A DNA stretch of 64,000 nucleotides from positions 1-64,000 of the forward strand of contig JAQCEQ010000005.1 of assembly GCA_027618565.1 (NCBI GenBank), read 5' to 3'. The position numbers and the translations under genes are program-made. This stretch comes from Planctomycetota bacterium. GTDB taxonomy: Bacteria > Planctomycetota > Phycisphaerae > Phycisphaerales > SM1A02. Of the stretch, positions 1 through 64,000 are shown one piece after another. A model generated the notes under the pieces. It searched no databases, was not told where the DNA came from, and worked only from the letters and a program-made list of their open reading frames with translations. The stretch's first letter is position 1. Every line of letters starts with the position of its first letter.

Positions 1-312
1 CCGCCTTGCCCGCTCGAGCCCGTCACCGTGTTCCCGCTCACCTCGCAGTTCGTCAGCGTCGGGCTGGAGGAGTACCAGAGGGACAGGCCGCCGCCGGAGG
101 AAGTCGCCGTGTTCCCGCTCACCACGCAGTTCGTCAGCGTCGGGTTGGAGGCGGAGAGATCGAGGCCGCCGCCGTCCTGTGCCGTGTTCCCGCTCACCTG
201 GCAGTTCGTCAGCATCGCGCCGGAGTACTCGAGGTACAGGCCGCCACCTTTCCCGCTCGAGCCCGTCGCCGTGTTCCCGCTCACCACGCAGTTCGTCAGT
301 GTTGGGCTGGAG
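1..312 (-). repeat. Tandem beta-helix coding repeats
   Basis: Four near-identical DNA blocks sharing the plus-strand core gtgttcccgctcacc start near 28, 109, 184 and 271, so the spacing is 75 to 87 bases. They encode the LTNC-x-VSGNT units of the beta-helix protein. Spacing stays a multiple of three, as expected for coding repeats that can gain or lose whole coils. Confidence 0.85.
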
Positions 313-737
313 CCGGAGAGAATCAGGCCGCCGCCGTAGGTCGCGGAGCCGCCCGTGATCACCAGGTTCTCCAGGATGGTCCCGGAGCCCTCGCCGTTAC
401 TGATGTTGAAGACTTGCCTCGCCCCCTGCCCATCGATGGTCGTCGCCGGCGTCCCGTCTGCGTTCACAGCACCACGGATCGTGATCGCCTTTCCATTGGT
501 GTTCAGCGTCGCCGATGGCGCGTAGGTTCCTGCGGCGATCTCGATGAGGTCGCCGCTCACGCTTGCGTTGATCGCCGACTGAACGTTCGTGAAGTTGCAC
601 CCTGAGGGACACACCGTGATCGTGTCCGCACCTGCGGTTCGCAGGGGAATGAGTGCCACGGCAGCAATCATCGCCGCTGCAGAAGCCGCCACAAATGGCA
701 TCGCCATCGCTCGGCACACTCGCCAACCAGCGCTCAT
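1..737 (-). CDS. Secreted beta-helix repeat protein (3' end beyond window)
   Basis: The minus strand reads from ATG at 737 off the left edge without a stop, so only the first 245 codons are seen. The first 40 or so residues look like a signal sequence (hydrophobic run AAMIAAVALIPL after two arginines). A segment resembling the start of parallel beta-helix proteins follows (VQSAINASVSGDLIEIAAGTY), then at least four copies of a repeat with the core LTNC-x-VSGNTA separated by Gly-rich turns (GGGL). Such repeats form right-handed beta-helices in exported adhesins, lyases and polymorphic outer membrane proteins; the exact role cannot be told. An in-frame ATG five codons upstream (752) is an alternative start. 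Neither has a well-placed ribosome site. A dockerin-like tail such as that of the protease at the other end of the window may lie past the edge, but this is a guess. Confidence 0.8.
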   Translation of the reverse strand, partial: MSAGWRVCRAMAMPFVAASAAAMIAAVALIPLRTAGADTITVCPSGCNFTNVQSAINASVSGDLIEIAAGTYAPSATLNTNGKAITIRGAVNADGTPATTIDGQGARQVFNISNGEGSGTILENLVITGGSATYGGGLILSGSSPTLTNCVVSGNTATGSSGKGGGLYLEYSGAMLTNCQVSGNTAQDGGGLDLSASNPTLTNCVVSGNTATSSGGGLSLWYSSSPTLTNCEVSGNTVTGSSGQG

Positions 738-939
738 GAGCACACCCGTCATCTCCACACGGTAGCACAAGAAGTGTCGGAATCAAACGCTCCAGAGGCT
801 CAAAGAGGGAATTGTGCGAGGGGTTAGAGCCGGTCCAGGATCACAATGTGCGTTTGGAACGCATGCATTGATTCCTGAACGCCGGGGACCGCTGGCGTCA
901 GTGCGCGTCTGCACTCTGCCCACTCCGCCCCCGCAAGTC

Positions 940-3858
940 CTACACCCCCACCGCGGACGCGTCGCGATCGCTGAGCAAGCCTCCATCGCGGCGCTCTTTG
1001 ACCGTGCCGTCGCGGCGCCAGGAGCGTTCACATCGTGGCTCATTGCGGAGGTCGAGGACGGTGACGCCAACGGCGCCGCCGGCACCACCAGCAGCACCAC
1101 CCGCCCCCGCCTCTACCAACTCAACTCTTGAGACACCGAAGAAATCCGGCAAGTCAGCGGCGATGGCCTTGAGCGTGCCCGCGTGATCCGTGATCGACAC
1201 TCCTGCGTCAAGTGGATTGTCCAGCCCCTCGGCCTTGGCCACCTCAAGCGCCTTGGTGACGGAGTCCCTGGTCACCATCGCCGCGTCCCACGCGGGGTGT
1301 CGCGGGGCGTGCGCTGCCTCAACCGCTGGCGTGGTACGCGCTGCCTCGGCTGTCGTGACTGCGGCCCCGTAACTCTCCATCACCAACGGCCGGCTCTTCG
1401 CAGCATCAATGCCAACGCTTTGCCACAGCGCGCCCCACGCCTCTTCGGCGGTGTGCGGAAGGACGGGCGCCAGCAACTTGCACAGCGTCTCCACGCATCG
1501 CCACATCGTGGCCTGGGTGCGGCGCCTTCGCGGGCTGTTCGCCGCGTCGCAATAGAGTCGATCCTTCGTGGCGGCGCAGTAGCGCGCGCTCAGTGTCTCG
1601 TTGCAGAAGTCGAAGATCGCCACATGCGCGTCGCGGAACTGGTACCGCTGGTACGCGTCGCGCACGGTGCGCTGCATCTGGTCCAGCTCGGCCAGTGCCC
1701 AGCCGTCGATGGTCTCGGGGGCGATCGTGGCGCCTGATTTTCCGAACGCCTCCGGATTGAAGTCATTGAGATTGGAAAGCAGGAACCGGAGCGTGTTGCG
1801 CACCTTGCGGTACGACTCGCCGGCCAGCCTGAAGAACTCCATGTCCACGCGAATGTCGCCGTCGTAGGGCACGCTGCACACCCACCACCTGGCCACTTCG
1901 GCGCCGTGCTGCTTGAGGAGTTCCTCCACCTCGATCGCGTTGCCCAGACTCTTGGACATCTTCTTCCCGTCCTTGTCCACGATGAATCCGTGCGTCAAGA
2001 GCGCGCGGTACGGTGGCTCGCCCGTCACGGCCAGCGCGGGCAGGAGCGAGAGCTGGAACCAGCCGCGATGCTGGTCGCTTCCCTCCAGGTAGAGCTCGCT
2101 GGGGAATCCGATGTCGCGAGCGCGAAGCACGCTGTTCCAGCTGGAACCCGCCTCAAACCACACATCAAAGATGTCGTACGCCTTGGTGAGCGCGGTGATG
2201 TCCAATCCGGCCGGCGCGTTGGCGTCTTGTGCTGCGTCGTACGCCGCCAGCAGTTGCGTGGGTGATTCCTGGAACCAGCAATCACTCCCCCTCTCAGCAA
2301 CGCGCTTGGCCACGGCTCGCACGCTGGCCGGCGTCATGAACACCGTGCCGTCGGCTTGCATGAACGCAGGAATCGGCAGTCCCCACGATCGCTGCCTGGA
2401 GAGGCACCAGTCGGGTCGATTCTCCAGCATCCCTCGCATGCGGTTGCGGCCCCACTCGGGCACGAACTTGACGGTGGCCGCCGCGCCATCCACCGCCGCA
2501 AGCGCCATCCCGCGCAGCGTCTTGCCGGACGACTTGACTGGTCGATCCACGCCCACGAACCACTGCTCCGTGGCCCGGAAGATGACCGGAGTCTTGCTCC
2601 GCCAATCATGTGGGTACGAGTGCCGGAACATCTGGTGATGCACCATGTGCCCGCTCTGCGTGAGGTGCTCCACCACCTTGGTGTTGGCGTCCCACACGCT
2701 GACACCCTGCAGCCACTGCGGCACGGTGTCGTCGTAGGTGCCATCGCCGCGCACGGGGCAATAGATCGCAAGTCCTTCACGCAATCCCGTGCGATAGTCG
2801 TCCGCTCCGTGGCCGGGCGCGGTGTGGACCAAGCCAGTGCCGTCTTCCAGCGTCACATACTCCGCCGAGACGATTGGGCTTTCGCGGTCGCAGAAGGGAT
2901 GGCTGTACCGGAGGCCAACAAGCGCGGCACCGTCGCACTCCGCGATGACGCTGTGCTTCTCTGCGCCCACGACCGCCGCCACCTTGGGCCACAGGTCGCT
3001 GGCCACCACGCTCAGCGCACCATCGTGCTCGATGAGCGAATAGCGATGTTGCGGATGCACCGCAATCGCCAGGTTCGCGGGAAGCGTCCACGGTGTCGTG
3101 GTCCAGATCATGAAGCTGGGGCGGCAGTCGGGCTCCACGCCAAACGCCTTGCCCACGGCTTCCGCGTCGCTCGACTCAAAGTCCACATAGACCGACGGGT
3201 CGTCTCGATCCTCATACTCCAGTTCAGCCTCCGCCAGCGCCGTCTGGTTGGCGATCGACCAGTGGACTGGCTTGAGGTCTCGATAGACCACGCCCTGCTC
3301 CACCATCGACGCGAAGACTTCCAAGGTCGCCGCCTCGTACTCCGGCTGCTTGGTGGCGTAGGGGTGCGCGTAGTCGGCCAGCGTGAGCAATCGCTCCATC
3401 TGGCCGCACTGCAACTTGATGAACTTGTCGGCGTAGGCCGAGCACTCGCGACGAATCGCCATGCGACGAAGGTCGGGCTCAAGCGTGTCCAGCTTGGCCA
3501 TCTTCCCCTTCTCCACCAGCTCGGTCATGACCTTGTGCTCGATGGGCAAGCCGTGGCAATCCCAGCCCGGCACATAGTGGACGCGATGGCCCTCCATGAG
3601 CCGCGTGCGCACCACGAAATCCTTCAGCACCTTGTTGAGGAGGTGGCCAATGTGGATGTTCCCGTTGGCGTACGGGGGGCCATCGTGGAAGACAAAGTTG
3701 GGCGCGTCGGCCCGGGCCTCCAGGACGCGCGCAGCGATCGACGACTCCGCCCATCGCTTCAGCGTGGCGGGCTCGGCCTGCCCCAGGTTGGCCTTCATCG
3801 GGAAGGCCGTCTTGGGCAGGTTCAGAGTGCTCCGATAATCGCGCGCAGTCTCGGTCAT
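940..3858 (-). CDS. ileS: Isoleucyl-tRNA synthetase
   Basis: Cytoplasmic class I aminoacyl-tRNA synthetase charging tRNA-Ile with isoleucine. The 972 residues match the usual length. The catalytic HIGH motif is at residues 69-72 in PPYANGNIHIGH, and KKMSKSLGN is near 634. Between them lies the CP1 editing region, including the WTTTPWTLPANLA signature, and after KMSKS the anticodon-binding helical region. The extreme C-terminus corresponds to the zinc finger of bacterial IleS, but only one cysteine of the four remains: it reads RCERSWRR and then LLSDRDASAV where CxxC pairs are usual. Start ATG at 3858 fits the family N-terminus. It lies downstream of a small unknown gene on the same strand. 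Confidence 0.96.
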   Translation of the reverse strand: MTETARDYRSTLNLPKTAFPMKANLGQAEPATLKRWAESSIAARVLEARADAPNFVFHDGPPYANGNIHIGHLLNKVLKDFVVRTRLMEGHRVHYVPGWDCHGLPIEHKVMTELVEKGKMAKLDTLEPDLRRMAIRRECSAYADKFIKLQCGQMERLLTLADYAHPYATKQPEYEAATLEVFASMVEQGVVYRDLKPVHWSIANQTALAEAELEYEDRDDPSVYVDFESSDAEAVGKAFGVEPDCRPSFMIWTTTPWTLPANLAIAVHPQHRYSLIEHDGALSVVASDLWPKVAAVVGAEKHSVIAECDGAALVGLRYSHPFCDRESPIVSAEYVTLEDGTGLVHTAPGHGADDYRTGLREGLAIYCPVRGDGTYDDTVPQWLQGVSVWDANTKVVEHLTQSGHMVHHQMFRHSYPHDWRSKTPVIFRATEQWFVGVDRPVKSSGKTLRGMALAAVDGAAATVKFVPEWGRNRMRGMLENRPDWCLSRQRSWGLPIPAFMQADGTVFMTPASVRAVAKRVAERGSDCWFQESPTQLLAAYDAAQDANAPAGLDITALTKAYDIFDVWFEAGSSWNSVLRARDIGFPSELYLEGSDQHRGWFQLSLLPALAVTGEPPYRALLTHGFIVDKDGKKMSKSLGNAIEVEELLKQHGAEVARWWVCSVPYDGDIRVDMEFFRLAGESYRKVRNTLRFLLSNLNDFNPEAFGKSGATIAPETIDGWALAELDQMQRTVRDAYQRYQFRDAHVAIFDFCNETLSARYCAATKDRLYCDAANSPRRRRTQATMWRCVETLCKLLAPVLPHTAEEAWGALWQSVGIDAAKSRPLVMESYGAAVTTAEAARTTPAVEAAHAPRHPAWDAAMVTRDSVTKALEVAKAEGLDNPLDAGVSITDHAGTLKAIAADLPDFFGVSRVELVEAGAGGAAGGAGGAVGVTVLDLRNEPRCERSWRRDGTVKERRDGGLLSDRDASAVGV

Positions 3859-3898
3859 GAAGGGGCGGAGTGTACGCGCGGAGCCCGGAAAACTGCGG

Positions 3899-4099
3899 CT
3901 ACGACTCCTCGTCCAGCTCCGGCTCCTGCCCCGGCTTCGCCGCCTTCATCGCCTCATCCAGGTACCTCTGGAAGTCTGCCATGTTGTACGACACGAAGCA
4001 AAACACATGGTGCAGCGTGAACCACTCCATGTCCGTGGGGTCCTTGTCCAGGTCCTGGCGGAGTCGATTCAGTTCAGCGAGAATGCGTTCGGCCTTCAT
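3899..4099 (-). CDS. Small unknown protein, 66 residues
   Basis: I do not recognise this protein. Starting at ATG 4099 it encodes 66 residues: an N-terminal charged helix (MKAERILAELNRLRQDL), then an aromatic stretch (MEWFTLHHVFCFVSYNM), a second helix and an acidic tail. An upstream extension to 4216 in the same frame is Arg/Pro-rich and looks non-coding, so the internal ATG was preferred, although no Shine-Dalgarno site precedes it. It sits 40 bases upstream of ileS on the same strand and may be co-transcribed. The regular helix pattern and codon use support a real gene, but this is moderate evidence only. Confidence 0.6.
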   Translation of the reverse strand: MKAERILAELNRLRQDLDKDPTDMEWFTLHHVFCFVSYNMADFQRYLDEAMKAAKPGQEPELDEES

Positions 4100-4194
4100 G
4101 CGGGGAGGGTACTTCGGCGGGCGTGTGCGAAATCGAGCGTCCCTACACCACAACATGCCCTTGAGCGACACCTTGTGGTGTGGGTTGGGTCGAT

Positions 4195-5130
4195 TCAGTG
4201 CGCGTGCGGATGCCAATGGCCGTGTTCCGCCGGCTCAACCGCCGAACCATGCTCATGGGTGGCATGCTCCAGCCGTGCGATGCCAAACGCGATGGCGATT
4301 CCCGCAAGCAGCGCCACGCTCAGGCCGACTCGATCGTGCGAGTGAAACTGCAGCTCCGGCAAGAGGTCGCTGGTCGCGATGCACAGGAACATGCCCGCAG
4401 CAAACGCCAGCACCAGGCCCGTCATGTCACCCAGTCCCGACAATCCAAACGCGAAGACCGCCACGCCGACCGGAATGGTCAGGAACAGCAGCAGCGCTAC
4501 GCCAACGATCTTGGCCTGCGACGCCCCCACCCTCGCCATGAGCGCCGCGATGGTGAGCGAGTCAAAGGGCTTGTGGAGCACGATGGCCAGAAAGGTTCCC
4601 ACTCCCGCGAGCCGCACGCCCGGCGCCTCAGCTGCCACCGCCGCTCCGAGCGCGACACCCTCCAAGAGGCCGTGGATCGCCAGACCGCCAAACGCCCCCA
4701 CCGCCGCCATGGAGTGCGCGTGCGATGGGGATTGGGAGTGCGAGTGGTCGCACCCATGCCCATGCTCATGCCCATGCTCATGCCCGCAATCATGCGCCGC
4801 CTCGCCCGATTCCGGCTCCTCGTGATGGTGGAAGCAGAAGAATCGCTCCAGCAGGAACATCGCGCAGAAGCCCACGACAGCAGCGATCATTGCCGACTCG
4901 ACACCCGCCATCCAGCTGGGCCCCTTGCCTCCCAATTCCTCGATCGCGTGCGGCAGCAGGTGAAAGCACGCCAGGCCGATCATCACGCCGCTCACGCCAC
5001 TCAAGGCGAATTGCATGCCACGGTGCTTGAGGCGAAAGAGCCGCGGAGCGACTGCGCCCAGCACCGCCGCAACGGCGAGGAGCACCAGTTCGATCCCAAG
5101 GTCTGAAGCGTGTGGCGAAAGTGAGTCCAT
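4195..5130 (-). CDS. ZIP-family divalent metal transporter
   Basis: Inner-membrane carrier of the ZIP family, expected to move zinc or another divalent metal into the cytoplasm. The 311 residues hold about eight hydrophobic segments. Between the third and fourth is a His-rich cytoplasmic loop (HDCGHEHGHEHGHGCDHSHS), a metal-sensing feature of the family. The next segment carries the conserved H-x-x-x-E pair (HGLLEG) and the following one HKPFDS, which together form the binuclear metal site. The C-terminus is again His-rich (HGHWHPHAH). Zinc against iron or manganese cannot be decided from sequence. It stands alone, 96 bases upstream of the small unknown gene, with the same orientation. Confidence 0.9.
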   Translation of the reverse strand: MDSLSPHASDLGIELVLLAVAAVLGAVAPRLFRLKHRGMQFALSGVSGVMIGLACFHLLPHAIEELGGKGPSWMAGVESAMIAAVVGFCAMFLLERFFCFHHHEEPESGEAAHDCGHEHGHEHGHGCDHSHSQSPSHAHSMAAVGAFGGLAIHGLLEGVALGAAVAAEAPGVRLAGVGTFLAIVLHKPFDSLTIAALMARVGASQAKIVGVALLLFLTIPVGVAVFAFGLSGLGDMTGLVLAFAAGMFLCIATSDLLPELQFHSHDRVGLSVALLAGIAIAFGIARLEHATHEHGSAVEPAEHGHWHPHAH

Positions 5131-5448
5131 CTCAGCGTTGAGGACGGATGCCCTCTGGAGCGGCGCATAGTATCGACACGATGGGACCGAACTCCCTCAC
5201 CTCCAGCGATTCTGGGAGGACAACAAGGGGCGTGAGGGCTTCCGGATGGTGATCATCGGCCGCTCAGCGAGTCGGACTTGGTCACACTGACGGCGAGTCG
5301 TCACCGGAACCGTGATCCCTGCGAAGCAAGCCGGGCGGCACCGTCCACATCGGGGGAAAATCGTACCCCTTTGCTACAGTGCCAAAGTCAATTGCCCCCA
5401 TGAACGACGAACGGGTGCCGCACCTGCGATACCCGTTGCGTCACCGAG
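5131..5448. other. Intergenic region, no gene seen
   Basis: This stretch between the ZIP transporter start and the 3' end of tRNA-Ala has no open frame with protein-like content and no RNA fold that I recognise. The only structure seen is the hairpin at 5410-5437 listed separately. Confidence 0.6.
5410..5437 (-). terminator. Possible terminator after tRNA-Ala
   Basis: The arms aacgggt (5410-5416) and acccgtt (5431-5437) pair over 7 bases about 12 bases downstream of the tRNA-Ala 3' end. A shorter internal ggtg-ccg-cacc hairpin is also possible. No T-run follows on the minus strand, so this is a weak call. Confidence 0.35.
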
Positions 5449-5521
5449 TGGAGTGGATGAGAATCGAACTCACAACCTCTTGAATGCGATTCAAGCGCTC
5501 TGCCAATTGAGCTACCACCCC
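5449..5521 (-). tRNA. tRNA-Ala (CGC)
   Basis: A complete cloverleaf of 73 bases: 7-bp acceptor stem, D stem GCTC/GAGC, anticodon stem CTTGA/TCAAG with loop ATCGCAT (anticodon CGC, reading GCG), and T stem GTGAG/CTCAT with loop TTCGATT. The acceptor has the G3:U70 wobble that alanyl-tRNA synthetase recognises, and the A32-U38 pair common in tRNA-Ala, so the identity is firm. CCA is not encoded. It is transcribed away from mutS from a good promoter just upstream. Confidence 0.96.
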
Positions 5522-5533
5522 ATTGGGACGGGA

Positions 5534-5562
5534 AGTGTAGCAAGCATGCCCCGGATGGTCAC
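5534..5562 (-). promoter_or_regulatory. Sigma-70-type promoter for tRNA-Ala
   Basis: On the minus strand a -35 GTGACC (5562-5557) and a -10 TACACT (5539-5534) are spaced by exactly 17 bases. Transcription would start about 6 bases before the mature tRNA 5' end at 5521. Each hexamer matches consensus at four or more positions. Confidence 0.6.
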
Positions 5563-5610
5563 GCTGCGTAGACCATTCGGCAGGCTGCCCTGTAGTCTCA
5601 CCCGCCCACC

Positions 5611-8418
5611 ATGACCGAGCAAGACTCGACCCAATCGGAAGGCGTCGATCTCGCCGGCGCGTCTACCGCGCCCACTGGCGTATCTGCCACTCCCACCGGC
5701 CTGCCCAAGCCGCCCAATCGCGACACGCCCGCGATGCGGCAACACGCGCAGTTCAAGGCGGCGCACCCCGACTGCATCTTGCTCTTCCGGCTGGGCGATT
5801 TCTTCGAATTGTTCGACGACGATGCCGTCACGGCGCACAAGGCGCTTGGCATCACGCTGACGCAGCGCACCTCCGGCATCCCGATGGCCGGGATCCCGTG
5901 GCACTCCGCGGAGGCGTACATCAAGAGGCTGGTGGACCAGGGATTCCGTGTGGCGATTGCAGACCAAGTGCAGGATCCCAAGGATGCGAAGGGAGTCGTT
6001 GAGCGAGCGGTCACGCGCGTGATCACGCCGGGCACTCGGGTGGATGACTCGTTGCTGGACTCTGGCGCCGGCAATCGCGTCGCGTGCGTGGCGATGAATG
6101 TTGGTGGCGACTCCTCGTCCGCCGCCGCGGGCGACACCGCCGTCTGCGCCGTCGCGACGATTGAACTCTCCACCGGCGCATTCACCGTCACCACGGCTCC
6201 GTCCGCCGCCGCCGCGGACACGCTCACGCTCTCTGGAGCGGCGGAAGTGCTCCTCCCCGCCGAGCGCGACGAGCGAGCCGACCGCGACGCCGCCGCTCTG
6301 TGCCGCTCCGCCGGTGCATCTCGCACCACCCGCGACGGCTGGTATTGGCGCGAAGCGGAGGCGCGCGAGACCCTCTGCACGAACTTTTCCGTGGCCACGC
6401 TGGCTGGCCTTGGGCTCCCCGAGTCAGGGCCAGTCGTCGCCGCATGTGGCGCACTCCTCCGCTACCTTCGCGAAACCCAGGGCGAATCGCTGGCGCACCT
6501 TTCCATCCCGCGAGTCCTCACGCAAGGCGACCGGCTCATCCTCGACGCAGCCAGCCTGCAAAGCCTGGAGATCGAACGCACCATTCGAGGTGGCACTGCC
6601 GAGGGATCGCTGCTCGGATCTTTCTCAGGCCAGAGCCAGCCTCGCACCCCGATGGGTCGACGGCTCCTGCGCGAATGGCTGTGCGCGCCTCTCGCAGACC
6701 TCGCAGCGATTCGTCGACGCCATGCCGCGGTCGGCGCGCTCGCGGAGGACAGCCAGTCGCAAGACCTCCTCCGCCGCGTCCGCGAGGCGCTCTCTGGCGT
6801 GCAGGACCTTGCTCGCATTGCGGGGCGCGTGGCGATGCACCGAGCCACGCCTCGCGATGTGGTGGCCGCGGCGCGATCGATCGAATCCGCGGACGCGCTC
6901 GCTCGGCTGCTTGCCCAAAGCCCCGCCTCCGACGCCGCGCCCTCTCTCACCAGCGAGGCCAACGCGCTGGCACCGCTCGCCGCCGCCATCCGCGCGCAGT
7001 GTGTGGAGGAACCGCCGCCTCACCTGCGCGAGGGCGGCCTCTTCCGCGATCACATCGACGCCGCGCTGGACGAAGCCCGCACGCTGCAAACAGATTCCGC
7101 CTCGTGGCTGGCTCGATTCCAGAAGAGCGTGATTGACGAGACCGGCATCGAGTCGCTCAAGGTGGGCTTCAACCGCGTCTTCGGCTACTACATCGAGGTC
7201 TCACGCACGCATGCGGACAAGATGCCGCCGGCCTACGCGCGCCGGCAGTCGCTTCGCAACGCCGAGCGGTTCACCAACGAGGAACTGAAGACCTTCGAGG
7301 AAAAAGTGCTGGGCGCAGAGGCGGCTTCCCTCGCCCGAGAACGCGCGCTCTTTGACGCCCTCTTGCGCACGATGGACGAGCATCGCCCCGCGATGACGCA
7401 ACTGGCTGACTCCTTGGCCACCATCGACTGCCTGGCCACCTTTGCCGCCCACGCCTTGCGACATCGATGGGTCAAGCCCACGATGTCGGCGGAGGCAACC
7501 CTGGAGATCATCGAAGGGCGCCACCCGGTGGTGGACACCCTGCTCGGCGAGCGATTCGTCCCCAACGACACCACGCTCGGCGGCTCTGCAGCGCCGCTCG
7601 CGCTCATCACCGGCCCCAACATGGCCGGCAAGAGCACCTACATCCGCCAAGTGGCACTCATCGTGCTCTTGGCGCACGCCGGATCCTTCGTCCCTGCCAC
7701 CCGCGCGCGCATTGGCCTCACCGACCGCATCGCCACGCGCATTGGTGCCAGCGACGAACTCCATGGCGGCCAGTCCACCTTCATGGTGGAGATGACCGAG
7801 ACCGCCAGCATCCTCAATACCGCCACGCAGCGCACCATCGTGGTGATGGACGAAGTCGGCCGCGGCACCAGCACGCTGGACGGGCTCAGCTTGGCGTGGG
7901 CGATCACGGAGCGCCTGGCGGCGATCGGCTGCCGCACGCTCTTCGCCACCCACTATCACGAGCTCACCGAAGTCGTGGAGCGCACTTCTGGCATCCAAAA
8001 CCTCCACGTCGCAGTGCGCGAGTGGAACGGCAAGATCATCTTCCTCCACCAGATCCGCGCGGGAAGCACCGACCAGTCGTACGGCATCCATGTCGCACAG
8101 TTGGCGGGCATTCCTGCCCCCACCGTCGAACGCGCGCGGCGCCTCTTGGAGACCCTGGCCCTTCACGCGGATGATGCGGGAGTCCGGCGCGCGCTTCGTG
8201 GTGCCGACGATGTCGACCAACCGCTCGCCGCCGCCCCGCGCAGCCGCCGAGGCAGCCATCGCACCCGCGCGCACGACGGACCGTCGCTCTTTGATCCACC
8301 GGCACCCACGCACCCGGTCGTCGACATGATCAAGGCCATCGATCTCGACCGCCTCACGCCGCTCGAGGCCTTCGACATGCTTCGCAAGCTGCGCGAGGCG
8401 GCGTCCGGGCCCGGTTGA
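5611..8418 (+). CDS. mutS: DNA mismatch repair ATPase MutS
   Basis: MutS binds base mismatches and small loops and recruits MutL to start repair. The 935 residues are slightly longer than usual because of a 40-residue Pro/Ala/Thr-rich N-terminal extension. The mismatch-reading domain carries the Phe-x-Glu motif in LGDFFELF near residue 67. The clamp and lever regions follow (GFNRVFGYYIEVS near 512). The ATPase has Walker A GPNMAGKST near 668, the Walker B/signature DEVGRGTSTLDG near 747, and the ATHYHELTE His switch. The C-terminus ends in a short helical tail after a variable linker. ATG at 5611 is the first sensible start. The gene ends 6 bases before the convergent mraY stop. Confidence 0.97.
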   Translation: MTEQDSTQSEGVDLAGASTAPTGVSATPTGLPKPPNRDTPAMRQHAQFKAAHPDCILLFRLGDFFELFDDDAVTAHKALGITLTQRTSGIPMAGIPWHSAEAYIKRLVDQGFRVAIADQVQDPKDAKGVVERAVTRVITPGTRVDDSLLDSGAGNRVACVAMNVGGDSSSAAAGDTAVCAVATIELSTGAFTVTTAPSAAAADTLTLSGAAEVLLPAERDERADRDAAALCRSAGASRTTRDGWYWREAEARETLCTNFSVATLAGLGLPESGPVVAACGALLRYLRETQGESLAHLSIPRVLTQGDRLILDAASLQSLEIERTIRGGTAEGSLLGSFSGQSQPRTPMGRRLLREWLCAPLADLAAIRRRHAAVGALAEDSQSQDLLRRVREALSGVQDLARIAGRVAMHRATPRDVVAAARSIESADALARLLAQSPASDAAPSLTSEANALAPLAAAIRAQCVEEPPPHLREGGLFRDHIDAALDEARTLQTDSASWLARFQKSVIDETGIESLKVGFNRVFGYYIEVSRTHADKMPPAYARRQSLRNAERFTNEELKTFEEKVLGAEAASLARERALFDALLRTMDEHRPAMTQLADSLATIDCLATFAAHALRHRWVKPTMSAEATLEIIEGRHPVVDTLLGERFVPNDTTLGGSAAPLALITGPNMAGKSTYIRQVALIVLLAHAGSFVPATRARIGLTDRIATRIGASDELHGGQSTFMVEMTETASILNTATQRTIVVMDEVGRGTSTLDGLSLAWAITERLAAIGCRTLFATHYHELTEVVERTSGIQNLHVAVREWNGKIIFLHQIRAGSTDQSYGIHVAQLAGIPAPTVERARRLLETLALHADDAGVRRALRGADDVDQPLAAAPRSRRGSHRTRAHDGPSLFDPPAPTHPVVDMIKAIDLDRLTPLEAFDMLRKLREAASGPG

Positions 8419-8424
8419 TCGGCC

Positions 8425-9627
8425 CTACCGGATCTTGAGGCTGGCCAGCGCCAGGATCGCCAGCACGATGCTGACGATCATGCTGCGTGTCACCACATGC
8501 TGTTCCTTCCAGCCCAGCGCCTGGAAGTGATGGTGGATCGGGGAGCAACGCAGGATGCGCCGGCCCTCGCCGTACTTCTTGCGTGTGTACTTGAACCATC
8601 CCACCTGGAGCGCCACGCTCCCCAGTTCCAGGATGAGGATGCCGCAGATCGGGATGAGCAGGATTTCCTGGCGAATGACGACGGCGATGAATGCCAGCAA
8701 TCCTCCCAGCGGAAGGCTGCCGGTGTCGCCCATGAACACTCGCGCCGGGTGCGCGTTGAACCAGAGGAATCCCAGGAGCGACCCCACCATCGCACCGGCC
8801 ACCACCATGAGCTCGCCACTCCCCGCCACATGCGGGACCATGAGGAAGTATGCCGCGCGCGGACTGCCCGCGACCCAGGCCAACACCATCATCACGACGC
8901 TGGCCACCAGCAAGTTGCTGCCCGCAAGCCCGTCCAGCCCGTCGGTGATGTTGGCGCCATTGGACATCGCCACCATCATGAAGGCGCCAATCAGCGTGAA
9001 GGCCAGTCCGCCGAGGACCCACACGCCCGGCGACACCGACGGCGGCTGGATCATGGAATCGATCGCCGGCGTGGGCGGATAGGTCCGCTGGAACGGCAGG
9101 TTGAGGACATGGGCGTCTGCGGCGCTCGACGCGGAGTATGCGAAGGCGCACACGATGAGTGCAATCGCGATTTGGAAGAAGAGCTTCTCGTGCGAGAACA
9201 GTCCCTCGCGAGAGCCCGGCGCGCGCCTGGCCTGCGTCAGCTTGAGCCAGTCATCCATCGCTCCCACGAGCGCCAGCCAGACCGCCGCGATGATCGCCAG
9301 CTGGACATAGCGCGAATGCACCACATCAGCCAGCAGCAGCGCGGTCCCCACCAGCGTGGACATCACGAAGAGGCCACCCATCGTGGGTGTCCCGCGGCGC
9401 GACACCATGAGGTCGTTGATCGACTGGTTGTAGAACTCGGGGTGGTCGCCGATCTTCTTCTCGGCCAACCAACGAATCGTTCGCGGTGCGATCCATAAAG
9501 TGGTGCCAAAGGCGAGCAGTACCGCAAACAGCGCCCGGAACTCCAGTTGGTACATGATGCTGACCAAGCCGCCAAGCCCAGCTTGGTCCAGCCAGTTCTG
9601 CAATTGCTCGATGAGAAAGAAAAGCAT
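8425..9627 (-). CDS. mraY: Phospho-N-acetylmuramoyl-pentapeptide-transferase
   Basis: Integral membrane enzyme that moves phospho-MurNAc-pentapeptide from UDP to undecaprenyl phosphate, making lipid I. The 400 residues form about ten membrane spans. Family landmarks are GTPTMGGLF, the first Asp pair in GAMDDWLK, NGANITDGLDGLAG, the GDTGSLPLGG loop and the C-terminal HHHFQALGW; these include the Mg-binding aspartates and the HHH motif. The ATG at 9627 was chosen over in-frame codons further upstream because it gives the usual N-terminus and lies 13 bases after the murF stop. It is the last gene of the def-fmt-queA-murE-murF-mraY run. Confidence 0.97.
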   Translation of the reverse strand: MLFFLIEQLQNWLDQAGLGGLVSIMYQLEFRALFAVLLAFGTTLWIAPRTIRWLAEKKIGDHPEFYNQSINDLMVSRRGTPTMGGLFVMSTLVGTALLLADVVHSRYVQLAIIAAVWLALVGAMDDWLKLTQARRAPGSREGLFSHEKLFFQIAIALIVCAFAYSASSAADAHVLNLPFQRTYPPTPAIDSMIQPPSVSPGVWVLGGLAFTLIGAFMMVAMSNGANITDGLDGLAGSNLLVASVVMMVLAWVAGSPRAAYFLMVPHVAGSGELMVVAGAMVGSLLGFLWFNAHPARVFMGDTGSLPLGGLLAFIAVVIRQEILLIPICGILILELGSVALQVGWFKYTRKKYGEGRRILRCSPIHHHFQALGWKEQHVVTRSMIVSIVLAILALASLKIR

Positions 9628-9640
9628 GGTGTGGGTTCCC

Positions 9641-11119
9641 TCAGTCAGTCTTGCCCGTGCCGCCACCCGGGGTCGCGCCGGCGCGAGCGCCCGACCCACC
9701 ACTCCGTCGCAGCCCCTCGATGAATCGTTCCATCGCGGCACCACGCGAGCCCTTCACCAGCACGGCGTCACCATCCTTCAAGAGTGCGCGGATGTGGGCG
9801 ACGGTCTGGTCGTTGAGCGATTTAAAGGAGTGGCTCCTCGCACCCGCTCGCGCCGCCGCAGCAGCGCCATGGCGGGTGTCGCCACCCACGAAGATGCAGA
9901 CGGAGGCGTGGGCGGCTGCGATGGCCCCCACTTCGGCGTGGAAGGCGGCGGAGCCTGGCCCCAATTCACGCATTTCGCCAAGCACCGCCACGCGACGCGA
10001 AGCCGGGGCCAACTCGGCGAAGGTGGACAGGCTGGCCTGCATCGCCTCGGGGTTGGCGTTGTAGGCATCGTTGAAGAGTGTGCACCAGCCCAGGTCTTCG
10101 CGCACCATTCGCATGTCCGCGGGCACGACGCTTGACATGCCGCGCGCGGCATCGGCCACCGGCACGCCCACGGCAACCGCCGCGGCCAAGGCAGCGCAGG
10201 CGTTGCGGGCGTTGTGCGCTCCGTGCAGTTGCAGTTCCATCGTCACTCGCGCACCAAAGGCAAGCGCATCAACCATCTGGCCGGATTCGGTCGGTCGGCG
10301 ACCAACGACTCCGACCCCTGCCGCCCCGGCGGCCTCGCTCCCGAACGGGATGACCCTGTGGTGGTGCGACACGACAGCGTCGTAGAGCGCAGGCTGGTCG
10401 ATGGGTGCCACCACGATCCCGCCAGGCTCCACGCATCCGGCGAGCGAAGACTTCTCCCGAATCACGCCGTCCAGGTCTCCAAGACCCTCCAGGTGCACTT
10501 GTCCCGCGTTGGTGATCACGGCCACGTGCGGCCGCACAATTGCACCGAGCGCGGCGACCTCGCCGGGATGGTTGGTGCCGATCTCCGCCACCAGGTATGC
10601 GGCGTCCCGAGGGCACCGGCAGACCGAGATGGGAACGCCGATCTGATTGTTGAAGCTCTTGGGGCTAGCACAGGTGTTTCCCGCGTGCGACATCGCGGCG
10701 GCAAGAAGTCGGTGCGTCGTGGTCTTGCCGGCGCTGCCGGTCACCGCCACGACGGTCGCGGTGAGCTGCGCACGCCACGCCGACGCCAGCCGCTGGAACG
10801 CGGCCAGCGTGTCGGGGACGACCAGCTGCGGGGTCGGCGCACCCTCCACCACTCGGGACACCATCGCGGCGATGCACCCCCGCGATGCGGCCTCGCCCAG
10901 CGCATCGTGCCCATCGAATCGATCACCCTTGAGTGCGATGAAGAGGGCGCCGGGCCCGCACTCCTGAGCCACGCGAGAGTCCGTGGACACGCCACTGGTC
11001 GCCTGCCGCGCCAGGGCGGCGTCAAGCGAGCGGCTCCACGCACCACCGACCGCCATGCCGATCTCTGCAAGCGACAAGAACCCCGTGCGTGGTGGTGCCT
11101 TGAACTCCGCCACGGTCAC
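9641..11119 (-). CDS. murF: UDP-MurNAc-tripeptide:D-Ala-D-Ala ligase
   Basis: Cytoplasmic ATP-dependent Mur ligase adding D-Ala-D-Ala to UDP-MurNAc-tripeptide. Its 492 residues show the three Mur domains: an N-terminal UDP-binding part (STDSR, GALFIALKG), a central ATPase with P-loop VTGSAGKTTT and AEIGTNHPGE, and a C-terminal part with NDAYNANPEAM and LGEMRELG. Start: GTG at 11119 overlaps the murE stop as GTGA and has a purine-rich AGGGAGG 6 bases upstream, so it is preferred to the GTG at 11149. The overlap implies translational coupling to murE. Confidence 0.96.
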   Translation of the reverse strand: MTVAEFKAPPRTGFLSLAEIGMAVGGAWSRSLDAALARQATSGVSTDSRVAQECGPGALFIALKGDRFDGHDALGEAASRGCIAAMVSRVVEGAPTPQLVVPDTLAAFQRLASAWRAQLTATVVAVTGSAGKTTTHRLLAAAMSHAGNTCASPKSFNNQIGVPISVCRCPRDAAYLVAEIGTNHPGEVAALGAIVRPHVAVITNAGQVHLEGLGDLDGVIREKSSLAGCVEPGGIVVAPIDQPALYDAVVSHHHRVIPFGSEAAGAAGVGVVGRRPTESGQMVDALAFGARVTMELQLHGAHNARNACAALAAAVAVGVPVADAARGMSSVVPADMRMVREDLGWCTLFNDAYNANPEAMQASLSTFAELAPASRRVAVLGEMRELGPGSAAFHAEVGAIAAAHASVCIFVGGDTRHGAAAAARAGARSHSFKSLNDQTVAHIRALLKDGDAVLVKGSRGAAMERFIEGLRRSGGSGARAGATPGGGTGKTD

Positions 11120-12705
11120 GATTCCCTCCCTGCCGCGACCGAACGACACGCCCGCCGCGCACGGAGCGCCGCGATGGCCTCGACGCGATCATCGAACGGC
11201 CGCTTGGTCGTCCCGACGATTTGATAGTTCTCGTGGCCCTTGCCCGCGATGACGATGAGGTCTCCCGCTCGGGCATCCGCCACCGCCGCGGCGATCGCCT
11301 TGGATCGATCCACTTCGCTGGACACGTTGGACGCGGCAGCCACGGGCACGCCCACGAGCACCTCCGCGACGACCGACTCGGGAACCTCCGTGCGCGGGTT
11401 GTCGCTGGTCACCCACACTCGGTCCGCCAATTCGCACGCCGCCTGAGCCATGCGGGGGCGCTTGGTGCGATCGCGGTCGCCGCCGCACCCAAACACCACG
11501 ACCAGTCGCGAGCCTGAGCCAACGCACGGCCGGCACGCCTGCAACACGTTGCGCATCGCATCATCCGTGTGCGCGTAGTCCACATACACGCCGATGTCGT
11601 CATCGGGACCACTTGCAGGCTCCAGCCGGCCCGGAGGAGCGGTGCAGCAGCGAATCGCAGAATCCAGGCTCTTCGCTGGGACGCCCTGAGACCACGCTGC
11701 GGCCATCGCCTGCAGGGCATTCATCGCGTTGTGGGTTCCCAGCAGCGGGATCGACACATCCAGCGCTCCCCACGGGCCATGCATCACCAGGTCCATCCCA
11801 TGCACGCCGGTGGCTCGCACCTGGGCAAAGGACTCAGTGTCGTGCCTCACAAGACTGCACCGCAAGACTCTCGCGCGGCAGTCGCTCAGCATGCGGTCGC
11901 ACGCCGGATCGTCCGCGTTAACGATCGCGGTAGAGCTTGGCGAGAGTCCCTCAAACAGCTTCGCCTTGGCATCGGCGTACTGGTCCATCGTGCCGTGGAA
12001 ATCCAGGTGGTCTCCAGTGAGGTTGGTGAATATCGCGCATCCGAAGTTGATTCCCTCCACGCGACCTTGCGCCAGCGCGTGGCTGGAGACTTCCATGGCC
12101 AGGTCGTCGCAGCGATTGCTCACCATGCGAGCCAGCGTCCGGGTCAGCTCGATCCGGCCGGGAGTGGTGAGCGCCGACTCCTGCACCTGGACACCGTCGT
12201 CTGTTCGCACGGTCCCCATCAAGCCGCAGCGACGGCCCGCCGCACGCGAGAGCTGCTGGTAGAGAAACGCAATCGTCGTCTTGCCGTTGGTCCCGGTGAT
12301 GCCGACGGTGCGAAGCTGGGATGCGGGGCTGGTCCAGAAGGCGTCGGCGATCGCCGCGGTCGGGATGGCGGCGCTTCCTTGCACCAGTTGGTAACTCATC
12401 ACCGGGACGGCACAACCCTGCACAGCCTCGCAGGACTCCCAGACCGAGGGCACCGCCACGGCGACGGCTCCGCGGGAAATCGCGTCGGCAACAAAGGACA
12501 TGGGGTCGGCGGAGCCACTCCCGGGCCTCACGACGAAGAGCGTCCCTGGCACGACCTGGCGCGAATCGTCGGCAACGCCGGAGATCTCCACATCATGTCC
12601 ACAGCTGGTGCGATCGAGACGAAGCGAGGCTGCGGACGCGAGGTGATCAAGCCGCATGGTGGCATCCGTTCGCCTCGCGCCTTGGGCTTCCATCAACGAT
12701 GACAT
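11116..12705 (-). CDS. murE: UDP-MurNAc-tripeptide synthetase (meso-DAP adding)
   Basis: Cytoplasmic Mur ligase that adds the third amino acid to UDP-MurNAc-L-Ala-D-Glu. Length 529 residues. Seen are the P-loop GITGTNGKTT, TTPGRIELTR, EVSSHALAQGR, the FTNLTGDHLDFHGT carbamylated-lysine region and VDYAHTDDAM. The specificity loop reads DNPRTE: DNPR is the signature of enzymes that use meso-diaminopimelate, so the cell wall should be DAP-type. ATG at 12705 is the upstream choice; in-frame ATGs at 12693 and 12657 are alternatives and none has a clear ribosome site. It lies 78 bases after queA and is coupled to murF. Confidence 0.96.
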   Translation of the reverse strand: MSSLMEAQGARRTDATMRLDHLASAASLRLDRTSCGHDVEISGVADDSRQVVPGTLFVVRPGSGSADPMSFVADAISRGAVAVAVPSVWESCEAVQGCAVPVMSYQLVQGSAAIPTAAIADAFWTSPASQLRTVGITGTNGKTTIAFLYQQLSRAAGRRCGLMGTVRTDDGVQVQESALTTPGRIELTRTLARMVSNRCDDLAMEVSSHALAQGRVEGINFGCAIFTNLTGDHLDFHGTMDQYADAKAKLFEGLSPSSTAIVNADDPACDRMLSDCRARVLRCSLVRHDTESFAQVRATGVHGMDLVMHGPWGALDVSIPLLGTHNAMNALQAMAAAWSQGVPAKSLDSAIRCCTAPPGRLEPASGPDDDIGVYVDYAHTDDAMRNVLQACRPCVGSGSRLVVVFGCGGDRDRTKRPRMAQAACELADRVWVTSDNPRTEVPESVVAEVLVGVPVAAASNVSSEVDRSKAIAAAVADARAGDLIVIAGKGHENYQIVGTTKRPFDDRVEAIAALRARRACRSVAAGRES

Positions 12706-12783
12706 CGAGTCTTTCTATCGGCGCAGACGCACCGTGCGGAGCAACACGCGCGGAGCGATTTTGCAGGCGGTCTTGACCCTGCG

Positions 12784-13998
12784 TCATGAGCTCCCTCGGA
12801 TGAGCAACATGGCGTCTCCGTACGAGTAGAAACGGTACCCATCGCGTTGCGCCTGGGCATACAGATCCTTGACAAGATCAAGCCCCGCAAACGCCCCCAC
12901 CAGCGCAAGCAGCGTGGACCCCGGCAGGTGAAAATTGGTCAACAGCACATCGACCCAGCGGAACTGCGCTCCCGGCGCCAGGAGCAACGAGGTCTCCAAG
13001 GCGATCGCCCTCGCCGCATCCGGCAGCGGCCGAGGGAGCGACTCCAGGACCCTCACCGAAGTCGTCCCCACCGCCAGGACTCGACCGGGCAGGGCTCGCA
13101 GCGCCGCCGTCGTCTCGGAGGGCACCAGGCACCACTCGGCATGCATCGGGTGGTCACAGAGGCGCTCCGCGGTCACGGGCTTGAACGTACCGGGACCTAC
13201 CTGCAGTTCCACCTCCAGCACCTGCGCCGTCGCATCCTTCACCCGTCCAAGAAGTTCCGGCGTGAAGTGGAGCCCGGCGGTGGGCGCGGCCACGCTTGGC
13301 CTGGTTTGCGCCGCCGCGTAAACGGTCTGGTACCAGGCCCGGTCGTCTTCGTCGTTCATCGACTCCGCGCGCGCCGCGACGATGTACGGGGGAAGCGGCG
13401 TCCAGCCGGATCTCTCCAGGACCCGAGCCGGCTCGGGATCCTCAAACTCCAGGATCACGCCGTCGGGTGTCCGCTCTAGGAGCTTCACTCGGTCTCGCGA
13501 GGTGTTGGTGTCCCCGGTGGTTTCAGCACAGTGGTGCTTCGGAAGCACCGTCTTGCTGAGACCCCCCGGGACCGGCGCCCTAGCCGGGGCCAGGAGCTCA
13601 ATCCAGTCTCCCGCCCGGAACCGCTTGGCGCCGCGGAGCATGGCCGACCAAGTCCTTGCCCCCGTCGGCTGCAGGCAGAGCCCCTCTGTCTCCCGACCGT
13701 CACCCACACGCCGCCCGACAAACCTGGCTGGTGCAACCCGGGTTCGATTGACCACCACCGTGTCTGTGGGACGCACATACTTCGGCAAGTCCCGCACCAG
13801 GCAATGTTCGACCCTCGGTCCCGCGCCTCCACGAGCGCCCCCCAAGTGCACCACCATGAGGCGCGCAGAGTCCCTCGGCTCGGCGGGGCGCGTGGCAATG
13901 CGACCCTCCTCTAGGCGGTAGTCCAGCTCAGCCCGCGCCATCGGGGCTACCGGCACCTCGATGGGGTCGATCCTCATCGCGCCGGCCCATTCAGACAT
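12784..13998 (-). CDS. queA: tRNA ribosyltransferase-isomerase QueA
   Basis: QueA moves the ribosyl part of S-adenosylmethionine onto preQ1 in tRNA, making epoxyqueuosine at wobble position 34 of GUN anticodons. The 404 residues include RLEEGRIATRPAEPRDSARL at the N-terminus, VVNRTRVAPARF, LPPYI, the PTAGLHFT motif, TFKPV, HAEW and VGTTSVRVLESL, then TNFHLPGSTLL. ATG 13998 was chosen because it has GGGAG 9 bases upstream and overlaps the fmt stop by 8 bases; ATG 13977 would give a shorter N-terminus. It sits between fmt and murE in the same operon. Confidence 0.95.
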   Translation of the reverse strand: MSEWAGAMRIDPIEVPVAPMARAELDYRLEEGRIATRPAEPRDSARLMVVHLGGARGGAGPRVEHCLVRDLPKYVRPTDTVVVNRTRVAPARFVGRRVGDGRETEGLCLQPTGARTWSAMLRGAKRFRAGDWIELLAPARAPVPGGLSKTVLPKHHCAETTGDTNTSRDRVKLLERTPDGVILEFEDPEPARVLERSGWTPLPPYIVAARAESMNDEDDRAWYQTVYAAAQTRPSVAAPTAGLHFTPELLGRVKDATAQVLEVELQVGPGTFKPVTAERLCDHPMHAEWCLVPSETTAALRALPGRVLAVGTTSVRVLESLPRPLPDAARAIALETSLLLAPGAQFRWVDVLLTNFHLPGSTLLALVGAFAGLDLVKDLYAQAQRDGYRFYSYGDAMLLIRGSS

Positions 13999-14938
13999 CG
14001 CCAGCCGCTCCCACATCGCCCGCCACTCCCGCCGCGGGCATGGAACGACAGTCAATCGGTGGGTCGCCGCCACTCAGCGCGGAGTCCCATCTGAGCCCGC
14101 GCAGAAAATCGCTCCACGCCATGACGCGACCTCCCGCGGGTTGCACTTCCAAGACCTCCAGCTCTCCGCCGATGGCCTCACTCCGCGCCCGCAGCAATTT
14201 GACTGACTTCCCCGCAACAATCGCGTCCACTCCGGGCCATGGGCTCAACCCGTTGATCCTCGCCGCCGCCACGCGTGCGCACCCCCCGACATCCACCCAC
14301 GCGTCCGTTCGAGACAATTTGCGAGCCCGCGTCGCCTGCTCCTCGACCTGCGCCTCACCCTGGGGCACCACACCCGATGCTCTCGCGCGCAGCACCCGCA
14401 TGAGCGGCTCCACGCCAAGCAGCGACAGGCGATCGTGCAATTCGCCGGCGGTCTCATTCTCTCCAAGCGCGGTGGAGGCGGCATCAAACACGACGCCCGC
14501 GTCCATTCGCGGCGCGATCGAGATCACGCTCACGCCCACCACCGCGTCCCCCGCCATCACCGCGCGCTGGATGGGTGCTGCGCCGCGCCACCTGGGAAGG
14601 AGCGAGCCGTGGAGGTTCACCGCGAATCGACCCGCAAGAACTTCGAGGCCAATCTTCTGCCCAAACGCGATCACGACGATCGTGTCGATCCTCGCTTCAT
14701 CCAGCGCTGCCAATGCGTCCGCCCCGTTCACGTCGTCGGTCTTCAGGAGCGGCACACCGTGCTCCTGTGCCCACGCCGACACCGGCGTCGGTGTGGGAAC
14801 CTTGCCCCTCCCCGCAGGTCGATCTGGTTGCGACACGACCAGCTCCACCGCATACTCTCGCGCGATCGCCTTGAGGCTGGGTACCCCGAACGCCCCCGCA
14901 CCCAGGAAGGCCACGCGCAACGGTTCCGCGCCAGTCAC
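13991..14938 (-). CDS. fmt: Methionyl-tRNA formyltransferase
   Basis: Formylates Met on the initiator tRNA using 10-formyl-tetrahydrofolate. The 315 residues match the family. The N-terminal formyltransferase fold starts LRVAFLGAGAFGVPSL. SQPDRPAGRG, VVIAFGQKI and the catalytic loop NLHGSLLPRWRGAAPIQRA follow, the last holding the conserved Asn-His pair. The C-terminal OB-like domain includes INGLSPWPG. Translation starts at GTG 14938, overlapping the def stop as GTGA; the frame is open further upstream, but that part is a shadow of def. Def and Fmt are the two halves of the N-formyl-Met cycle, so coupling makes sense. Confidence 0.96.
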   Translation of the reverse strand: MTGAEPLRVAFLGAGAFGVPSLKAIAREYAVELVVSQPDRPAGRGKVPTPTPVSAWAQEHGVPLLKTDDVNGADALAALDEARIDTIVVIAFGQKIGLEVLAGRFAVNLHGSLLPRWRGAAPIQRAVMAGDAVVGVSVISIAPRMDAGVVFDAASTALGENETAGELHDRLSLLGVEPLMRVLRARASGVVPQGEAQVEEQATRARKLSRTDAWVDVGGCARVAAARINGLSPWPGVDAIVAGKSVKLLRARSEAIGGELEVLEVQPAGGRVMAWSDFLRGLRWDSALSGGDPPIDCRSMPAAGVAGDVGAAGDV

Positions 14939-15453
14939 TGAGGGACCTCGCCTCGCTCCAGCGCACGGAGCGCCTTTCGAGTGGCCAGCCGGTCCATCGG
15001 TCCCATCCGGTCGATGATCAGCACGCCGTCCAGGTGATCCGTCTCGTGCTGCCAGCATCGGGCCAGCATCCCGGCGTCGGAGGCTTCGAACATGGCGCCA
15101 TTCTCGTCCATCGCGCGAACTGTGGCAAAGGGCGGGCGTCGAATCTTGACACGCACGCCGGGAAGGCTGAGGCACCCCTCCTCCTCGGGAACGACGCCCC
15201 CCACGAGTGAGACGAACTCGGGATTGAGATAGGCGCGGGCGGGATGGTCGTCGTGCACCTCGGTCACGAAAATGCGCAGGTTTCGGCCCGCCTGCGGCGC
15301 GGCCAGCCCGATGCCTCCCTCGTCGCGCATGATCTCGAACATCTCCGCAATGAGTGCCTTGACCGACCCGTCGATGCCCTGCACCGGCGCCGACCTCCGA
15401 CGAAGGGCCTCGTGGGGATAGAGATGGAGTCGGTGGGTCCGATCAGCGTGCAC
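14935..15453 (-). CDS. def: Peptide deformylase
   Basis: Metalloenzyme that removes the formyl group from nascent proteins. All three family motifs are present in 172 residues: GIGLAAPQAG (motif 1), EGCLSLPG (motif 2, with the metal-binding Cys) and QHETDHLDG (motif 3, HExxH-type with two metal-binding His and the catalytic Glu). The start is GTG at 15453, giving the typical HLYPHEALRR N-terminus. No Shine-Dalgarno site is visible. It is first in the def-fmt-queA-murE-murF-mraY run and diverges from a TPR gene; a 14-base palindrome lies 8 bases upstream. Confidence 0.96.
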   Translation of the reverse strand: MHADRTHRLHLYPHEALRRRSAPVQGIDGSVKALIAEMFEIMRDEGGIGLAAPQAGRNLRIFVTEVHDDHPARAYLNPEFVSLVGGVVPEEEGCLSLPGVRVKIRRPPFATVRAMDENGAMFEASDAGMLARCWQHETDHLDGVLIIDRMGPMDRLATRKALRALERGEVPQ

Positions 15454-15460
15454 GAGGGAC

Positions 15461-15474
15461 GGATCGTACGATCC
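15461..15474. promoter_or_regulatory. 14-base perfect palindrome upstream of def
   Basis: GGATCGTACGATCC reads the same on both strands and sits 8 bases upstream of the def GTG, inside the 76-base divergent region shared with the TPR gene. The position fits an operator or a dyad in the def leader. No known regulator site was recognised, and GC-rich DNA gives short palindromes by chance. Confidence 0.35.
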
Positions 15475-15505
15475 TCTCCCCCCAATCCCGCCGGTGGCGT
15501 AGGCT

Positions 15506-15519
15506 TACAGTTCCCTGTA
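15506..15519. promoter_or_regulatory. Inverted repeat before the TPR gene
   Basis: TACAG-TTCC-CTGTA lies 11 bases upstream of the GTG start of the TPR gene. The left part, TACAGT, resembles a -10 box (the same hexamer occurs in the proposed 23S promoter), and the right part overlaps the ribosome site AGGAG, so the dyad could affect either transcription or translation. Confidence 0.35.
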
Positions 15520-15529
15520 GGAGCACCGC

Positions 15530-16999
15530 GTGGCGATCTTCGGATTTGGAAAGAAGAGTGATTCGGCCACCGACGGGCTGTCCATCGACTCGGAGAAGGC
15601 ATCCAGCCTGATCTTGAAGGCGCAGGACCTCGTCGGTCGCTACCAGTTTGAGTACGCGCTGTCACTCTTCGCCGAGGCGCTCAAGGCGGACCCGACACCC
15701 GCCACGCATTACGACGCCATGTTCGAGTGCGCCAAGGCGTTCGTCGCCAACGGCGCCACGCCGGCGTCGCGCGACGACCTCAAGGGTGTGGACGGTCCGA
15801 CCCCCAACGACAAGATTGCCGTGGCGGCACTGGCGTGGATGCGCGATGTGGACAGCGTCAACAAGGCCAGCGCGCTCATGGAGGCCATCATCGCCGCCAA
15901 CTTCCTGGAACCGGCGCAGTGGCTGGCCCCAAAACTGGCCAACCTCTCGCTGCACGCCAACGAGTCCAAGCCCAGCAAACGCTCCCTCGTGAAGACGATG
16001 GAACTGCTCAAGAAGGCGCAGTCCTTCACCGAGGCGCTCAAGATCCTCCGCAGGGCCCAGGAAGTGGACCCCGCCGACGGCGCGCTGGCTGCGGAGTTGA
16101 AGCAACTCCTGGCGGGACACGCCATCGAGGCGGGCGGCTTCGCCGAGGCTGCGAAGGGTGGCGGCGCCTACAAGGGCGTGCTCAAGGACGCGGCGAAGCA
16201 GCGGGAACTGGAGATGGCGGCCAGCCTCTCTGGTGCCGGCGGCAGCGGCGAGTTCAACCTGACCAAGGCCGAGGAGGCGTACGCCGCCAATCCGACCAGC
16301 GCGGAGGCCATCCAGCGGCTGGTCGCCATCCTTCGCCGGAAGGGCACCCCTGAATCGGAGAAGCGCGCCATCGAAGTGCTGCTCACCGGCTACAAAGCGA
16401 TCGGCGAGTATCGCTTCCGCCTGGTGGCCGGCGACATTCGGATCGCCCAGTTCCGCCGTCGCATCGAGCAACTGCAGCCGCTGGCGGAGAAGGGCCACAC
16501 GCAGGCCAAGGCCGAAATCGCGCAGCGCGCGGCGCAGCTCCACGAACTGGAGTTGAAAGAATTCCGTGAGCGCGGCGAGAAGTACCCCACCGACCGCACC
16601 ATCAAGTTTGAGCTGGGCCGCCTGGAATACGAGTCCGGCAACACCGACGCCGCGATGCAGGCCTTCCAGACGTGCAAGGAGGACGCGCGGCTGCGACTTC
16701 GCGCCGCGCACTTCCTGGGGCGGTGCTTTGCCCGCGAGGGCTGGCACTCCGACGCCGTGGGCGAGTTCCGCAACGCGCTTGGACTGATCGATGTCACCAG
16801 CACCGACCGGGAACTGGACATTCGTTACGACCTCATGCTCAGCCTGGCCTCACAGGCTCGAGACGAGAAGAACGATGTCCTGGCGAAGGAGGCCCAGGAG
16901 GCGGCTTCCACGATCATGCGAAAGGACATCGGTTTCCGCGACATCCGCCAGAAGCGCAAGGACATCGACGCGCTGCTGCGAGAACTCTCCGCCAAGTAA
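15530..16999 (+). CDS. TPR-repeat protein of unknown role
   Basis: A soluble 489-residue protein with no signal peptide. It is almost wholly helical, with helix pairs spaced as in tetratricopeptide repeats (for example ALSLFAEALKADP, EALKILRRAQEVDP, DAAMQAFQTCKEDARLR and AVGEFRNALGLID). TPR proteins act as scaffolds for protein complexes; no enzyme motif is seen. The start is GTG 15530 with AGGAG upstream, giving MAIFGFGKK. A Gly/Ser patch near 235 divides the protein into two repeat blocks. kdsB follows 2 bases after the stop, so the two are probably co-transcribed, though no functional link is known to me. Confidence 0.8.
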   Translation: MAIFGFGKKSDSATDGLSIDSEKASSLILKAQDLVGRYQFEYALSLFAEALKADPTPATHYDAMFECAKAFVANGATPASRDDLKGVDGPTPNDKIAVAALAWMRDVDSVNKASALMEAIIAANFLEPAQWLAPKLANLSLHANESKPSKRSLVKTMELLKKAQSFTEALKILRRAQEVDPADGALAAELKQLLAGHAIEAGGFAEAAKGGGAYKGVLKDAAKQRELEMAASLSGAGGSGEFNLTKAEEAYAANPTSAEAIQRLVAILRRKGTPESEKRAIEVLLTGYKAIGEYRFRLVAGDIRIAQFRRRIEQLQPLAEKGHTQAKAEIAQRAAQLHELELKEFRERGEKYPTDRTIKFELGRLEYESGNTDAAMQAFQTCKEDARLRLRAAHFLGRCFAREGWHSDAVGEFRNALGLIDVTSTDRELDIRYDLMLSLASQARDEKNDVLAKEAQEAASTIMRKDIGFRDIRQKRKDIDALLRELSAK

Positions 17000-17001
17000 C
17001 C

Positions 17002-17754
17002 GTGTCGCCGCCACCGATCCGAACCATCGCCGTCATTCCCGCCCGCATGGCCAGCACGCGGTTTCCCGGCAAGCCACTGGCCAGCAAGACGGGCCGCCCC
17101 ATGATCCAGCATGTGTTCGAGCGCGCCTCGCAGTGCCGCTCGATTTCCAGGGTCATCGTCGCCACCGACGACCGCCGCATCGAGCAGGCCGTGCGCAGCT
17201 TTGGCGGCGAAGTGGTGATGACGAGCCCGGACCACGCCAACGGCACCAGCCGGATCGCGGAGGCGGTGAAGTCGATCGACTGCGATGTCGTCGTCAACAT
17301 CCAGGGCGACGAGCCAGAAGTGGAGCCGGGCATCGTGGATGCTGCGGTTGCCGCGCTCCTCGCGGACCCGACGGCCAGCGTGGCCACAGCGGCGACGCCA
17401 TTCCGGCAGGGCGAGAACCCTGCGGATCCGCGCTTAGTCAAGGTCGTGGTCGGAGTGAATGCGCGGGCGCTCTACTTTTCGCGAGCGGCCATCCCCTGCA
17501 ACCGTGACCAACGCGCCGACGGCGTCTCGCCGCTGCGGCATATCGGGCTCTATGTGTACAGGCGCTCCTTCCTGGACATCTACATCACGCTTCGCGAGAC
17601 CCCGCTCGAGCGGACCGAGATGCTGGAGCAACTGCGGATCCTGGAGCACGGCTACGGCATCGCGGTCGCGATCGGCGACAGCACCGCGCAAGGGATCGAC
17701 ACGCCTGAGCAGTACGAAGCGTGGGCCAGCGGCTGGCTGGCGCGGCACGGCTGA
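17002..17754 (+). CDS. kdsB: CMP-Kdo synthetase (3-deoxy-manno-octulosonate cytidylyltransferase)
   Basis: Activates Kdo with CTP to CMP-Kdo for lipopolysaccharide core synthesis, in the cytoplasm. The 250 residues start IAVIPARMASTRFPGKPL, the nucleotide-binding signature of the family, and continue with VIVATDDRRI, VVNIQGDEPEV (the Mg-binding aspartate), RHIGLYVYRR and the C-terminal ERTEMLEQLRIL. Start is GTG 17002, two bases after the TPR gene stop; the frame stays open upstream only as a shadow. A 17-base tandem duplication includes its stop codon. The presence of kdsB argues for an outer membrane with Kdo. Confidence 0.95.
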   Translation: MSPPPIRTIAVIPARMASTRFPGKPLASKTGRPMIQHVFERASQCRSISRVIVATDDRRIEQAVRSFGGEVVMTSPDHANGTSRIAEAVKSIDCDVVVNIQGDEPEVEPGIVDAAVAALLADPTASVATAATPFRQGENPADPRLVKVVVGVNARALYFSRAAIPCNRDQRADGVSPLRHIGLYVYRRSFLDIYITLRETPLERTEMLEQLRILEHGYGIAVAIGDSTAQGIDTPEQYEAWASGWLARHG

Positions 17755-17778
17755 CTGCGCGGCACGGCTGACTGCGCG
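17741..17778. repeat. 17-base tandem duplication across the kdsB stop
   Basis: The unit cgcggcacggctgactg occurs twice in a row (17741-17757, 17758-17774) followed by cgcg. It carries the kdsB TGA, so a second copy of the last codons and stop lies in the 25-base gap before the convergent aminopeptidase stop. Probably a replication-slippage event. Confidence 0.85.
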
Positions 17779-17779
17779 A

Positions 17780-20359
17780 TCAGCGACCCGCCGCCGTGCC
17801 CTCAACGGGCGCTGCCTCGGCGGGCGCGTTCGCCTTGCTGATCCGATCCGACCAACGCTTGGCCATCGCGCGGCGGCCCTGCTTGGGCGATTCGCTGGCG
17901 ATGGCGTCCAAGACTTCAATGGCCTCGGGGGCGTTCAATCGATCCAGCGCCTGACCAGCACTTTGGAAGCACGCATCCTCAGGGTCATTGAGGCACTCGA
18001 CCAAGACACCCACCACATGCGCCCGGTCCGGTCCCTCGGTGGGTGCCAGCCTTCCCAGCGCCTGCACCGCACGGCCGCGCTCGCGATCGGGCTCGCCACG
18101 CGCCGTCCTGACTTCCACGAACGGCAGCGCCTCGGAGATTCCCAGCGAGGCGCACGCTTCCATCGCCGCACATTCCAGGCTGCCCTGGCTGGTGCGCTCC
18201 TTGCAGAGGGCGACCAGCGCCGCGCGCAACTCGTCCTGCCCCTCCATCGAGGGCTTCCATCGCTCGATCGCCTCGCACGCCGCCACCCGCGCAGCGATTC
18301 CCTGGTCACTCTGGAGCAGCACCACCAGCTCGGGCAGCGCCTCGACGCCATGGTCTGCGCCATACGCCTCCACCGCTGCGGCGCGGACTCGCCCGCGATC
18401 GGGACGCGCGGCGAAGACGTGCGCGACGCCGACCTTGGCGGCATCGGTCGTCCCACGCCCCAAGCACTCGATCGCCTCGACACGCACTGAGTCACGACGC
18501 ACAGAATCGAGTGCGATGACCACGAGCGCCGCCGCGGTCGACTCCCCAAGCTCGGAAGAGATGGCTCGAATCGCCATGCGCTGTGAAGCGAGCGTGGACC
18601 CGCGCACCCCCTGCTCCACGAGCCACTCCTGTGGCATGGTGAGCGACAGCTGCTTGAGCACCGTGAGGCGCGGGTCGATTTCCACCATCGTCGGTGTGGA
18701 CGCAAGCGCGATGTCGATGGTCGACGAGTTCTCCCGCATGTTCACCGTCCGCTCCACTACTTCTCCCGTGGATATGGTTACGCGGATCGGCAACATGAAC
18801 CGGAAGGCCGGCGTGAATGGGTCGATGGGCTGCGTCTGCCTGAGCGCCATCGTCAGCGTTCCGCCGATTCCCTCGCCCGCTGCCCAGGTGGCGGTCGCCG
18901 CGATCTCGGGGCAACCCGGCCGCTGGCACCACTGGTCAAAGAACCACGCCAATTCCAGGCCGCTCACCTGTTCAAGCGCACGGCGGAAGTCACTGGTCTC
19001 GGTCGTGCCGAGGCCATGGCGATCCATGTACAGGTGCACGCCGTCAAAGAAGACCTGGTCGCCCAGCATCTCTCGCAGCATGTGGAGGATCGACGCGCCC
19101 TTGGGGTATGGATTCGCGGCGCGCTCAAACGATGCCGGGCCGTTGAGGTTGATGCACATCGCCTCGTTGTTGGTGGCGACTCGATCGGCGCTCGCCACGC
19201 CAGCATTGTCGTAGAGCTCGTCAAAATAGCCGTCGTCGCCGTCTCTCGCCTCAAACCAGAGCGCTTCGCCGTAGGTCGCCCAGCCCTCGTTGAGCCAGAT
19301 GTCGCGCCAGTCGTGGCAGGTGATGTAGTCGCCGGTCCACTGGTGGCAGAGCTCGTGGGAGATGAGCCCGTCCATGTCGCGCTCGGCGCGGCTGCGCTCA
19401 TCCAGGACGGCGCCCTCCAGAAGCGTGGTGGCCGAAGTGTTTTCCATGCCACCAGAACCGAAGCCGCGGGCACACAATTGGTCATATCGATCCCACGGGT
19501 ACGGCACGCCAAAGGCCTGCTCGAAGACACCCATCATCGCGCCCGTTCGAGCAAAGGTCTCGCGGACATCGTCCCCCTGGCCGGGTCGCGCCCACACGGT
19601 CATCGGCACGCCACCCGGTCCTGCCGGCAAGGCGGTCCGCTCAAACTCCCCACCGACCAGACTCACCAGGTAGATGACATGCGGCTTTGACTGGACCCAG
19701 TGCCAAGTCTCCCGGTCGCCATCGACCGTGTGAGCCGCTAGACGCCCGTTTCCGCTCACCAGCACGCCGCGCGGCACGGACACCAGCAATTCCGTCGTCA
19801 GCCGCTCGTTAGGGGAGTCGTGGCACGGGAACCAGTACGAGTTCTCCTCGGCCTGACCCTGCGTGTGAAACTGCGCTGCAGTTCCCTCCCCAGGAGGCGA
19901 AAACACCATCCCCATTTCCGGATGCTCCACCCGGTAGGTGGTCACCAGCGTCATCTCGCCTCCAGGCGGCAGCGGGGCCGGGAACTTGACAGTGAGCTTG
20001 CGCCCGTCGTAGTCAAACGGGATCGATTGCCCCCCCTGCGTCGCCACTGACAGGTTCTTCAGGTTGACGGCATCCAGGGTGAGCGAGTCCACCGGGAGCC
20101 CCAGCGCCCGAACCGTCAACTCCTGCCGACCCTCAAACGACTCGCTCGCCAAGTCGTCCATGTCCACCGCCAGTTTCATGTGGAGGTAGTCCACAAGCCG
20201 GTTCGGCGGCCAGGTCCGGATGTCCCTCCCGGTGGCGGGGTCGGCGATCGCGGGACGGTCGGCGGGTGGGGTCGGTGTCGGCGGATCATCGACGGCTGCC
20301 GCGGCCACCAGGCAGGCAAAAACAACCAGGGGGAAGGCGCATTGCGTGTTGTGCTTCAT
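17780..20359 (-). CDS. Exported M1-family aminopeptidase with HEAT repeats
   Basis: Zinc aminopeptidase of family M1, which trims N-terminal residues from peptides. From ATG 20359 the protein has 859 residues and begins with a signal peptide (CAFPLVVFACLVAAAA), so it acts outside the cytoplasm. The substrate-gating GGMENTSAT motif is near 304; the zinc site HELCHQW near 336 is followed 18 residues on by the third ligand in NEGWATYGE. After the catalytic part (to about 520) come a beta domain and a helical C-terminal region of HEAT/PBS-type repeats (AAVEAYGADHGVEALPELV, AVQALGRLAPTEG). An upstream start at 20428 would hide the signal peptide. Diverges from pyrG. Confidence 0.9.
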   Translation of the reverse strand: MKHNTQCAFPLVVFACLVAAAAVDDPPTPTPPADRPAIADPATGRDIRTWPPNRLVDYLHMKLAVDMDDLASESFEGRQELTVRALGLPVDSLTLDAVNLKNLSVATQGGQSIPFDYDGRKLTVKFPAPLPPGGEMTLVTTYRVEHPEMGMVFSPPGEGTAAQFHTQGQAEENSYWFPCHDSPNERLTTELLVSVPRGVLVSGNGRLAAHTVDGDRETWHWVQSKPHVIYLVSLVGGEFERTALPAGPGGVPMTVWARPGQGDDVRETFARTGAMMGVFEQAFGVPYPWDRYDQLCARGFGSGGMENTSATTLLEGAVLDERSRAERDMDGLISHELCHQWTGDYITCHDWRDIWLNEGWATYGEALWFEARDGDDGYFDELYDNAGVASADRVATNNEAMCINLNGPASFERAANPYPKGASILHMLREMLGDQVFFDGVHLYMDRHGLGTTETSDFRRALEQVSGLELAWFFDQWCQRPGCPEIAATATWAAGEGIGGTLTMALRQTQPIDPFTPAFRFMLPIRVTISTGEVVERTVNMRENSSTIDIALASTPTMVEIDPRLTVLKQLSLTMPQEWLVEQGVRGSTLASQRMAIRAISSELGESTAAALVVIALDSVRRDSVRVEAIECLGRGTTDAAKVGVAHVFAARPDRGRVRAAAVEAYGADHGVEALPELVVLLQSDQGIAARVAACEAIERWKPSMEGQDELRAALVALCKERTSQGSLECAAMEACASLGISEALPFVEVRTARGEPDRERGRAVQALGRLAPTEGPDRAHVVGVLVECLNDPEDACFQSAGQALDRLNAPEAIEVLDAIASESPKQGRRAMAKRWSDRISKANAPAEAAPVEGTAAGR

Positions 20360-20451
20360 GGCGATGAAATCCGTGGCCGAGGTGGTGCCGGCTCGTGCAA
20401 GTCGTGGCGATCCGGCTTGCATCGCCACCCCCGATCAGGATAGGCTCCGTT

Positions 20452-22362
20452 ATGCCCCACTCGGAGCCCCAGCAATCGAACTCGGACCGGGAATCGTCGT
20501 CCTCCGAAGGATTCTTGGCACAATTTGGTTCTGCGGAACTTGGCTCCGAGCACTACTCCCCAATTCCCACGGGGTATGTCACTGGTCGAACCAAGTTTGT
20601 CGTCGTGATCGGCACCGTCATGAGCGGTCTGGGGAAGGGAATTTTTGCCTCGAGCCTCGCCAAGCTCCTCCACGACAAGGGACTGAGCGTCGCCCCGATC
20701 AAGATGGAGGGCTATCTCAACATCGACTCCGGGACGCTCAACCCCTACCGCCACGGCGAAGTGTTCGTGCTCGATGACGGCATGGAGACCGACATGGACC
20801 TGGGGACCTACGAGCGGTTGCTGGACGAAGACCTCTCAGGCCGAAACTTCGTGACGGCTGGCCAGATCTACACCAGGATCCTGGAGCGCGAGCGACGCGG
20901 CGGCTACCTGGGGCGCGATGTCCAGATGATCCCCCATGTCACGGGCGAGGTGAAGTTCAAGCTGCGCGAGCTGGCCATGCGGCCCGGCGCCGGGACGCCC
21001 AAGGGCAAGCAGGCCGATGTCGTCTTCGTGGAAGTCGGCGGGACCGCCGGCGATTACGAGAACGGCTTCTACATCGAGGCGCTCCGCCAGCTCGCGTTCG
21101 AGGAAGGCGAAGGCTCCACCTGCTTCGTCGCCCTCACCTACATCATCGAACCGTCGATCCTTGGCGAGCAGAAGAGCAAGGCGGCACAACTGGGCATCAA
21201 GCGGCTCATGGAAGCAGGCATCCAGCCCCAGTTCGTCGCCTGCCGGGCGCGACATCCCGTCACCGAGAAGGTGATGGAGAAGATCGCCATGTTCAGCAAC
21301 GTGCCCACGCGCCGCGTGTTCTCCATGCACGACCGAGAGAGCATCTATGTGATCCCCGACGCCATGCGCGACGGCGGCCTGGACCGGGAAATCCTCTCCA
21401 TGCTCGGGCTGCACGACCGTGTGAATGCCACCCACGAGGATCGCGCTCGCCGCGAATGGAGTGCCTTCACGTCGCGCCTGACGGGCCCGCGAGACCACAA
21501 GGTGACGATTGGCATTGCCGGCAAGTACACCAGCCTGCGGGACGCCTACGCCTCCATCGACAAGGCGATCGAGCACTGCGGCGTGGCGCTGGGCGCCGAT
21601 GTGGATGTGCGGTGGCTGGAGACCAGCGACATCACCTCGGCCGCGTCCACGAAGAAGACGCTGTTCGGCATCGACGCCCTGATCGTCCCCGGCGGCTTCG
21701 GGAGCCGCGGGGTCGAGGGCAAGATCCTCGCCGTTCAGCACGCGCGCGAGGAACGCATTCCGTTCCTGGGGATCTGCCTGGGATTCCAGATGGCGGTCAT
21801 CGAATTCGCGCAAAACGTCGCCGGCATGGCGGGCGCGCACTCCACCGAGTTCGCCGCATCACGCCCATTCCCGGTGATCTCGGAACTCCCCGAACAGAAG
21901 AAACTTGAAGGCATCATGGGGGGCACGATGCGATTGGGCGCGCAGGACATCGACATCGTCGATGGCTCGCTCGCCGCATTCCTCTACGGAGCCGCGCAAG
22001 GCAAGCCCAGCGCGCCAAGCGTTCGCGAGCGGTTCCGCCACCGCTTCGAAGTGGAGCCGAAGTTCATCGATCTGCTCACCAACGCCGGCATGATCTTCAG
22101 CGGACGCCATCCCAAGCATCCCATCATGCAGATGCTGGAGCTCCCGCTCTCGATGCACCCGTACTTCATCGGCGGCCAGTTCCACCCGGAGCTCACCAGC
22201 CGCCCAATCCATCCCCAGCCGCTCTTCATGGGGCTCATCGCAGCGGCCATCGCACGACACACGCCGGAATTTGCGGCGAGCACGCTTGGGCGTCGCTGGG
22301 TCCGGACCAACGCGGCGACCAGCGGCTCGGAGCGCAATGGTGCGGCCGCTGGCGCACGGTGA
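20452..22362 (+). CDS. pyrG: CTP synthase, divergent form
   Basis: Makes CTP from UTP, ATP and glutamine. The 636 residues show the synthase domain first (GTVMSGLGKGIFASSLAKLL, YLNIDSGTLNPYRHGEVFV, DDGMETDMDLGTYER, VEVGGTAGDYENG) and a class I glutamine amidotransferase after about 345 (PGGFGSRG, the nucleophile Cys in GICLGFQMAVIE, and the His-Glu pair in FHPEL). Mg-binding Asp and Glu are kept. However, several near-invariant stretches differ: VTGGVVSSLGKG is replaced by VIGTVMSGLGKG, KLDPYINVDPGT by KMEGYLNIDSGT, and the nucleotide-binding TKPTQ by SKAAQ. There is also a 47-residue N-terminal extension. The call as CTP synthase is likely, but a changed nucleotide preference is possible. 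Confidence 0.88.
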   Translation: MPHSEPQQSNSDRESSSSEGFLAQFGSAELGSEHYSPIPTGYVTGRTKFVVVIGTVMSGLGKGIFASSLAKLLHDKGLSVAPIKMEGYLNIDSGTLNPYRHGEVFVLDDGMETDMDLGTYERLLDEDLSGRNFVTAGQIYTRILERERRGGYLGRDVQMIPHVTGEVKFKLRELAMRPGAGTPKGKQADVVFVEVGGTAGDYENGFYIEALRQLAFEEGEGSTCFVALTYIIEPSILGEQKSKAAQLGIKRLMEAGIQPQFVACRARHPVTEKVMEKIAMFSNVPTRRVFSMHDRESIYVIPDAMRDGGLDREILSMLGLHDRVNATHEDRARREWSAFTSRLTGPRDHKVTIGIAGKYTSLRDAYASIDKAIEHCGVALGADVDVRWLETSDITSAASTKKTLFGIDALIVPGGFGSRGVEGKILAVQHAREERIPFLGICLGFQMAVIEFAQNVAGMAGAHSTEFAASRPFPVISELPEQKKLEGIMGGTMRLGAQDIDIVDGSLAAFLYGAAQGKPSAPSVRERFRHRFEVEPKFIDLLTNAGMIFSGRHPKHPIMQMLELPLSMHPYFIGGQFHPELTSRPIHPQPLFMGLIAAAIARHTPEFAASTLGRRWVRTNAATSGSERNGAAAGAR

Positions 22363-22415
22363 TCGACACGCGTATCATTCCCCTTCGTCATTACTCCGTG
22401 CGTTTCCACTCGTAC

Positions 22416-22489
22416 GCCGATGTAGCTCAGCTGGTTAGAGCGAGGGATTCATAAGCCCTAGGTCGGCGGTTCGAATCCGCCCATCGGCA
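22416..22489 (+). tRNA. tRNA-Met (CAT), elongator type
   Basis: A 74-base cloverleaf: acceptor GCCGATG/CATCGGC, D stem GCTC/GAGC, anticodon loop TTCATAA (CAT), variable AGGTC, and T stem GGCGG/CCGCC with TTCGAAT. A perfect 1-72 pair excludes the initiator tRNA. The anticodon stem AGGGA/GCCCT has an A31-G39 mismatch next to the loop. A tRNA-Ile whose CAT is modified to lysidine cannot be ruled out, but the overall body looks more like elongator Met. CCA is not encoded. Confidence 0.88.
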
Positions 22490-22673
22490 TTGCCTGTTTT
22501 CACCAGCGGCAGAAGTCAAAACCTTCTCCGCGAGAATGTCGCCCGCGAGGTAACTTCGTCCGCCATTGCCGACTGCGCCGGTCGTTGCGAACTCTTGATT
22601 GACAAGGACCAGCGAATCGTTCTGCACAAACTGTCCGCCCGTGTTGTGGAACCCCAGAAACCTCTTTCAACAA

Positions 22674-22747
22674 CGCCCGACGACGGGCTCGAACCGTCGA
22701 CCTCCAGTTTAGGAAACCGGTGCTCTATCCAACTGAGCTAGTCGGGC
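22674..22747 (-). tRNA. tRNA-Arg (CCT)
   Basis: A 74-base cloverleaf on the minus strand: acceptor GCCCGAC/GTCGGGC with discriminator G, D stem GCTC/GAGC, anticodon stem CCGGT/ACTGG with loop TTCCTAA (anticodon CCT, reading AGG), variable AGGTC, and T stem GACGG/CCGTC with TTCGAGC. It lies 19 bases downstream of a 44-codon membrane peptide gene on the same strand and may share its transcript. The 184 bases between this and tRNA-Met hold no gene that I can support. Confidence 0.95.
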
Positions 22748-22766
22748 AACCGAGCGAGCCGAGCGG

Positions 22767-22901
22767 TCAGTCGTCGACGGCATCGCTCAGGGTGTAGCGC
22801 GGGGCGCGACCGCGGTCAGCCTTCGCCTGCACGAAGTAGACGATGCACCAGCCGGTGAGGAGCACGACCCAACCAAGATTCGCAAAGAGGACGCCTGCCA
22901 T
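22767..22901 (-). CDS. Small single-span membrane protein, 44 residues
   Basis: ATG at 22901 opens a 44-codon frame: a short N-terminus, one hydrophobic span (VLFANLGWVVLLTGWCIVYFV) and then a charged cytoplasmic tail (QAKADRGRAPRYTLSDAVDD). The clean amphipathic layout, with positive charges after the span, and a stop just before tRNA-Arg support a real small protein, but no family was recognised. Its length is below the cut-off of most gene finders. The ribosome site is weak. Confidence 0.55.
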   Translation of the reverse strand: MAGVLFANLGWVVLLTGWCIVYFVQAKADRGRAPRYTLSDAVDD

Positions 22902-22974
22902 GGTGTTTTCCGAGAGGGTCAGTATAGCGGTTGCACGGCAGCGGCCGGGGCAACGGCCGCCGCGACGGTGACGA

Positions 22975-25308
22975 CTACGGCCCCACCGGACACTGCGTCG
23001 GCGCGGGTCCCGCGGGTGCGGGTGAGCCGTCCTCCGACCAGAGGTTGGCGTAGGCCGCCGTCACATCGTCGCCGGGAACCGACGCGTCTTCGATGCTCCA
23101 TGCCTGCACAAAGTGGCTCGGTCGATGCTTCCATCCCGACGCATAGAGCCGGTGCATCGGATCTGGCGATCCCGCGGCCGCCAGTGCCGCAGCCTGCGCG
23201 GCCCACCACGGCCTGGAGAAACCCTGCTCGCTGAAGGCCTCGACCGGGCGCCACATCGTGCCATCCCACGCCTCCACCCAAGTGTGGTTGCCCGTCTTCT
23301 CCAGCCACAAGGGCGTCCCCGCCAGCCTGGCCGGAATCCCACCCGTGCGCAGTGCGTCCGCAAGCATCACGCTGAGCCCCGTGCACGACGCGTACCCGGC
23401 ATCGCGGCTCTCGTAGGGACTCTGATTGCTCTTGGGGCGCTTGGTGGCGTGGTAGACCACATTCTGGTCCTTGAACACAAGTTGGTTCAGCGCCAGCGCA
23501 ACCTGTTCGATTGAATCCGGTGCCTGCGTCGTCGCGAAGAATCGCTCGTAGTAGTCCTTGCGCCACTGGTCTCGACGCTCGTTGACATGCGCGTAGGGCA
23601 TCACTGCATCCAGCCACAATTCCACCGGGATGTCCTTGCTCCACTTGCTCTCGCGGCGCGTGCGCAGTGCATAGTCCAGGTGTTCGACAAGCATCTCCGC
23701 GCGCAGCGACACCAGGTCTCGCTCTGGCATGTTGGCCACCAGGAATCCCGCGGCCTCGGGTGCAAGCGGGTCGGTGGCAGCAGCATCCAGCGCGTGCTCC
23801 AGGTACGCGGCGATCTCCCCCTGATTGGCTTCGGCCATGCTGAATGCCTTGACCAGGTCGCCGCGATACGCCGCCGGGAACTTGGACGAGAGCTCGAGCA
23901 GCGATCCCCACGATGGCACGGCCGCGCGAGCCACCTGGACCGCCGAGTCATCCGCGATCACGATGGTCCGACGCTCCCCTGCCGGCAGGTCCGTGAGTCC
24001 CCGGAACACCACGAAATCGTCCGCGACCAAAGGATCTGCCAGTCCTCCTGCGTCCACCACTCGCGGAGCGGCAATCCTCCGCGGCAGGAACACCGCGGGC
24101 GGCTTCTCCAGGGTCGCGCCCCCCGGCGCGAAAACCGTGACCCGCATCTCGCTGCCGCGATCGTCGATTTCGCTGTCCCACACTTTCCCGCCGCGCGATA
24201 GTCGCGCATCACGATCGGGGCGGCCATAGAACGCCACGCCATCGCGATCCCAGAGGCGCCCAAGGTGCGCCATGACCTGCTCTCGGCTCCAGTCGCTGGG
24301 GAGCGCCGCGCCCGCGGTGCGAAACAACGCATTCGGATCGTCCTTGCCAAAGCCTGGCACCGACGCCTTCGACGAGCCGGGGACATCGCGGTCAAGCGCC
24401 TCGAGAATCATCTGGTTGTTGAGCCAGAACGCTTCGTGGAGCGAGTATCGACCCGGGTCCGCGAAGAACCAGTCCTTGGTCCCCCACCCACCATGCCCCG
24501 CCCAGGTGACCACGGTGTAGCCGACCAGCTGGTCAAAGCCGGCGGTTTCACCCATCAGCGCCAGCGCCAGCGCATCGGGACCATTCACATGTCCAAGCAG
24601 GCAATTCCCCGCAGCGAGGAAGACCTTGGGCTTGCGCGACTCGATGGGGTGCAGGCCACCCTTGCGGTCTACGCCCACCACGCTGCCGTCGCGAGGTTGC
24701 AACGAACCCGCGGGGAATGAGTACCCCATCTCCCAGCCACCCTCGGTCGCGTGGCCGCTGGTCATCATGAAGTCCGGCTGGATCGAGTTGAAGGCAGCCA
24801 CCAGGTCGGTCGTCGTGTCCGTCTCGCCGCGCGTGGTGGCCACGGCGCCATCGGCCGACTTCGTGGTCCGCTCTCCAGCGGCACCTTCGTTGAACCAACA
24901 CCCCGATGTGAATCGATCCAGGGGAATCCCTGTGCCGCCAAACCCGACGCGCACCGAAATCGGTTCCGTCGTCGAAGCCAGCCGCATCGCATCCGCGGGC
25001 GATCGGCCCGTGACGATCCCCCACCTTGTGTCGCACCACAGGTCGGCATCCAGAGCGCGCGTCAGTTGGTGGATGTCTGCAACGAACTCGCGCCCCGACT
25101 GGTCCGGCTTGGAGACGAACACGGTGTACCTGGGCATCGTGGAGGCCAGTGCCGCACGGACACCCTCGGCGCCGCTCTCGCCCCACACAACGATGTCCGC
25201 GGCGGGAGCCATTGACTCCGCAACCGCTCGCCATGCGGGGTCAGCCATGACCTCCTGCGTGGCCACGACGGTGGGAGGAGAACCAAGGGCAAGCAGGACG
25301 CTGAGCAT
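22975..25308 (-). CDS. Exported protein: caspase-like region plus transglutaminase domain
   Basis: A 777-residue protein with a short hydrophobic N-terminus (LSVLLALGSPPTVVA), probably exported. The C-terminal part is a transglutaminase-like domain: Cys near 641 in YASCTGLSVMLADALR, His near 675 in GNHTWVEAW, and Asp near 682 before MWRPVEAF, the expected Cys-His-Asp triad in order. The N-terminal half resembles the fold of clan CD peptidases (gingipain/caspase): MMTSGHATEGG (His near 184) is followed about 50 residues later by LAAGNCLLGH (Cys near 234). The family fit of this half is inference. Such transglutaminase cores often act as proteases or cross-linkers. Its ATG lies only 17 bases from the start of divergent trmL. 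Confidence 0.75.
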   Translation of the reverse strand: MLSVLLALGSPPTVVATQEVMADPAWRAVAESMAPAADIVVWGESGAEGVRAALASTMPRYTVFVSKPDQSGREFVADIHQLTRALDADLWCDTRWGIVTGRSPADAMRLASTTEPISVRVGFGGTGIPLDRFTSGCWFNEGAAGERTTKSADGAVATTRGETDTTTDLVAAFNSIQPDFMMTSGHATEGGWEMGYSFPAGSLQPRDGSVVGVDRKGGLHPIESRKPKVFLAAGNCLLGHVNGPDALALALMGETAGFDQLVGYTVVTWAGHGGWGTKDWFFADPGRYSLHEAFWLNNQMILEALDRDVPGSSKASVPGFGKDDPNALFRTAGAALPSDWSREQVMAHLGRLWDRDGVAFYGRPDRDARLSRGGKVWDSEIDDRGSEMRVTVFAPGGATLEKPPAVFLPRRIAAPRVVDAGGLADPLVADDFVVFRGLTDLPAGERRTIVIADDSAVQVARAAVPSWGSLLELSSKFPAAYRGDLVKAFSMAEANQGEIAAYLEHALDAAATDPLAPEAAGFLVANMPERDLVSLRAEMLVEHLDYALRTRRESKWSKDIPVELWLDAVMPYAHVNERRDQWRKDYYERFFATTQAPDSIEQVALALNQLVFKDQNVVYHATKRPKSNQSPYESRDAGYASCTGLSVMLADALRTGGIPARLAGTPLWLEKTGNHTWVEAWDGTMWRPVEAFSEQGFSRPWWAAQAAALAAAGSPDPMHRLYASGWKHRPSHFVQAWSIEDASVPGDDVTAAYANLWSEDGSPAPAGPAPTQCPVGP

Positions 25309-25325
25309 TGGACGAGAATAGTGCC

Positions 25326-25841
25326 GTGGCCCCGCCAGTCGAACCCCTCTTCCATGTCGTGCTGTTCCAGCCGCAGATCCCCAACAACACGGGGAACATC
25401 GGCCGCACCTGCATGACGACGGGCTGTCGCCTGCACCTCATTCATCCGCTTGGGTTCCAGATGGACGAGAAAGCGAAGCGCAGGGCGGGGCTTGACTACT
25501 GGCAGCATGTCGACTGTGTTGAACACGCCGATTGGGAGGCCTACCTGCGCGATGCTCGCCCCACGCGCCTGTGGCTGTACACGACGGCATCGCCGCGCCC
25601 ACATTGGGAGGCGCGCTTTGAGCGGGGAGACCACCTCCTCTTTGGCCAAGAAAACGGCGGCGTGCCTGAGTGGCTTCACCAGTGGGTCGACCAATGCCAA
25701 GGGACGGGCCATCGACTTGGGCTTCCCATGCGGCCGCTCAAGGAGGCTCGGTCTCTCAACTTGGCCACGGCAGCAGCGTGTGGGGTCTACGAAGCGTTGC
25801 GGCAAGTCTCTCCGGCGGAGCTCCCTTGGGACACGCCTTGA
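25326..25841 (+). CDS. trmL: tRNA (cytidine/uridine-34-2'-O)-methyltransferase
   Basis: SPOUT-fold methyltransferase that 2'-O-methylates the wobble base of certain leucine tRNAs. The 171 residues carry the typical layout: HVVLFQPQIPNNTGNIGRTC at the start, LIHPLGFQMDEK, then LFGQENGGVPEWL and the SAM-binding trefoil knot residues in PMRPLKEARSLNLATAAACG. GTG 25326 gives the usual N-terminus; a TTG at 25308 in frame would overlap the start codon of the opposite gene. A pseudopilin-like gene follows 122 bases later. Confidence 0.92.
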   Translation: MAPPVEPLFHVVLFQPQIPNNTGNIGRTCMTTGCRLHLIHPLGFQMDEKAKRRAGLDYWQHVDCVEHADWEAYLRDARPTRLWLYTTASPRPHWEARFERGDHLLFGQENGGVPEWLHQWVDQCQGTGHRLGLPMRPLKEARSLNLATAAACGVYEALRQVSPAELPWDTP

Positions 25842-25963
25842 CGCGAGGGAACCGCCTTCACGCGTCTGCCGCGCCGTTATCGCCCATTTCTGGAACCGAT
25901 TTTCCATTCCCGTTCGTATGATTCTTCAGTTGCGAGCCCTCCGCGCCCGCCTCGAGCCAACCC

Positions 25964-26914
25964 ATGAACCCAACGAACACGCGCGCCGTGCGTCGAGCCT
26001 TCACCCTGACCGAGATCCTGGTCGCGGTCGGCATCATCGTCATCCTCATTGGACTGCTGCTCCCCGCCCTGTCCAAGGTGACGCAGCGCGCCAAGGTGAC
26101 GGAAACGCAGGCGCTCATGCAGGAGTTCGCCAAGGCGTGCGATGCGTTCTATCTGCAGTTTGGCTACTACCCGGGGATCGTGTCCGAGAATTCGCTTGTC
26201 CTGGCCGATGGAACTCCGCCAATCCTCTCTGGCATGGAGAACGCACTTCTCCACCTGATGGGCGGTGCCGTACGAAACGACGACCCTGACTACGCCAGTT
26301 TCGGCGGGACGGAACTGACCTTCGGCAACGGCGTGAAAATCAAGTTTGATCCCTCCGAGATTGGCAAGCGGACCCGGATCAACGGCGAGTGGTTCCCCCC
26401 GTTCTTCACGCCCAAGGGCAATCAGCTCGGGCTGGCACTGGGGCAGGTCAACGAGAGCGTGCAGATTCCTGAATTGCTCGATTCCTGGGGCCAGCCCGTC
26501 GCGTTCGCGCGATCTCTCCGGAGCAGCGGACCCCTCACTGGCCCACGCTCGACAAACCCACAGTTCCTGATCGAGCCGTTGATGTCGTACACCACCTCCC
26601 CCGCGCTGGGAGAGTTGGCGCAGGACCAAACCACCGGAAACTCCGGCGCCTATTCGCTCCTCAACAACACCCTCTCACCGTACGGGATGTACGGCGCCAT
26701 CCTGCGACACCCCGGACTGGGAAAATTCTCCACCCTGGGCGATGCCCAGTACGGCACCGCCCGCGGCAAGTATGTGCTCATCAGCGCCGGCGCCGATGGC
26801 ATCTTCTATTCCGTCAAGGATGGCATCGGGTCGACCGCGATGACCAACGCCGACTACGCCAAGCCCGGACTGGCCGAGCGCTACAACGACATCATCGTCT
26901 TCGGCGGCGGGTGA
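25964..26914 (+). CDS. Type II secretion/pilin-like protein (prepilin N-terminus)
   Basis: The N-terminus RRAFTLTEILVAVGIIVILIG is a class III prepilin signal: a short basic leader, cleavage before Phe by prepilin peptidase, Glu at mature position 5, then a hydrophobic helix. The 316 residues are far longer than a major pilin. The C-terminal part ends with a segment found in many planctomycete pseudopilin-like proteins (KYVLISAGADGIFYSVKDGIG and NADYAKPG, with a Gly-rich end). It probably forms part of a surface filament or secretion pseudopilus made with the PilM/PilB set at 41.7-53.3 kb, which is inference. A -10-like TATGAT lies about 45 bases upstream of the ATG. No strong ribosome site. 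Confidence 0.85.
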   Translation: MNPTNTRAVRRAFTLTEILVAVGIIVILIGLLLPALSKVTQRAKVTETQALMQEFAKACDAFYLQFGYYPGIVSENSLVLADGTPPILSGMENALLHLMGGAVRNDDPDYASFGGTELTFGNGVKIKFDPSEIGKRTRINGEWFPPFFTPKGNQLGLALGQVNESVQIPELLDSWGQPVAFARSLRSSGPLTGPRSTNPQFLIEPLMSYTTSPALGELAQDQTTGNSGAYSLLNNTLSPYGMYGAILRHPGLGKFSTLGDAQYGTARGKYVLISAGADGIFYSVKDGIGSTAMTNADYAKPGLAERYNDIIVFGGG

Positions 26915-26941
26915 GTTGGTGACCCCCGCGCCGTGACCCCC

Positions 26942-26969
26942 GGGACGCCCGGGGCGTCCGGGGCGTCCC
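26942..26969. terminator. Terminator between convergent genes
   Basis: gggacgccc (26942-26950) pairs with gggcgtccc (26961-26969) over 9 G/C-rich bases. The loop ggggcgtccg contains a third copy of the arm, so an alternative shorter hairpin competes. It lies in the 85-base gap between the pseudopilin and the minus-strand Gly-rich gene, where a bidirectional terminator is expected. No T-tract follows. Confidence 0.5.
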
Positions 26970-26999
26970 TCGTTCACTTCGGGTTCAATGGTTCTCGAC

Positions 27000-27776
27000 T
27001 CAGTCGTCAAAGACTGGCTTGTCGCCACCAGCCGGCGGCGGCGGAGCACCATCCTTGCCCTGGCCGGGACGCTGCGGGCGATCGGTGCCGTCGGCACCCT
27101 TGCCGTCCTTGCCCTGACCGTCCTTGCCCTGACCGGGACGCTGCGGGCGATCACCGCCGCGCTTGCGCTTGGCCTCCTCGCGCTTCTTCGCGAGATTGTC
27201 ATCGAACGACTTCTGCTGCTCCGGGCTCATCGTGTTGCGAACCTTGTCAAAGGTCGCCTTTGCGTTGGGCGCGCCGTCCCTGAGCGCCTGGGCCTGCTCC
27301 ATGAGCGCGGGGTCGATGTCCCCGCCGGCCTGACGAGCTTCGCGCATCTTCTTCGTGAGCTCGCGCATCTTGTCTTCGTTCTCGGCGCGCCAGGCATCGA
27401 CCTGAGTCTTGAACGCTTCGCGGATGGCCTCGACCTCGGCCTTCTGCTCGTCGCTGAGCGCCGGCTGAACGTCGGCCATGGCCGTACGAGCCATCTCCAG
27501 TTCCTGCATCGCACCGCCCATTCGACCCATCATGTCACCGCCGGGGCCGCCTTGGCCACCCTTATCACGCGCACCGCGCTTCGCCCTGTCGCCACCCGGG
27601 CGATCGCCCTTCTGGCCCTTGGCTCCATCCTGACCGCCCTTGGCGCCCTGACCACCTTGGTCGCCCTGGCTGGGCGGCGTCTTGGGTGCATCCGGTGGCG
27701 TGTTCTGCGCAACGGCAACGGCCAGCCCGAGGGAGAGGGTCGTCGCGAGTGAGATGATCGTGTTCAGTCGGTTCAT
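27000..27776 (-). CDS. Exported Gly/Lys-rich protein with helical core
   Basis: A 258-residue protein with a signal peptide (ISLATTLSLGLAVAVAQ) followed by a collagen-like low-complexity stretch of Gly, Gln, Asp and Lys. A helical middle part (about 85-210) has the phrases ALSDEQKAEVEAIREAF and TMSPEQQKSFDDNLAKK, which resemble the LTxxQ motifs of periplasmic Spy/CpxP-like proteins. The C-terminus repeats RPQRPGQGKDG twice. The role is unknown; a periplasmic chaperone or stress protein is a reasonable guess. ATG 27776 has a good AGGAG site 6 bases upstream. It diverges from the Mrp gene. Confidence 0.75.
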   Translation of the reverse strand: MNRLNTIISLATTLSLGLAVAVAQNTPPDAPKTPPSQGDQGGQGAKGGQDGAKGQKGDRPGGDRAKRGARDKGGQGGPGGDMMGRMGGAMQELEMARTAMADVQPALSDEQKAEVEAIREAFKTQVDAWRAENEDKMRELTKKMREARQAGGDIDPALMEQAQALRDGAPNAKATFDKVRNTMSPEQQKSFDDNLAKKREEAKRKRGGDRPQRPGQGKDGQGKDGKGADGTDRPQRPGQGKDGAPPPPAGGDKPVFDD

Positions 27777-27927
27777 TGGTTCTCCTTGCCGACGGAGTGC
27801 CGGCGAACTCTAATGATTATCCCACGGATGGCGATTCGGGACACGGACGGACGAGTTTTGGCTCTGTTTTCATGCCTTGGGAACCGGGAACCACGAATCC
27901 ACTAGATTCTGGGACTCGAAACGCCCC

Positions 27928-29028
27928 ATGAGCCTTACCGCCGACATCGTGACCACTGCGCTGAGCACCGTCCTTGACCCCGACCTGGGAAAGGACCTGG
28001 TGACCCTCAACATGGTCAAGTCCGTGGAGGTCGACGGTCGGCGCGTCCGCGTCGGGATCGAGTTGACCACCCCAGCGTGCCCAATGAAGGACAAGATCGA
28101 GTCAGATGTCAAGCGAGCCATCCGTGCGGCCGCGATGGGAGAAGGGATCGCGGACGCGACCGTGGAGGTGACCTTCACCGCCGATGTCCGCAAGGCCAAC
28201 CAGCGAACCACCGATGCGGGGAATCCGCTGCCGCGAGTCAAGCATGTGATCGCTGTCGGCGCCGGCAAGGGCGGAGTCGGCAAGAGCACGGTGAGCGTCA
28301 ATCTCGCCGTCGGCCTCGCCAAGTTTGGAGCCGCCGTGGGCCTGCTGGACGGCGACATCTTCGGTCCCAGCCTTCCCACGATGCTGGGGCTGGATGAGGT
28401 GGGAGCCGCGGCCCGCGACAACACGCTGCTCCCCTTCGAGCGGCATGGCATCAAGTCGATGACCATCGGCAAGCTGGTCGATCCTGACAAGGCGCTCATC
28501 TGGCGCGGACCGCGCGCGCACGGCGCGTTCACGCAGCTGGCCACGCAGACCGACTGGGGCGACCTGGACTACCTCATCGTGGACCTGCCTCCTGGCACGG
28601 GCGATGTGCCCCTCTCGCTGGCGCAGCTCCTGCCGCTCACTGGCGCGGTGATCGTGTGCACGCCGCAGCGCGTGGCGCAGGACGATGCTCGACGAGCGGT
28701 GCGCATGTTTGAGCAGCTCGGCGTGGCAATCCTGGGCGTCGTCGAGAACATGTCGTACTTCATCGGCGACGATGGCAAGGAGTACGACCTCTTCGGCCGC
28801 GGAGGCGCCGAGGCGATGGCGCATTCGATGGGTCTCCCCTACTTGGGACAGCTGCCGATCCACATCGAACTTCGCAAGAATGCCGATGCCGGAACGCCCC
28901 TCGCCAATTGGGAGGTGCCGGGGCTTGGCTCCAACCTGGATGCGCTCTGCCAGCGGCTCGCGGCGCAAGTGTCGATCGCCACGATGTCCAGCGGCGGATT
29001 CCTCCAGCCGACGATCAGCGTGAGTTGA
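27928..29028 (+). CDS. Mrp/ApbC-type P-loop ATPase
   Basis: Member of the Mrp/NBP35 family, carriers of iron-sulfur clusters to apo-proteins. The 366 residues begin with a MIP18 (DUF59) domain ending TTPACPMKD. The ATPase follows: deviant Walker A GKGGVGKST near 116, LLDGDIFGPSLPTMLG, and VDLPPGTGDVPLSL. The family usually has a CxxC after ENMSYF that binds a bridging [4Fe-4S] cluster between two subunits; here the sequence reads ENMSYFIGDDGKEYDLFG, without cysteine. So the cluster-carrier role may be lost or carried by another site. ATG 27928 gives the standard N-terminus. Confidence 0.9.
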   Translation: MSLTADIVTTALSTVLDPDLGKDLVTLNMVKSVEVDGRRVRVGIELTTPACPMKDKIESDVKRAIRAAAMGEGIADATVEVTFTADVRKANQRTTDAGNPLPRVKHVIAVGAGKGGVGKSTVSVNLAVGLAKFGAAVGLLDGDIFGPSLPTMLGLDEVGAAARDNTLLPFERHGIKSMTIGKLVDPDKALIWRGPRAHGAFTQLATQTDWGDLDYLIVDLPPGTGDVPLSLAQLLPLTGAVIVCTPQRVAQDDARRAVRMFEQLGVAILGVVENMSYFIGDDGKEYDLFGRGGAEAMAHSMGLPYLGQLPIHIELRKNADAGTPLANWEVPGLGSNLDALCQRLAAQVSIATMSSGGFLQPTISVS

Positions 29029-29056
29029 ACGCGGTACGCCCCGCCGGGAATCAACC

Positions 29057-30514
29057 TCAGCAGCGTGGCCGGCCTGCCGGGGCACCAGACTCAATCGGGA
29101 ACCCACGCCCCGCCCAGGGCCAGTAGCCGCCGCGGAGGTTGGCGACCGTGAAGCCGCGTCGACGCAAGTAGGTGCACGCCCGCGCGCTTCGGTTTCCCGA
29201 GCGGCAGTAGCAGATGAGCGGCTGCGATCGATCCCACTCGGCGCAGCGCTCCGGCAGTTGCGTGAACGGAGCAAACTCCGCGTTGGGAAGGTGCCCGCGC
29301 TCGAACTCAAGGCAGTTGCGGACATCGACGAATCGCCATGACTGCTGCTCCCACCGTCGGCGCGCGGTCGGGGAGGAGACTTCCTCGATTTCTTCGATGG
29401 GAAGGATCCGGTCGGGGATGGCGTCGTACGCGGCGCCATCCAGCCAGCCAGCGAATTCCTCGACGCCGACTCGCCAGAGCGCACGGACGGCGAGCTCCAC
29501 TTCGTCGGGCGCACAGACCAGCACGACCTCATCGCCAGGCTCGAGGTAGCTCCCTGCGCTCATCGCGAAAAATTTGTCCAGCGGGGCACTGATGGCGCCC
29601 TGCACGAATCCCTCGTTGAATCGAGGCCACGCGCGGCAGTCCACCACCACGCTCGCCGGCCGCGCGAGCGCCGCCAGGAAGGTGTCGGTGTCCAGCGCGG
29701 GCGCCGTGGGCGGGACATCGCCCGCGGCGCAGCAGGCGCCTGAGATGTTGAGCCGCTTGACTCGACCAAAGTAGGCGGGCGGATCGGGAAGCTCCGACAG
29801 CACCTTCTTGGCGAACTCGTCGCTGTCGGCGTCGCAAGACTTCAGCACGCCGTTGATCCGGCGCTCAATGCCCATCTTGGTGACCGGCATCGAAGCGACC
29901 ATGCGCCCACATGGGCTGCCCGCCGTATGCCCGGGATACACCATCACATCATCGCCCAAGTCGCCCAGTCGCGCGAGCGCTGCCTGCAGGGTCTTGGCAG
30001 CCGCCACTCGATCCGCTCCCTCCAGCTGCATGTGCGCACCAAGGTCGGGTCTGCCAACGCCACCCGCGAAGAGGAAGTCGCCGGTGAGGAGGGCGCGAAC
30101 GGTGCCTGACTCGTCCACGACCGCCAGCGAGATTGCCTCGGGAGTGTGCCCGGGTGTGTGGAGTACCCGGAGCCGGATCCCGCCGACGGCGAGTTCGTCT
30201 CCGTCCCCCAGCAATCGAACCCGTGAGCGCGCCGTTTCGTCCATCGCACCGATCCACCGCGGTTCACCGCACACGCCGGAGACCCAGGCGGGGATCCCCT
30301 GGCGCTCGCACAGTGCCGGCACCCCGCTCACGAAGTCCGCGTGCACGTGTGTCTCGATCGCGGCGATGACTCGCCACCCCTCCTGCCGTGCCAGCGCAAG
30401 CACCCGGTCCGCATCACGCTCGGGATCCACGACCACCACTTCCCTGCTGACCTCGCAGCCGACGAGATAGGCGCTCTGCGCCAGCGCGTCGTCGTGGAGT
30501 CGGCGGAGGATCAT
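29057..30514 (-). CDS. Persulfide dioxygenase-rhodanese fusion (CstB-like)
   Basis: A 485-residue cytoplasmic protein. The N-terminal metallo-beta-lactamase domain (to about 250) has the iron-site motif ETHVHADFVSG, VLHTPGHTPEA and GDFLFAGGVGRPD, as in ETHE1-type persulfide dioxygenases, which oxidise glutathione or other persulfides to sulfite. Two rhodanese domains follow: the first has lost the usual active loop (VLVCAPDEVE), the second keeps the catalytic Cys in ICYCRSGNRS. This order, with an inactive then an active rhodanese, is that of CstB, which turns persulfide to thiosulfate. ATG 30514 overlaps the kbl stop as ATGA, so it is translated together with the threonine-degrading enzymes. 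Confidence 0.88.
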   Translation of the reverse strand: MILRRLHDDALAQSAYLVGCEVSREVVVVDPERDADRVLALARQEGWRVIAAIETHVHADFVSGVPALCERQGIPAWVSGVCGEPRWIGAMDETARSRVRLLGDGDELAVGGIRLRVLHTPGHTPEAISLAVVDESGTVRALLTGDFLFAGGVGRPDLGAHMQLEGADRVAAAKTLQAALARLGDLGDDVMVYPGHTAGSPCGRMVASMPVTKMGIERRINGVLKSCDADSDEFAKKVLSELPDPPAYFGRVKRLNISGACCAAGDVPPTAPALDTDTFLAALARPASVVVDCRAWPRFNEGFVQGAISAPLDKFFAMSAGSYLEPGDEVVLVCAPDEVELAVRALWRVGVEEFAGWLDGAAYDAIPDRILPIEEIEEVSSPTARRRWEQQSWRFVDVRNCLEFERGHLPNAEFAPFTQLPERCAEWDRSQPLICYCRSGNRSARACTYLRRRGFTVANLRGGYWPWAGRGFPIESGAPAGRPRC

Positions 30515-31770
30515 GCCTCGGCCTTGAGTTTCCGTAGTGCGCCGATGAGCACATCGAGGTGCGCGGTCGTGTGTGCTGCGGAGATCTGGACGCGCAGTCG
30601 AGCGTGGCCCTCGGGCACCACGGGGAATCCGAAACCGATCACGAACACGCCCATCTCCAGCAGTCGCTTGGAGAGCGCGATCGCGCGCGCCGTCTCGTGG
30701 ACGATGATCGGACAGATGGCCGTGGGGCTGGTGAGCACATCCCATCCCGCCGCGCGGATGCCGTTTCGTACGTACGCCACATTGTCACGCAGCCGCTGCA
30801 CGCGCTGTGGTTCTCGCATGAGCACTTCGATGGCCTTGTCGGCACTGCACGCGACCGTGCATGGCAACGCATTGGAGAAGAGCGTGGGGCGACCGCGTTG
30901 GACCAGCAACTCAATCGCACGCTGGGAGCCGGCGACATACCCACCGGCACCGCCGCCGAGGGCCTTGCCAAGCGTCCCCGTGAAGTAGTCCACCTGCGTG
31001 CCAGTCATGCCCCAGTGTTCGTGCGTTCCACGGCCGGTTGCCCCCATGACACCGGTGCCGTGTGAATCGTCCACCACCAGCTTGGCGCCGAATTCGTCGC
31101 AGACCGCGCGCATCCCCGGGAGGTCTGCGATGTCGCCTTCCATCGAGAAGACACCGTCGGTCACCACCCACGCGGTGCCGGTGACCTCCGGATTCGCTGC
31201 GGCCTGGACAAGCCGCTCGCGCAGCGACCCAAGGTCGTTGTGCTTGTAGACCGTCTTGTGGAGGCCTTTCTTCATGACCGAGGCCAGCCGGATCGAATCG
31301 ATGATCGACGCGTGGTTCAGCTCATCCGAGATGATGATGTCGCCAGGCTCGCACAACGTCGGAAAGATCGCTTCGTTGGCGTTCCAGCACGAGACAAAGG
31401 TGTACGAGGACTCCACCCCGTAGAACTGGGCGATGCGACGCTCCAATTGCTCGTGGCACTCAAAGGTGCCGCAGATGAAGCGGACGCTGGCCGTACCCGC
31501 CCCGTATCGCGTGATCCCATCATGCGCGGCCTGCACCACCTCCGGGTGATTGGCCAGGCCAAGGTAGTTGTTGGAGCAGAAGCACGCGACCTCGCCGTAC
31601 CCGCGGAGGCGCACGGTGGCGTCCATTGGCCCTTCGATGGTCTGCAAGTGCTTCAGTTGGCCAGCCAGCCGGAGCTGCGACAGCGTGCTGTCCGTTCGCG
31701 TGTCGAACAAGGCTGGAAGGGTCGACGCGGCCACCGTGGTCATTCCAGCGATGGTAGTTGGATCGCTCAC
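30511..31770 (-). CDS. kbl: Glycine C-acetyltransferase (2-amino-3-ketobutyrate CoA ligase)
   Basis: PLP enzyme that splits 2-amino-3-ketobutyrate with CoA into glycine and acetyl-CoA, the second step of threonine breakdown. The 419 residues are of the alpha-oxoamine synthase family: SNNYLGLANHP, GTASVRFICGTFECHEQLE, DELNHASIIDSIRL, DDSHGTGVMG and the PLP-binding lysine in TGTLGKALGGGAGG. Other family members (such as 8-amino-7-oxononanoate synthase) are possible by fold, but the motifs and the upstream threonine dehydrogenase point to Kbl. Start GTG 31770 overlaps the upstream stop as GTGA. Confidence 0.94.
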   Translation of the reverse strand: MSDPTTIAGMTTVAASTLPALFDTRTDSTLSQLRLAGQLKHLQTIEGPMDATVRLRGYGEVACFCSNNYLGLANHPEVVQAAHDGITRYGAGTASVRFICGTFECHEQLERRIAQFYGVESSYTFVSCWNANEAIFPTLCEPGDIIISDELNHASIIDSIRLASVMKKGLHKTVYKHNDLGSLRERLVQAAANPEVTGTAWVVTDGVFSMEGDIADLPGMRAVCDEFGAKLVVDDSHGTGVMGATGRGTHEHWGMTGTQVDYFTGTLGKALGGGAGGYVAGSQRAIELLVQRGRPTLFSNALPCTVACSADKAIEVLMREPQRVQRLRDNVAYVRNGIRAAGWDVLTSPTAICPIIVHETARAIALSKRLLEMGVFVIGFGFPVVPEGHARLRVQISAAHTTAHLDVLIGALRKLKAEA

Positions 31771-32876
31771 GCGTACCGTGCGCGCACCGCCGGGCCCAGG
31801 TAGTCACGGAAGGCTCCCGCGAGGTCGTGCTCGGGGATCCAGCCCCAGTCGCGGCGCGCAGCCGAGTCATCGCAGTCCTCCGGCCACGAGTCGACAATGG
31901 CCTGTCGAAGCGGGTTCGGCGAGTAGCTGATTCGAGCGGCTGGAAAGAGTGTGGTGACCTGCGTCGCGATCTCAGCGGCGCTCGGCGCGAAGCCGGACAC
32001 GTTGTAGGTGGTCGATGTCAGTCGCTCGCGTGACGCCGCCGCCAGTTCCATGATCGCTCGCACCGCATCGGGCATCGTCATGAACGGGATGCGCGAGTCC
32101 GCACGGACGAAGCACGCATAGGGCTTGCCCTGCGCCGCCGCGTGGAGCATCTCGGGGCCAAAGTCGCTGGTGCCGCCGCTGGGCACTGTGTCGGCCGAAA
32201 TGATGCCGGGGAAACGGATGGCGCGGAAGTCCACGACGTCCGCCGCTGCACGATCGGCGTCCAGCATCCTGTAACTCGTGGACGTGTATCGCCCCAGCTC
32301 CTCGACGGCGCGCTTGTGAACGCCGTACACCGTGGTCGATTGCGTGAATTGGTCCTCGCTGATGGCGCCGGCTGCGCGCTTCACTTCCAGCGACGGCATG
32401 CCGTACACGGCGATTGTCGACGGGAACATGAACAGCGTTGGAGTCCCCCGCCGCATGCCAGGCTGCGCCGCCAGCTCCAGGAGCTGCGCGCTGCCGCCAA
32501 GGTTGACCTTGAAGGCCAGCGCAGGATCCTGTTCGCTTCGCGAGGACAGCAGCGCCGCGAGGTGCCAGACTTCGTCGATGGCGCGCCCCGTGAGCGATGG
32601 GTCAAACGCCGATGCCAGGACGGCGCCGTCCGACACATCCCCGGCGATCGTGCGCGTGCATTGCCCCGCCGAGACCGCGTCCAGCGGCCGGAGGTCGAAG
32701 CCGATGATGGGCCGTGATTCGCCGTGCTGCTCCCGCAGCGCGCACAGGAGCGCGTGGCCAAGTTCCCCGTCGGCGCCGGTGACGAGGATGGCACCCGTCC
32801 GCGGCTGTGCTGCGGGCGACTTCGGCGAATTCGTCGGGTTCATTGGCAGGTGCTTGGGGTCAGCCGTTGCTGGCAT
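31767..32876 (-). CDS. L-threonine 3-dehydrogenase, short-chain (SDR) type
   Basis: NAD-dependent extended SDR protein of 369 residues. Glycine-rich GADGELGHALL binds NAD; PSTIAVYG and YGVHK supply the catalytic Thr/Ser, Tyr and Lys. Substrate-binding text such as RFPGIISADTVPSGGTSDF and the coupled kbl downstream identify it as the SDR form of threonine dehydrogenase, which oxidises threonine to 2-amino-3-ketobutyrate, rather than a sugar epimerase. This assignment leans on context. ATG 32876 was taken; ATG 32843 would also fit. A -10-like TATACT lies 14-19 bases upstream of the ATG, so the leader would be very short. Confidence 0.85.
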   Translation of the reverse strand: MPATADPKHLPMNPTNSPKSPAAQPRTGAILVTGADGELGHALLCALREQHGESRPIIGFDLRPLDAVSAGQCTRTIAGDVSDGAVLASAFDPSLTGRAIDEVWHLAALLSSRSEQDPALAFKVNLGGSAQLLELAAQPGMRRGTPTLFMFPSTIAVYGMPSLEVKRAAGAISEDQFTQSTTVYGVHKRAVEELGRYTSTSYRMLDADRAAADVVDFRAIRFPGIISADTVPSGGTSDFGPEMLHAAAQGKPYACFVRADSRIPFMTMPDAVRAIMELAAASRERLTSTTYNVSGFAPSAAEIATQVTTLFPAARISYSPNPLRQAIVDSWPEDCDDSAARRDWGWIPEHDLAGAFRDYLGPAVRARYA

Positions 32877-32923
32877 GGGAGGGACACGGAGTATAGAACC
32901 GGTCGCGCCAATCTCGTCCCGAT

Positions 32924-33892
32924 TCAGGCCACGCATCCCAGCCTCACCAGGAGGTCTCGCGTGGCCTTGATGCCGTCGGGCTCGCTCATGCGATTCCCCT
33001 CGTACTCGATGCCGATCCAGCCGGTGTACTTCGCACCGCGGACGATGGACAGCATCTGCGTGAAGTCGATCTTCGTCTCGGCGGCGACGGCGCCGCCTGC
33101 GTCCACCGAGAAGTCGTAACTCTTTGCGCTCACGCCCTTCGCAAACGGCATCAGGTCGCGCACGCCTTGGTAGCGGTCGTACTCGTAGAAGTTGCCAAAG
33201 TCAGGAAGCGTCCCGCAGTTGGGGAGCCCCACCGACCGGATCACGCCGGCCAGCCAGTCGCCATGGCTGGAGAGACCGCCGTGGTTTTCGACGATGACAT
33301 TCTGGCCAAAGCTCGCCGCGCGCTCGCTCAGCGACCGCAACCCTTCCGCCGCCAGCTTGGCTTGCTCCTCCCGCGAGCCATCGCTCCTTGCATTGACCCG
33401 TATCGAGTGGCATCCCAGCGCCTGCGCCAGTTCCAGCCACTTGACATGGTTCTCCACTGCCTGCGCCCGTGCCGCGGTGTCCGGGGCACCTAGATCACCC
33501 TCGCCGTCGCACATGATGAGGACGCTGGTGACGCCGGAATCGGAGGAGCGCCTCTTGAGTTCCGCCGCCAGCCCCTTCGCGTCGCCCATGCGGGACTTGT
33601 AGAAGGAATTCACGTACTCGACACCGCTGATGCCGTAGTCGCGCTTGGCAATCGTTGGGAACTCCACCGGGTCGATCGTCCCGCCTGCAATCGCCCGGTG
33701 CAGGCTCCACTGGGCCAGCGAGATTCTGTGTGGCGTGACAGCCCCCGGCGCCGCCCGCTCGCCCACCGGAGTTGCCGATGGAGTTGCGGCCGGCGTGGCC
33801 TCCTGCAGTGGATTCCATCGCCCGGCGAACGCCTTCGCGCTGGCCGCCGCAGCCGTGAACGCGCCGCCGATCCACGCTCGCCGGGTCGTCAC
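32924..33892 (-). CDS. Tat-exported TIM-barrel protein (xylose isomerase-like)
   Basis: A 322-residue protein whose N-terminus TTRRAWIGGAFTAAAASAKAFA is a twin-arginine signal, so it should be folded in the cytoplasm and exported. The rest matches the AP-endonuclease-2/xylose isomerase TIM-barrel family: SLAQWSLHRAI, YGISGVEYVNSFY, GCHSIRVNARSDG, IVENHGGLSSHGDWL, LPDFGNFYEYD and IGIEYEGNR, with Glu, Asp and His residues for a divalent metal. Planctomycetes have many such exported sugar isomerase/epimerase-like proteins; the substrate is not known. Start GTG 33892 overlaps the stop of the preceding 90-residue protein as GTGA. Confidence 0.85.
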   Translation of the reverse strand: MTTRRAWIGGAFTAAAASAKAFAGRWNPLQEATPAATPSATPVGERAAPGAVTPHRISLAQWSLHRAIAGGTIDPVEFPTIAKRDYGISGVEYVNSFYKSRMGDAKGLAAELKRRSSDSGVTSVLIMCDGEGDLGAPDTAARAQAVENHVKWLELAQALGCHSIRVNARSDGSREEQAKLAAEGLRSLSERAASFGQNVIVENHGGLSSHGDWLAGVIRSVGLPNCGTLPDFGNFYEYDRYQGVRDLMPFAKGVSAKSYDFSVDAGGAVAAETKIDFTQMLSIVRGAKYTGWIGIEYEGNRMSEPDGIKATRDLLVRLGCVA

Positions 33893-34161
33893 GACTTCCG
33901 CCCAGAGTGCGGATCTCGCCCCGGGTGGCGCATGCGCTCGCTCATGTCGTCAGCGTTGGTCCATCGACCATGTTTGAGGTGCCACCAGGTCGCCACCGCA
34001 GCCAACACCAGTGGCAGGACACATGCCAGGATCGCGACCTTGCCGGCCTTCGGTAAGAAGTCATCCATTTCAAATCCGGCGAACGCCCCCAGCATCAGAA
34101 ACAGGACGGCGTTGAAAAAGAAGAGTCGGAGCGCGTGGCCATTGCGGTGGATATCAGGCAT
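33889..34161 (-). CDS. Small membrane protein with two spans
   Basis: A 90-residue protein with two hydrophobic segments (LRLFFFNAVLFLMLGAFAGF and VAILACVLPLVLAAVATWW) and a charged C-terminal tail ending GRDPHSGRKS. No family was recognised. It is translationally coupled to the Tat-exported TIM-barrel gene downstream (GTGA overlap) and starts 70 bases after guaA, so it may be part of that transcript. Confidence 0.7.
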   Translation of the reverse strand: MPDIHRNGHALRLFFFNAVLFLMLGAFAGFEMDDFLPKAGKVAILACVLPLVLAAVATWWHLKHGRWTNADDMSERMRHPGRDPHSGRKS

Positions 34162-34231
34162 GCGCGCAGGATAGCCGCGCCGCGAGCTGCCCCCTCGGCG
34201 GAGCGCATGCTCGCCAGGAACGCCGACTCGG

Positions 34232-35869
34232 TCACTCCCACTCGATCGTCGCGGGCGGCTTGCTGGAGATGTCGTAGACGACGCGATTCACCCCGCGGAC
34301 CTCGTTGATGATCCGGTTCGAGATCCGGGCGAGGACGTCGTAGGGAATCCGCGCCCAGTCGGCGGTCATGAAGTCGTCGGTCGTGACCGCGCGGATGGCG
34401 ACCACATTGTCGTAGGTCCGCCCGTCGCCCATCACGCCCACGCTCTTGACCGGCGTCAACACCGCAAACACCTGGCTCGTCGCGCGGTAGAGGCCGGCCG
34501 AGTGGATCTCGTCCAGAAGGATCTGGTCGCACTCACGGAGGACATCCAGTTTCTCTCGCGTGATGTCGCCCAGCACGCGCACCGCAAGGCCCGGACCCGG
34601 GAATGGATGCCGCCACACGATTTCGTCGGGCAGGCCAAGCACCTTTCCAAGCGTGCGCACTTCGTCCTTGAAGAGCATCCGCAGCGGCTCGATGAGCTCA
34701 AAGCCCAGCTCCGCCGGAAGCCCGCCCACATTGTGGTGCAGCTTGATGTTGGCGGCCTTGCCGGAGTGTCCGTGGCCGCTCTCGATGACATCCGGGTAGA
34801 GCGTGCCCTGCGCGAGGAACTTCACCGCGCCGTCGACGTGCTTCGCCTCGTCCTTGAAGACATCGATGAATCGGTGGCCGATGCGGCGACGCTTCTCCTG
34901 AGGGTCGTCGATCCCGGCAAGGTCATCCAAGAAGGCCTTCTCGGCGTCCACCACACGCAGGTCGATGTCGAAGTGCTCGTGGAATGTCCGCTCCACGAGC
35001 TCGCGCTCGTTCTTGCGCAGGAGTCCATTGTCCACGAAGATGCAGCACAGCTGGGGGCCGATCGCCTTGGCCAAAAGCGCCGCGACCACGCTGGAGTCCA
35101 CGCCGCCGGAGAGTCCGCAGATCACTCGTGACGAGCCGACTCGCGCGCGCACTCGATCGCACTCCGCGCGCATGTAGTCGGCCATCGTCCAGTTGCCCTT
35201 GCAGCGGCAGATCTCGAAGAGGAAGTTGTTGAGCATCGCCGCTCCCTGCGGCGTGTGCGTGACCTCCGGGTGAAATTGCACACCCCAGAATCGCTTGCCC
35301 ACGTGGCGCACGGCGGCGAATGGACATGTAGAAGTGCTGGCCAGGACTTCAAAGCCCGCACCGAGCGCCGTGACCCTGTCGCCGTGGCTCATCCAGACCT
35401 GCGCGTGACCGGGCACTCCCTTGAGCAATTCGCCCGCGGCCGCGACATCCACATGCGCACGCCCATATTCACGGTGCGACGATGGCTCCACGGTGCCACC
35501 GGTCATGTCGGCCACCAGCTGCATGCCGTAGCAAATGCCAAGGACCGGGACGCCCAGCTCAAAGAGCCGGGGATCGCACCTGGGCGACCCCTGCTCGTGA
35601 ACGCTGGCCGGGCCGCCGGAGAGGATGATCCCCTTTGGGTGGTGCTCTCGAAGGTGCTCGATGGGCGTGTCCGGGCGCACGAGCAGGCTGAAGGCACCCG
35701 CCTCGCGGACGCGCCTGGCGATGAGTTGGACGAACTGGCTCCCGAAGTCCAGGATCAGGACGGTCTCGACCCCCTCCGGCGCACGATCCACCCCGTGGAC
35801 GCCGCTCTTGGACTGCGGCTGGGCCTCTGGTTGGTTGGTCGATTCTGGCGTCGCGGTGGTGGTGGTCAT
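34232..35869 (-). CDS. guaA: GMP synthase (glutamine-hydrolysing)
   Basis: Converts XMP to GMP using ATP and glutamine. The 545 residues begin with a low-complexity Thr/Gln extension, then the class I amidotransferase: [25 protein letters not shown], nucleophile Cys in GICYGMQ, and the His-Glu pair in [11 protein letters not shown]. The ATP pyrophosphatase part has the P-loop [12 protein letters not shown], and the dimerisation domain ends with [11 protein letters not shown] and IEWE. ATG 35869 begins 2 bases after the dprA stop, so the two are likely coupled. Confidence 0.97.
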
Positions 35870-35871
35870 CG

Positions 35872-36849
35872 TCAGGTCGGAGGGGAAGGGGCAGAATCTA
35901 CCTGTTCCTCGCTCCGCTCCGTCCGATCCACCCTCCACAGGTTTCCGCGAAGTGCCTCCAGAATGTCGTCCGTCCCGCGAACAAGGCTGGCCCAGCCCTC
36001 CCGGATGGCGATGTGGCATCCCTCCGACTGCGCATCCGTTGGCCGCCCGGGAACGCAACAGACCTCGCGCCCCAGGTCACAGGCCAAGCGCGCGGTGATC
36101 AAGGCCCCCGATCGAGCCCGCGCCTCCACCACGACGACGGCGTCAACCAGCGCCGCAAGGATCCGATTCCGCCGAGGAAAGTGGTGGCCCAGCGGCAGTG
36201 CGGCCATCGGCAACTCACTCACCAGCACTCCCCCAGCCTCCAGGACCGATGCGTAGAGCGCCTCATGCTCCGCGGGATAGCACTGTCCAAGGCCGCAGCC
36301 GAGAATGACCATGGTCGGCGCACCGGTCGAGAGCGCCCCTCGATGCGCTGCTGCGTCGATGCCGCGCGCGCCACCGGAAACGATGGCGCAACTGGCATCT
36401 CCCAAGGACCGGGCGAGGTCAAACGCGAACGACTGGCCTCCGACGCTGGCCTCGCGCGACCCAACGATCCCCACACGCCACGACTCCTCGAACATCGGCT
36501 CCCACTGGCCCCGGACCCACAGCATGGCGGGTGGATCGTGCGTCTGGGACAGGCAGTCGGGATAGTCGGGATCCCCAAGCACGACGGCACGCGCGCCAGC
36601 CTGCACCATGGCTGCACGCTCCGCCGCCGGAAGCGCCGATCCGATGGCGGCAACGATGGCACCGGCTCGTGCGAGCGTGATGCCGCCACACCCCGCCAAT
36701 TCACCCTCGCGTGCGCGCACCAACCCCTCGGCATCCCATCCCTGCGAGAGGAGTCGACCCCAGGTGACGGGACCCAGGCCGGTGGCCAGGCCCGAGGCGT
36801 GGGCGACGCGGAGCACCGCATCGGGGACATCAGATGGATCCCTCGGCAT
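35872..36849 (-). CDS. dprA: DNA-processing protein DprA
   Basis: DprA binds incoming single-stranded DNA and loads RecA during natural transformation. The 325 residues carry the Rossmann-fold landmarks: [57 protein letters not shown] and [28 protein letters not shown] helix-hairpin-helix-like N-terminal part precedes ([19 protein letters not shown]). ATG 36849 was chosen; the upstream part of the frame is Arg-rich and overlaps untranslated sequence. It lies directly before guaA. Confidence 0.94.
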
Positions 36850-36932
36850 GGCGCGCAACAGTAACCGCGACACGCGTCGCTGCCCCGATCGCGGCTCTTT
36901 TTCCTGTCGAATCGAGAGACTCGCCGGTCTCG

Positions 36933-37568
36933 TCAGTCCGCCCCGTGCCATCCGGCATCAACCAGCGAGAACTCCCCACTCCCGCCGCCGACCACATTCA
37001 CCACGACGGCCCCCTGCGCCCGGCAGGGTGTGTGCGTCTCGGTCGTCTCGTCGCCAAGCAGCCCGCCGCCAGCGCCCGAACGACGACGACGCCTCGGCTG
37101 CTCCGAACCCATCACCAGGCCGATGAAGGTGCTGAACGCTCCCAGGCCTCCCATCCAGAACTGGTGCCGGCCGGCCGTCCACCGCGCCAGCAGGGAGTCT
37201 GGCGGGGCTTCCGACTCCACCCAAGGTGTGGGGACCGCGGCATCCACCCATGACGACACCGGCTCGCTGGCGGACGCTGCCTCGGCGACGCGCTCGTAGC
37301 CGGGTTCGATGACACGAAGCTGGCTCGCCGCCAAGCGCCTGATGACGGCCGGGTCCGCCCGCTCCACCGCCGCAACGAACCCATCGTACGCGGCGACCCG
37401 CCGCTCTCCGTACTCCTCCAGGCGCTCCATCACGACGAGCTGCTCTCGCAGCTCGTGAAGTCGACCCTCCTGCGGCACTAGGACGCTCGCGCCGATCAGC
37501 AGGAGCCCGGCGCTCAGGAACAGCCAACCCGGGTCAATGCGAAAAAGCGGCTGCGAGATGCGCTGCAC
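36933..37568 (-). CDS. Membrane protein of unknown role
   Basis: 211 residues that I do not recognise. A first hydrophobic segment (WLFLSAGLLLIGASVLV) lies near residues 15-31, followed by a helical, coiled-coil-like charged part (RLHELREQLVVMERLEEYGERR), a loop and a second hydrophobic segment (MGGLGAFSTFIGLVMG) near 138. An Arg patch (RRRRRSG) and a Gly-rich C-terminus follow. It stands 83 bases upstream of dprA and could be co-transcribed. The layout suggests a periplasmic middle domain between two spans. Confidence 0.65.
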   Translation of the reverse strand: MQRISQPLFRIDPGWLFLSAGLLLIGASVLVPQEGRLHELREQLVVMERLEEYGERRVAAYDGFVAAVERADPAVIRRLAASQLRVIEPGYERVAEAASASEPVSSWVDAAVPTPWVESEAPPDSLLARWTAGRHQFWMGGLGAFSTFIGLVMGSEQPRRRRRSGAGGGLLGDETTETHTPCRAQGAVVVNVVGGGSGEFSLVDAGWHGAD

Positions 37569-37653
37569 GGTAGGAACCTATCGGACATCGAAGCACCATG
37601 CATGTAAACATGGCGCGCGCGGCGCGCGCTCGTCCGCCACGGGGGCAGGCGCG

Positions 37654-38646
37654 TCAGGCCAGGTCCGGGAAGAGGTCGGTGACGACCTTGACCAGGTCCT
37701 TGACATGGCTGGCGCTGGTGTCAAAGAGCGCCCGCTCGTCCGCGTCCAACTTGACCTCCACCACCTTCTCCACGCCATTGGCGCCCAAGATGACGGGCAC
37801 ACCGACGAAGTACCCCTTGCCCTTCTGGCCAGGGGCGACACCGTACGCATCCTCGCAGTAAGCGGCACACGGGAGGATGCGGCGCTTGTCCTTGATGATT
37901 GACTCGGCCATCTGAATGCAACCACTCGCTGGCGCGTAGTAGGCACTGGTCCCCATCAACTTGACGATCTCGCCGCCGCCCACCTTGGCGCGCTCGACGC
38001 ACTCGGTGATCTCGGCGTCCGAGAGGAGCTGGTTGATCGGGATGCCGTGGACGCTGGTGAACCGCGGGAGCGGCACCATGTCGTCGCCGTGGCCGCCCAT
38101 CAGGAGCGACTTGATGTCCTCGACACTGCACCCCAACTTCATGGAGAGGAAGGTGCAGAATCGCGCCACATCCAGGCACCCGGCCTGGCCGATGATGCGG
38201 TGGGTGGGGTAGCCCGAGGCCTTCCACGCGGTGTAGACCATCGCATCGAGTGGGTTGGACAACACGATCAGCGTCGCGTCGGGACTGTGCTTGGAAATCT
38301 GCTCGCTGCACGAGCGGACGATCTTCACATTGGTCTGGATGAGGTCGTCGCGGCTCATCCCCGGCTTGCGAGGGAGTCCCGCGGTGAGAATCACCACATC
38401 GCTGTTGGCGGTGTCGGCGTAGTCGGCGGTGCCGAGGATGTGACAGTCGAATCCCTCGATCGGCGCGCTGCACGCCAAGTCGAGCGCCTTGCCCTTGGCC
38501 ATGCCTTCCGCGGTGGGAATGTCCAGCAGCACCACATCTCCAAGCTCACGGCTTGCGGCCCAGACGGCACAACTCGAACCCGTGTTTCCTGCCCCAATGA
38601 CGCTGATCTTTGCTCGTGTCGTGGCTCGAGTGTTCGCTGACCGCAT
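37654..38646 (-). CDS. mdh: Malate dehydrogenase (lactate/malate family)
   Basis: NAD-dependent oxidation of malate to oxaloacetate in the citric acid cycle. The 330 residues begin ISVIGAGNTGSSCA (NAD-binding), then TAGLPRKPGMSRDDLIQTN with the substrate-binding Arg and mobile loop, SNPLDAMVY, and GGHGDDMVPL with the catalytic His. An Arg at the lactate-specific Gln position (RKPGMSR) favours malate. The usual GMAGVLDSARF reads GQAGCLDVARF, a mild variation. ATG 38646 was chosen over in-frame codons further upstream because the family N-terminus begins there. A GC-rich palindrome (gcgcgcgcggcgcgcgc) lies about 35 bases downstream of the stop. Confidence 0.93.
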   Translation of the reverse strand: MRSANTRATTRAKISVIGAGNTGSSCAVWAASRELGDVVLLDIPTAEGMAKGKALDLACSAPIEGFDCHILGTADYADTANSDVVILTAGLPRKPGMSRDDLIQTNVKIVRSCSEQISKHSPDATLIVLSNPLDAMVYTAWKASGYPTHRIIGQAGCLDVARFCTFLSMKLGCSVEDIKSLLMGGHGDDMVPLPRFTSVHGIPINQLLSDAEITECVERAKVGGGEIVKLMGTSAYYAPASGCIQMAESIIKDKRRILPCAAYCEDAYGVAPGQKGKGYFVGVPVILGANGVEKVVEVKLDADERALFDTSASHVKDLVKVVTDLFPDLA

Positions 38647-38789
38647 GGCTGTCTCCGTGGATGGTTCGACGGCCCATCGGTGGGCCGACCAAACTTCGCC
38701 CAACTGAAAGGGCTGGGCTGAAGGGGCGGGGATCATATCCACGCCCTTGGTCCCGTGACGGGAATGCATGGGTCGCCCGGAATCGGAAG

Positions 38790-38863
38790 TGCGCCGAAAT
38801 GGAATCGAACCATCGACCTCGCCCTTATCAGGGGCGTGCTCTAGCCAACTGAGCTATCGGCGC
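38790..38863 (-). tRNA. tRNA-Ile (GAT)
   Basis: A 74-base cloverleaf: acceptor GCGCCGA/TCGGCGC, D stem GCTC/GAGC, anticodon stem CGCCC/GGGCG with loop CTGATAA (anticodon GAT), variable AGGTC, and T stem GATGG/CCATT with TTCGATT. In many bacteria this tRNA sits in the 16S-23S spacer; here it is free-standing, about 5.6 kb from the 23S gene. CCA is not encoded. Confidence 0.96.
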
Positions 38864-38873
38864 GGGGTCGGGC

Positions 38874-38879
38874 AGTATA
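38874..38879 (-). promoter_or_regulatory. -10 box for tRNA-Ile
   Basis: TATACT on the minus strand lies 10 bases before the tRNA 5' end, the right place for a start of transcription just upstream of it. No good -35 box was found at 16-18 bases, so this is only half a promoter. It sits in the 42-base gap after the CBS-protein stop. Confidence 0.4.
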
Positions 38880-38905
38880 GCGGTGGGCCGATTCGCACAC
38901 TCCGG

Positions 38906-39916
38906 TCAGGTCCCCAGCCAGGCGGCATCTCCCACGATCGGCCGAGCCACATCCTTGAGCGTGGCGATGCCACGCGGCCGATCCAGCGAACCCACGATGA
39001 CTGTCTGCGTGCGGTTGTCTCTCATGAGCCGGAGCACGCTGGCCACCGGCGTGTCCGGCGCGACCACCACCGGCTGCACCATCAGCGACTCAGTCGATGC
39101 GTGCGGCGAGAGCGATGCATCCAGGCTCGACAAGACCCCGACGACGGACCCAGACTCTCCCACCACCGGAACGCGCGTGAAGGGAAGCACCCCGAGCAGC
39201 TCCGCACGGCGCGATGGTGCCGCATCCAAGGGCACGGCGGAGACGCGATCCCACGGCACGACGCAACCCTCGATGGTCTCGGACCGCAGCCGCATCACGC
39301 GGTCGGCCACTTCGATGTCTTCCCGGTGGAGCAGCCCCGCCCCTTCGCCCTCCTGGACGGCGCGCGCCACTTCCTCGCGGCTGGTGAACCGAACCTCGGC
39401 GTGCCGCCGGCCGGCAAGGCGGATCACGGCGCCAACCATGCGGCCGATCACCCACACGATCCCTAGGCAGCCACAGCCCACGCGCACCGCGCGCACGGTC
39501 GCAGCCAGCGGATAGGTCCACGCTTCCGCATGCACCCGAAAGAGGTCCTTGGGCAGCAGGTCGCCGAGGACGTAGACCAGCGGGGCCAAGATCAGGAAGT
39601 TGATCAGCGCCAGCTGCCCCTGTTCCACGCCAATCGAGTCCAACCAGGATGCCAGCCCCCACGCCTGCACGAATCCCGCAAGATTGATGAGCAGAAGGAG
39701 CGCAATCAAGGCGCCGGTCGTGTTCCGCAACTCGTTGGCCAGAATCCGAGCACGCCGATCCCCGCGCGCCAGCCGCACGGCCAGACGCACGCGGCTCACC
39801 GTGTAGAAGCCCGTCTCCAGGCCCGATAAGAGACCCATGGCCCCCAGTCCCAGGGCCGCCGCGGCGAGAGGCAGCCACGACGATGGCGCTTCGACTGGAG
39901 TCCCCTGAGGAATCAC
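38906..39916 (-). CDS. CNNM/DUF21 membrane protein with CBS pair
   Basis: 336 residues. The N-terminal half is a CNNM (DUF21) transmembrane domain with four hydrophobic segments, including LSGLETGFYTVSR and YVLGDLLPKDLF, and the second half is a CBS-domain pair (VPWDRVSAVPLDAAPS, LPFTRVPVVGESGSVVGVLS, GIATLKDV). Such proteins are linked to magnesium or cobalt transport and sensing. Unlike its upstream neighbour it lacks a CorC-type C-terminal domain. Start GTG 39916 overlaps the upstream stop as GTGA, so the two CNNM proteins are made together and may form a heteromer. Confidence 0.85.
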   Translation of the reverse strand: MIPQGTPVEAPSSWLPLAAAALGLGAMGLLSGLETGFYTVSRVRLAVRLARGDRRARILANELRNTTGALIALLLLINLAGFVQAWGLASWLDSIGVEQGQLALINFLILAPLVYVLGDLLPKDLFRVHAEAWTYPLAATVRAVRVGCGCLGIVWVIGRMVGAVIRLAGRRHAEVRFTSREEVARAVQEGEGAGLLHREDIEVADRVMRLRSETIEGCVVPWDRVSAVPLDAAPSRRAELLGVLPFTRVPVVGESGSVVGVLSSLDASLSPHASTESLMVQPVVVAPDTPVASVLRLMRDNRTQTVIVGSLDRPRGIATLKDVARPIVGDAAWLGT

Positions 39917-41205
39917 GCGTCACCCCTCAGGCCGCTTCGGTCGGCGATGTCACCCGTTGCCGCGGACTGTGCCGAGACCACGCTGGCCCGCCCCTGCTGC
40001 ACCGCGAGGACGTGCCACTCCCGGCCCGCGGCGACAAAGGTGTCTCCAGGGCGTGGCACCCGACCGAGCATCTCCGAGACCATTCCGGCCACCGTCGAGG
40101 CATGCATGGCCGGCAAGGCGCACTCGATGGCTTCCGTGCAGTCTGCGATGCTGGTCCGACCATCCAAGGTCACCGTTCCATCCGCGGCACGCGTCGGCAC
40201 GGCGGGGGTCGACTCACCTCGCGAGGCGATGTCTCCCACCAGCTGCTCAAGCGAGTCCTCCACAGCCACGATCCCCGCCGTCCCTCCGAATTCATCCACG
40301 ACGATCGCGATGTCAGCCTTTCGTGCCCGGAAAAACGAATCGAGCTGTCCCAGCGTGGCCAGCTCCGGGACGAAGGCCGCTGGGCGCGCACCCAAATCCT
40401 CCCCGCCACCCCGACTCACTGCCACCAGGAACTGGCGAACATCCAGGAGCCCCTCGACCTGGTCAAGATCTCCCTCACGGCAGACCACCAACCGGCGCAC
40501 TCGCCAGGCCCGCGCAGCCGCGATCACCAGTTCCGCCGTCGGCGACGAGGGGACCCACGCCAATTCCGTTCGCGGCGTCATCACGTCGCGCACGCGCAGT
40601 GTCCTGTGCACCATGAGCCGACGAAGAAGAAGCTCCTCATCGGTGGAGAGAGCCCCCACTTCCTCTCCTGCGGCGATGGCTTCCACCAGGTCCGCGCGCG
40701 TCAGGGGTCCCGTGCCCAGGGCGGGTCGACCGACGAGCCGATCGATCGGCTCGATCACCACGAAGGAGAGCAATCGCCGCACCGGTGCCGTCAGGACCAC
40801 CAGCGACCGCAGGGGACTGGCCACGCGCGGCGCGACTACCTCGCGCAGGATCATCGCCGTCGACTTGGGAAGCACCTCGCCAAGGGTCACGAGCCACATC
40901 ACCTGGGCCGCGCCGAGGGCGGCCACCGTCCACGCCGACGGCATGCGGACCGCCAGCGCCCCGCCGATGGCAAAGTACATCGTGTTGACCAGGACATTGG
41001 CCAGGAGCACCGTCGCCAGGAGTGAACGCGGATCGGAGCACAGCGCATCCACGACCAGTGCCTTCGCTGGCGAGCTTCGCCGCAGCGCCGCGCGCTGCGC
41101 ATGATCCAACCCGAAGAGCGCCGTCTCGCTGGCGGAGAAGAAGGCGCTGAGCACCGTCAGCGCGAGCATCGCCGCCACCTGCACGCCCAGTAGGACATCA
41201 TCCAC
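39913..41205 (-). CDS. CNNM/CBS protein with CorC-type C-terminus
   Basis: 430 residues. The DUF21/CNNM membrane domain starts at the N-terminus (TVLSAFFSASETALFGLDH, GEVLPKSTAMILR). A CBS pair follows (VMTPRTELAWVPS, VRRLVVCREGDLDQVEGLLD, and DIAIVVDEFGGTAGIVAVEDSLEQLVGDI), then a CorC/HlyC C-terminal domain of about 75 residues. The family works in Mg/Co homeostasis. GTG 41205 overlaps the hscB-like stop by 8 bases; the frame runs on upstream, but that part has no membrane-protein character. With the next gene it forms a coupled CNNM pair. Confidence 0.88.
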   Translation of the reverse strand: MDDVLLGVQVAAMLALTVLSAFFSASETALFGLDHAQRAALRRSSPAKALVVDALCSDPRSLLATVLLANVLVNTMYFAIGGALAVRMPSAWTVAALGAAQVMWLVTLGEVLPKSTAMILREVVAPRVASPLRSLVVLTAPVRRLLSFVVIEPIDRLVGRPALGTGPLTRADLVEAIAAGEEVGALSTDEELLLRRLMVHRTLRVRDVMTPRTELAWVPSSPTAELVIAAARAWRVRRLVVCREGDLDQVEGLLDVRQFLVAVSRGGGEDLGARPAAFVPELATLGQLDSFFRARKADIAIVVDEFGGTAGIVAVEDSLEQLVGDIASRGESTPAVPTRAADGTVTLDGRTSIADCTEAIECALPAMHASTVAGMVSEMLGRVPRPGDTFVAAGREWHVLAVQQGRASVVSAQSAATGDIADRSGLRGDA

Positions 41206-41698
41206 CGAAGACGCCCTCAGCCCCCTCGTTCCCCTGGGCGGCGGCGAGCAATCGATCCCAGTAGCGCCAACGGACACGTGCCCGCCGCGCGGCGGCGGCA
41301 TCGAGATCCCATGCCGCGGCAAACGCGGCAATCGCGTCGTCGCGTGCCTCTCGTGCCTGGCGCGCCATGGACTCCCGTGTGGCGTCATCGGCCCCGTCCA
41401 ACTCCATCCGCAGTGCCAGCGCGCGCTCCAGGTCCTCGGGCGGCAACGAGGGATCCTTCCCCCCACCGTCGGAGAGTCGCAGGAGCGCATCTGCGCGCCG
41501 GGCCGGGTCCGAGACGATGGCCACGGCCTGGTTCACGGCACCCGCCCGGGCGCCGTCTGCATCCCGCCCGGTGGCGTGCAGGTCCGGATGGGACTCTCGC
41601 AGCATCGCCACCTGCCGCCGCCTCACGTGGGCGATGTCGACCTCGAACGCACGCGCCACCCCCAGGATCTCAAACGGGTCGACGGCGGTGTCATCCAT
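41198..41698 (-). CDS. HscB-like J-domain co-chaperone
   Basis: 166 residues. It starts DPFEILGVARAFEVD and has the J-domain HPD motif in RESHPDLHAT near 37, which stimulates Hsp70 ATPase. The C-terminal three-helix part (LERALALRMELDGADD and ARVRWRYWDRLLAAA) matches HscB, the co-chaperone for iron-sulfur cluster transfer from IscU. The N-terminal cysteines of some HscB proteins are absent. It is not beside isc genes here but between the PilB-like gene and the CNNM pair, so the HscB call rests on sequence layout alone. Confidence 0.78.
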   Translation of the reverse strand: MDDTAVDPFEILGVARAFEVDIAHVRRRQVAMLRESHPDLHATGRDADGARAGAVNQAVAIVSDPARRADALLRLSDGGGKDPSLPPEDLERALALRMELDGADDATRESMARQAREARDDAIAAFAAAWDLDAAAARRARVRWRYWDRLLAAAQGNEGAEGVFGG

Positions 41699-41704
41699 GT
41701 CGAG

Positions 41705-43450
41705 TCATGAGTCCGATGACGCCACACGGTCCACCTCGTCCACGCTGGTCACGCCCTGCGCCGCCAGTTGCATGCCAAATCCCTGCAGCGAGATCCAGTG
41801 TTCGCCCTCCAGCGCGGTGCGGATGTCGGCGATGGTCGGCTTTCGCAGAATGACATCGCGCACCTGCTCCGAGACTTCCATCAGCTCGAAGAGTGCGCGG
41901 CGCCCGTGATAGCCGGTCGCCAGGCATGCACTGCATCCCTGCGGAACGAAGACCTCCTTGAGCCCGCCCACATGCTTGCCCATGCGAAGGACCTGCGCTG
42001 GGGTGGGTCGAACCGCGCGCTTGCAGCCGGGGCAGAGCAGCCGGATGAGCCGTTGCGCGATCGTGACGCCGAGGGAGTTGGCCACCAGATACGACTCCAC
42101 GCCCAGGTCCAGCAGTCGGAAGATGGCACCGATCGTGTCTCGCGCGTGGACGGTGGAGAAGACCAGGTGCCCGGTCATCGAGGCCTGCGTGGCGACGGTC
42201 GCGGTCTCGTTGTCGCGGATCTCGCCGACAAAGATGACGTCGGGGTCCTGCCGCAGGACGCTGCGGAGGATCTGCCCAAAACCGTGCCCTTGCTTGTGGT
42301 CCACGGGTACCTGCGTGCAGCCCTCAAGGTAGTACTCGACCGGGTCCTCGATCGTGATGCAGTTGCGGGAATCGATGTCGATCTCGCGAAGGCATGAGTA
42401 GATCGTCGTCGTCTTGCCGCTCCCCGTCGGCCCGGTGGAGAGCATGAGCCCCGAGTCGCGCTGCGCCATCGCCTTCAGCTTCTCAAACTGCCACGGCAAC
42501 AGCCCAAGTTCATGCAGCCGCGTGGGGGCGTTCCCGGAATCCAGCACGCGGATGACCAGCTTCTGCCCGTGCAGCGCCGGCGTGAGCGACACGCGGAAGT
42601 CCACACGCCGCCCGCTCACCGAAGCGCTGAAGTGCCCATCCTGCACCTGCGCCTTGAGGCTGGTGTCGATCTGGCAGAGGATCTTGACCACGCCCAGGAG
42701 CCGCCGCGAGAGATCCCCGGCGAATGTCGCGATCGACACCATCAGGCCGTCCACGCGGATGCGCACCGTCGTTTCATCACGCCGCGGCTCGACATGCAAG
42801 TCGGTGGCGCGGGAGCGGAAGCAGGCCAGGAGGAGGAGCTTGAAGAGCCGGATGCTCTCCGCTTCCGAGTCCGCGACCCTTCCGCGGCGCTCCAGCGCGG
42901 CACTGCCGGCGTGGTGCACCGTCGTGCCACGATTGTCAACCAGCCCAATGTCCTCCAACCCGAACGGCTTCTCCAGGGCGGCATCAATCACCTTGTAGAG
43001 CGACTGCTCGTACCCGGTCCGGGCCTCGTCGTCGGACACGGCGGTCGTCGCCGATTCGATGTCCAGGGTGGCCAGGCGCTGCGCCTGCGCGACCCGGTCC
43101 CGGACCCGCTTGGCCTCCTCCGGATCCAGGACCCCGACTCCCACCGGCTTGCGGGACGAGGCCTTCGGGTCGATGAACCGGATCTCCAGCGAGCCGATCC
43201 GGATGGTGTCACCGCTCGCCAGCTCGGTCGTGGCGACCCGCTCCCCGTTGAGTTTGGTGCCGTTGCGGCTCCCCAAGTCCCGCACCTGCCACATCCCGTT
43301 GGGGGCCGGCTCGATCACGCAATGCTTGCGCGACAGCCCCTCGTCATTGAAGTTCACGGCGTTCTCGGGGAGCCGACCAATGGTGACCGGTCCGCCACCC
43401 AGCGGAAGCTTGGTGATGCCTCTCGGTGTCTTGACTTCCAGAAAGGCCAT
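41705..43450 (-). CDS. PilB/GspE-type assembly ATPase with N-terminal FHA domain
   Basis: Hexameric ATPase driving pilus or pseudopilus assembly at the inner membrane. 581 residues. Residues 1-95 form an FHA domain (TIGRLPENAV, LSRKHCVIE, DLGSRNGTKLNGE), which binds phospho-threonine. The GspE core follows: RSRATDLHVEPR, Walker A STGPTGSGKTTT near 342, the Asp box TIEDPVEYYLEG, Walker B DPDVIFVGEIRD and the His box GHLVFSTVHARDT. A zinc-finger with two Cys pairs (CPGCKRA and CSAC) comes before the end. In most PilB/GspE proteins the N-terminus is a GspE_N/MshEN domain; here FHA replaces it. ATG 43450 is the start. It stops 6 bases before the hscB-like ATG. Confidence 0.92.
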   Translation of the reverse strand: MAFLEVKTPRGITKLPLGGGPVTIGRLPENAVNFNDEGLSRKHCVIEPAPNGMWQVRDLGSRNGTKLNGERVATTELASGDTIRIGSLEIRFIDPKASSRKPVGVGVLDPEEAKRVRDRVAQAQRLATLDIESATTAVSDDEARTGYEQSLYKVIDAALEKPFGLEDIGLVDNRGTTVHHAGSAALERRGRVADSEAESIRLFKLLLLACFRSRATDLHVEPRRDETTVRIRVDGLMVSIATFAGDLSRRLLGVVKILCQIDTSLKAQVQDGHFSASVSGRRVDFRVSLTPALHGQKLVIRVLDSGNAPTRLHELGLLPWQFEKLKAMAQRDSGLMLSTGPTGSGKTTTIYSCLREIDIDSRNCITIEDPVEYYLEGCTQVPVDHKQGHGFGQILRSVLRQDPDVIFVGEIRDNETATVATQASMTGHLVFSTVHARDTIGAIFRLLDLGVESYLVANSLGVTIAQRLIRLLCPGCKRAVRPTPAQVLRMGKHVGGLKEVFVPQGCSACLATGYHGRRALFELMEVSEQVRDVILRKPTIADIRTALEGEHWISLQGFGMQLAAQGVTSVDEVDRVASSDS

Positions 43451-43537
43451 GCCGCCTCGAACGATACCCCTTCGCCCATATTGCGCGCCGTGCCCCCGAT
43501 CAACTCCAGCGCACGACCGCCCCTGCGTCGTCATCCG

Positions 43538-44083
43538 TCAACGGCGTGGGCTGCTCGGGCCACTCCCTGGGCCCGGCGACGGGCCTCCGGTGGATGAGCC
43601 ACCGAACGGGCGCCCGCCACCTCCACTGCGATGCCAAGGGCGATGGCCCGGTCGACGTACCTCGCGCGGGGCATCGCCGCCTCCGGTCGCCCCACTCGAT
43701 GAACCGCCGCCGCTCGAGGAACCTGACGAGAACGCACTCGAACCAGGCCGACCCCCGAGAGGGCCGGGCGCTCGACCCGATCCCGGTCCGTCCGCGGCGC
43801 CTGCCGCATCCAGTTCAGCCTCTCGCGCCTTCTTGGCCTTCTTGTTGAGAGCCTCGGCCACGGTCAGGGGACGACCATGCAGCCTCCGGCCCGACAGGGC
43901 ATTGATCGCCAGCCTGCCCCGCTCCGCGTCACGGAACATCGCGATGGCAAAGCAGCGGGAGAGACCGGTTTCCGGATCCACTACGAGAACCAAGTCGTCC
44001 AGGTCTGGGAACGTGACGAAGAGCCTCCGGACATGCTCAGCAGTGGTCCGCTTGTCGAGGTTGCCGATGTAGATCTTGAACAT
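43538..44083 (-). CDS. RRM RNA-binding protein with Gly/Ser-rich tail
   Basis: 181 residues. The first 80 form an RNA recognition motif: RNP2 IYIGNL near 4-9 and an RNP1-like CFAIAMF near 45, followed by an ALSGRRLHGRPLTVAEA ending. The second half is low-complexity Gly/Ser/Pro/Arg, as in cold-inducible bacterial RRM proteins. It may act as an RNA chaperone. ATG 44083 begins MFKIYIGNL; codons upstream are unlikely to be used because they give an extra non-family N-terminus. It sits 110 bases past the rRNA terminator. Confidence 0.88.
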   Translation of the reverse strand: MFKIYIGNLDKRTTAEHVRRLFVTFPDLDDLVLVVDPETGLSRCFAIAMFRDAERGRLAINALSGRRLHGRPLTVAEALNKKAKKAREAELDAAGAADGPGSGRAPGPLGGRPGSSAFSSGSSSGGGSSSGATGGGDAPREVRRPGHRPWHRSGGGGRPFGGSSTGGPSPGPGSGPSSPRR

Positions 44084-44192
44084 GGGACGAGGCAGGAAGT
44101 GAAGACAAACCAGTCCCCGGAACCAGTCCCCGGGGAAAGACTCAAGTGTAGCCACTCGAGCGATCGCGCCGACAAGCGGGCCCCAAAATGGA

Positions 44193-44226
44193 CAAGCCCT
44201 GCCGGAGGTGTCTCCGGCAGGGCTTG
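44193..44226 (-). terminator. rRNA unit terminator
   Basis: A perfect 15-base-pair stem (caagccctgccggag with ctccggcagggcttg, loop gtgt) begins 5 bases after the 5S 3' end. On the minus strand a TTTT run follows within 10 bases. This is the strongest intrinsic terminator in the window. Confidence 0.85.
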
Positions 44227-44230
44227 CAAA

Positions 44231-44338
44231 GTCGGCGATGACCTACTTTCCCGCGTGGCAGTATCATCGGCGGCTTGGTCTTCACTGCTGTGTTCGAGAT
44301 GGGAACAGGTGTTTCCCCAAGCCTATGGTCACCGACAA
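44231..44338 (-). rRNA. rrf: 5S ribosomal RNA
   Basis: About 108 bases on the minus strand with complementary ends (TTGTCGGTGACC ... GTCATCGCCGAC) and the conserved core CCCATCTCGAACACAGCAGTGAAG and GGGAAAGTAGGTC. The exact ends are estimated from the terminal helix. It is followed at once by a strong terminator and preceded by 23S with a 160-base spacer that has no tRNA. Confidence 0.93.
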
Positions 44339-44499
44339 GTCTCCGGGTCGCGTGTCCGCGGCCCGAAGCGTTGAGATCGAAGGTTCATGGTGGTGCCCGG
44401 GGCTCCTTTGCAGGATCCTCGGCGTCCACGACGCAATCCAGAATATGAGCAGCAAGGCCTGCCGTTACCAGTCCGTCGTCAAGACGGGACCTGGTAGAC

Positions 44500-47267
<2,768 letters not shown>

Positions 47268-47656
47268 TGCCTACCTGATCCCGTCGGCAAGACGAGGTCA
47301 GAGAACATGGCCGCCTTGGCTGCTCGTTCTATTCTCGGTGCATCCATCGTGCTCCTGACGCCGGAAACCGACGCAGTCGCGCGATGCATGAACCTTCAAT
47401 CTCGGTTGTCAAAGATCCGGCCGAAGCCGGCTGCACTCAGATTTGAGCGCAGAAGGAAGACTGTACCAAATTCACCGGGGTTGTCAACCGATGGTTTGAA
47501 TCGTCCGATTGTCCACACGCCGCTCGCGCCGCGCATGGTCCGAAGGATCGGATCCGGGAGGCAACTGACTCCGTGACGATCCGAACTGTCGCTCGAACAA
47601 CAGTCCTATAATACGACCCGGTGGGATGCCACATGTTCCTCCGCGCGTTGGACGGG
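47268..47656 (-). other. 23S leader region without 16S or tRNA
   Basis: The 389 bases between the 23S 5' end and the stop of the upstream protein gene hold the rRNA promoter (47460-47487), the 5' half of the 23S processing stem, a small hairpin (ccggccgaagccgg near 47418) and a second TTGACAACC at 47404-47412. A -10-like TATTAT occurs near 47610. No 16S gene, tRNA or protein frame that I can support. Confidence 0.7.
47460..47487 (-). promoter_or_regulatory. Promoter of the 23S-5S unit
   Basis: Consensus -35 TTGACA (47487-47482), 16-base spacer, -10 TACAGT (47465-47460) on the minus strand, giving a start near 47453 and a leader of about 185 bases before mature 23S. A second TTGACAACC 75 bases downstream has only a poor -10 (ATGCAT) and may be a relic or an antitermination element. 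Confidence 0.65.
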
Positions 47657-49678
47657 CTAGTTTCCGCCCGGGCTTGGAGCGCCGCCGCTGCCCTCTCCGA
47701 ATGAACCAGAGCCGCTTCCGTCCTTGGCGGCGTTGCTCCCCTTGTCCGCGACGGGAGCATTCTTCTGCAGTCTCCAATCGTCGTCGAACTCCTGCCTGAT
47801 CGGGGAACGGGCGTCCGTCGCACTGCTCCGGATCTGTATGAGCTCGCCCGAGGTGGCGTCCTGCAGCACGACGAGGAAGGACGCAGACTCCCCAGTGGCA
47901 GGACCACCAGAGCCGTCCACCCGCTGTGGGGTCAGGTCACGCTCGATCCCGGCCACCAACCAGCCGGATCCGAAGTCAATGCCTTCGGGAACGCGAGTGC
48001 TGCCACCGCCGACCTCATCACCGATGGAATAGGTATCAATGGTCTTCTGGACCTTGCCGTTGACGGATCGATAGACCTCGAACTTCGCGCGCGCCAATGA
48101 TGTTCCAAAGTCCACGCTGGTGAGGAAAAACTGGGTCAGCGATCGCACTTTGATGGGGGCACTCCACTCGCTGGGCGAGGATTGGATGAAGGGCGATTTC
48201 GCCAGCGAGGTCTGTTCTGGGGACAAGAGAGCCTCGCGCCCGAAGAACGGATTCCAGTGCCTCAAGACCGCACGGTATCGGTAGGTGTGTTCGGGCACGG
48301 CATCCGTGTCGTGCGTCCAGGCCTGACCGGAGTCCTGGCTGCAGGGATCCACTTCCGTCGGGTCCTCGGTCGGCACAGTCACCTGGATGGACTCGGCCAC
48401 ACCGAGGGACTTGGCCAGTTCCACAAGTTCCGCCACGTCCTTCTCCAGCTTTGTCCGCTGGCGCGTCTTCGTCCACCGATCGTCTTCCTGCCGCTGTCGC
48501 TCCTTCTCTTCCTTCTTGGCGTCGCCCCCGGTTCGCCTCCCGCTGAAGGCACCACCGCCCATGCCAAATCCGCCACCGCCGCCGGCACCGGAGCCCGGAT
48601 CCCCGGCATCCGGCTTCTTGGCCCGATCGCGCTTGATCTTCTGGTACTCCTCGTCGGAGATTGGACCACCCAAGTCCTTCAGCTCGGCCGTCCGCTTGGC
48701 GATCAGCTTTTGCTTGGCCGCAATCTGCTTCTGGATGATGACGAGGTCCCGGGCGGAATCCGAGACGTCAGAGCCGGACACTGGGGCGGGGGGCTCCGAT
48801 GCCCCTGCGGCATCGGCTGCGTTGAGCGAGATTTCTGCCTTTGGATTCTGCGTGGGCGGCGCGTCCGGCTGCAGAATCTTGGACTTCAGGGGCGAGTCAC
48901 CCAGCGCCACGAGAAGCTCGTCGCGAAGGTTGGTCTGGATGCCCTGCTCGAGGCCAGGACGAATCGACTCGTTCTCCCCGACCCACCAGCCAATCGGGAC
49001 TTCCGTCACCCGCCCCCACTCGCCGTTGGGCTGCAGTTCCTGGCGCTCGAAGACGACATCCGCGAAGAGCGGGCACCCGCCGTACCAGTGCGAGGGGATC
49101 GCTCCCAGCGCTGGCAGGGCGGACGGCTCGGCTCGCGCTAGCTGCGCGCGCGCGGCGGCAAAATCGACCGTGGCGATCGGCGTGACCCAGACGACATCGC
49201 TCCTCTCGGCCGGGTTCGCATCGCCCGACGACGGCGGTCCGGAACCATCGGCCCATGCGTCCATGAACTGCACGGTCCTCATTCCCGTCGGGGCCGCAAA
49301 GGCCGGCACGGCGTAGACCGCACTCCGCCCGGCGTCCTCCTTCAGGAGAATTCCAGCGACACGTGGCCGGAGGGCCACCAGTTCCGACCCCGGGAACACT
49401 CCTCCCGAGAGCCGCTCCTTGAACGCATCCACCTCATTGCCGATGGGTACGTCGATCTCAACGGGGCCGCCGTCGTGCATGCTGCGCTTCAGCCTTGCCG
49501 CGGCATCGGACAGTGCCTTGTCGAGGTCGCCGATCCCCTGCGGGCGGCCGTTGACCCTGACCTGCGTGCCGTTGAGTGCGAACTCCCAGACGGCAGCGCC
49601 GACGGCCAGGACGGCGAAGAGACCGACCACGACCTTCTCGAAGTGTCGTTCGGCGACGGAGATGCCCTGCTTCTTCAT
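47657..49678 (-). CDS. Single-span membrane protein in the pilus assembly cluster
   Basis: 673 residues that I do not recognise. A short basic N-terminus (KKQGISVAERHFEK) precedes one membrane span (VVVGLFAVLAVGAAVWEFAL), so most of the protein is periplasmic. A coiled-coil-like Lys/Glu segment lies near 310-345 and 385-425, split by a Gly-rich patch (GGGGGFGMGGG). The later half contains beta-rich text such as HTYRYRAVLRHWNPFFGR. Immediately downstream of two other inner-membrane pilus-like genes, it probably forms part of the same periplasmic platform, which is inference. Ends in a Gly/Ser-rich tail. Confidence 0.72.
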   Translation of the reverse strand: MKKQGISVAERHFEKVVVGLFAVLAVGAAVWEFALNGTQVRVNGRPQGIGDLDKALSDAAARLKRSMHDGGPVEIDVPIGNEVDAFKERLSGGVFPGSELVALRPRVAGILLKEDAGRSAVYAVPAFAAPTGMRTVQFMDAWADGSGPPSSGDANPAERSDVVWVTPIATVDFAAARAQLARAEPSALPALGAIPSHWYGGCPLFADVVFERQELQPNGEWGRVTEVPIGWWVGENESIRPGLEQGIQTNLRDELLVALGDSPLKSKILQPDAPPTQNPKAEISLNAADAAGASEPPAPVSGSDVSDSARDLVIIQKQIAAKQKLIAKRTAELKDLGGPISDEEYQKIKRDRAKKPDAGDPGSGAGGGGGFGMGGGAFSGRRTGGDAKKEEKERQRQEDDRWTKTRQRTKLEKDVAELVELAKSLGVAESIQVTVPTEDPTEVDPCSQDSGQAWTHDTDAVPEHTYRYRAVLRHWNPFFGREALLSPEQTSLAKSPFIQSSPSEWSAPIKVRSLTQFFLTSVDFGTSLARAKFEVYRSVNGKVQKTIDTYSIGDEVGGGSTRVPEGIDFGSGWLVAGIERDLTPQRVDGSGGPATGESASFLVVLQDATSGELIQIRSSATDARSPIRQEFDDDWRLQKNAPVADKGSNAAKDGSGSGSFGEGSGGAPSPGGN

Positions 49679-49711
49679 CGTGTTCCTCTCGTCTGCGATG
49701 CGTTCATGTGT

Positions 49712-51061
49712 TCATCCGCCCAGTCCAACGTCATCTGCCCCGGCGCCTGCCGAGGGGTCACCATTGGTATCGGCGCCATCCATCGGGCCGCCGCAGCGCG
49801 CACCCAGCCGCGCGCGGACGACCTCGGGCATGAGGTCGCAGGTCCAGCCGCGGAGCCAGACCGTCTCCAGTTCCAGGTGCAGGAGCGAGCACGGCTCGCT
49901 GCCATAGATGAACCCCTCACGCGCCGCCGCAAAGGAGTCGACGGGCGTCAGCCGCGCGTTGACGATGGTGACAAAATTCTGGGTCGCGAGCGCATCCACG
50001 AACCGGGGCACGCCTCGAGTCTCCACCACCACATCGATTCTGACGCGCACGAGGTCCGCAATGTCATTGGAGGCGCGGCCCGTGTGGTACTGCCTGAAAT
50101 CCTTCCCCGGCATCGCCGCAGGAGCCATGGAGTCCGCATCGGCAAGCCCGGCAGGCGCGGATTCCTTCTCCGGGTAGATCGGCCCAAAGTAGAGCGCCGT
50201 CAACCGCTTGACCGGTGCCGTGAGGAGGGAGTCGAAGCCCTGGTTGGCCCCGACGATCGCACCCACCATGTCCTCGACGATCCACAGGCGCCACAACTGC
50301 GCGTGCATCTGCACGATCTCCAGCTTTGGGAACGACGACGACGGCATTCCCGCCGCAAAGGGGTCGCCGTAGAACCGAAGCCCGCGAGCGGCATCGCGAT
50401 ACTCGGCCAGCCGCACCGCGGCGAGCTTGGATCGGAGCGCCGCTTCTTGGTCTGGCTCCAGCTTCATGCCGGCGGGCGCCTCGAACTCGCCCGCCATCAG
50501 TTGGGCCTCTCGAACCTGCACATTCTTGAGGACCAGTTCCGCAGGCGGCGGGGACCCGGCATCGACGGACCGGAAGAGGTCGAGGTACGACTGCACCAAT
50601 GCCTCGTGGAAGTTCTCTGGAAAGACCGGGATTTCGCCCTTGAATTCGTCCTTGGCCATGTCGCGGAGGTCCACCGTGCGACCGGGACGAGTGGACTTCA
50701 AGAGGGCGTGTTCGCCGCGGTTGCGGTCGATCGCGGTCTGGTCCACCCCGATGCTGCCGGCCAGGATCTGGTCCACGCGCTCCCGGAGCGCCCGAACCAG
50801 TTCGGCGCTGGCGATGCCCGAGTACTCAAACGGTGCTTGCTGCCCGGGGATGTCGAGCGAGATCGCCGGACTCACCTGGCCGGCACGATCGAGCGCGGAA
50901 ATATCCTGCGCCAGCAATTCGGCTTTCTTGGCGACCGCCTCTCGTTGGCCGGAGCCGAAGTACCAGCCCGCCACAGGCACGCTCACCGCCACCAGGCCGA
51001 GGATGATAAAGGACACATTCGACTTGAGGACGGCGGTGACCTGCTGGTATTGGTTGCTCAA
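49712..51061 (-). CDS. PilO-like single-span membrane protein
   Basis: 449 residues with a cytoplasmic stub, one span (VSFIILGLVAVSVPVAGWYFG) and a large periplasmic part. The order pilM-fusion then this gene is that of pilM-pilN-pilO, and the topology fits PilO/GspM, but no clear family motif was seen, so the name is by position only. It starts with TTG at 51061, overlapping the pilM stop as TTGA; this rare start with coupling suggests tight control of its dose relative to PilM. A Gly/Asp-rich C-terminus closes it. Confidence 0.7.
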   Translation of the reverse strand: MSNQYQQVTAVLKSNVSFIILGLVAVSVPVAGWYFGSGQREAVAKKAELLAQDISALDRAGQVSPAISLDIPGQQAPFEYSGIASAELVRALRERVDQILAGSIGVDQTAIDRNRGEHALLKSTRPGRTVDLRDMAKDEFKGEIPVFPENFHEALVQSYLDLFRSVDAGSPPPAELVLKNVQVREAQLMAGEFEAPAGMKLEPDQEAALRSKLAAVRLAEYRDAARGLRFYGDPFAAGMPSSSFPKLEIVQMHAQLWRLWIVEDMVGAIVGANQGFDSLLTAPVKRLTALYFGPIYPEKESAPAGLADADSMAPAAMPGKDFRQYHTGRASNDIADLVRVRIDVVVETRGVPRFVDALATQNFVTIVNARLTPVDSFAAAREGFIYGSEPCSLLHLELETVWLRGWTCDLMPEVVRARLGARCGGPMDGADTNGDPSAGAGADDVGLGG

Positions 51062-53280
51062 TACGACTCTCCGTCGAGGGATGCTTCCGGTGCCGGCGCC
51101 AGCGCCGGGCCGGCCGATCCCTTCAATCGTGCGATGAAGGTGATCGTGGCGCGATACCAGGTGTCGTCTGGACCCACGAGCGCCGGGGAAGCCGGGATGG
51201 GGGCCAGTTCTTCGAGTGACTTGGATTCCGCAGAGGGAGTCCCGCTCGAACCGGCACCAGTCCCGGCACCGGAGGCTCCTTGCTGGCCGCCACCTGAACT
51301 GCCGACGCTCCCGCCATCGCTTGAACCCGGAAATTTTTCACCTCCGGACTCGGAGCCGGACATCGTTCCAGCACCGCCGCCGGATCGCTGCCCGGCGGGT
51401 GGCTTTCGGCGACCCTTGATCGCTCCTCCGCCAGCGCTTCCCGACTCATTACCGCCGCCGGAGTCGGCACCGCTATTGCCAGAGAGGCCGAATCCGCCGG
51501 ATCCGCCGGATGAGCCGGCACCGAATCCCGCGCCGGCATTCGCGCCTGAACCGTCCGTGGAGGTGCTCCCAAATCCAGGTGGAGAGTCTGGTGAGCCGGC
51601 AGAGGCCTTGCCGCCGACGGTGATGATGGCACCGATCAACTTCTCGTCATCGATGATGATGTCGTATGGAGCGTCGTCGCGTTTGGCATGCTTGCGCAGC
51701 CACTCCGCGGCGGTGTCGTTGAGGAATCGCTTTTCGCCCTCGTTGGTGAACTCGATCTCAAGGGTTACGACGATGTCGCGAGTCCCCTTCGAGGCGTCGA
51801 ACCGGTACTCACCCTTGAGATCCTCCAGCGTGATCAGCCTGCGATCCTTCGCGGGAATCGCGTTGATGGCATCCACATCGGACCCCAGCAGTGCCGGCCC
51901 TGGATTGGTGGACCACAGTGCCGCGTAGGAGTCGGCGATGATCCACGGCCAGACCTCCCGGTCGTCCAGCAGCGCGCGGTACGGAGCGGTCGAGGCATTC
52001 GCGGCGATCCGACCCACTAGCTGCTGCGCATCTTCCGCGTATTTCTTTGCCTCGTCCTGGGCAGCCGACACTTCGACCGGCAGCGTCCCGCTCCCCAGCA
52101 GGCCGGCCTCGACGAACGGCGCGATGAAGAACGCCGCGCCCGTAGCCACTCCCAAGGCGGCGGCCGCGGCAAAATACGGGACTTTCGTCCGCCAGAGCGA
52201 CTTGCGCGCGATCGCGGTCGGGATGAGGTTGATCTTGATCGAGGACTCCCCAAGCGCCTGGAGCGCCAGCCCGTACGCCGTAGCAAGGTTCACGGTGTTG
52301 GCGGCAAAGTCTGCGGCCTCGGTCCCCTCCATGCGAATGCGCTTGAACTCGTCCCAGCGGGCGATCTGGATGTTGACTTGCCCACCGACGAACTTTCGCA
52401 GTCCGGTCAGCCGCAGCGTGCCACCGACCCCAACCACATTGCGGACCTCCGCGTTGGGGTTGACGGTCTGGTAGTGCTCGACGGAGCGCCGGAATTCGTC
52501 GATGAATTGCTCGTACGCCCCCCCCATCGCGCGGATCACCTCGCGCGCGTGCTTGCCCGTGGCCCCGGCCAGCTTGGCGGCCTCGGCCTTGGGATAGGCG
52601 CACTTGAACGCCGCGGCGATCGCCTCGGTGAACTGGTGGCCACCGACAGAGAATGTCCTGAGGTAGCAGCTGCCGTCCTGCGCCGCAATGAAGTCCGTCG
52701 ATGCGCTGCCGACGTCCACAAGCGCGACTGTCCCCGAGGGCGTGCCACCCTGGATGTCGTAGACGAACGCGTTGTAGAGCGCCACGGGGCTCAGGGTCAC
52801 GATGCCGGGAAAGAGGCCGCACTCCGCATAGAGCTCCAGTGTCTCGCGGAGTCGCTCCTTGGTGATCGCAAAAATCCCCACGCGGACGATTTCCGCCCCC
52901 TCCGGGGCGAAGATCTGCGAGTCCCACTCCACCTCATCGATGGGGAATGGGATCTGCTGCTCCGCCTCGTACTGCACCATCTCCGGGATGCGCTTCTTGT
53001 CCACCGGCGGGAGCGAGACGAATCGAGCCAGGGCCTGGTTTCCGGGCACGCTGACGGCCACGGAGTCCTTCCCCAATTGCTCGGAGTAAGCCTGCACGAA
53101 CTGGACGAGCGTGTGCCGAACCATGGCGGGGATGTCCAGCCCCGGAGTGGTCAATACCTTTTGGTGCCGAATGACGGTGAAGTCAGTGACGGTGACGCCG
53201 TCGGTGCCGGGCTCCAGGCGGATGGCCTTGATTCCCGATGCGCCAAGTTCGATGCCCCATGCTCCGTTCGATCGTGCCAT
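51058..53280 (-). CDS. PilM-like protein fused to a PilN-like membrane segment
   Basis: 740 residues. Residues 1-345 are the actin-like PilM fold: WGIELGASGIKAIRLE, SVPGNQALARFVSLPP, EAEQQIPFPIDEVEWD, VALVDVGSASTDF and VGGHQFTEAIA. PilM binds PilN on the cytoplasmic face of the type IV pilus platform. After it comes a hydrophobic span near 367-390 (YFAAAAALGVATGAAFFIAPF) and a periplasmic part, so PilM and PilN appear to be one chain. Residues about 560-690 are an extreme Gly/Ser-rich linker, followed by a short conserved-looking end (DDTWYRATITFIARLKG). GGAG stands 9 bases before ATG 53280. A TATGAT -10-like box lies near 53328. Confidence 0.87.
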   Translation of the reverse strand: MARSNGAWGIELGASGIKAIRLEPGTDGVTVTDFTVIRHQKVLTTPGLDIPAMVRHTLVQFVQAYSEQLGKDSVAVSVPGNQALARFVSLPPVDKKRIPEMVQYEAEQQIPFPIDEVEWDSQIFAPEGAEIVRVGIFAITKERLRETLELYAECGLFPGIVTLSPVALYNAFVYDIQGGTPSGTVALVDVGSASTDFIAAQDGSCYLRTFSVGGHQFTEAIAAAFKCAYPKAEAAKLAGATGKHAREVIRAMGGAYEQFIDEFRRSVEHYQTVNPNAEVRNVVGVGGTLRLTGLRKFVGGQVNIQIARWDEFKRIRMEGTEAADFAANTVNLATAYGLALQALGESSIKINLIPTAIARKSLWRTKVPYFAAAAALGVATGAAFFIAPFVEAGLLGSGTLPVEVSAAQDEAKKYAEDAQQLVGRIAANASTAPYRALLDDREVWPWIIADSYAALWSTNPGPALLGSDVDAINAIPAKDRRLITLEDLKGEYRFDASKGTRDIVVTLEIEFTNEGEKRFLNDTAAEWLRKHAKRDDAPYDIIIDDEKLIGAIITVGGKASAGSPDSPPGFGSTSTDGSGANAGAGFGAGSSGGSGGFGLSGNSGADSGGGNESGSAGGGAIKGRRKPPAGQRSGGGAGTMSGSESGGEKFPGSSDGGSVGSSGGGQQGASGAGTGAGSSGTPSAESKSLEELAPIPASPALVGPDDTWYRATITFIARLKGSAGPALAPAPEASLDGESY

Positions 53281-53470
53281 CTCGTGTCTCCAAGGGGGGT
53301 CAGCTGTCGGGGCCGTTCAGTCTGGCGATCATATCCCGGTCGCCACGGCCCAACGTGGCTCCAGGGTCTCACTAAGAGACTTCGGCGACCAGGCCGCGAA
53401 TGTTCCGCAGATACCTTGGAAAGCCTGCGCCAAGGTACGCTCCCAAGCCCGCCACTGCGGGAGAGACGCC

Positions 53471-54859
53471 ATGACTTCGTCCCCACTACCGGACCACACC
53501 TATTCCAAGGCCCAGCCACCAACCGTGGTGGCAGCCCCTCTGGGCGCCCCCTCTGCCTCGGATGCGTCGGTCAGGCTTGACGCCGAGATCGCCGCGGCGA
53601 TGGAAGGGATCGACATGACCACGCTCATGTCCAAGCTCCCCGATACTCCCAAGGCGGCAGCGTCCCCTGGCGCGCCGGCCACGGGTGGCGCCAAGCGCAG
53701 CCGGAGGGGGACGGTGACGCGCGTGGAGGCTCGCGAGGTGTTCGTGGAGTTTGACGCCAAGAGTTCCGGGGTCTGCCCGATGAGCCACTTCACCGAGACG
53801 CCGGAGGAAGGAACATCGTGGGACTTCATCGTGGAGCGACTGGATCCCTTTGAGGGATTGTTCGTTCTGGCGCGCCCGGGAAGCATCCTCAAGGGCACCG
53901 CCTGGGGCGACCTTGAGGTTGGCATGACCGTCGAGGCGCGTTGCGTGGGAATGAACGCGGGCGGCCTGGACATGGAGGTTTCGCACAAGCGTGCGTTCAT
54001 GCCTACACGCGAGGTGGATCTGCGGCATGTCCCGGACATCTCCGTGTTCCTGGGGCTCAAGCTCCCCTGCGAAGTCATCGAGCTGCGGCGCGAGAAGGGG
54101 CGCATGGTCCTCTCGCACCGCCGCGTCGCTGAACGCGAACGCAGGGAGAAGGCGCTGGAGACCATCGCCACGCTTGAGGTCGGCCAGAGGAGGTCGGCCA
54201 CCGTGGTGAGCGTCCAGCCCTACGGCGCCTTTGCCGACCTGGGCGGCGTGGACGGACTCATTCCGGTGGGTGAGCTCTCCTACGAGCGGCTCAGGTCCGC
54301 GGCCGACGCGGTTTCCGTCGGCGATGTCCTGGATGTGGTCATCAAGCGGATCGACCTCGAGGCCAGGCCTCCGCGGATTTCCCTCAGCCGCAAGGATCTC
54401 CTCGCCGACCCGATCAAGGCGCGCATGGAGGAGATCGTCCCCGGCGCGACACTGAGCGGGACCGTCACGAAACTCATGGAGTTTGGCGCATTCGTCGAAC
54501 TGGCGCCGGGTGTCGAGGGACTGGTGCATGTCTCCGAGATCACGTGGGACCGCGTCCCCAACCCGGCGGCGCGCTTGCAGCGCGGCGAGGTGGTGGAAGT
54601 CAAGGTCCTGAGCGTGGATCCCGCGAACCGTCGCGTGAGCCTCTCAATCAAGCAACTGTCGGAGCCGCCGGCGCGACCCGCGCGGGAAGACCAGGGCGGG
54701 GAGGGCGGGAACCGGCGCGGTGGTCGCGGAGGTCCTGGAGGCAGCGGCCCCGGCCGACGCGAAGAAGCAGCCGTGCCACCACGGGGAGATGACCCCGAGA
54801 TGCGGAAGCTCCTCGCGCGGTTTGACCCCAGCGTGAAGCGCAGGGGCGGGCTGAGCTAG
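53471..54859 (+). CDS. S1-domain RNA-binding protein (RpsA-like)
   Basis: 462 residues with four S1-like repeats: the first near 75-150 (SRRGTVTRVEAREVFVEF), a weak second to about 235, a third near 240-310 (RRSATVVSVQPYGAFADLGGVDGLIPVGELS) and a fourth near 325-400 (SGTVTKLMEFGAFVELAPGVEGLVHVSEITW). It resembles short forms of ribosomal protein S1 or other RNA-binding S1 proteins acting in translation initiation. The C-terminus is Gly/Arg-rich (GGRGGPGG), typical of RNA binders. ATG 53471 has GGGAG upstream. Its TAG overlaps the stop of the convergent gene (shared CTAG). Confidence 0.88.
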   Translation: MTSSPLPDHTYSKAQPPTVVAAPLGAPSASDASVRLDAEIAAAMEGIDMTTLMSKLPDTPKAAASPGAPATGGAKRSRRGTVTRVEAREVFVEFDAKSSGVCPMSHFTETPEEGTSWDFIVERLDPFEGLFVLARPGSILKGTAWGDLEVGMTVEARCVGMNAGGLDMEVSHKRAFMPTREVDLRHVPDISVFLGLKLPCEVIELRREKGRMVLSHRRVAERERREKALETIATLEVGQRRSATVVSVQPYGAFADLGGVDGLIPVGELSYERLRSAADAVSVGDVLDVVIKRIDLEARPPRISLSRKDLLADPIKARMEEIVPGATLSGTVTKLMEFGAFVELAPGVEGLVHVSEITWDRVPNPAARLQRGEVVEVKVLSVDPANRRVSLSIKQLSEPPARPAREDQGGEGGNRRGGRGGPGGSGPGRREEAAVPPRGDDPEMRKLLARFDPSVKRRGGLS

Positions 54860-56127
54860 CCGTCGAGCCGGTCGGTCGGGTCCCCGTCCGCGGCAAGGCG
54901 CTGCAGGAGGTAGGCCCTTGCGCCAATCGTCCAGAAGAGTGACATCGCATAGCCGCCGATGGCGAGGCTGACCACGGTCCGCCAGACCATCGCCACCTCG
55001 CCCGCCACGCGACCGGTCCCCGACAACGAACTCAAGTCCACCCATCCCGCTGGCTCAAGGGGGCTCAAGCGTGGATCGAAGTTCCCCCAGGCATCGCCGG
55101 CGAGGTCCGTCAAAAGGCCAAAACTAGTGTTATAGGACCATGCGAGCGCCGCATCCACGATCGCAAATCCCACGGCAAACGTGACCAGCCCCACTCCGGC
55201 GTAGAGCGCGGCATGCAGGGGTTTGGAAAGGAGCATCGCGCTCACGCGCTGCACGGCCTCGGTTCCGTCGCACGCCTCGATGGCGGCGGCCGGCACGAAG
55301 AGGGGTGCAGCGACGATGAGGAGCAGGAGCAAGATGCCAGCCAGGAGGGAGAGGACGATGCCCACGCCTCCCCAGAGTGCCGCCAAGACATCCAGTCCGG
55401 GGACTCGAAGCATCAGCCCGGGAAGCGCAGTCGCCAGGAGCAGGATCGCCGCGACCGCCAGTGCGGCGAAGGGGGCGAAGCAGACGCTGGTCCATCGATC
55501 ACGCACGAAGGCGCGCGCCTGTGCCAAGGGTGGTTGCTCCCCTGCACCCAAGTCGAATGCCGCGAGCCGCGCGATCACGCCGCCGCTGAAGCCCAGCACG
55601 ATGAGAGTCAGGGCCCCGAAGGTGATGCTGAAGGGAACGGACGCGCGCCAGCACGCCACGGGCACGCGCGTGCAAAGTGTCCAGACATCGTCGATGGCCG
55701 CCGGAACCTCCAGCGCCAGCATGTTTCGCACGGCACCGCAGGTGGCTCGCGACACTTCCGTGGCGAGCGCTTCATAGCACCCCTTCGGGCGTTGCATGTC
55801 GATCATCCGCAGCGTTCGCTGCCGCGCTCCTGGACCCGCTGCGTCCCCGACCCTGGCGAGGTCCTCCTGAAGCGCCGCGACCGCCACATTGGAGCGCTCG
55901 GCTTGCTCGGGGGTCATCGATCCGGCGAGGAGGCCGTACGGCGAGATGGTGGGAGTGGCGACCGCGTCCCACACTCGTCCAGCACACGCCAAGACCAAGA
56001 TGGCCAAGGCGCCCGTCACGACACGGGACCCGCGCATGGCCACGGTGATGGACGAGAGTAGCGAGGGGAATCGAACCAGCCTGGGCAGGTCCACGGCATC
56101 GACCGTCACTCGGGTCTGTCTTTCCAT
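54856..56127 (-). CDS. Polytopic membrane protein of unknown role
   Basis: 423 residues with about six hydrophobic segments (ALAILVLACAGRVW, SITFGALTLIVLGFSGG, ALAVAAILLLATALPGLML, VGIVLSLLAGILLLLLIVAAP and VGLVTFAVGFAIVDAALAW among them). Between the first and second is a periplasmic, mostly helical part with conserved-looking cysteines. No known family motif was found; similar polytopic proteins are common in planctomycetes. ATG 56127 has GGAG 5 bases upstream. Convergent with the S1 gene and divergent from the M20 peptidase, it stands alone. Confidence 0.75.
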   Translation of the reverse strand: MERQTRVTVDAVDLPRLVRFPSLLSSITVAMRGSRVVTGALAILVLACAGRVWDAVATPTISPYGLLAGSMTPEQAERSNVAVAALQEDLARVGDAAGPGARQRTLRMIDMQRPKGCYEALATEVSRATCGAVRNMLALEVPAAIDDVWTLCTRVPVACWRASVPFSITFGALTLIVLGFSGGVIARLAAFDLGAGEQPPLAQARAFVRDRWTSVCFAPFAALAVAAILLLATALPGLMLRVPGLDVLAALWGGVGIVLSLLAGILLLLLIVAAPLFVPAAAIEACDGTEAVQRVSAMLLSKPLHAALYAGVGLVTFAVGFAIVDAALAWSYNTSFGLLTDLAGDAWGNFDPRLSPLEPAGWVDLSSLSGTGRVAGEVAMVWRTVVSLAIGGYAMSLFWTIGARAYLLQRLAADGDPTDRLDG

Positions 56128-56205
56128 AGCGTCTCCTTCAGTCGTGGTTACTTTATGGTGCGACGGCGACTCCGTGCGGCGGCCGTCCGCTACCCTTCGC
56201 GACCC

Positions 56206-57603
56206 ATGTCACTTGACCTCGCACCCGTCCTGGCCCAGCTCGATGCCGACCGCACCAACGCACTGGAGCGGCTGGGGGATTTCTTGCGCATCCCGTCGAT
56301 TTCCACGGATCCTGCGAGGAATGCCGACACCCGTCGCGCCGGACAGTGGGCGGTGAATGACCTTCGGTCGATCGGATTCAATGCTTCGCTTCACGACACG
56401 GCCGGGCATCCGATGGTGGTCGGGCACATCGATGGCCCCGCCCCCGACGCGCAGCGCGTCCTCTTCTATGGCCACTACGACGTTCAGCCGGCGGACCCGC
56501 TGGAGCTGTGGGAGTCGCCGCCATTCGAGCCGCGGACGGTGAGCGGCCCGCTGGGCGATCGCATCGTTGCTCGCGGCGCGGTGGACGACAAGGGACAGGT
56601 CATGACCTTCTTTGAGGCGTGCCGGGCGTGGCGCACGGTCCACGGGGTCCTGCCCTGCGCGGTGACGGTCTTCCTGGAGGGAGAGGAAGAATCCGGAAGC
56701 CCCAGCTTCATGCCGTTCCTGCAATCGAACAAGGAACTCCTCAGGAGCGATGTGTGCGTGGTGTCGGACACGGGGATGTGGGATGTGGAAACTCCCGCGA
56801 TCACCACGCGGCTGCGCGGGCTGGTCTATCTGGACATCACGATCCATGGGCCGTCCCACGACCTGCACTCGGGGATGTACGGCGGCGCCGTCCCCAACCC
56901 GTGCGACGTGCTCGCCGGCATCATTGCGCAGTTGCACGACTCCCAGCGGCGCGTCACGATCCCGGGCTTCTATGACGGCGTCCAGATGCCCCAGCCGGCG
57001 ACGCTCCAGTCGTGGAAGGGACTGCCGGACACCGAAGCGGAATTCCTGGGGGGCATCGGGCTTCGAGAAGGATTCGGCGAGACCGGGTACTCGCTGCTGG
57101 AGCGCGTGTGGGCCAGACCCACGCTGGAGGTGAACGGCATGAGCGGCGGATACACCGGCCCCGGAGCCAAGACGGTGATCGGCGCCAAGGCCAACGCCAA
57201 GCTCTCGTGTCGCCTGGTGCCCGGGCAAGACCCCGGTGTGGTGGAAAACTCACTCAAGGAGTTCATCCAATCCCGGCTGCCGGCCGGGTGCCGGATGGAG
57301 TGCCACTCCCACGGCGCCAACCCGGCTATCTGCGTGCAGGAATCGAGTCGATACCTGGAGGCTGCGGAGCGCGGCCTGGGCGCGATCTTTGGCCGCCCCG
57401 CCTTCCGCATCGGTTCCGGCGGGAGCGTTCCCGCGGTGGGGATGATCGCCAGCGTGCTGGGTGTGGATACGCTCCTCGTCGGCTTCGGGCTGGATGATGA
57501 TCGCGTGCACTCACCCAACGAGAAATTCGAAGTCGCCTGCTTCGCCAACGGCGCGCGGTCCCATGCCGCGATCCTGGCGGAAATCGGGAAGCTTCGCGCC
57601 TAG
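56206..57603 (+). CDS. M20-family dipeptidase/peptidase
   Basis: 465-residue zinc-dependent exopeptidase of family M20. The metal and catalytic motifs are in order: VLFYGHYDVQPAD (His and catalytic Asp), ARGAVDDKGQ (bridging Asp), FLEGEEESGS (catalytic Glu and metal Glu), CVVSDTGMW (Asp) and a final His in DDRVHSPNEKF. The lid domain lies between (GPSHDLHSGMYGG). Length and motifs fit the cytosolic dipeptidase group near carnosinase rather than DapE or ArgE. ATG 56206 is the start. The 847-residue membrane protein follows 13 bases after the stop. Confidence 0.93.
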   Translation: MSLDLAPVLAQLDADRTNALERLGDFLRIPSISTDPARNADTRRAGQWAVNDLRSIGFNASLHDTAGHPMVVGHIDGPAPDAQRVLFYGHYDVQPADPLELWESPPFEPRTVSGPLGDRIVARGAVDDKGQVMTFFEACRAWRTVHGVLPCAVTVFLEGEEESGSPSFMPFLQSNKELLRSDVCVVSDTGMWDVETPAITTRLRGLVYLDITIHGPSHDLHSGMYGGAVPNPCDVLAGIIAQLHDSQRRVTIPGFYDGVQMPQPATLQSWKGLPDTEAEFLGGIGLREGFGETGYSLLERVWARPTLEVNGMSGGYTGPGAKTVIGAKANAKLSCRLVPGQDPGVVENSLKEFIQSRLPAGCRMECHSHGANPAICVQESSRYLEAAERGLGAIFGRPAFRIGSGGSVPAVGMIASVLGVDTLLVGFGLDDDRVHSPNEKFEVACFANGARSHAAILAEIGKLRA

Positions 57604-57616
57604 GCCAAGCCTCTCC

Positions 57617-60160
57617 ATGGGAAGGACGCACGATCCGAGGGCACGCTTCGTCGCGATCCTTGCCGTCGCGTTCGCGATCGTGCTTGGGACAGCGGCGGCG
57701 GCCCAGTCGGTGATTGTCGAATCGATGGGTGTGGGCGGCTGGTATCGCCCCGGCACTCCCACGGGGATCCTGGTCCGCGCCTCTGCCGATGTGGAACAGG
57801 CCTCGGAGGCCGAACTGGTGTGGGAGCTGGATGGCCCTGACGGCGACCGGCTGGAAGTCTCGCGGCGGGTCATCGTGGAGCCCGGGCGGACCGTGCGCGC
57901 GTGGCTCTACGGAACGGTCATGCCGGTGGCGGGATCCGAGTTCACGGAGTTCACGGTCCGGTTGTGGGAGGTCATCGATGGAGAGCGCAGCCGCGAGCTG
58001 GGGAGGACTCGATTCTCGCCCGACGCGCTACAGCCCCCCGTTCGCGCTGCCTCGTTGGCCGATGACCTGGCGCTGGTCGTGGGCTCCGCGACGATGGGGC
58101 TGGAGCAGTTTGACTTTGACACACGCTCCGGCGGGTTCCCGGCCACCTTGAATGGCTCGATGCACACGGCGACGGTCGCCGATCCGGCACTCCTCCCGGA
58201 TCGCGCCACGGGACTTCGTGGATATGGCGTCATCGTGTGGTCCGAGCCGCTGCCGCAATCGCTCCCTCCAGCGCAGGCCGCCGCCCTCCTGGACTGGATC
58301 TCGCGCGGCGGCCACTTGGTCGTCGCGCCAACGGGCGCCGACGATGCGTGGGGCGCCGGGACACTGCGCAGCGCGCCGTCGCACGCCCTGCGCGAACTCA
58401 TCCCCGAGCGCGGGCTGGCGGGCACTCGCCGTGAAGGCGTGCTAGTGCGCGACCTCCTGTCGACACTCTCGAAGTCGTCCACGCTCACCAATCGTGCTGC
58501 CGTGACCGACCTCTGGACCTTTGACGCGGCAACGCTCCCATCGCCATGGCGGCCGCTCGCGGCGCTGGCGGTGCCACGCAGCGGGTCGCTTGGCGTGGCA
58601 ACCCCCGCGCCCGATTCCATTCAGGGGGAGCTCTGGGCGGTGCGACGCACCTGGGGAACCGGCTTGGTCTCCTTCCTTGGGATCGATGCGGATTCCCTGT
58701 CCCGCCGCGCGTTGCAGCCGGGCGGGTTCCCGCAGGCCTCGGCGTTTTGGGGGCCGATCATCGGGCGCCGCGGTGACGCGCTGACGCGCCAGGAGTTCAC
58801 GCCACTCGCACAGGCTGACCCATCGCCGCTTGTGAGGGGGAGTGGTGCGACCATCGACCTCCTCGGTGGCGTCATCCGGTCGTCAGTCGACATCGGCACG
58901 CAGGCCATCGTCGGGGTCCTGCTTGCGTTTGGGCTCTTCGCCGCGTACTGGGTGCTGGCCGTGCCGGTCGCGTTCTACGCATTGAAGTCCCGCGGGCTGG
59001 AGCGGCATTCGTGGCTTGCCTACACCACGCTGGCCATCGTGTTTTCGGGGGTGGCGTGGATCACCGCGATGGTCGCCACGGCGGGTGCCACATCGGGGGC
59101 ACGAGTCCGCCACCTAAGCGTGGTGGACCTGGTGATCCCACCCGTCGCGACCGAGAAACCCGAGGCGACCGCACACGGATGGGCCAGCATCCAGCTGCCG
59201 GGATACGGTCGTGCCGAGATCTTGCTTCGGGACGCCGCTCCCGGCGACACGCTCGCCGCCTTCGCGGAGCCCGACGCGATGGTGACCGGATTCCCGGACA
59301 CGCAGGCCATCCACCAATCCGTCCTCGAACCAGCAGTGCTGGACATGCCAAGCCGAGCCACGGCGACGCTGGTGGAGTACCAGTCGAGCAGCCTGTCGCC
59401 GCGATGGCGTGGGGCCGTCTCCCTCCAGTCCGGCCAACCGATCACCTGCGAGGTCTCCAGTGCCGGAGGCACCGTGCGCGCCCGGATGAATGGATCGCTG
59501 GTGCACTCGCTTCCCGTCCCGATGGAGTCGGTCTACATCGTGCTCGTCGCGCCAGTGAGGAGTCCCACCGTCGCGATGCTGGGCTCCCCAGCGAGCCCCA
59601 GCCCCGAAGCCGAACTGTCGCTCAAGGGAGCAATGCGGTTCACTGGTTCCTGGCAGCCCGGTAGGCCTCTTGACCTGGGTGCGACCCTCGGAACCGTAGT
59701 GTTGCATTCGATGTCCAGCGCGGAGAACGAACTGACCCGCGAATTGGAGCAGAGCTGGACCGGGCCGCTGCGGAGTCGCTCGGTGCTGGGCGTGGAGTCC
59801 TCGGCGCTGTCCACGCCCCAGCGCCTGGCGGCGGCAAGCCTCTTCGGGCTGCTCGCTCCCCCGGCGTACCTCAAGGCCAGGCCCGACGCTGCGGAACTGG
59901 GGGACACGACCCGCATCGGTCGAAGCATCGGGCACGAACTGGACCTTGGCGGCCACGCCGCCGGTGGCGCAGTGATCATCATCGGCGCCATCAATGGCGA
60001 GCTTCCCGTCGAGCTGGCGGTGGCCGGTGCCTCTGCGGAGTCTGGGGGACTGACCATCGTGAGGTCTATCATCCCGCTTGGCAGCGACGGCCGTTGGCTG
60101 GCGCCCAGCATCACTGGCGACGCGAGCGTCGCGCGCCTCGCGAGCCTCTCATGGCGATGA
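57617..60160 (+). CDS. Large exported/membrane protein coupled to an ABC ATPase
   Basis: 847 residues. A signal sequence (FVAILAVAFAIVLGTAAAA) comes first. A periplasmic region follows, with a beta domain (VIVESMGVGGWYRPGTPTGILV) and then an alpha/beta part with GYGVIVWSEPLPQSLPPAQAAALLDWISRGGHLVV, reminiscent of glutamine amidotransferase-like domains seen in membrane proteins of this kind. Two membrane spans lie near 435-505 (VGVLLAFGLFAAYWVLAVPVAFYAL and TTLAIVFSGVAWITAMVATAG). Another beta-rich part follows. No enzymatic motif is certain. The stop overlaps the ABC ATPase start, so the two likely work together; it may be the membrane partner, although it does not look like a standard permease. 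Confidence 0.75.
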   Translation: MGRTHDPRARFVAILAVAFAIVLGTAAAAQSVIVESMGVGGWYRPGTPTGILVRASADVEQASEAELVWELDGPDGDRLEVSRRVIVEPGRTVRAWLYGTVMPVAGSEFTEFTVRLWEVIDGERSRELGRTRFSPDALQPPVRAASLADDLALVVGSATMGLEQFDFDTRSGGFPATLNGSMHTATVADPALLPDRATGLRGYGVIVWSEPLPQSLPPAQAAALLDWISRGGHLVVAPTGADDAWGAGTLRSAPSHALRELIPERGLAGTRREGVLVRDLLSTLSKSSTLTNRAAVTDLWTFDAATLPSPWRPLAALAVPRSGSLGVATPAPDSIQGELWAVRRTWGTGLVSFLGIDADSLSRRALQPGGFPQASAFWGPIIGRRGDALTRQEFTPLAQADPSPLVRGSGATIDLLGGVIRSSVDIGTQAIVGVLLAFGLFAAYWVLAVPVAFYALKSRGLERHSWLAYTTLAIVFSGVAWITAMVATAGATSGARVRHLSVVDLVIPPVATEKPEATAHGWASIQLPGYGRAEILLRDAAPGDTLAAFAEPDAMVTGFPDTQAIHQSVLEPAVLDMPSRATATLVEYQSSSLSPRWRGAVSLQSGQPITCEVSSAGGTVRARMNGSLVHSLPVPMESVYIVLVAPVRSPTVAMLGSPASPSPEAELSLKGAMRFTGSWQPGRPLDLGATLGTVVLHSMSSAENELTRELEQSWTGPLRSRSVLGVESSALSTPQRLAAASLFGLLAPPAYLKARPDAAELGDTTRIGRSIGHELDLGGHAAGGAVIIIGAINGELPVELAVAGASAESGGLTIVRSIIPLGSDGRWLAPSITGDASVARLASLSWR

Positions 60161-61098
60161 TCGAGACCGTCAATCTCACCAAGAAGTACGGCGAGCTGGC
60201 CGCGCTGGACAACCTCAATCTCACGGTGGAGGCGGGCAGCTGCCTGGGGTTCATCGGCCCCAACGGCGCCGGGAAGACCACCACCATCAAGATCCTTGCG
60301 ACCCTCTTGAAGCCCAGCTGGGGGGAGGCGCGGATCGGCGGCAAGGTCGTCGGCTACCAGAACCACCTCATTCGCCCGATCATCGGGTATGTCCCCGACT
60401 TCATGGGGTCCTACGACGACATGCTCGTCGTGGAGTACCTGGAGTTCTTCGCCAGCTGCTACGGCATCCACGGCCCGGCCCGCACCAAGGCGGTGGGCGA
60501 TGTGCTGGAGCTCACGGACCTGGGCTACAAGCGGGATGCCGAGGTGAACAGCCTCAGCCGCGGCATGCAGCAGCGCCTCAGCGTCGCGCGCGTCCTCCTG
60601 CATGACCCCCAGGTGCTCTTGCTGGATGAGCCCTCCAGCGGGCTGGACCCGCGCGCGCGCGTGGAAATGCGCGAGCTCCTGAAGGAACTGCGCCGGATGG
60701 GGAAGACCATCCTGATCTCCAGCCACATTCTCTTTGAGCTGGCGGAACTCTGCACCGATGTCGCGATCATCGAGCAGGGCAAGCTCCTCTTCGCTGGGCC
60801 AATGCGTGAGATCATGGCGCGCACACGGACCGGCCGGGTGCTCCATGTCGTCGTGGAAGACCGCCACGCCGACGCCATCAAGCTCCTCAAGGGCATCCAG
60901 GGCGTGCGGCAAGTGGATGGCGCTCGGCAGGGAGATGTCATGCGGATCGAGGTCCAGCTGGATGAGTCTTCGGGACTCTCTCCCGGCGAATTGAATGCCC
61001 GGCTGGTGGCACAGGGGCTGCGCGTGTCGCACATGGCGGAAGAAAAGCTGGACCTGGAGACGGCCTTCATGCGCCTGACCAAGGGGCTGGTGGCATGA
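60157..61098 (+). CDS. ABC transporter ATP-binding protein
   Basis: 313-residue ATPase of an ABC exporter (CcmA/NatA-like). Walker A is GPNGAGKTT near 35, the signature LSRGMQQRLSVAR near 131, Walker B VLLLDEPSSGLDP, and the switch His in ISSH. The C-terminal 80 residues form the usual extra domain. The start at 60157 overlaps the previous stop as ATGA; ATG 60151 two codons upstream is equally in frame. It overlaps the nadK start by ATGA. No separate permease gene is adjacent, leaving the 847-residue protein as candidate partner. Confidence 0.92.
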   Translation: MIETVNLTKKYGELAALDNLNLTVEAGSCLGFIGPNGAGKTTTIKILATLLKPSWGEARIGGKVVGYQNHLIRPIIGYVPDFMGSYDDMLVVEYLEFFASCYGIHGPARTKAVGDVLELTDLGYKRDAEVNSLSRGMQQRLSVARVLLHDPQVLLLDEPSSGLDPRARVEMRELLKELRRMGKTILISSHILFELAELCTDVAIIEQGKLLFAGPMREIMARTRTGRVLHVVVEDRHADAIKLLKGIQGVRQVDGARQGDVMRIEVQLDESSGLSPGELNARLVAQGLRVSHMAEEKLDLETAFMRLTKGLVA

Positions 61099-61961
61099 GT
61101 TGCCGCGTGGCGATCGCTTGCGAGTCCGCGCGCCCTGGCGCCACCGAGGCGCTGGCCCGCGTGCGTGACATCGTGAGGCCCCACGGGATCGTTGTCGCCG
61201 AGCTGGCGGCGGATGAGTCGCCCCTCCCGGCTGACCTCTCCATTGACCGGCTGGTGAGCGTGGGCGGCGATGGCACCTTCCTGGCCCAGGCACGGCGCGC
61301 GCATCCGCGGGACATCCCGGTGGTTGGCGTCAACGCCGGGCGGCTGGGGTTCCTCACCTCCTTCACGGTCGATGCGCTGGAGCGCCACGCCGGCATGGTG
61401 TTCGGTGCAGCCGCGAGCATGGAACGGCGCAGCGTGCTCGCCGTCACCATGTGCCGCAACGGCGACGTTGCGGAGGGCATCTGCGTCAACGACTGCGTCA
61501 TCGCGGCGGGCGACCCGTTCACGATGGTTCAACTCAGGCTCACGATCGACGGGGAGCCGGGGCCGGTCTTCCGCGGCGACGGGCTCATCTTCGCCACCGC
61601 CCTGGGATCGACGGCTTACAACCTGAGCGGCGGCGGGCCGATCGTGCATCCCGATGCCAATGTCCTCCTGGTCACACCCATCGCGCCGCACTCGCTCAGT
61701 TTCCGACCGATCGTCCTCACCGGCGCGGCCGAGGTCAGCGTGCGCGTCGAGCGCGCCAACCCGGGCACGACCGTCATCGTTGATGGCCAGCCCGTCGGGC
61801 GCGTTGGCGCGGAGGACGAGATCCTGGTCCGCGGCGACCGGCGTGGCATTCGGGTGGTGGCCAACCCGGAGGCGCGCTATTGGCAGACGCTCCAGCGAAA
61901 GATGCGGTGGGCGGAGGCGCCTGTGTACTCGCCAGAAGCGGACGCGCCGCCAGGAAACTGA
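61095..61961 (+). CDS. nadK: NAD kinase
   Basis: Phosphorylates NAD to NADP. 288 residues with the family motifs: VSVGGDGTFLAQARR (catalytic Asp), VNAGRLGFLT, a NDCVI form of the NE/D motif, and the GDGLIFATALGSTAYNLSGGGPIVHP substrate loop. Start ATG 61095 overlaps the ABC ATPase stop as ATGA. Its place at the end of a membrane-protein/ABC run is unusual but the identity is clear. Confidence 0.95.
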   Translation: MSCRVAIACESARPGATEALARVRDIVRPHGIVVAELAADESPLPADLSIDRLVSVGGDGTFLAQARRAHPRDIPVVGVNAGRLGFLTSFTVDALERHAGMVFGAAASMERRSVLAVTMCRNGDVAEGICVNDCVIAAGDPFTMVQLRLTIDGEPGPVFRGDGLIFATALGSTAYNLSGGGPIVHPDANVLLVTPIAPHSLSFRPIVLTGAAEVSVRVERANPGTTVIVDGQPVGRVGAEDEILVRGDRRGIRVVANPEARYWQTLQRKMRWAEAPVYSPEADAPPGN

Positions 61962-61985
61962 TCCTGACGGCGCGCTGTTGTTTCA

Positions 61986-62004
61986 ATCCCCTTCCGAAGG
62001 GGAT
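61986..62004. terminator. Terminator between nadK and the protease
   Basis: atcccctt (61986-61993) and aaggggat (61997-62004) form an 8-base stem with a 3-base loop in the 68-base gap between the convergent genes. Short T-rich bits (ttgttt, gttggttt) flank it on both sides, which would serve either direction. Confidence 0.55.
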
Positions 62005-62029
62005 GTTGGTTTGGCTCGGGGCGCCTCGA

Positions 62030-64000
62030 TCAGCACGGTCCCCAGCTGGAAAGCATGCTGGCCAGGTCGACGCCATCCGTGATGCCGTCGCCGTTGACAT
62101 CCCCTGTGGAGGTGCCCCAACCGCTGAGGAGGATGCCGAGGTCGACGCCATCGATGGCGCCGCTGCCATTGATGTCCGCCGGGCAACTTGGAGCTGGCGT
62201 TCCGGTGACAGTCACGGTCGTGAAGCCGGTCGCGCTACTGGTCTTGCCGCCGATGCGGACCAGGAACTGCTGCCCAGTGGAGGCATTCCAGGTCACGCTG
62301 GTCGATCCACCAGCGCACCCTGCGGTGTCGTCGTCACACGCGATGACCGCCGTGCTGCTGGTGGGGCAGGTCGAACCGTACACCGCAATGCGAGAGTCAA
62401 AGTCGGAGCTCCCGCAGTTGGTGACGGTCATCGTGCCGTTGAAGAGGGCCGTCACCGTGTGCCACACATCCTTGTACATGGTGGTCGTGCCGCCGTCGAT
62501 GCACGCTCCGGTGAGCTCGATGGCAGAATCCGTGGCGGAACTGGTCGCGACCTGCGTGGAACCGAACGGGAGCGCCGTGGCTCCGGAGCACTCGTCGTTC
62601 ACCGGGCCGGACTGCGTGGCCGTGATCGTCATCGAGTAGTCGTTGCGCGTGTCGCTGTACATGTAGACGCGGAGGAACACCGTCTGGCTCGCGCCGGAGT
62701 TGTTCCACGAGAGAACCTCGTTGTTGGTGTGCGAGACCCCCGAGGCCAGCACCGTGCCGCCGCAGGATGAGTAGAGCTGGCCATCGATGTCGCCATTGGC
62801 GTCGGTGAAGGTGAGCGCGATGTTGGCGGTGGTGCCGCCCGCGACGCTGAACGAATACCAGTCCTCGTCGGTGCTCTTGCAGACCAGTCCGGAGATCGTG
62901 CCTGAGGAGACGGCCTTGGCGGTGGCGCAGGTGTCATTTTGTTCCTGCGCGTCGTCGGTCCCCGCGGTGAGGAACGCGGCGAAGTTGCCGCCGGAACTGG
63001 ACACCGCGGAGTCCCAGCGGCCGTAGCCGTCGTCCGCGCCCGGATTGGAGCAGGAACTGGAGCCGCAGGTCAGGACGCCGTAGAGCTTGCGATCGCTGTC
63101 ACGATACATCGCAGAGCCGGAGGATCCTGGCTCGGTGATGCCGTTGGACCAGGAGACTTGCGACCAGTACGAGCCGGATCCGCAGTAGTTGTTGGTCGCC
63201 ACCTTGCTGCCGAAGGAGATCGCCTGTGGGGCCCCGCCGGGGTGGTGGAGGCAGGTGCTCGCCGAGTTGTTCGCCTGGTTCGTGGAGAGCCAGCCGACCC
63301 AGTAGGCGGCGGCCGGAATCTCTGCCCGGATCATGAGGAGGGAGCAGTCGCTCGTGGCGTAGGTATCGGTCAGGTCACCACCCGTGACCGTGGTTCCCCC
63401 TGCCGTGCCGCCGCCACAGGTGTTGGCGCGATAGAAGAAGAGGTACTGCGCACTGTTCGCATTCGCCTGCGTGCTGATGCAGTGGTTGGCCGTGGAGACA
63501 TACGGCGTCTCGTCGGCTGAAGTCGTCGCCATCAACTGGCCTGAGCAGAGGTACCCGCCGCCAAAGACCAGGCGGAGCGTGGCGTTGCTCTCGTTGCTCC
63601 AGGCGGTGTAGCACGCAGGCTGGTTGTGGCAGTTGCCCGCGATGCCGCCGTCGCCCTTGTCACCGCCAAAGTCGCCCGAGGCCTCGGTGAAGATGTCACG
63701 GTAGCCGTGGCTCATCTCCAGCCCGGTGAACGGCAAGGAGGTGGCCTTTTCGTCACCGGGGACAAACCACTCGATGGTGCTGGTGGTGCCGACGGCAAAG
63801 AGACCCCAGGCCTCTCCGGTGTCGAACTGGCCATCGTCGGTGATCGGCCCAACCCACGCGCGGTCCTTGCTCTCGGTGACGAGATAGAGTTCCTCTCCAT
63901 CGCCAAGGCCGAGCCCGGTCAAGTGCACGCGGTTGCAGGTGGCCTCCTCGGCCACGATGGAGAGTCGCCAGAGGTGACCGCCGGCGACCGGGAGCCACGC
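62030..64000 (-). CDS. Exported trypsin-like protease with dockerin-like tail (5' end beyond window)
   Basis: The frame stays open to position 64000, so the N-terminus is missing; at least 656 residues are seen. The peptidase part has the chymotrypsin-fold triad in order: His in STANHCIS, Asp in ATSDCSLLMI, Ser in EPGSSGSAMY, close in layout to lysyl endopeptidases. A pre-peptidase C-terminal (PPC) domain follows (NDTCATAKAVSSG to about YSMTITATQ), then a second beta domain with many Cys (DECSGATALPFG, IACDDDTAGC). The last 50 residues are two dockerin-like units (PADINGSGAIDGVDLGILL and GDVNGDGITDGVDLASML) with Ca-binding Asp/Asn, ending WGPC. Probably secreted and anchored to a surface partner. 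Confidence 0.9.
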   Translation of the reverse strand, partial: AWLPVAGGHLWRLSIVAEEATCNRVHLTGLGLGDGEELYLVTESKDRAWVGPITDDGQFDTGEAWGLFAVGTTSTIEWFVPGDEKATSLPFTGLEMSHGYRDIFTEASGDFGGDKGDGGIAGNCHNQPACYTAWSNESNATLRLVFGGGYLCSGQLMATTSADETPYVSTANHCISTQANANSAQYLFFYRANTCGGGTAGGTTVTGGDLTDTYATSDCSLLMIRAEIPAAAYWVGWLSTNQANNSASTCLHHPGGAPQAISFGSKVATNNYCGSGSYWSQVSWSNGITEPGSSGSAMYRDSDRKLYGVLTCGSSSCSNPGADDGYGRWDSAVSSSGGNFAAFLTAGTDDAQEQNDTCATAKAVSSGTISGLVCKSTDEDWYSFSVAGGTTANIALTFTDANGDIDGQLYSSCGGTVLASGVSHTNNEVLSWNNSGASQTVFLRVYMYSDTRNDYSMTITATQSGPVNDECSGATALPFGSTQVATSSATDSAIELTGACIDGGTTTMYKDVWHTVTALFNGTMTVTNCGSSDFDSRIAVYGSTCPTSSTAVIACDDDTAGCAGGSTSVTWNASTGQQFLVRIGGKTSSATGFTTVTVTGTPAPSCPADINGSGAIDGVDLGILLSGWGTSTGDVNGDGITDGVDLASMLSSWGPC

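Follow-up and report, generated by a model that had tools for sequence, protein, structure and literature searches.

A C25-like domain recurrently paired with transglutaminase-like domains in a probably exported planctomycete protein family

According to passages of PMC4357240, a Gly beside the catalytic His is conserved in all families of clan CD. Prokaryotic domains of this clan that have lost dyad residues are described in parts of PMC6426788 as pseudo-orthocaspases, and exported proteins that may hold a caspase-like or a transglutaminase domain occur among the polymorphic toxins treated in passages of PMC3482391. A pairing of C25-like and transglutaminase domains was not described in the text returned by full-text literature searches, nor in passages of PMC3482391, PMC7159879, PMC8195603 and PMC4357240. 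An earlier sequence-only reading of the gene studied here, which called the combination one not known as described, agrees with the literature searched, as far as its text was covered.

The gene lies in a 64,000-nucleotide stretch of a contig of a Planctomycetota bacterium, the whole of which is called the window. The frame reported at 22975-25308 was confirmed on the minus strand with 777 aa, and the ATG at 25308 is the sole ATG/GTG/TTG start downstream of the preceding stop codon. The following features were assigned:

22975..25308, minus strand: whole gene, 777 aa (P0001), with C25-like domain, beta-rich linker and transglutaminase-like domain
25258..25308, minus strand: residues 1-17, short hydrophobic N-terminus, a possible signal peptide that is doubtful by itself (relatives have longer ones)
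24967..25269, minus strand: residues 14-114, N-terminal subdomain, common to the A5 (GHG...ACYTG) families, which partly match Peptidase_C25
24214..24861, minus strand: residues 150-365, aligned to the C25 catalytic subdomain (hhalign)
24751..24753, minus strand: His186, aligned with the C25 catalytic His
24601..24603, minus strand: Cys236, aligned with the C25 catalytic Cys
23869..24213, minus strand: residues 366-480, beta-rich linker, assigned by alignment position and by strands in a low-confidence model
23236..23868, minus strand: residues 481-691, transglutaminase module (Pfam PF01841), consisting of a conserved extension (481-595) and Transglut_core (596-691)
23383..23385, minus strand: Cys642, transglutaminase site, present in 19/19 fusions
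23284..23286, minus strand: His675, transglutaminase site, present in 19/19 fusions
23239..23241, minus strand: Glu690, at the position where a catalytic Asp is usual

By analogy with gingipains, the linker may be Ig-like. The N-terminus of the window protein (MLSVLLALGSPPTVVA) is short and carries no positive charge, while its relatives possess longer, ordinary-looking signal peptides, from which the family is likely to be exported; the window copy would then be exported as well. The export claimed by the sequence-only reading is therefore backed by the relatives, but the window's own signal peptide is weak.

A SpoU methylase gene (25308-25841) is arranged head to head with the fusion gene and was rejected as a component of the system. 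We also looked for a functional partner among the syntenic neighbours; those to which a name could be given resemble housekeeping genes. A hydrophobic frame of 44 aa follows the fusion immediately downstream on its strand (22767-22901, minus). The protein encoded at 25964-26914 (plus strand) has a start which we take to resemble that of a type IV pilin or pseudopilin, and the position of this gene near the fusion is kept in two other genera. Further away, a protein in which HEAT repeats follow an M1 aminopeptidase is encoded at 17783-20428 (minus strand).

Direct searches of Pfam, NCBIfam and PDB sequences gave no match for the N-terminal half. With respect to Peptidase_C25 (PF01364), the window protein had no match at E<=10, and the 27 sequences in alignment A1 likewise had none at E<=5; a distant relative (L060) matched at E 0.034, which is under the cut-off. 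By hhalign, an alignment of the N-domain comprising 32 rows was matched to 16 true C25 sequences with 95.8% and a score of 72.5, compared with a best score of 22.2 for 60 column-shuffled versions, and the dyad was in register, His186 on His and Cys236 on Cys. When the alignment contained 12 rows only, the direct match to C25 reached no more than 56.5%, so the match depends on a diverse alignment. We therefore name the N-half C25-like but do not count it as a member of C25.

The 12-row profile was also used to search 392 genomes of the phylum and found matches in 64 of them. Approximately half of the 64 genomes match over the first ~100 positions only, and their proteins continue to a GHG...GACYTG pair (A5). 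PF01364 recognizes six of the 15 A5 members at E<=1, with 1.2e-6 as the best value, and L072 is the only one among the matches listed that exceeds the cut-off. Profile comparison gave 99.1% for the N-domain (A2) against A5, with the Cys region out of register, and 98.1% for A5 against C25. Judged by these profiles, the A5 families bridge the N-domain and C25 as intermediates. Large planctomycete families (L063-L082) share the N-terminal subdomain and the GHG...GACYTG pair; they are mostly under the Peptidase_C25 cut-off, and His or both residues are lost in L063, L065 and L069. The window genome itself contains a true Peptidase_C25 match (G000:C3:598-1787; L099, L103), which is divided into two parts close to the end of a contig.

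Comparison of the N-domain with 15 C14 sequences of the class gave 2.3% and with C11 0.1%, and an identity as plain caspase (C14) or clostripain (C11) was rejected. The mismatch to C14 is a weak test, since the same method also misses the relation of C25 to C14 (0.4%, i.e., no link). Of the caspase-like His-x50-Cys pair proposed for this half, the motifs TSGHATEGG and AAGNCLLGH are present and the domain aligns with a clan CD family, its dyad falling on the His and Cys of C25. Its profile does not link it to C14, though, and 49 residues separate His186 from Cys236. In view of the low similarity to C14, gingipain-like is the better word. His186 is followed by Ala, whereas L132 and L133 read GHG; the true C25 members L084 and L093 read GHA like the window protein. 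Two AlphaFold2 models, calculated from an alignment of two sequences (the window protein and L032, 89% identical), had mean pLDDT values of 40.2 and 34.4 and were unusable, for which reason the fold has to be deduced from the sequence. On these grounds the N-half would be a diverged C25-like clan CD domain.

The assignment of the C-terminal half as a transglutaminase domain was borne out by a match of Transglut_core (PF01841) with E 7.4e-11 and 42.7 bits, well over the cut-off of 23. Its Cys and His are kept in all 19 fusions known to us (see below). The acid position is occupied by Glu in 18 of them and by Gly in L005, and in a weak profile alignment Glu690 corresponds to the Asp position of the transglutaminase-like protein 3isr. 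Asp is found at this place in L124, L126, L128, L129 and L130. Hence, from the full Cys-His-Asp triad that had been read, Cys642 and His675 stand but the third residue is Glu690. Transglutaminases of the window type also exist without the N-domain (n = 20, L145-L164); 13 of these have a GYSAGG motif afterwards and nine match a DLH hydrolase. In this group, of which L148:1141-4236 is an example, an alpha/beta-hydrolase often follows the transglutaminase (GYSAGGDGV in 13/20). The partners being either C25-like or alpha/beta-hydrolase, the transglutaminase module is joined to hydrolases of apparently two folds.

Matches to the window protein were obtained in 165 of 400 genomes of the order. In 19 of them, among which is the genome of the window, a single frame encodes both halves; other genomes have either half alone. 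Eighteen fusions are nearly complete and one (G378) ends at a contig end, while a possible twentieth may be split over two contigs (G037). The other fusions are 33-89% identical to that of the window. In two further genera (L170, L171) the fusion has the neighbours known from the window, namely genes for a SpoU methylase, a pilin-like protein and Mrp, and on account of these neighbours the fusions are probably orthologues. Compared with the 89% identical relative, dN/dS was 0.075 for the N-half and 0.059 for the transglutaminase, at a dS near 1 that is close to saturation; both halves of the window gene are under strong purifying selection. Viral contigs scanned with three alignments yielded no relatives, four plasmid records were found that each contain the transglutaminase part only, and a search of genome contigs with the sequence of the window protein alone gave just one close relative.

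Conservation differed between the residues of the putative dyad. The Cys of the N-domain is kept in all 56 aligned rows and the His in 41, the other 15 (14 fusions and the non-fusion L141) having Arg instead. Among the 19 fusions, His is replaced by Arg in 15, including some at the syntenic locus (L170, L171), and kept in four (window, L003, L004, L005). The dyad His186/Cys236 is intact in the window's genus. The 38 rows other than window-type fusions all keep His except L141. Two His/Arg changes are required by the 56-row tree, from which L022 (partial; Arg), L125, L131 (partial) and nine loci repeating earlier ones were left out. The sequence-only reading had held that non-conserved His and Cys would speak against it; this applies to His in most fusions but not to the invariant Cys. 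Since His is Arg in 15/19, most fusions probably have a non-peptidase N-half, and with conservation in 19/19 against 4/19 for His, the transglutaminase site is held more firmly by selection in the fusion branch than the C25-like dyad.

Outside the window genome, 31 N-domain loci from 28 genomes were counted; G037, which is partial at a contig end, and matches over the first ~100 positions only were left aside. These genomes contain 144 PF01841 matches. In eight of the 31 loci a transglutaminase shares the frame or lies no more than 2.5 kb away, where 0.23 were expected under uniform placement (Poisson P 1.7e-10, with relatedness ignored). As a control, none of 92 subtilisin (S8) matches in the same genomes, representing about 89 genes, was situated within 2.5 kb of a transglutaminase (Fisher P 7.7e-6). 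The two domains share a frame with the C25-like part first in L124, L129 and L131 and with the transglutaminase first in L126 and L122 (the transglutaminase match of L122 is interrupted upstream); they are neighbouring genes in L130, L128 and L121. By motif, the paired transglutaminases are of three subtypes. L124 and L129 combine His, Cys and a transglutaminase Cys-His-Asp in one chain. The eight loci do not stand for eight independent events, as L126/L128 and L129/L130 are related in the tree. The pairing of C25-like and transglutaminase domains is recurrent and not a one-off.

We are somewhat inclined to regard the window protein as a probably exported two-domain cysteine enzyme, whose C25-like half and transglutaminase half act on the same extracellular proteins. 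The C25-like half would bind an extracellular protein and, where His is present, cut it, and the transglutaminase half, with a papain-like fold and Cys642/His675/Glu690, would hydrolyse or transfer amide bonds of the same substrates. Both sites are probably live in the window's protein, so that the two thiol centres in one chain suggested at the outset are probable for its genus, but His has been lost in most fusions. In the sister lineages with Arg, the N-half is probably a non-peptidase module reduced to binding or regulation, and the transglutaminase alone would work. The sequences show directly which domains are present, which residues are conserved and that the pairing recurs, whereas the fold of the N-half, catalysis at both sites, export of this copy and the substrate are deduced. 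Against this reading stand the Arg in place of His in 15 of 19 fusions, the Glu in place of Asp at the transglutaminase acid position, the His-Ala instead of His-Gly, the missing PF01364 match, the unusable models and the weak signal peptide of the window protein, as well as the partial relatedness of the pairing loci.

Rather unlikely is a reading in which all fusions have a pseudo-peptidase as their C25-like half, serving substrate binding or folding next to a transglutaminase that is the sole enzyme, with the His of the window's genus a leftover. The loss of His in 15/19 fusions beside the complete retention of the transglutaminase Cys and His would fit, and pseudo-orthocaspases without His/Cys are known according to parts of PMC6426788. 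However, 37 of 38 rows outside the window type (the exception being L141) and four fusions including that of the window retain His together with Cys, and a pure scaffold does not explain why Cys236 is invariant even where His is missing. A processing peptidase that cuts its own chain and thereby releases or activates the transglutaminase, as in some large toxins or surface proteins, is improbable. Passages of PMC3482391 do describe caspase-like domains that act as auto-processing peptidases inside a chain, ahead of its C-terminal effector domains, but the reverse order in L126 and L122 and the separate genes in L128 and L130 need no self-release, and most fusions lost His with the layout unchanged. 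Least probable is a new fold unrelated to clan CD with a fortuitous His/Cys pair. While the want of a Pfam or PDB sequence match, a His-Cys spacing larger than in C25 and the not universal His would agree with it, the C25 profile match lies far above the shuffles, and the intermediates carry GHG...GACYTG.

A sequence family lacking Pfam coverage is now linked to the gingipains, and its joining to transglutaminase-like domains is seen to recur. Were both sites active, single-chain enzymes with two extracytoplasmic thiol centres could remodel extracellular protein, and the His-to-Arg lineage with its invariant Cys would offer a natural experiment of a peptidase turning into something else. A wider generalization, which as a whole we hold to be quite unlikely, is that in planctomycete-type bacteria an undescribed C25-like family and transglutaminases form a recurrent modular pairing that arose several times and in either order, in which secreted chains with two independent thiol centres first cut and then re-join or modify extracellular proteins and one lineage repurposed the thiol, replacing His by Arg and keeping Cys.

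Among known systems, gingipains (C25, PF01364) resemble the window protein by a two-part N-terminal region, His followed by Cys, and a GxP after the catalytic part with a beta-rich stretch behind it. The window protein differs in having no direct match, His-Ala, the 49-residue spacing and the C-terminal transglutaminase, and in window-type fusions His is often lost. With the transglutaminase-like superfamily (PF01841) it shares the Cys and His of the site and a match over the cut-off, whereas Glu for Asp and the conserved extension before the domain set it apart. Unlike in polymorphic toxins, neither toxin repeats nor an immunity gene were seen in the window locus. In pseudo-orthocaspases, which are another family, both His and Cys change (to Tyr and Ser, according to parts of PMC6426788), while the fusion family exchanges His for Arg and retains an invariant Cys.

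Follow-up and report, generated by a model that had tools for sequence, protein, structure and literature searches.

c-di-GMP, acting through an MshEN domain, or protein inhibitors are known to tune PilB/GspE-type assembly ATPases. FHA domains have been described before among assembly ATPases: class III CpaF, the Tad pilus ATPase, has been published with an N-terminal FHA domain and a disordered region (PMC12019362). Besides FHA-CpaF, our literature search returned only FHA proteins that are unrelated; no description of an FHA domain within the GspE/PilB branch was found, which is weak evidence of absence. Two further systems are relevant for comparison: TfpB, a second extension motor of Acinetobacter, which is not encoded with PilC and acts in the same pilus system (PMC8213720), and DgcB, a self-peptide of which offers a hydrophobic +3 residue to its FHA domain, GarA and OdhI being similar (PMC6733907).

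The window (the whole stretch of DNA analysed, 64,000 nucleotides) contains a gene for a protein that begins with an FHA domain and continues through a disordered linker and a small conserved module to a GspE/PilB-type ATPase consisting of the N2 domain and the core (Table 1). The Pfam matches are strong for both FHA (E 1.7e-18, 67.3 bits, cut-off 20.7) and T2SSE (E 1.4e-100, 336.9 bits). The enclosing ORF spans 41705..43534 on the minus strand, and the protein start was taken at 43450 (MAFLEVK), which is supported by the N-termini of homologues beginning at the same point. The intact frame in orthologues, at 84% to ~40% identity, and the invariance of the pocket residues exclude a chance match or a broken gene.

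Table 1. Features of the FHA-ATPase locus and of related loci; positions without a locus name refer to the window.
Feature	Position	Strand	Details and basis
FHA-GspE/PilB-type ATPase gene	41705..43450	-	581 aa, MAFLEVK...VASSDS; Pfam FHA + T2SSE
FHA domain	43166..43450	-	aa 1-95; pocket G25 R26, S40 R41 H43, N63 G64
Disordered variable linker	43019..43165	-	aa 96-144; partly low pLDDT, poorly conserved columns
Linker motif T128-L-D-I-E132, candidate phosphothreonine ligand	43055..43069	-	motif conservation
Small conserved module (helix + hairpin), linker to N2 domain	42884..43018	-	consensus YExxLRxIIxAAxxKPFxExDIxLVDxRGVTxHQA
T2SSE ATPase, N2 domain + RecA-like core	41726..42868	-	Pfam, conserved catalytic residues
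Walker A of T2SSE ATPase	about 42413-42433	-	
Tetracysteine C473/C476/C506/C509	about 41924-42034	-	
RRM RNA-binding protein gene, co-directional upstream neighbour	43538..44155	-	Pfam RRM_1
HscB-like co-chaperone gene, downstream	41198..41698	-	Pfam HSCB_C
23S/5S rRNA genes	44230-47266	-	
PilM-like operon	47657..53280	-	Pfam/NCBIfam searches
PilM/Amuc_1101-like gene of the operon	51058-53280	-	
Gene of the operon without family match	49712-51061	-	
Gene of the operon without family match	47657-49678	-	
~117-aa protein, relative	L128:5039-5572		
~117-aa protein, relative	L130:11243-11593		
~117-aa protein, relative	L132:9333-9710		
~117-aa protein, relative	L133:8639-8992		
~117-aa protein, relative	L134:5880-6248		
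~117-aa protein, relative	L136:8550-9011		
~117-aa protein, relative	L137:8096-8473		
~117-aa protein, relative	L138:8396-8773		
FHA then HD-type domain, another FHA fusion of the same genome	L009:274-2109		
Ser/Thr kinase gene and PilC-PilB(MshEN) pair (L116, L109, L120)	G000:C25:52002-56091		kinase on opposite strand

The first-pass annotation had described a complete FHA domain with all phosphothreonine (pThr) contacts at the position of MshEN, and had made its reading depend on conservation of these residues. Both the description and the conservation were confirmed: the pocket motifs (GR, SRxH/Q, NG) are intact in all 64 homologues that were read, and G25, R26, S40, R41, N63 and G64 do not vary among 29 aligned orthologues or within a 54-sequence N-terminal alignment, where residue numbers are one higher. 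AlphaFold2 predicts the FHA fold at pLDDT 95-98 (N-terminal 218 residues, 54 homologues), and the predicted fold resembles GarA, OdhI and FhaA with TM scores of about 0.8-0.9 (target-normalised), the DgcB FHA domain being matched as well. Sequence profile search places Rv1747 FHA, GarA, FhaA, EmbR and OdhI nearest among PDB entries. In the same N-terminal model the linker contains low-confidence stretches, and the helix-hairpin module ahead of the N2 domain is confident. The full-length model (29 orthologues), of modest confidence with a mean pLDDT of 66, matches PilB, PilF and GspE together with GarA-type FHA domains in PDB.

Some FHA-fold domains of secretion systems act as structural docking modules, and the FHA domain of this motor could likewise, in the manner of the YscD-type FHA fold, hold the motor to its platform independently of phosphorylation. 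The Pfam model Yop-YscD_cpl does match, but more weakly than FHA itself (46 vs 67 bits), and R26, S40 and N63 do not vary across the class, although a domain with a purely structural role could do without them; we consider such docking improbable.

Pfam detected no MshEN domain in the 581-aa protein (E<=0.1). Comparison by hhalign with the MshEN domains of the same genome yielded a probability of 0.1% for the linker and 0.3% for the whole N-terminus, whereas two halves of the MshEN set, used as the positive control, matched each other at 94.9%. An MshEN domain hidden between FHA and the core is ruled out by these searches, and the replacement of MshEN proposed in the first-pass annotation stands. 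The location of FHA in the place of MshEN, its conserved pocket and the lack of a hidden MshEN make control by Ser/Thr phosphorylation the natural reading.

A survey of the fusion across genomes, which had been suggested as a check, covered Planctomycetota; a single genome-contig scan returned close relatives only. With membership set at 573 bits or more (the next ATPases drop to 454 bits), the family was found in 67 of the 248 genomes sampled from its class, which is Phycisphaerae as judged by named relatives, and in two of 272 other genomes of the phylum, both from one taxonomic family. In 41 related genomes orthologues separate from paralogues by score. Maximum-likelihood analysis groups the FHA-bearing sequences, together with one copy truncated by its contig, in a single clade (support 99/95), to which neither the four MshEN paralogues nor the homologues with membrane segments from other planctomycetes belong. 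This clade suggests that the fusion arose once and was inherited mostly vertically; judged from these comparisons, the gene family is old and has been vertically kept in one planctomycete class. The FHA-GspE/PilB fusion is real, conserved and moderately surprising, and its class-wide conservation suggests that protein kinases, not c-di-GMP, may control this motor.

Five members (G114, G241, G222, G148 and G103), whose profile match began after the FHA, were considered as cases of FHA loss; on reading, FHA is present in all of them. Outside the class, homologues from families f49 and f73 (~480 bits) carry N-terminal hydrophobic, membrane-like segments and not FHA, as seen by eye. Three loci of f49 (L085, L087 and L107) have the same ATPase core, with membrane-like N-terminal segments replacing MshEN or FHA.

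Walker A and B, the Asp box, the His box and the four cysteines are invariant in 29 sequences, and the protein is best explained as a GspE/PilB-branch assembly ATPase that, as predicted from its complete catalytic residues, is active. Its best NCBIfam score was obtained with GspE (TIGR02533, 397.5 bits, curated cut-off 630.25), followed by the PilB equivalog (TIGR02538, 381.4 bits, cut-off 675.65), while the TadA model TIGR03819 gave 42.7 bits against a cut-off of 373.15, which places the protein outside the CpaF/TadA branch. By its sequence the ATPase belongs to the GspE/PilB branch, with GspE and PilB closest by NCBIfam, though it scores below both cut-offs. The first-pass reading is weakened here, in that the machine served may be either a pilus or a secretion pseudopilus. 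The slightly higher GspE score, together with a weak GspL match of the upstream PilM-like protein, is what could be expected if the ATPase served protein secretion, driving a T2SS-like pseudopilus instead of a surface pilus. However, both scores are far under their cut-offs, and the compared neighbourhoods contain no pilus or secretion operon save the PilM-like one, so that we regard a pseudopilus as possible but not probable.

The FHA motor gene sits between the genes for the RRM protein and the HscB-like co-chaperone, and 23S and 5S rRNA genes, with no 16S gene within the window, stand between it and the PilM-like operon; contigs of several relatives end near the 23S/5S position. The block of RRM, FHA-ATPase, HscB, rRNA and PilM-like genes is retained wholly or partly in a few close relatives, and in other genomes the FHA-ATPase gene lies among unrelated genes, for example transhydrogenase (named by eye) and POR. 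The two proteins encoded after the Amuc_1101-like PilM (449 and 673 aa) are conserved in relatives at ~30% identity and may be PilN/PilO/Amuc_1100-like; neither has a Pfam or NCBIfam match. Of the PilM/PilO-like partners named at first pass, the PilM-like one is supported by a family match and the ‘PilO-like’ ones are not; the 23S/5S genes separate all of them from the FHA motor gene, to which they are close in a few near relatives only. No PilC, kinase or prepilin gene was found beside the FHA-ATPase gene in the window and 22 fetched neighbourhoods, PilC having been searched around orthologues by BLAST with the PilC of the same genome as the query. In eight relatives a small protein of ~117 aa, which no Pfam family matches, is encoded next to the FHA-ATPase or one gene off.

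The genome (2.26 Mb, 97% complete) encodes five ATPases of the PilB/GspE type, the FHA one and four with MshEN (contigs C16, C25 and, twice, C30). Each of the three PilC genes adjoins an ATPase of the MshEN type, which makes the FHA motor an orphan. It would probably share a PilC platform with another motor, as TfpB does in Acinetobacter. The expectation that c-di-GMP has been abandoned applies to this motor and not to the genome, where four other ATPases keep MshEN and one GGDEF gene is present. Ser/Thr kinases, assumed to be abundant, are few: four Pkinase genes were found, none adjoining the FHA-ATPase gene. Kinase control of the ATPase accordingly has the position of FHA and the conserved pThr pocket in its favour, and the small number of kinases and their lack of linkage against it. 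Four FHA proteins are encoded in the genome, the other three carrying HD, SpoIIE phosphatase and histidine-kinase-type ATPase domains. On contig C25 one of the four Pkinase genes, for a Ser/Thr kinase of 519 aa with a weak PEGA match, adjoins a PilC-PilB(MshEN) pair, a possible link between kinase and pilus.

We favour, as fairly probable, the reading that this is an additional assembly motor and that pThr binding would gate its recruitment or activity; phospho-control of the FHA motor is likely. A Ser/Thr kinase would phosphorylate a threonine on a partner in the machine (the platform or a PilM/N/O-like protein) or, alternatively and in the motor's own family, T128 of the linker in the motif TLDIE. 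Binding of pThr by FHA would then recruit, release or assemble the hexamer, and phosphorylation would switch the extension of a pilus or pseudopilus. Counting against a gated motor are the four kinases, none of them linked, and the lack of a linked platform or pilin gene.

The linker stretch around T128 is AQRLATLDIESA. Of the 23 members in the motor's own taxonomic family, 18 have the pattern T[LIVM]D[ILVMFW] in the linker and five lack it, compared with 0.6 expected by shuffling, an expectation that ignores shared ancestry, though the surrounding linker has diverged; the Thr column is conserved in 20 of 23 members and most neighbouring linker columns in about 4-12. The motor could work by a cis-switch only, with FHA binding the motor's own phosphorylated T128, in cis or between adjacent subunits, and no external partner involved; by the logic of GarA, OdhI and DgcB this would lock or stabilise the hexamer. 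A conserved linker threonine with a hydrophobic +3 residue, as in these proteins, makes self-binding a proposal and not a result, and the nearest solved FHA domains do include self-binding ones (PMC6733907). The motif is, however, found in one of 41 members from other taxonomic families, despite the same FHA pocket, and its conservation inside one family is partly due to ancestry; we consider an exclusive cis-switch rather unlikely. Doubtful, too, is the fuller form of the gated-motor reading, in which class-wide GspE/PilB-branch motors with a pThr reader for MshEN would, in this family, have the linker threonine as the ligand of a kinase-operated switch.

If true, a conserved sister family with a pThr reader at the MshEN position would couple the assembly of pili or secretion machinery directly to Ser/Thr kinases, as a counterpart to the FHA-CpaF of Tad pili; this reading is testable at the level of residues (R26, S40, N63 and T128).

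Like TfpB, the FHA motor is an additional motor of the PilB type that stands apart in phylogeny and whose gene does not accompany PilC; it differs in scoring 332.7 against the TfpB cut-off of 850, which makes it a member of another family, and no FHA is mentioned for TfpB in the accessible text (PMC8213720). With class III CpaF it shares the domain logic of FHA, disordered linker and an assembly ATPase of the T2SSE superfamily. However, class III CpaF, mostly from betaproteobacteria, belongs to the CpaF branch, whereas the motor described here belongs to the GspE/PilB branch and has four invariant cysteines, and a tad locus was not seen around its gene. In common with PilB, GspE and MshE the motor has the N2 domain and a catalytic core whose Walker, Asp, His and cysteine motifs are invariant, and there are structural matches; in place of their MshEN domain it has FHA, the linker and the small module. 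Finally, the FHA domain resembles those of GarA, OdhI and DgcB (1.4-2 A rmsd, 27-34% identity), and a candidate threonine with a hydrophobic +3 residue again lies in a flexible stretch, but in the FHA motor this candidate motif comes after the FHA domain, and an assembly ATPase serves as the output.
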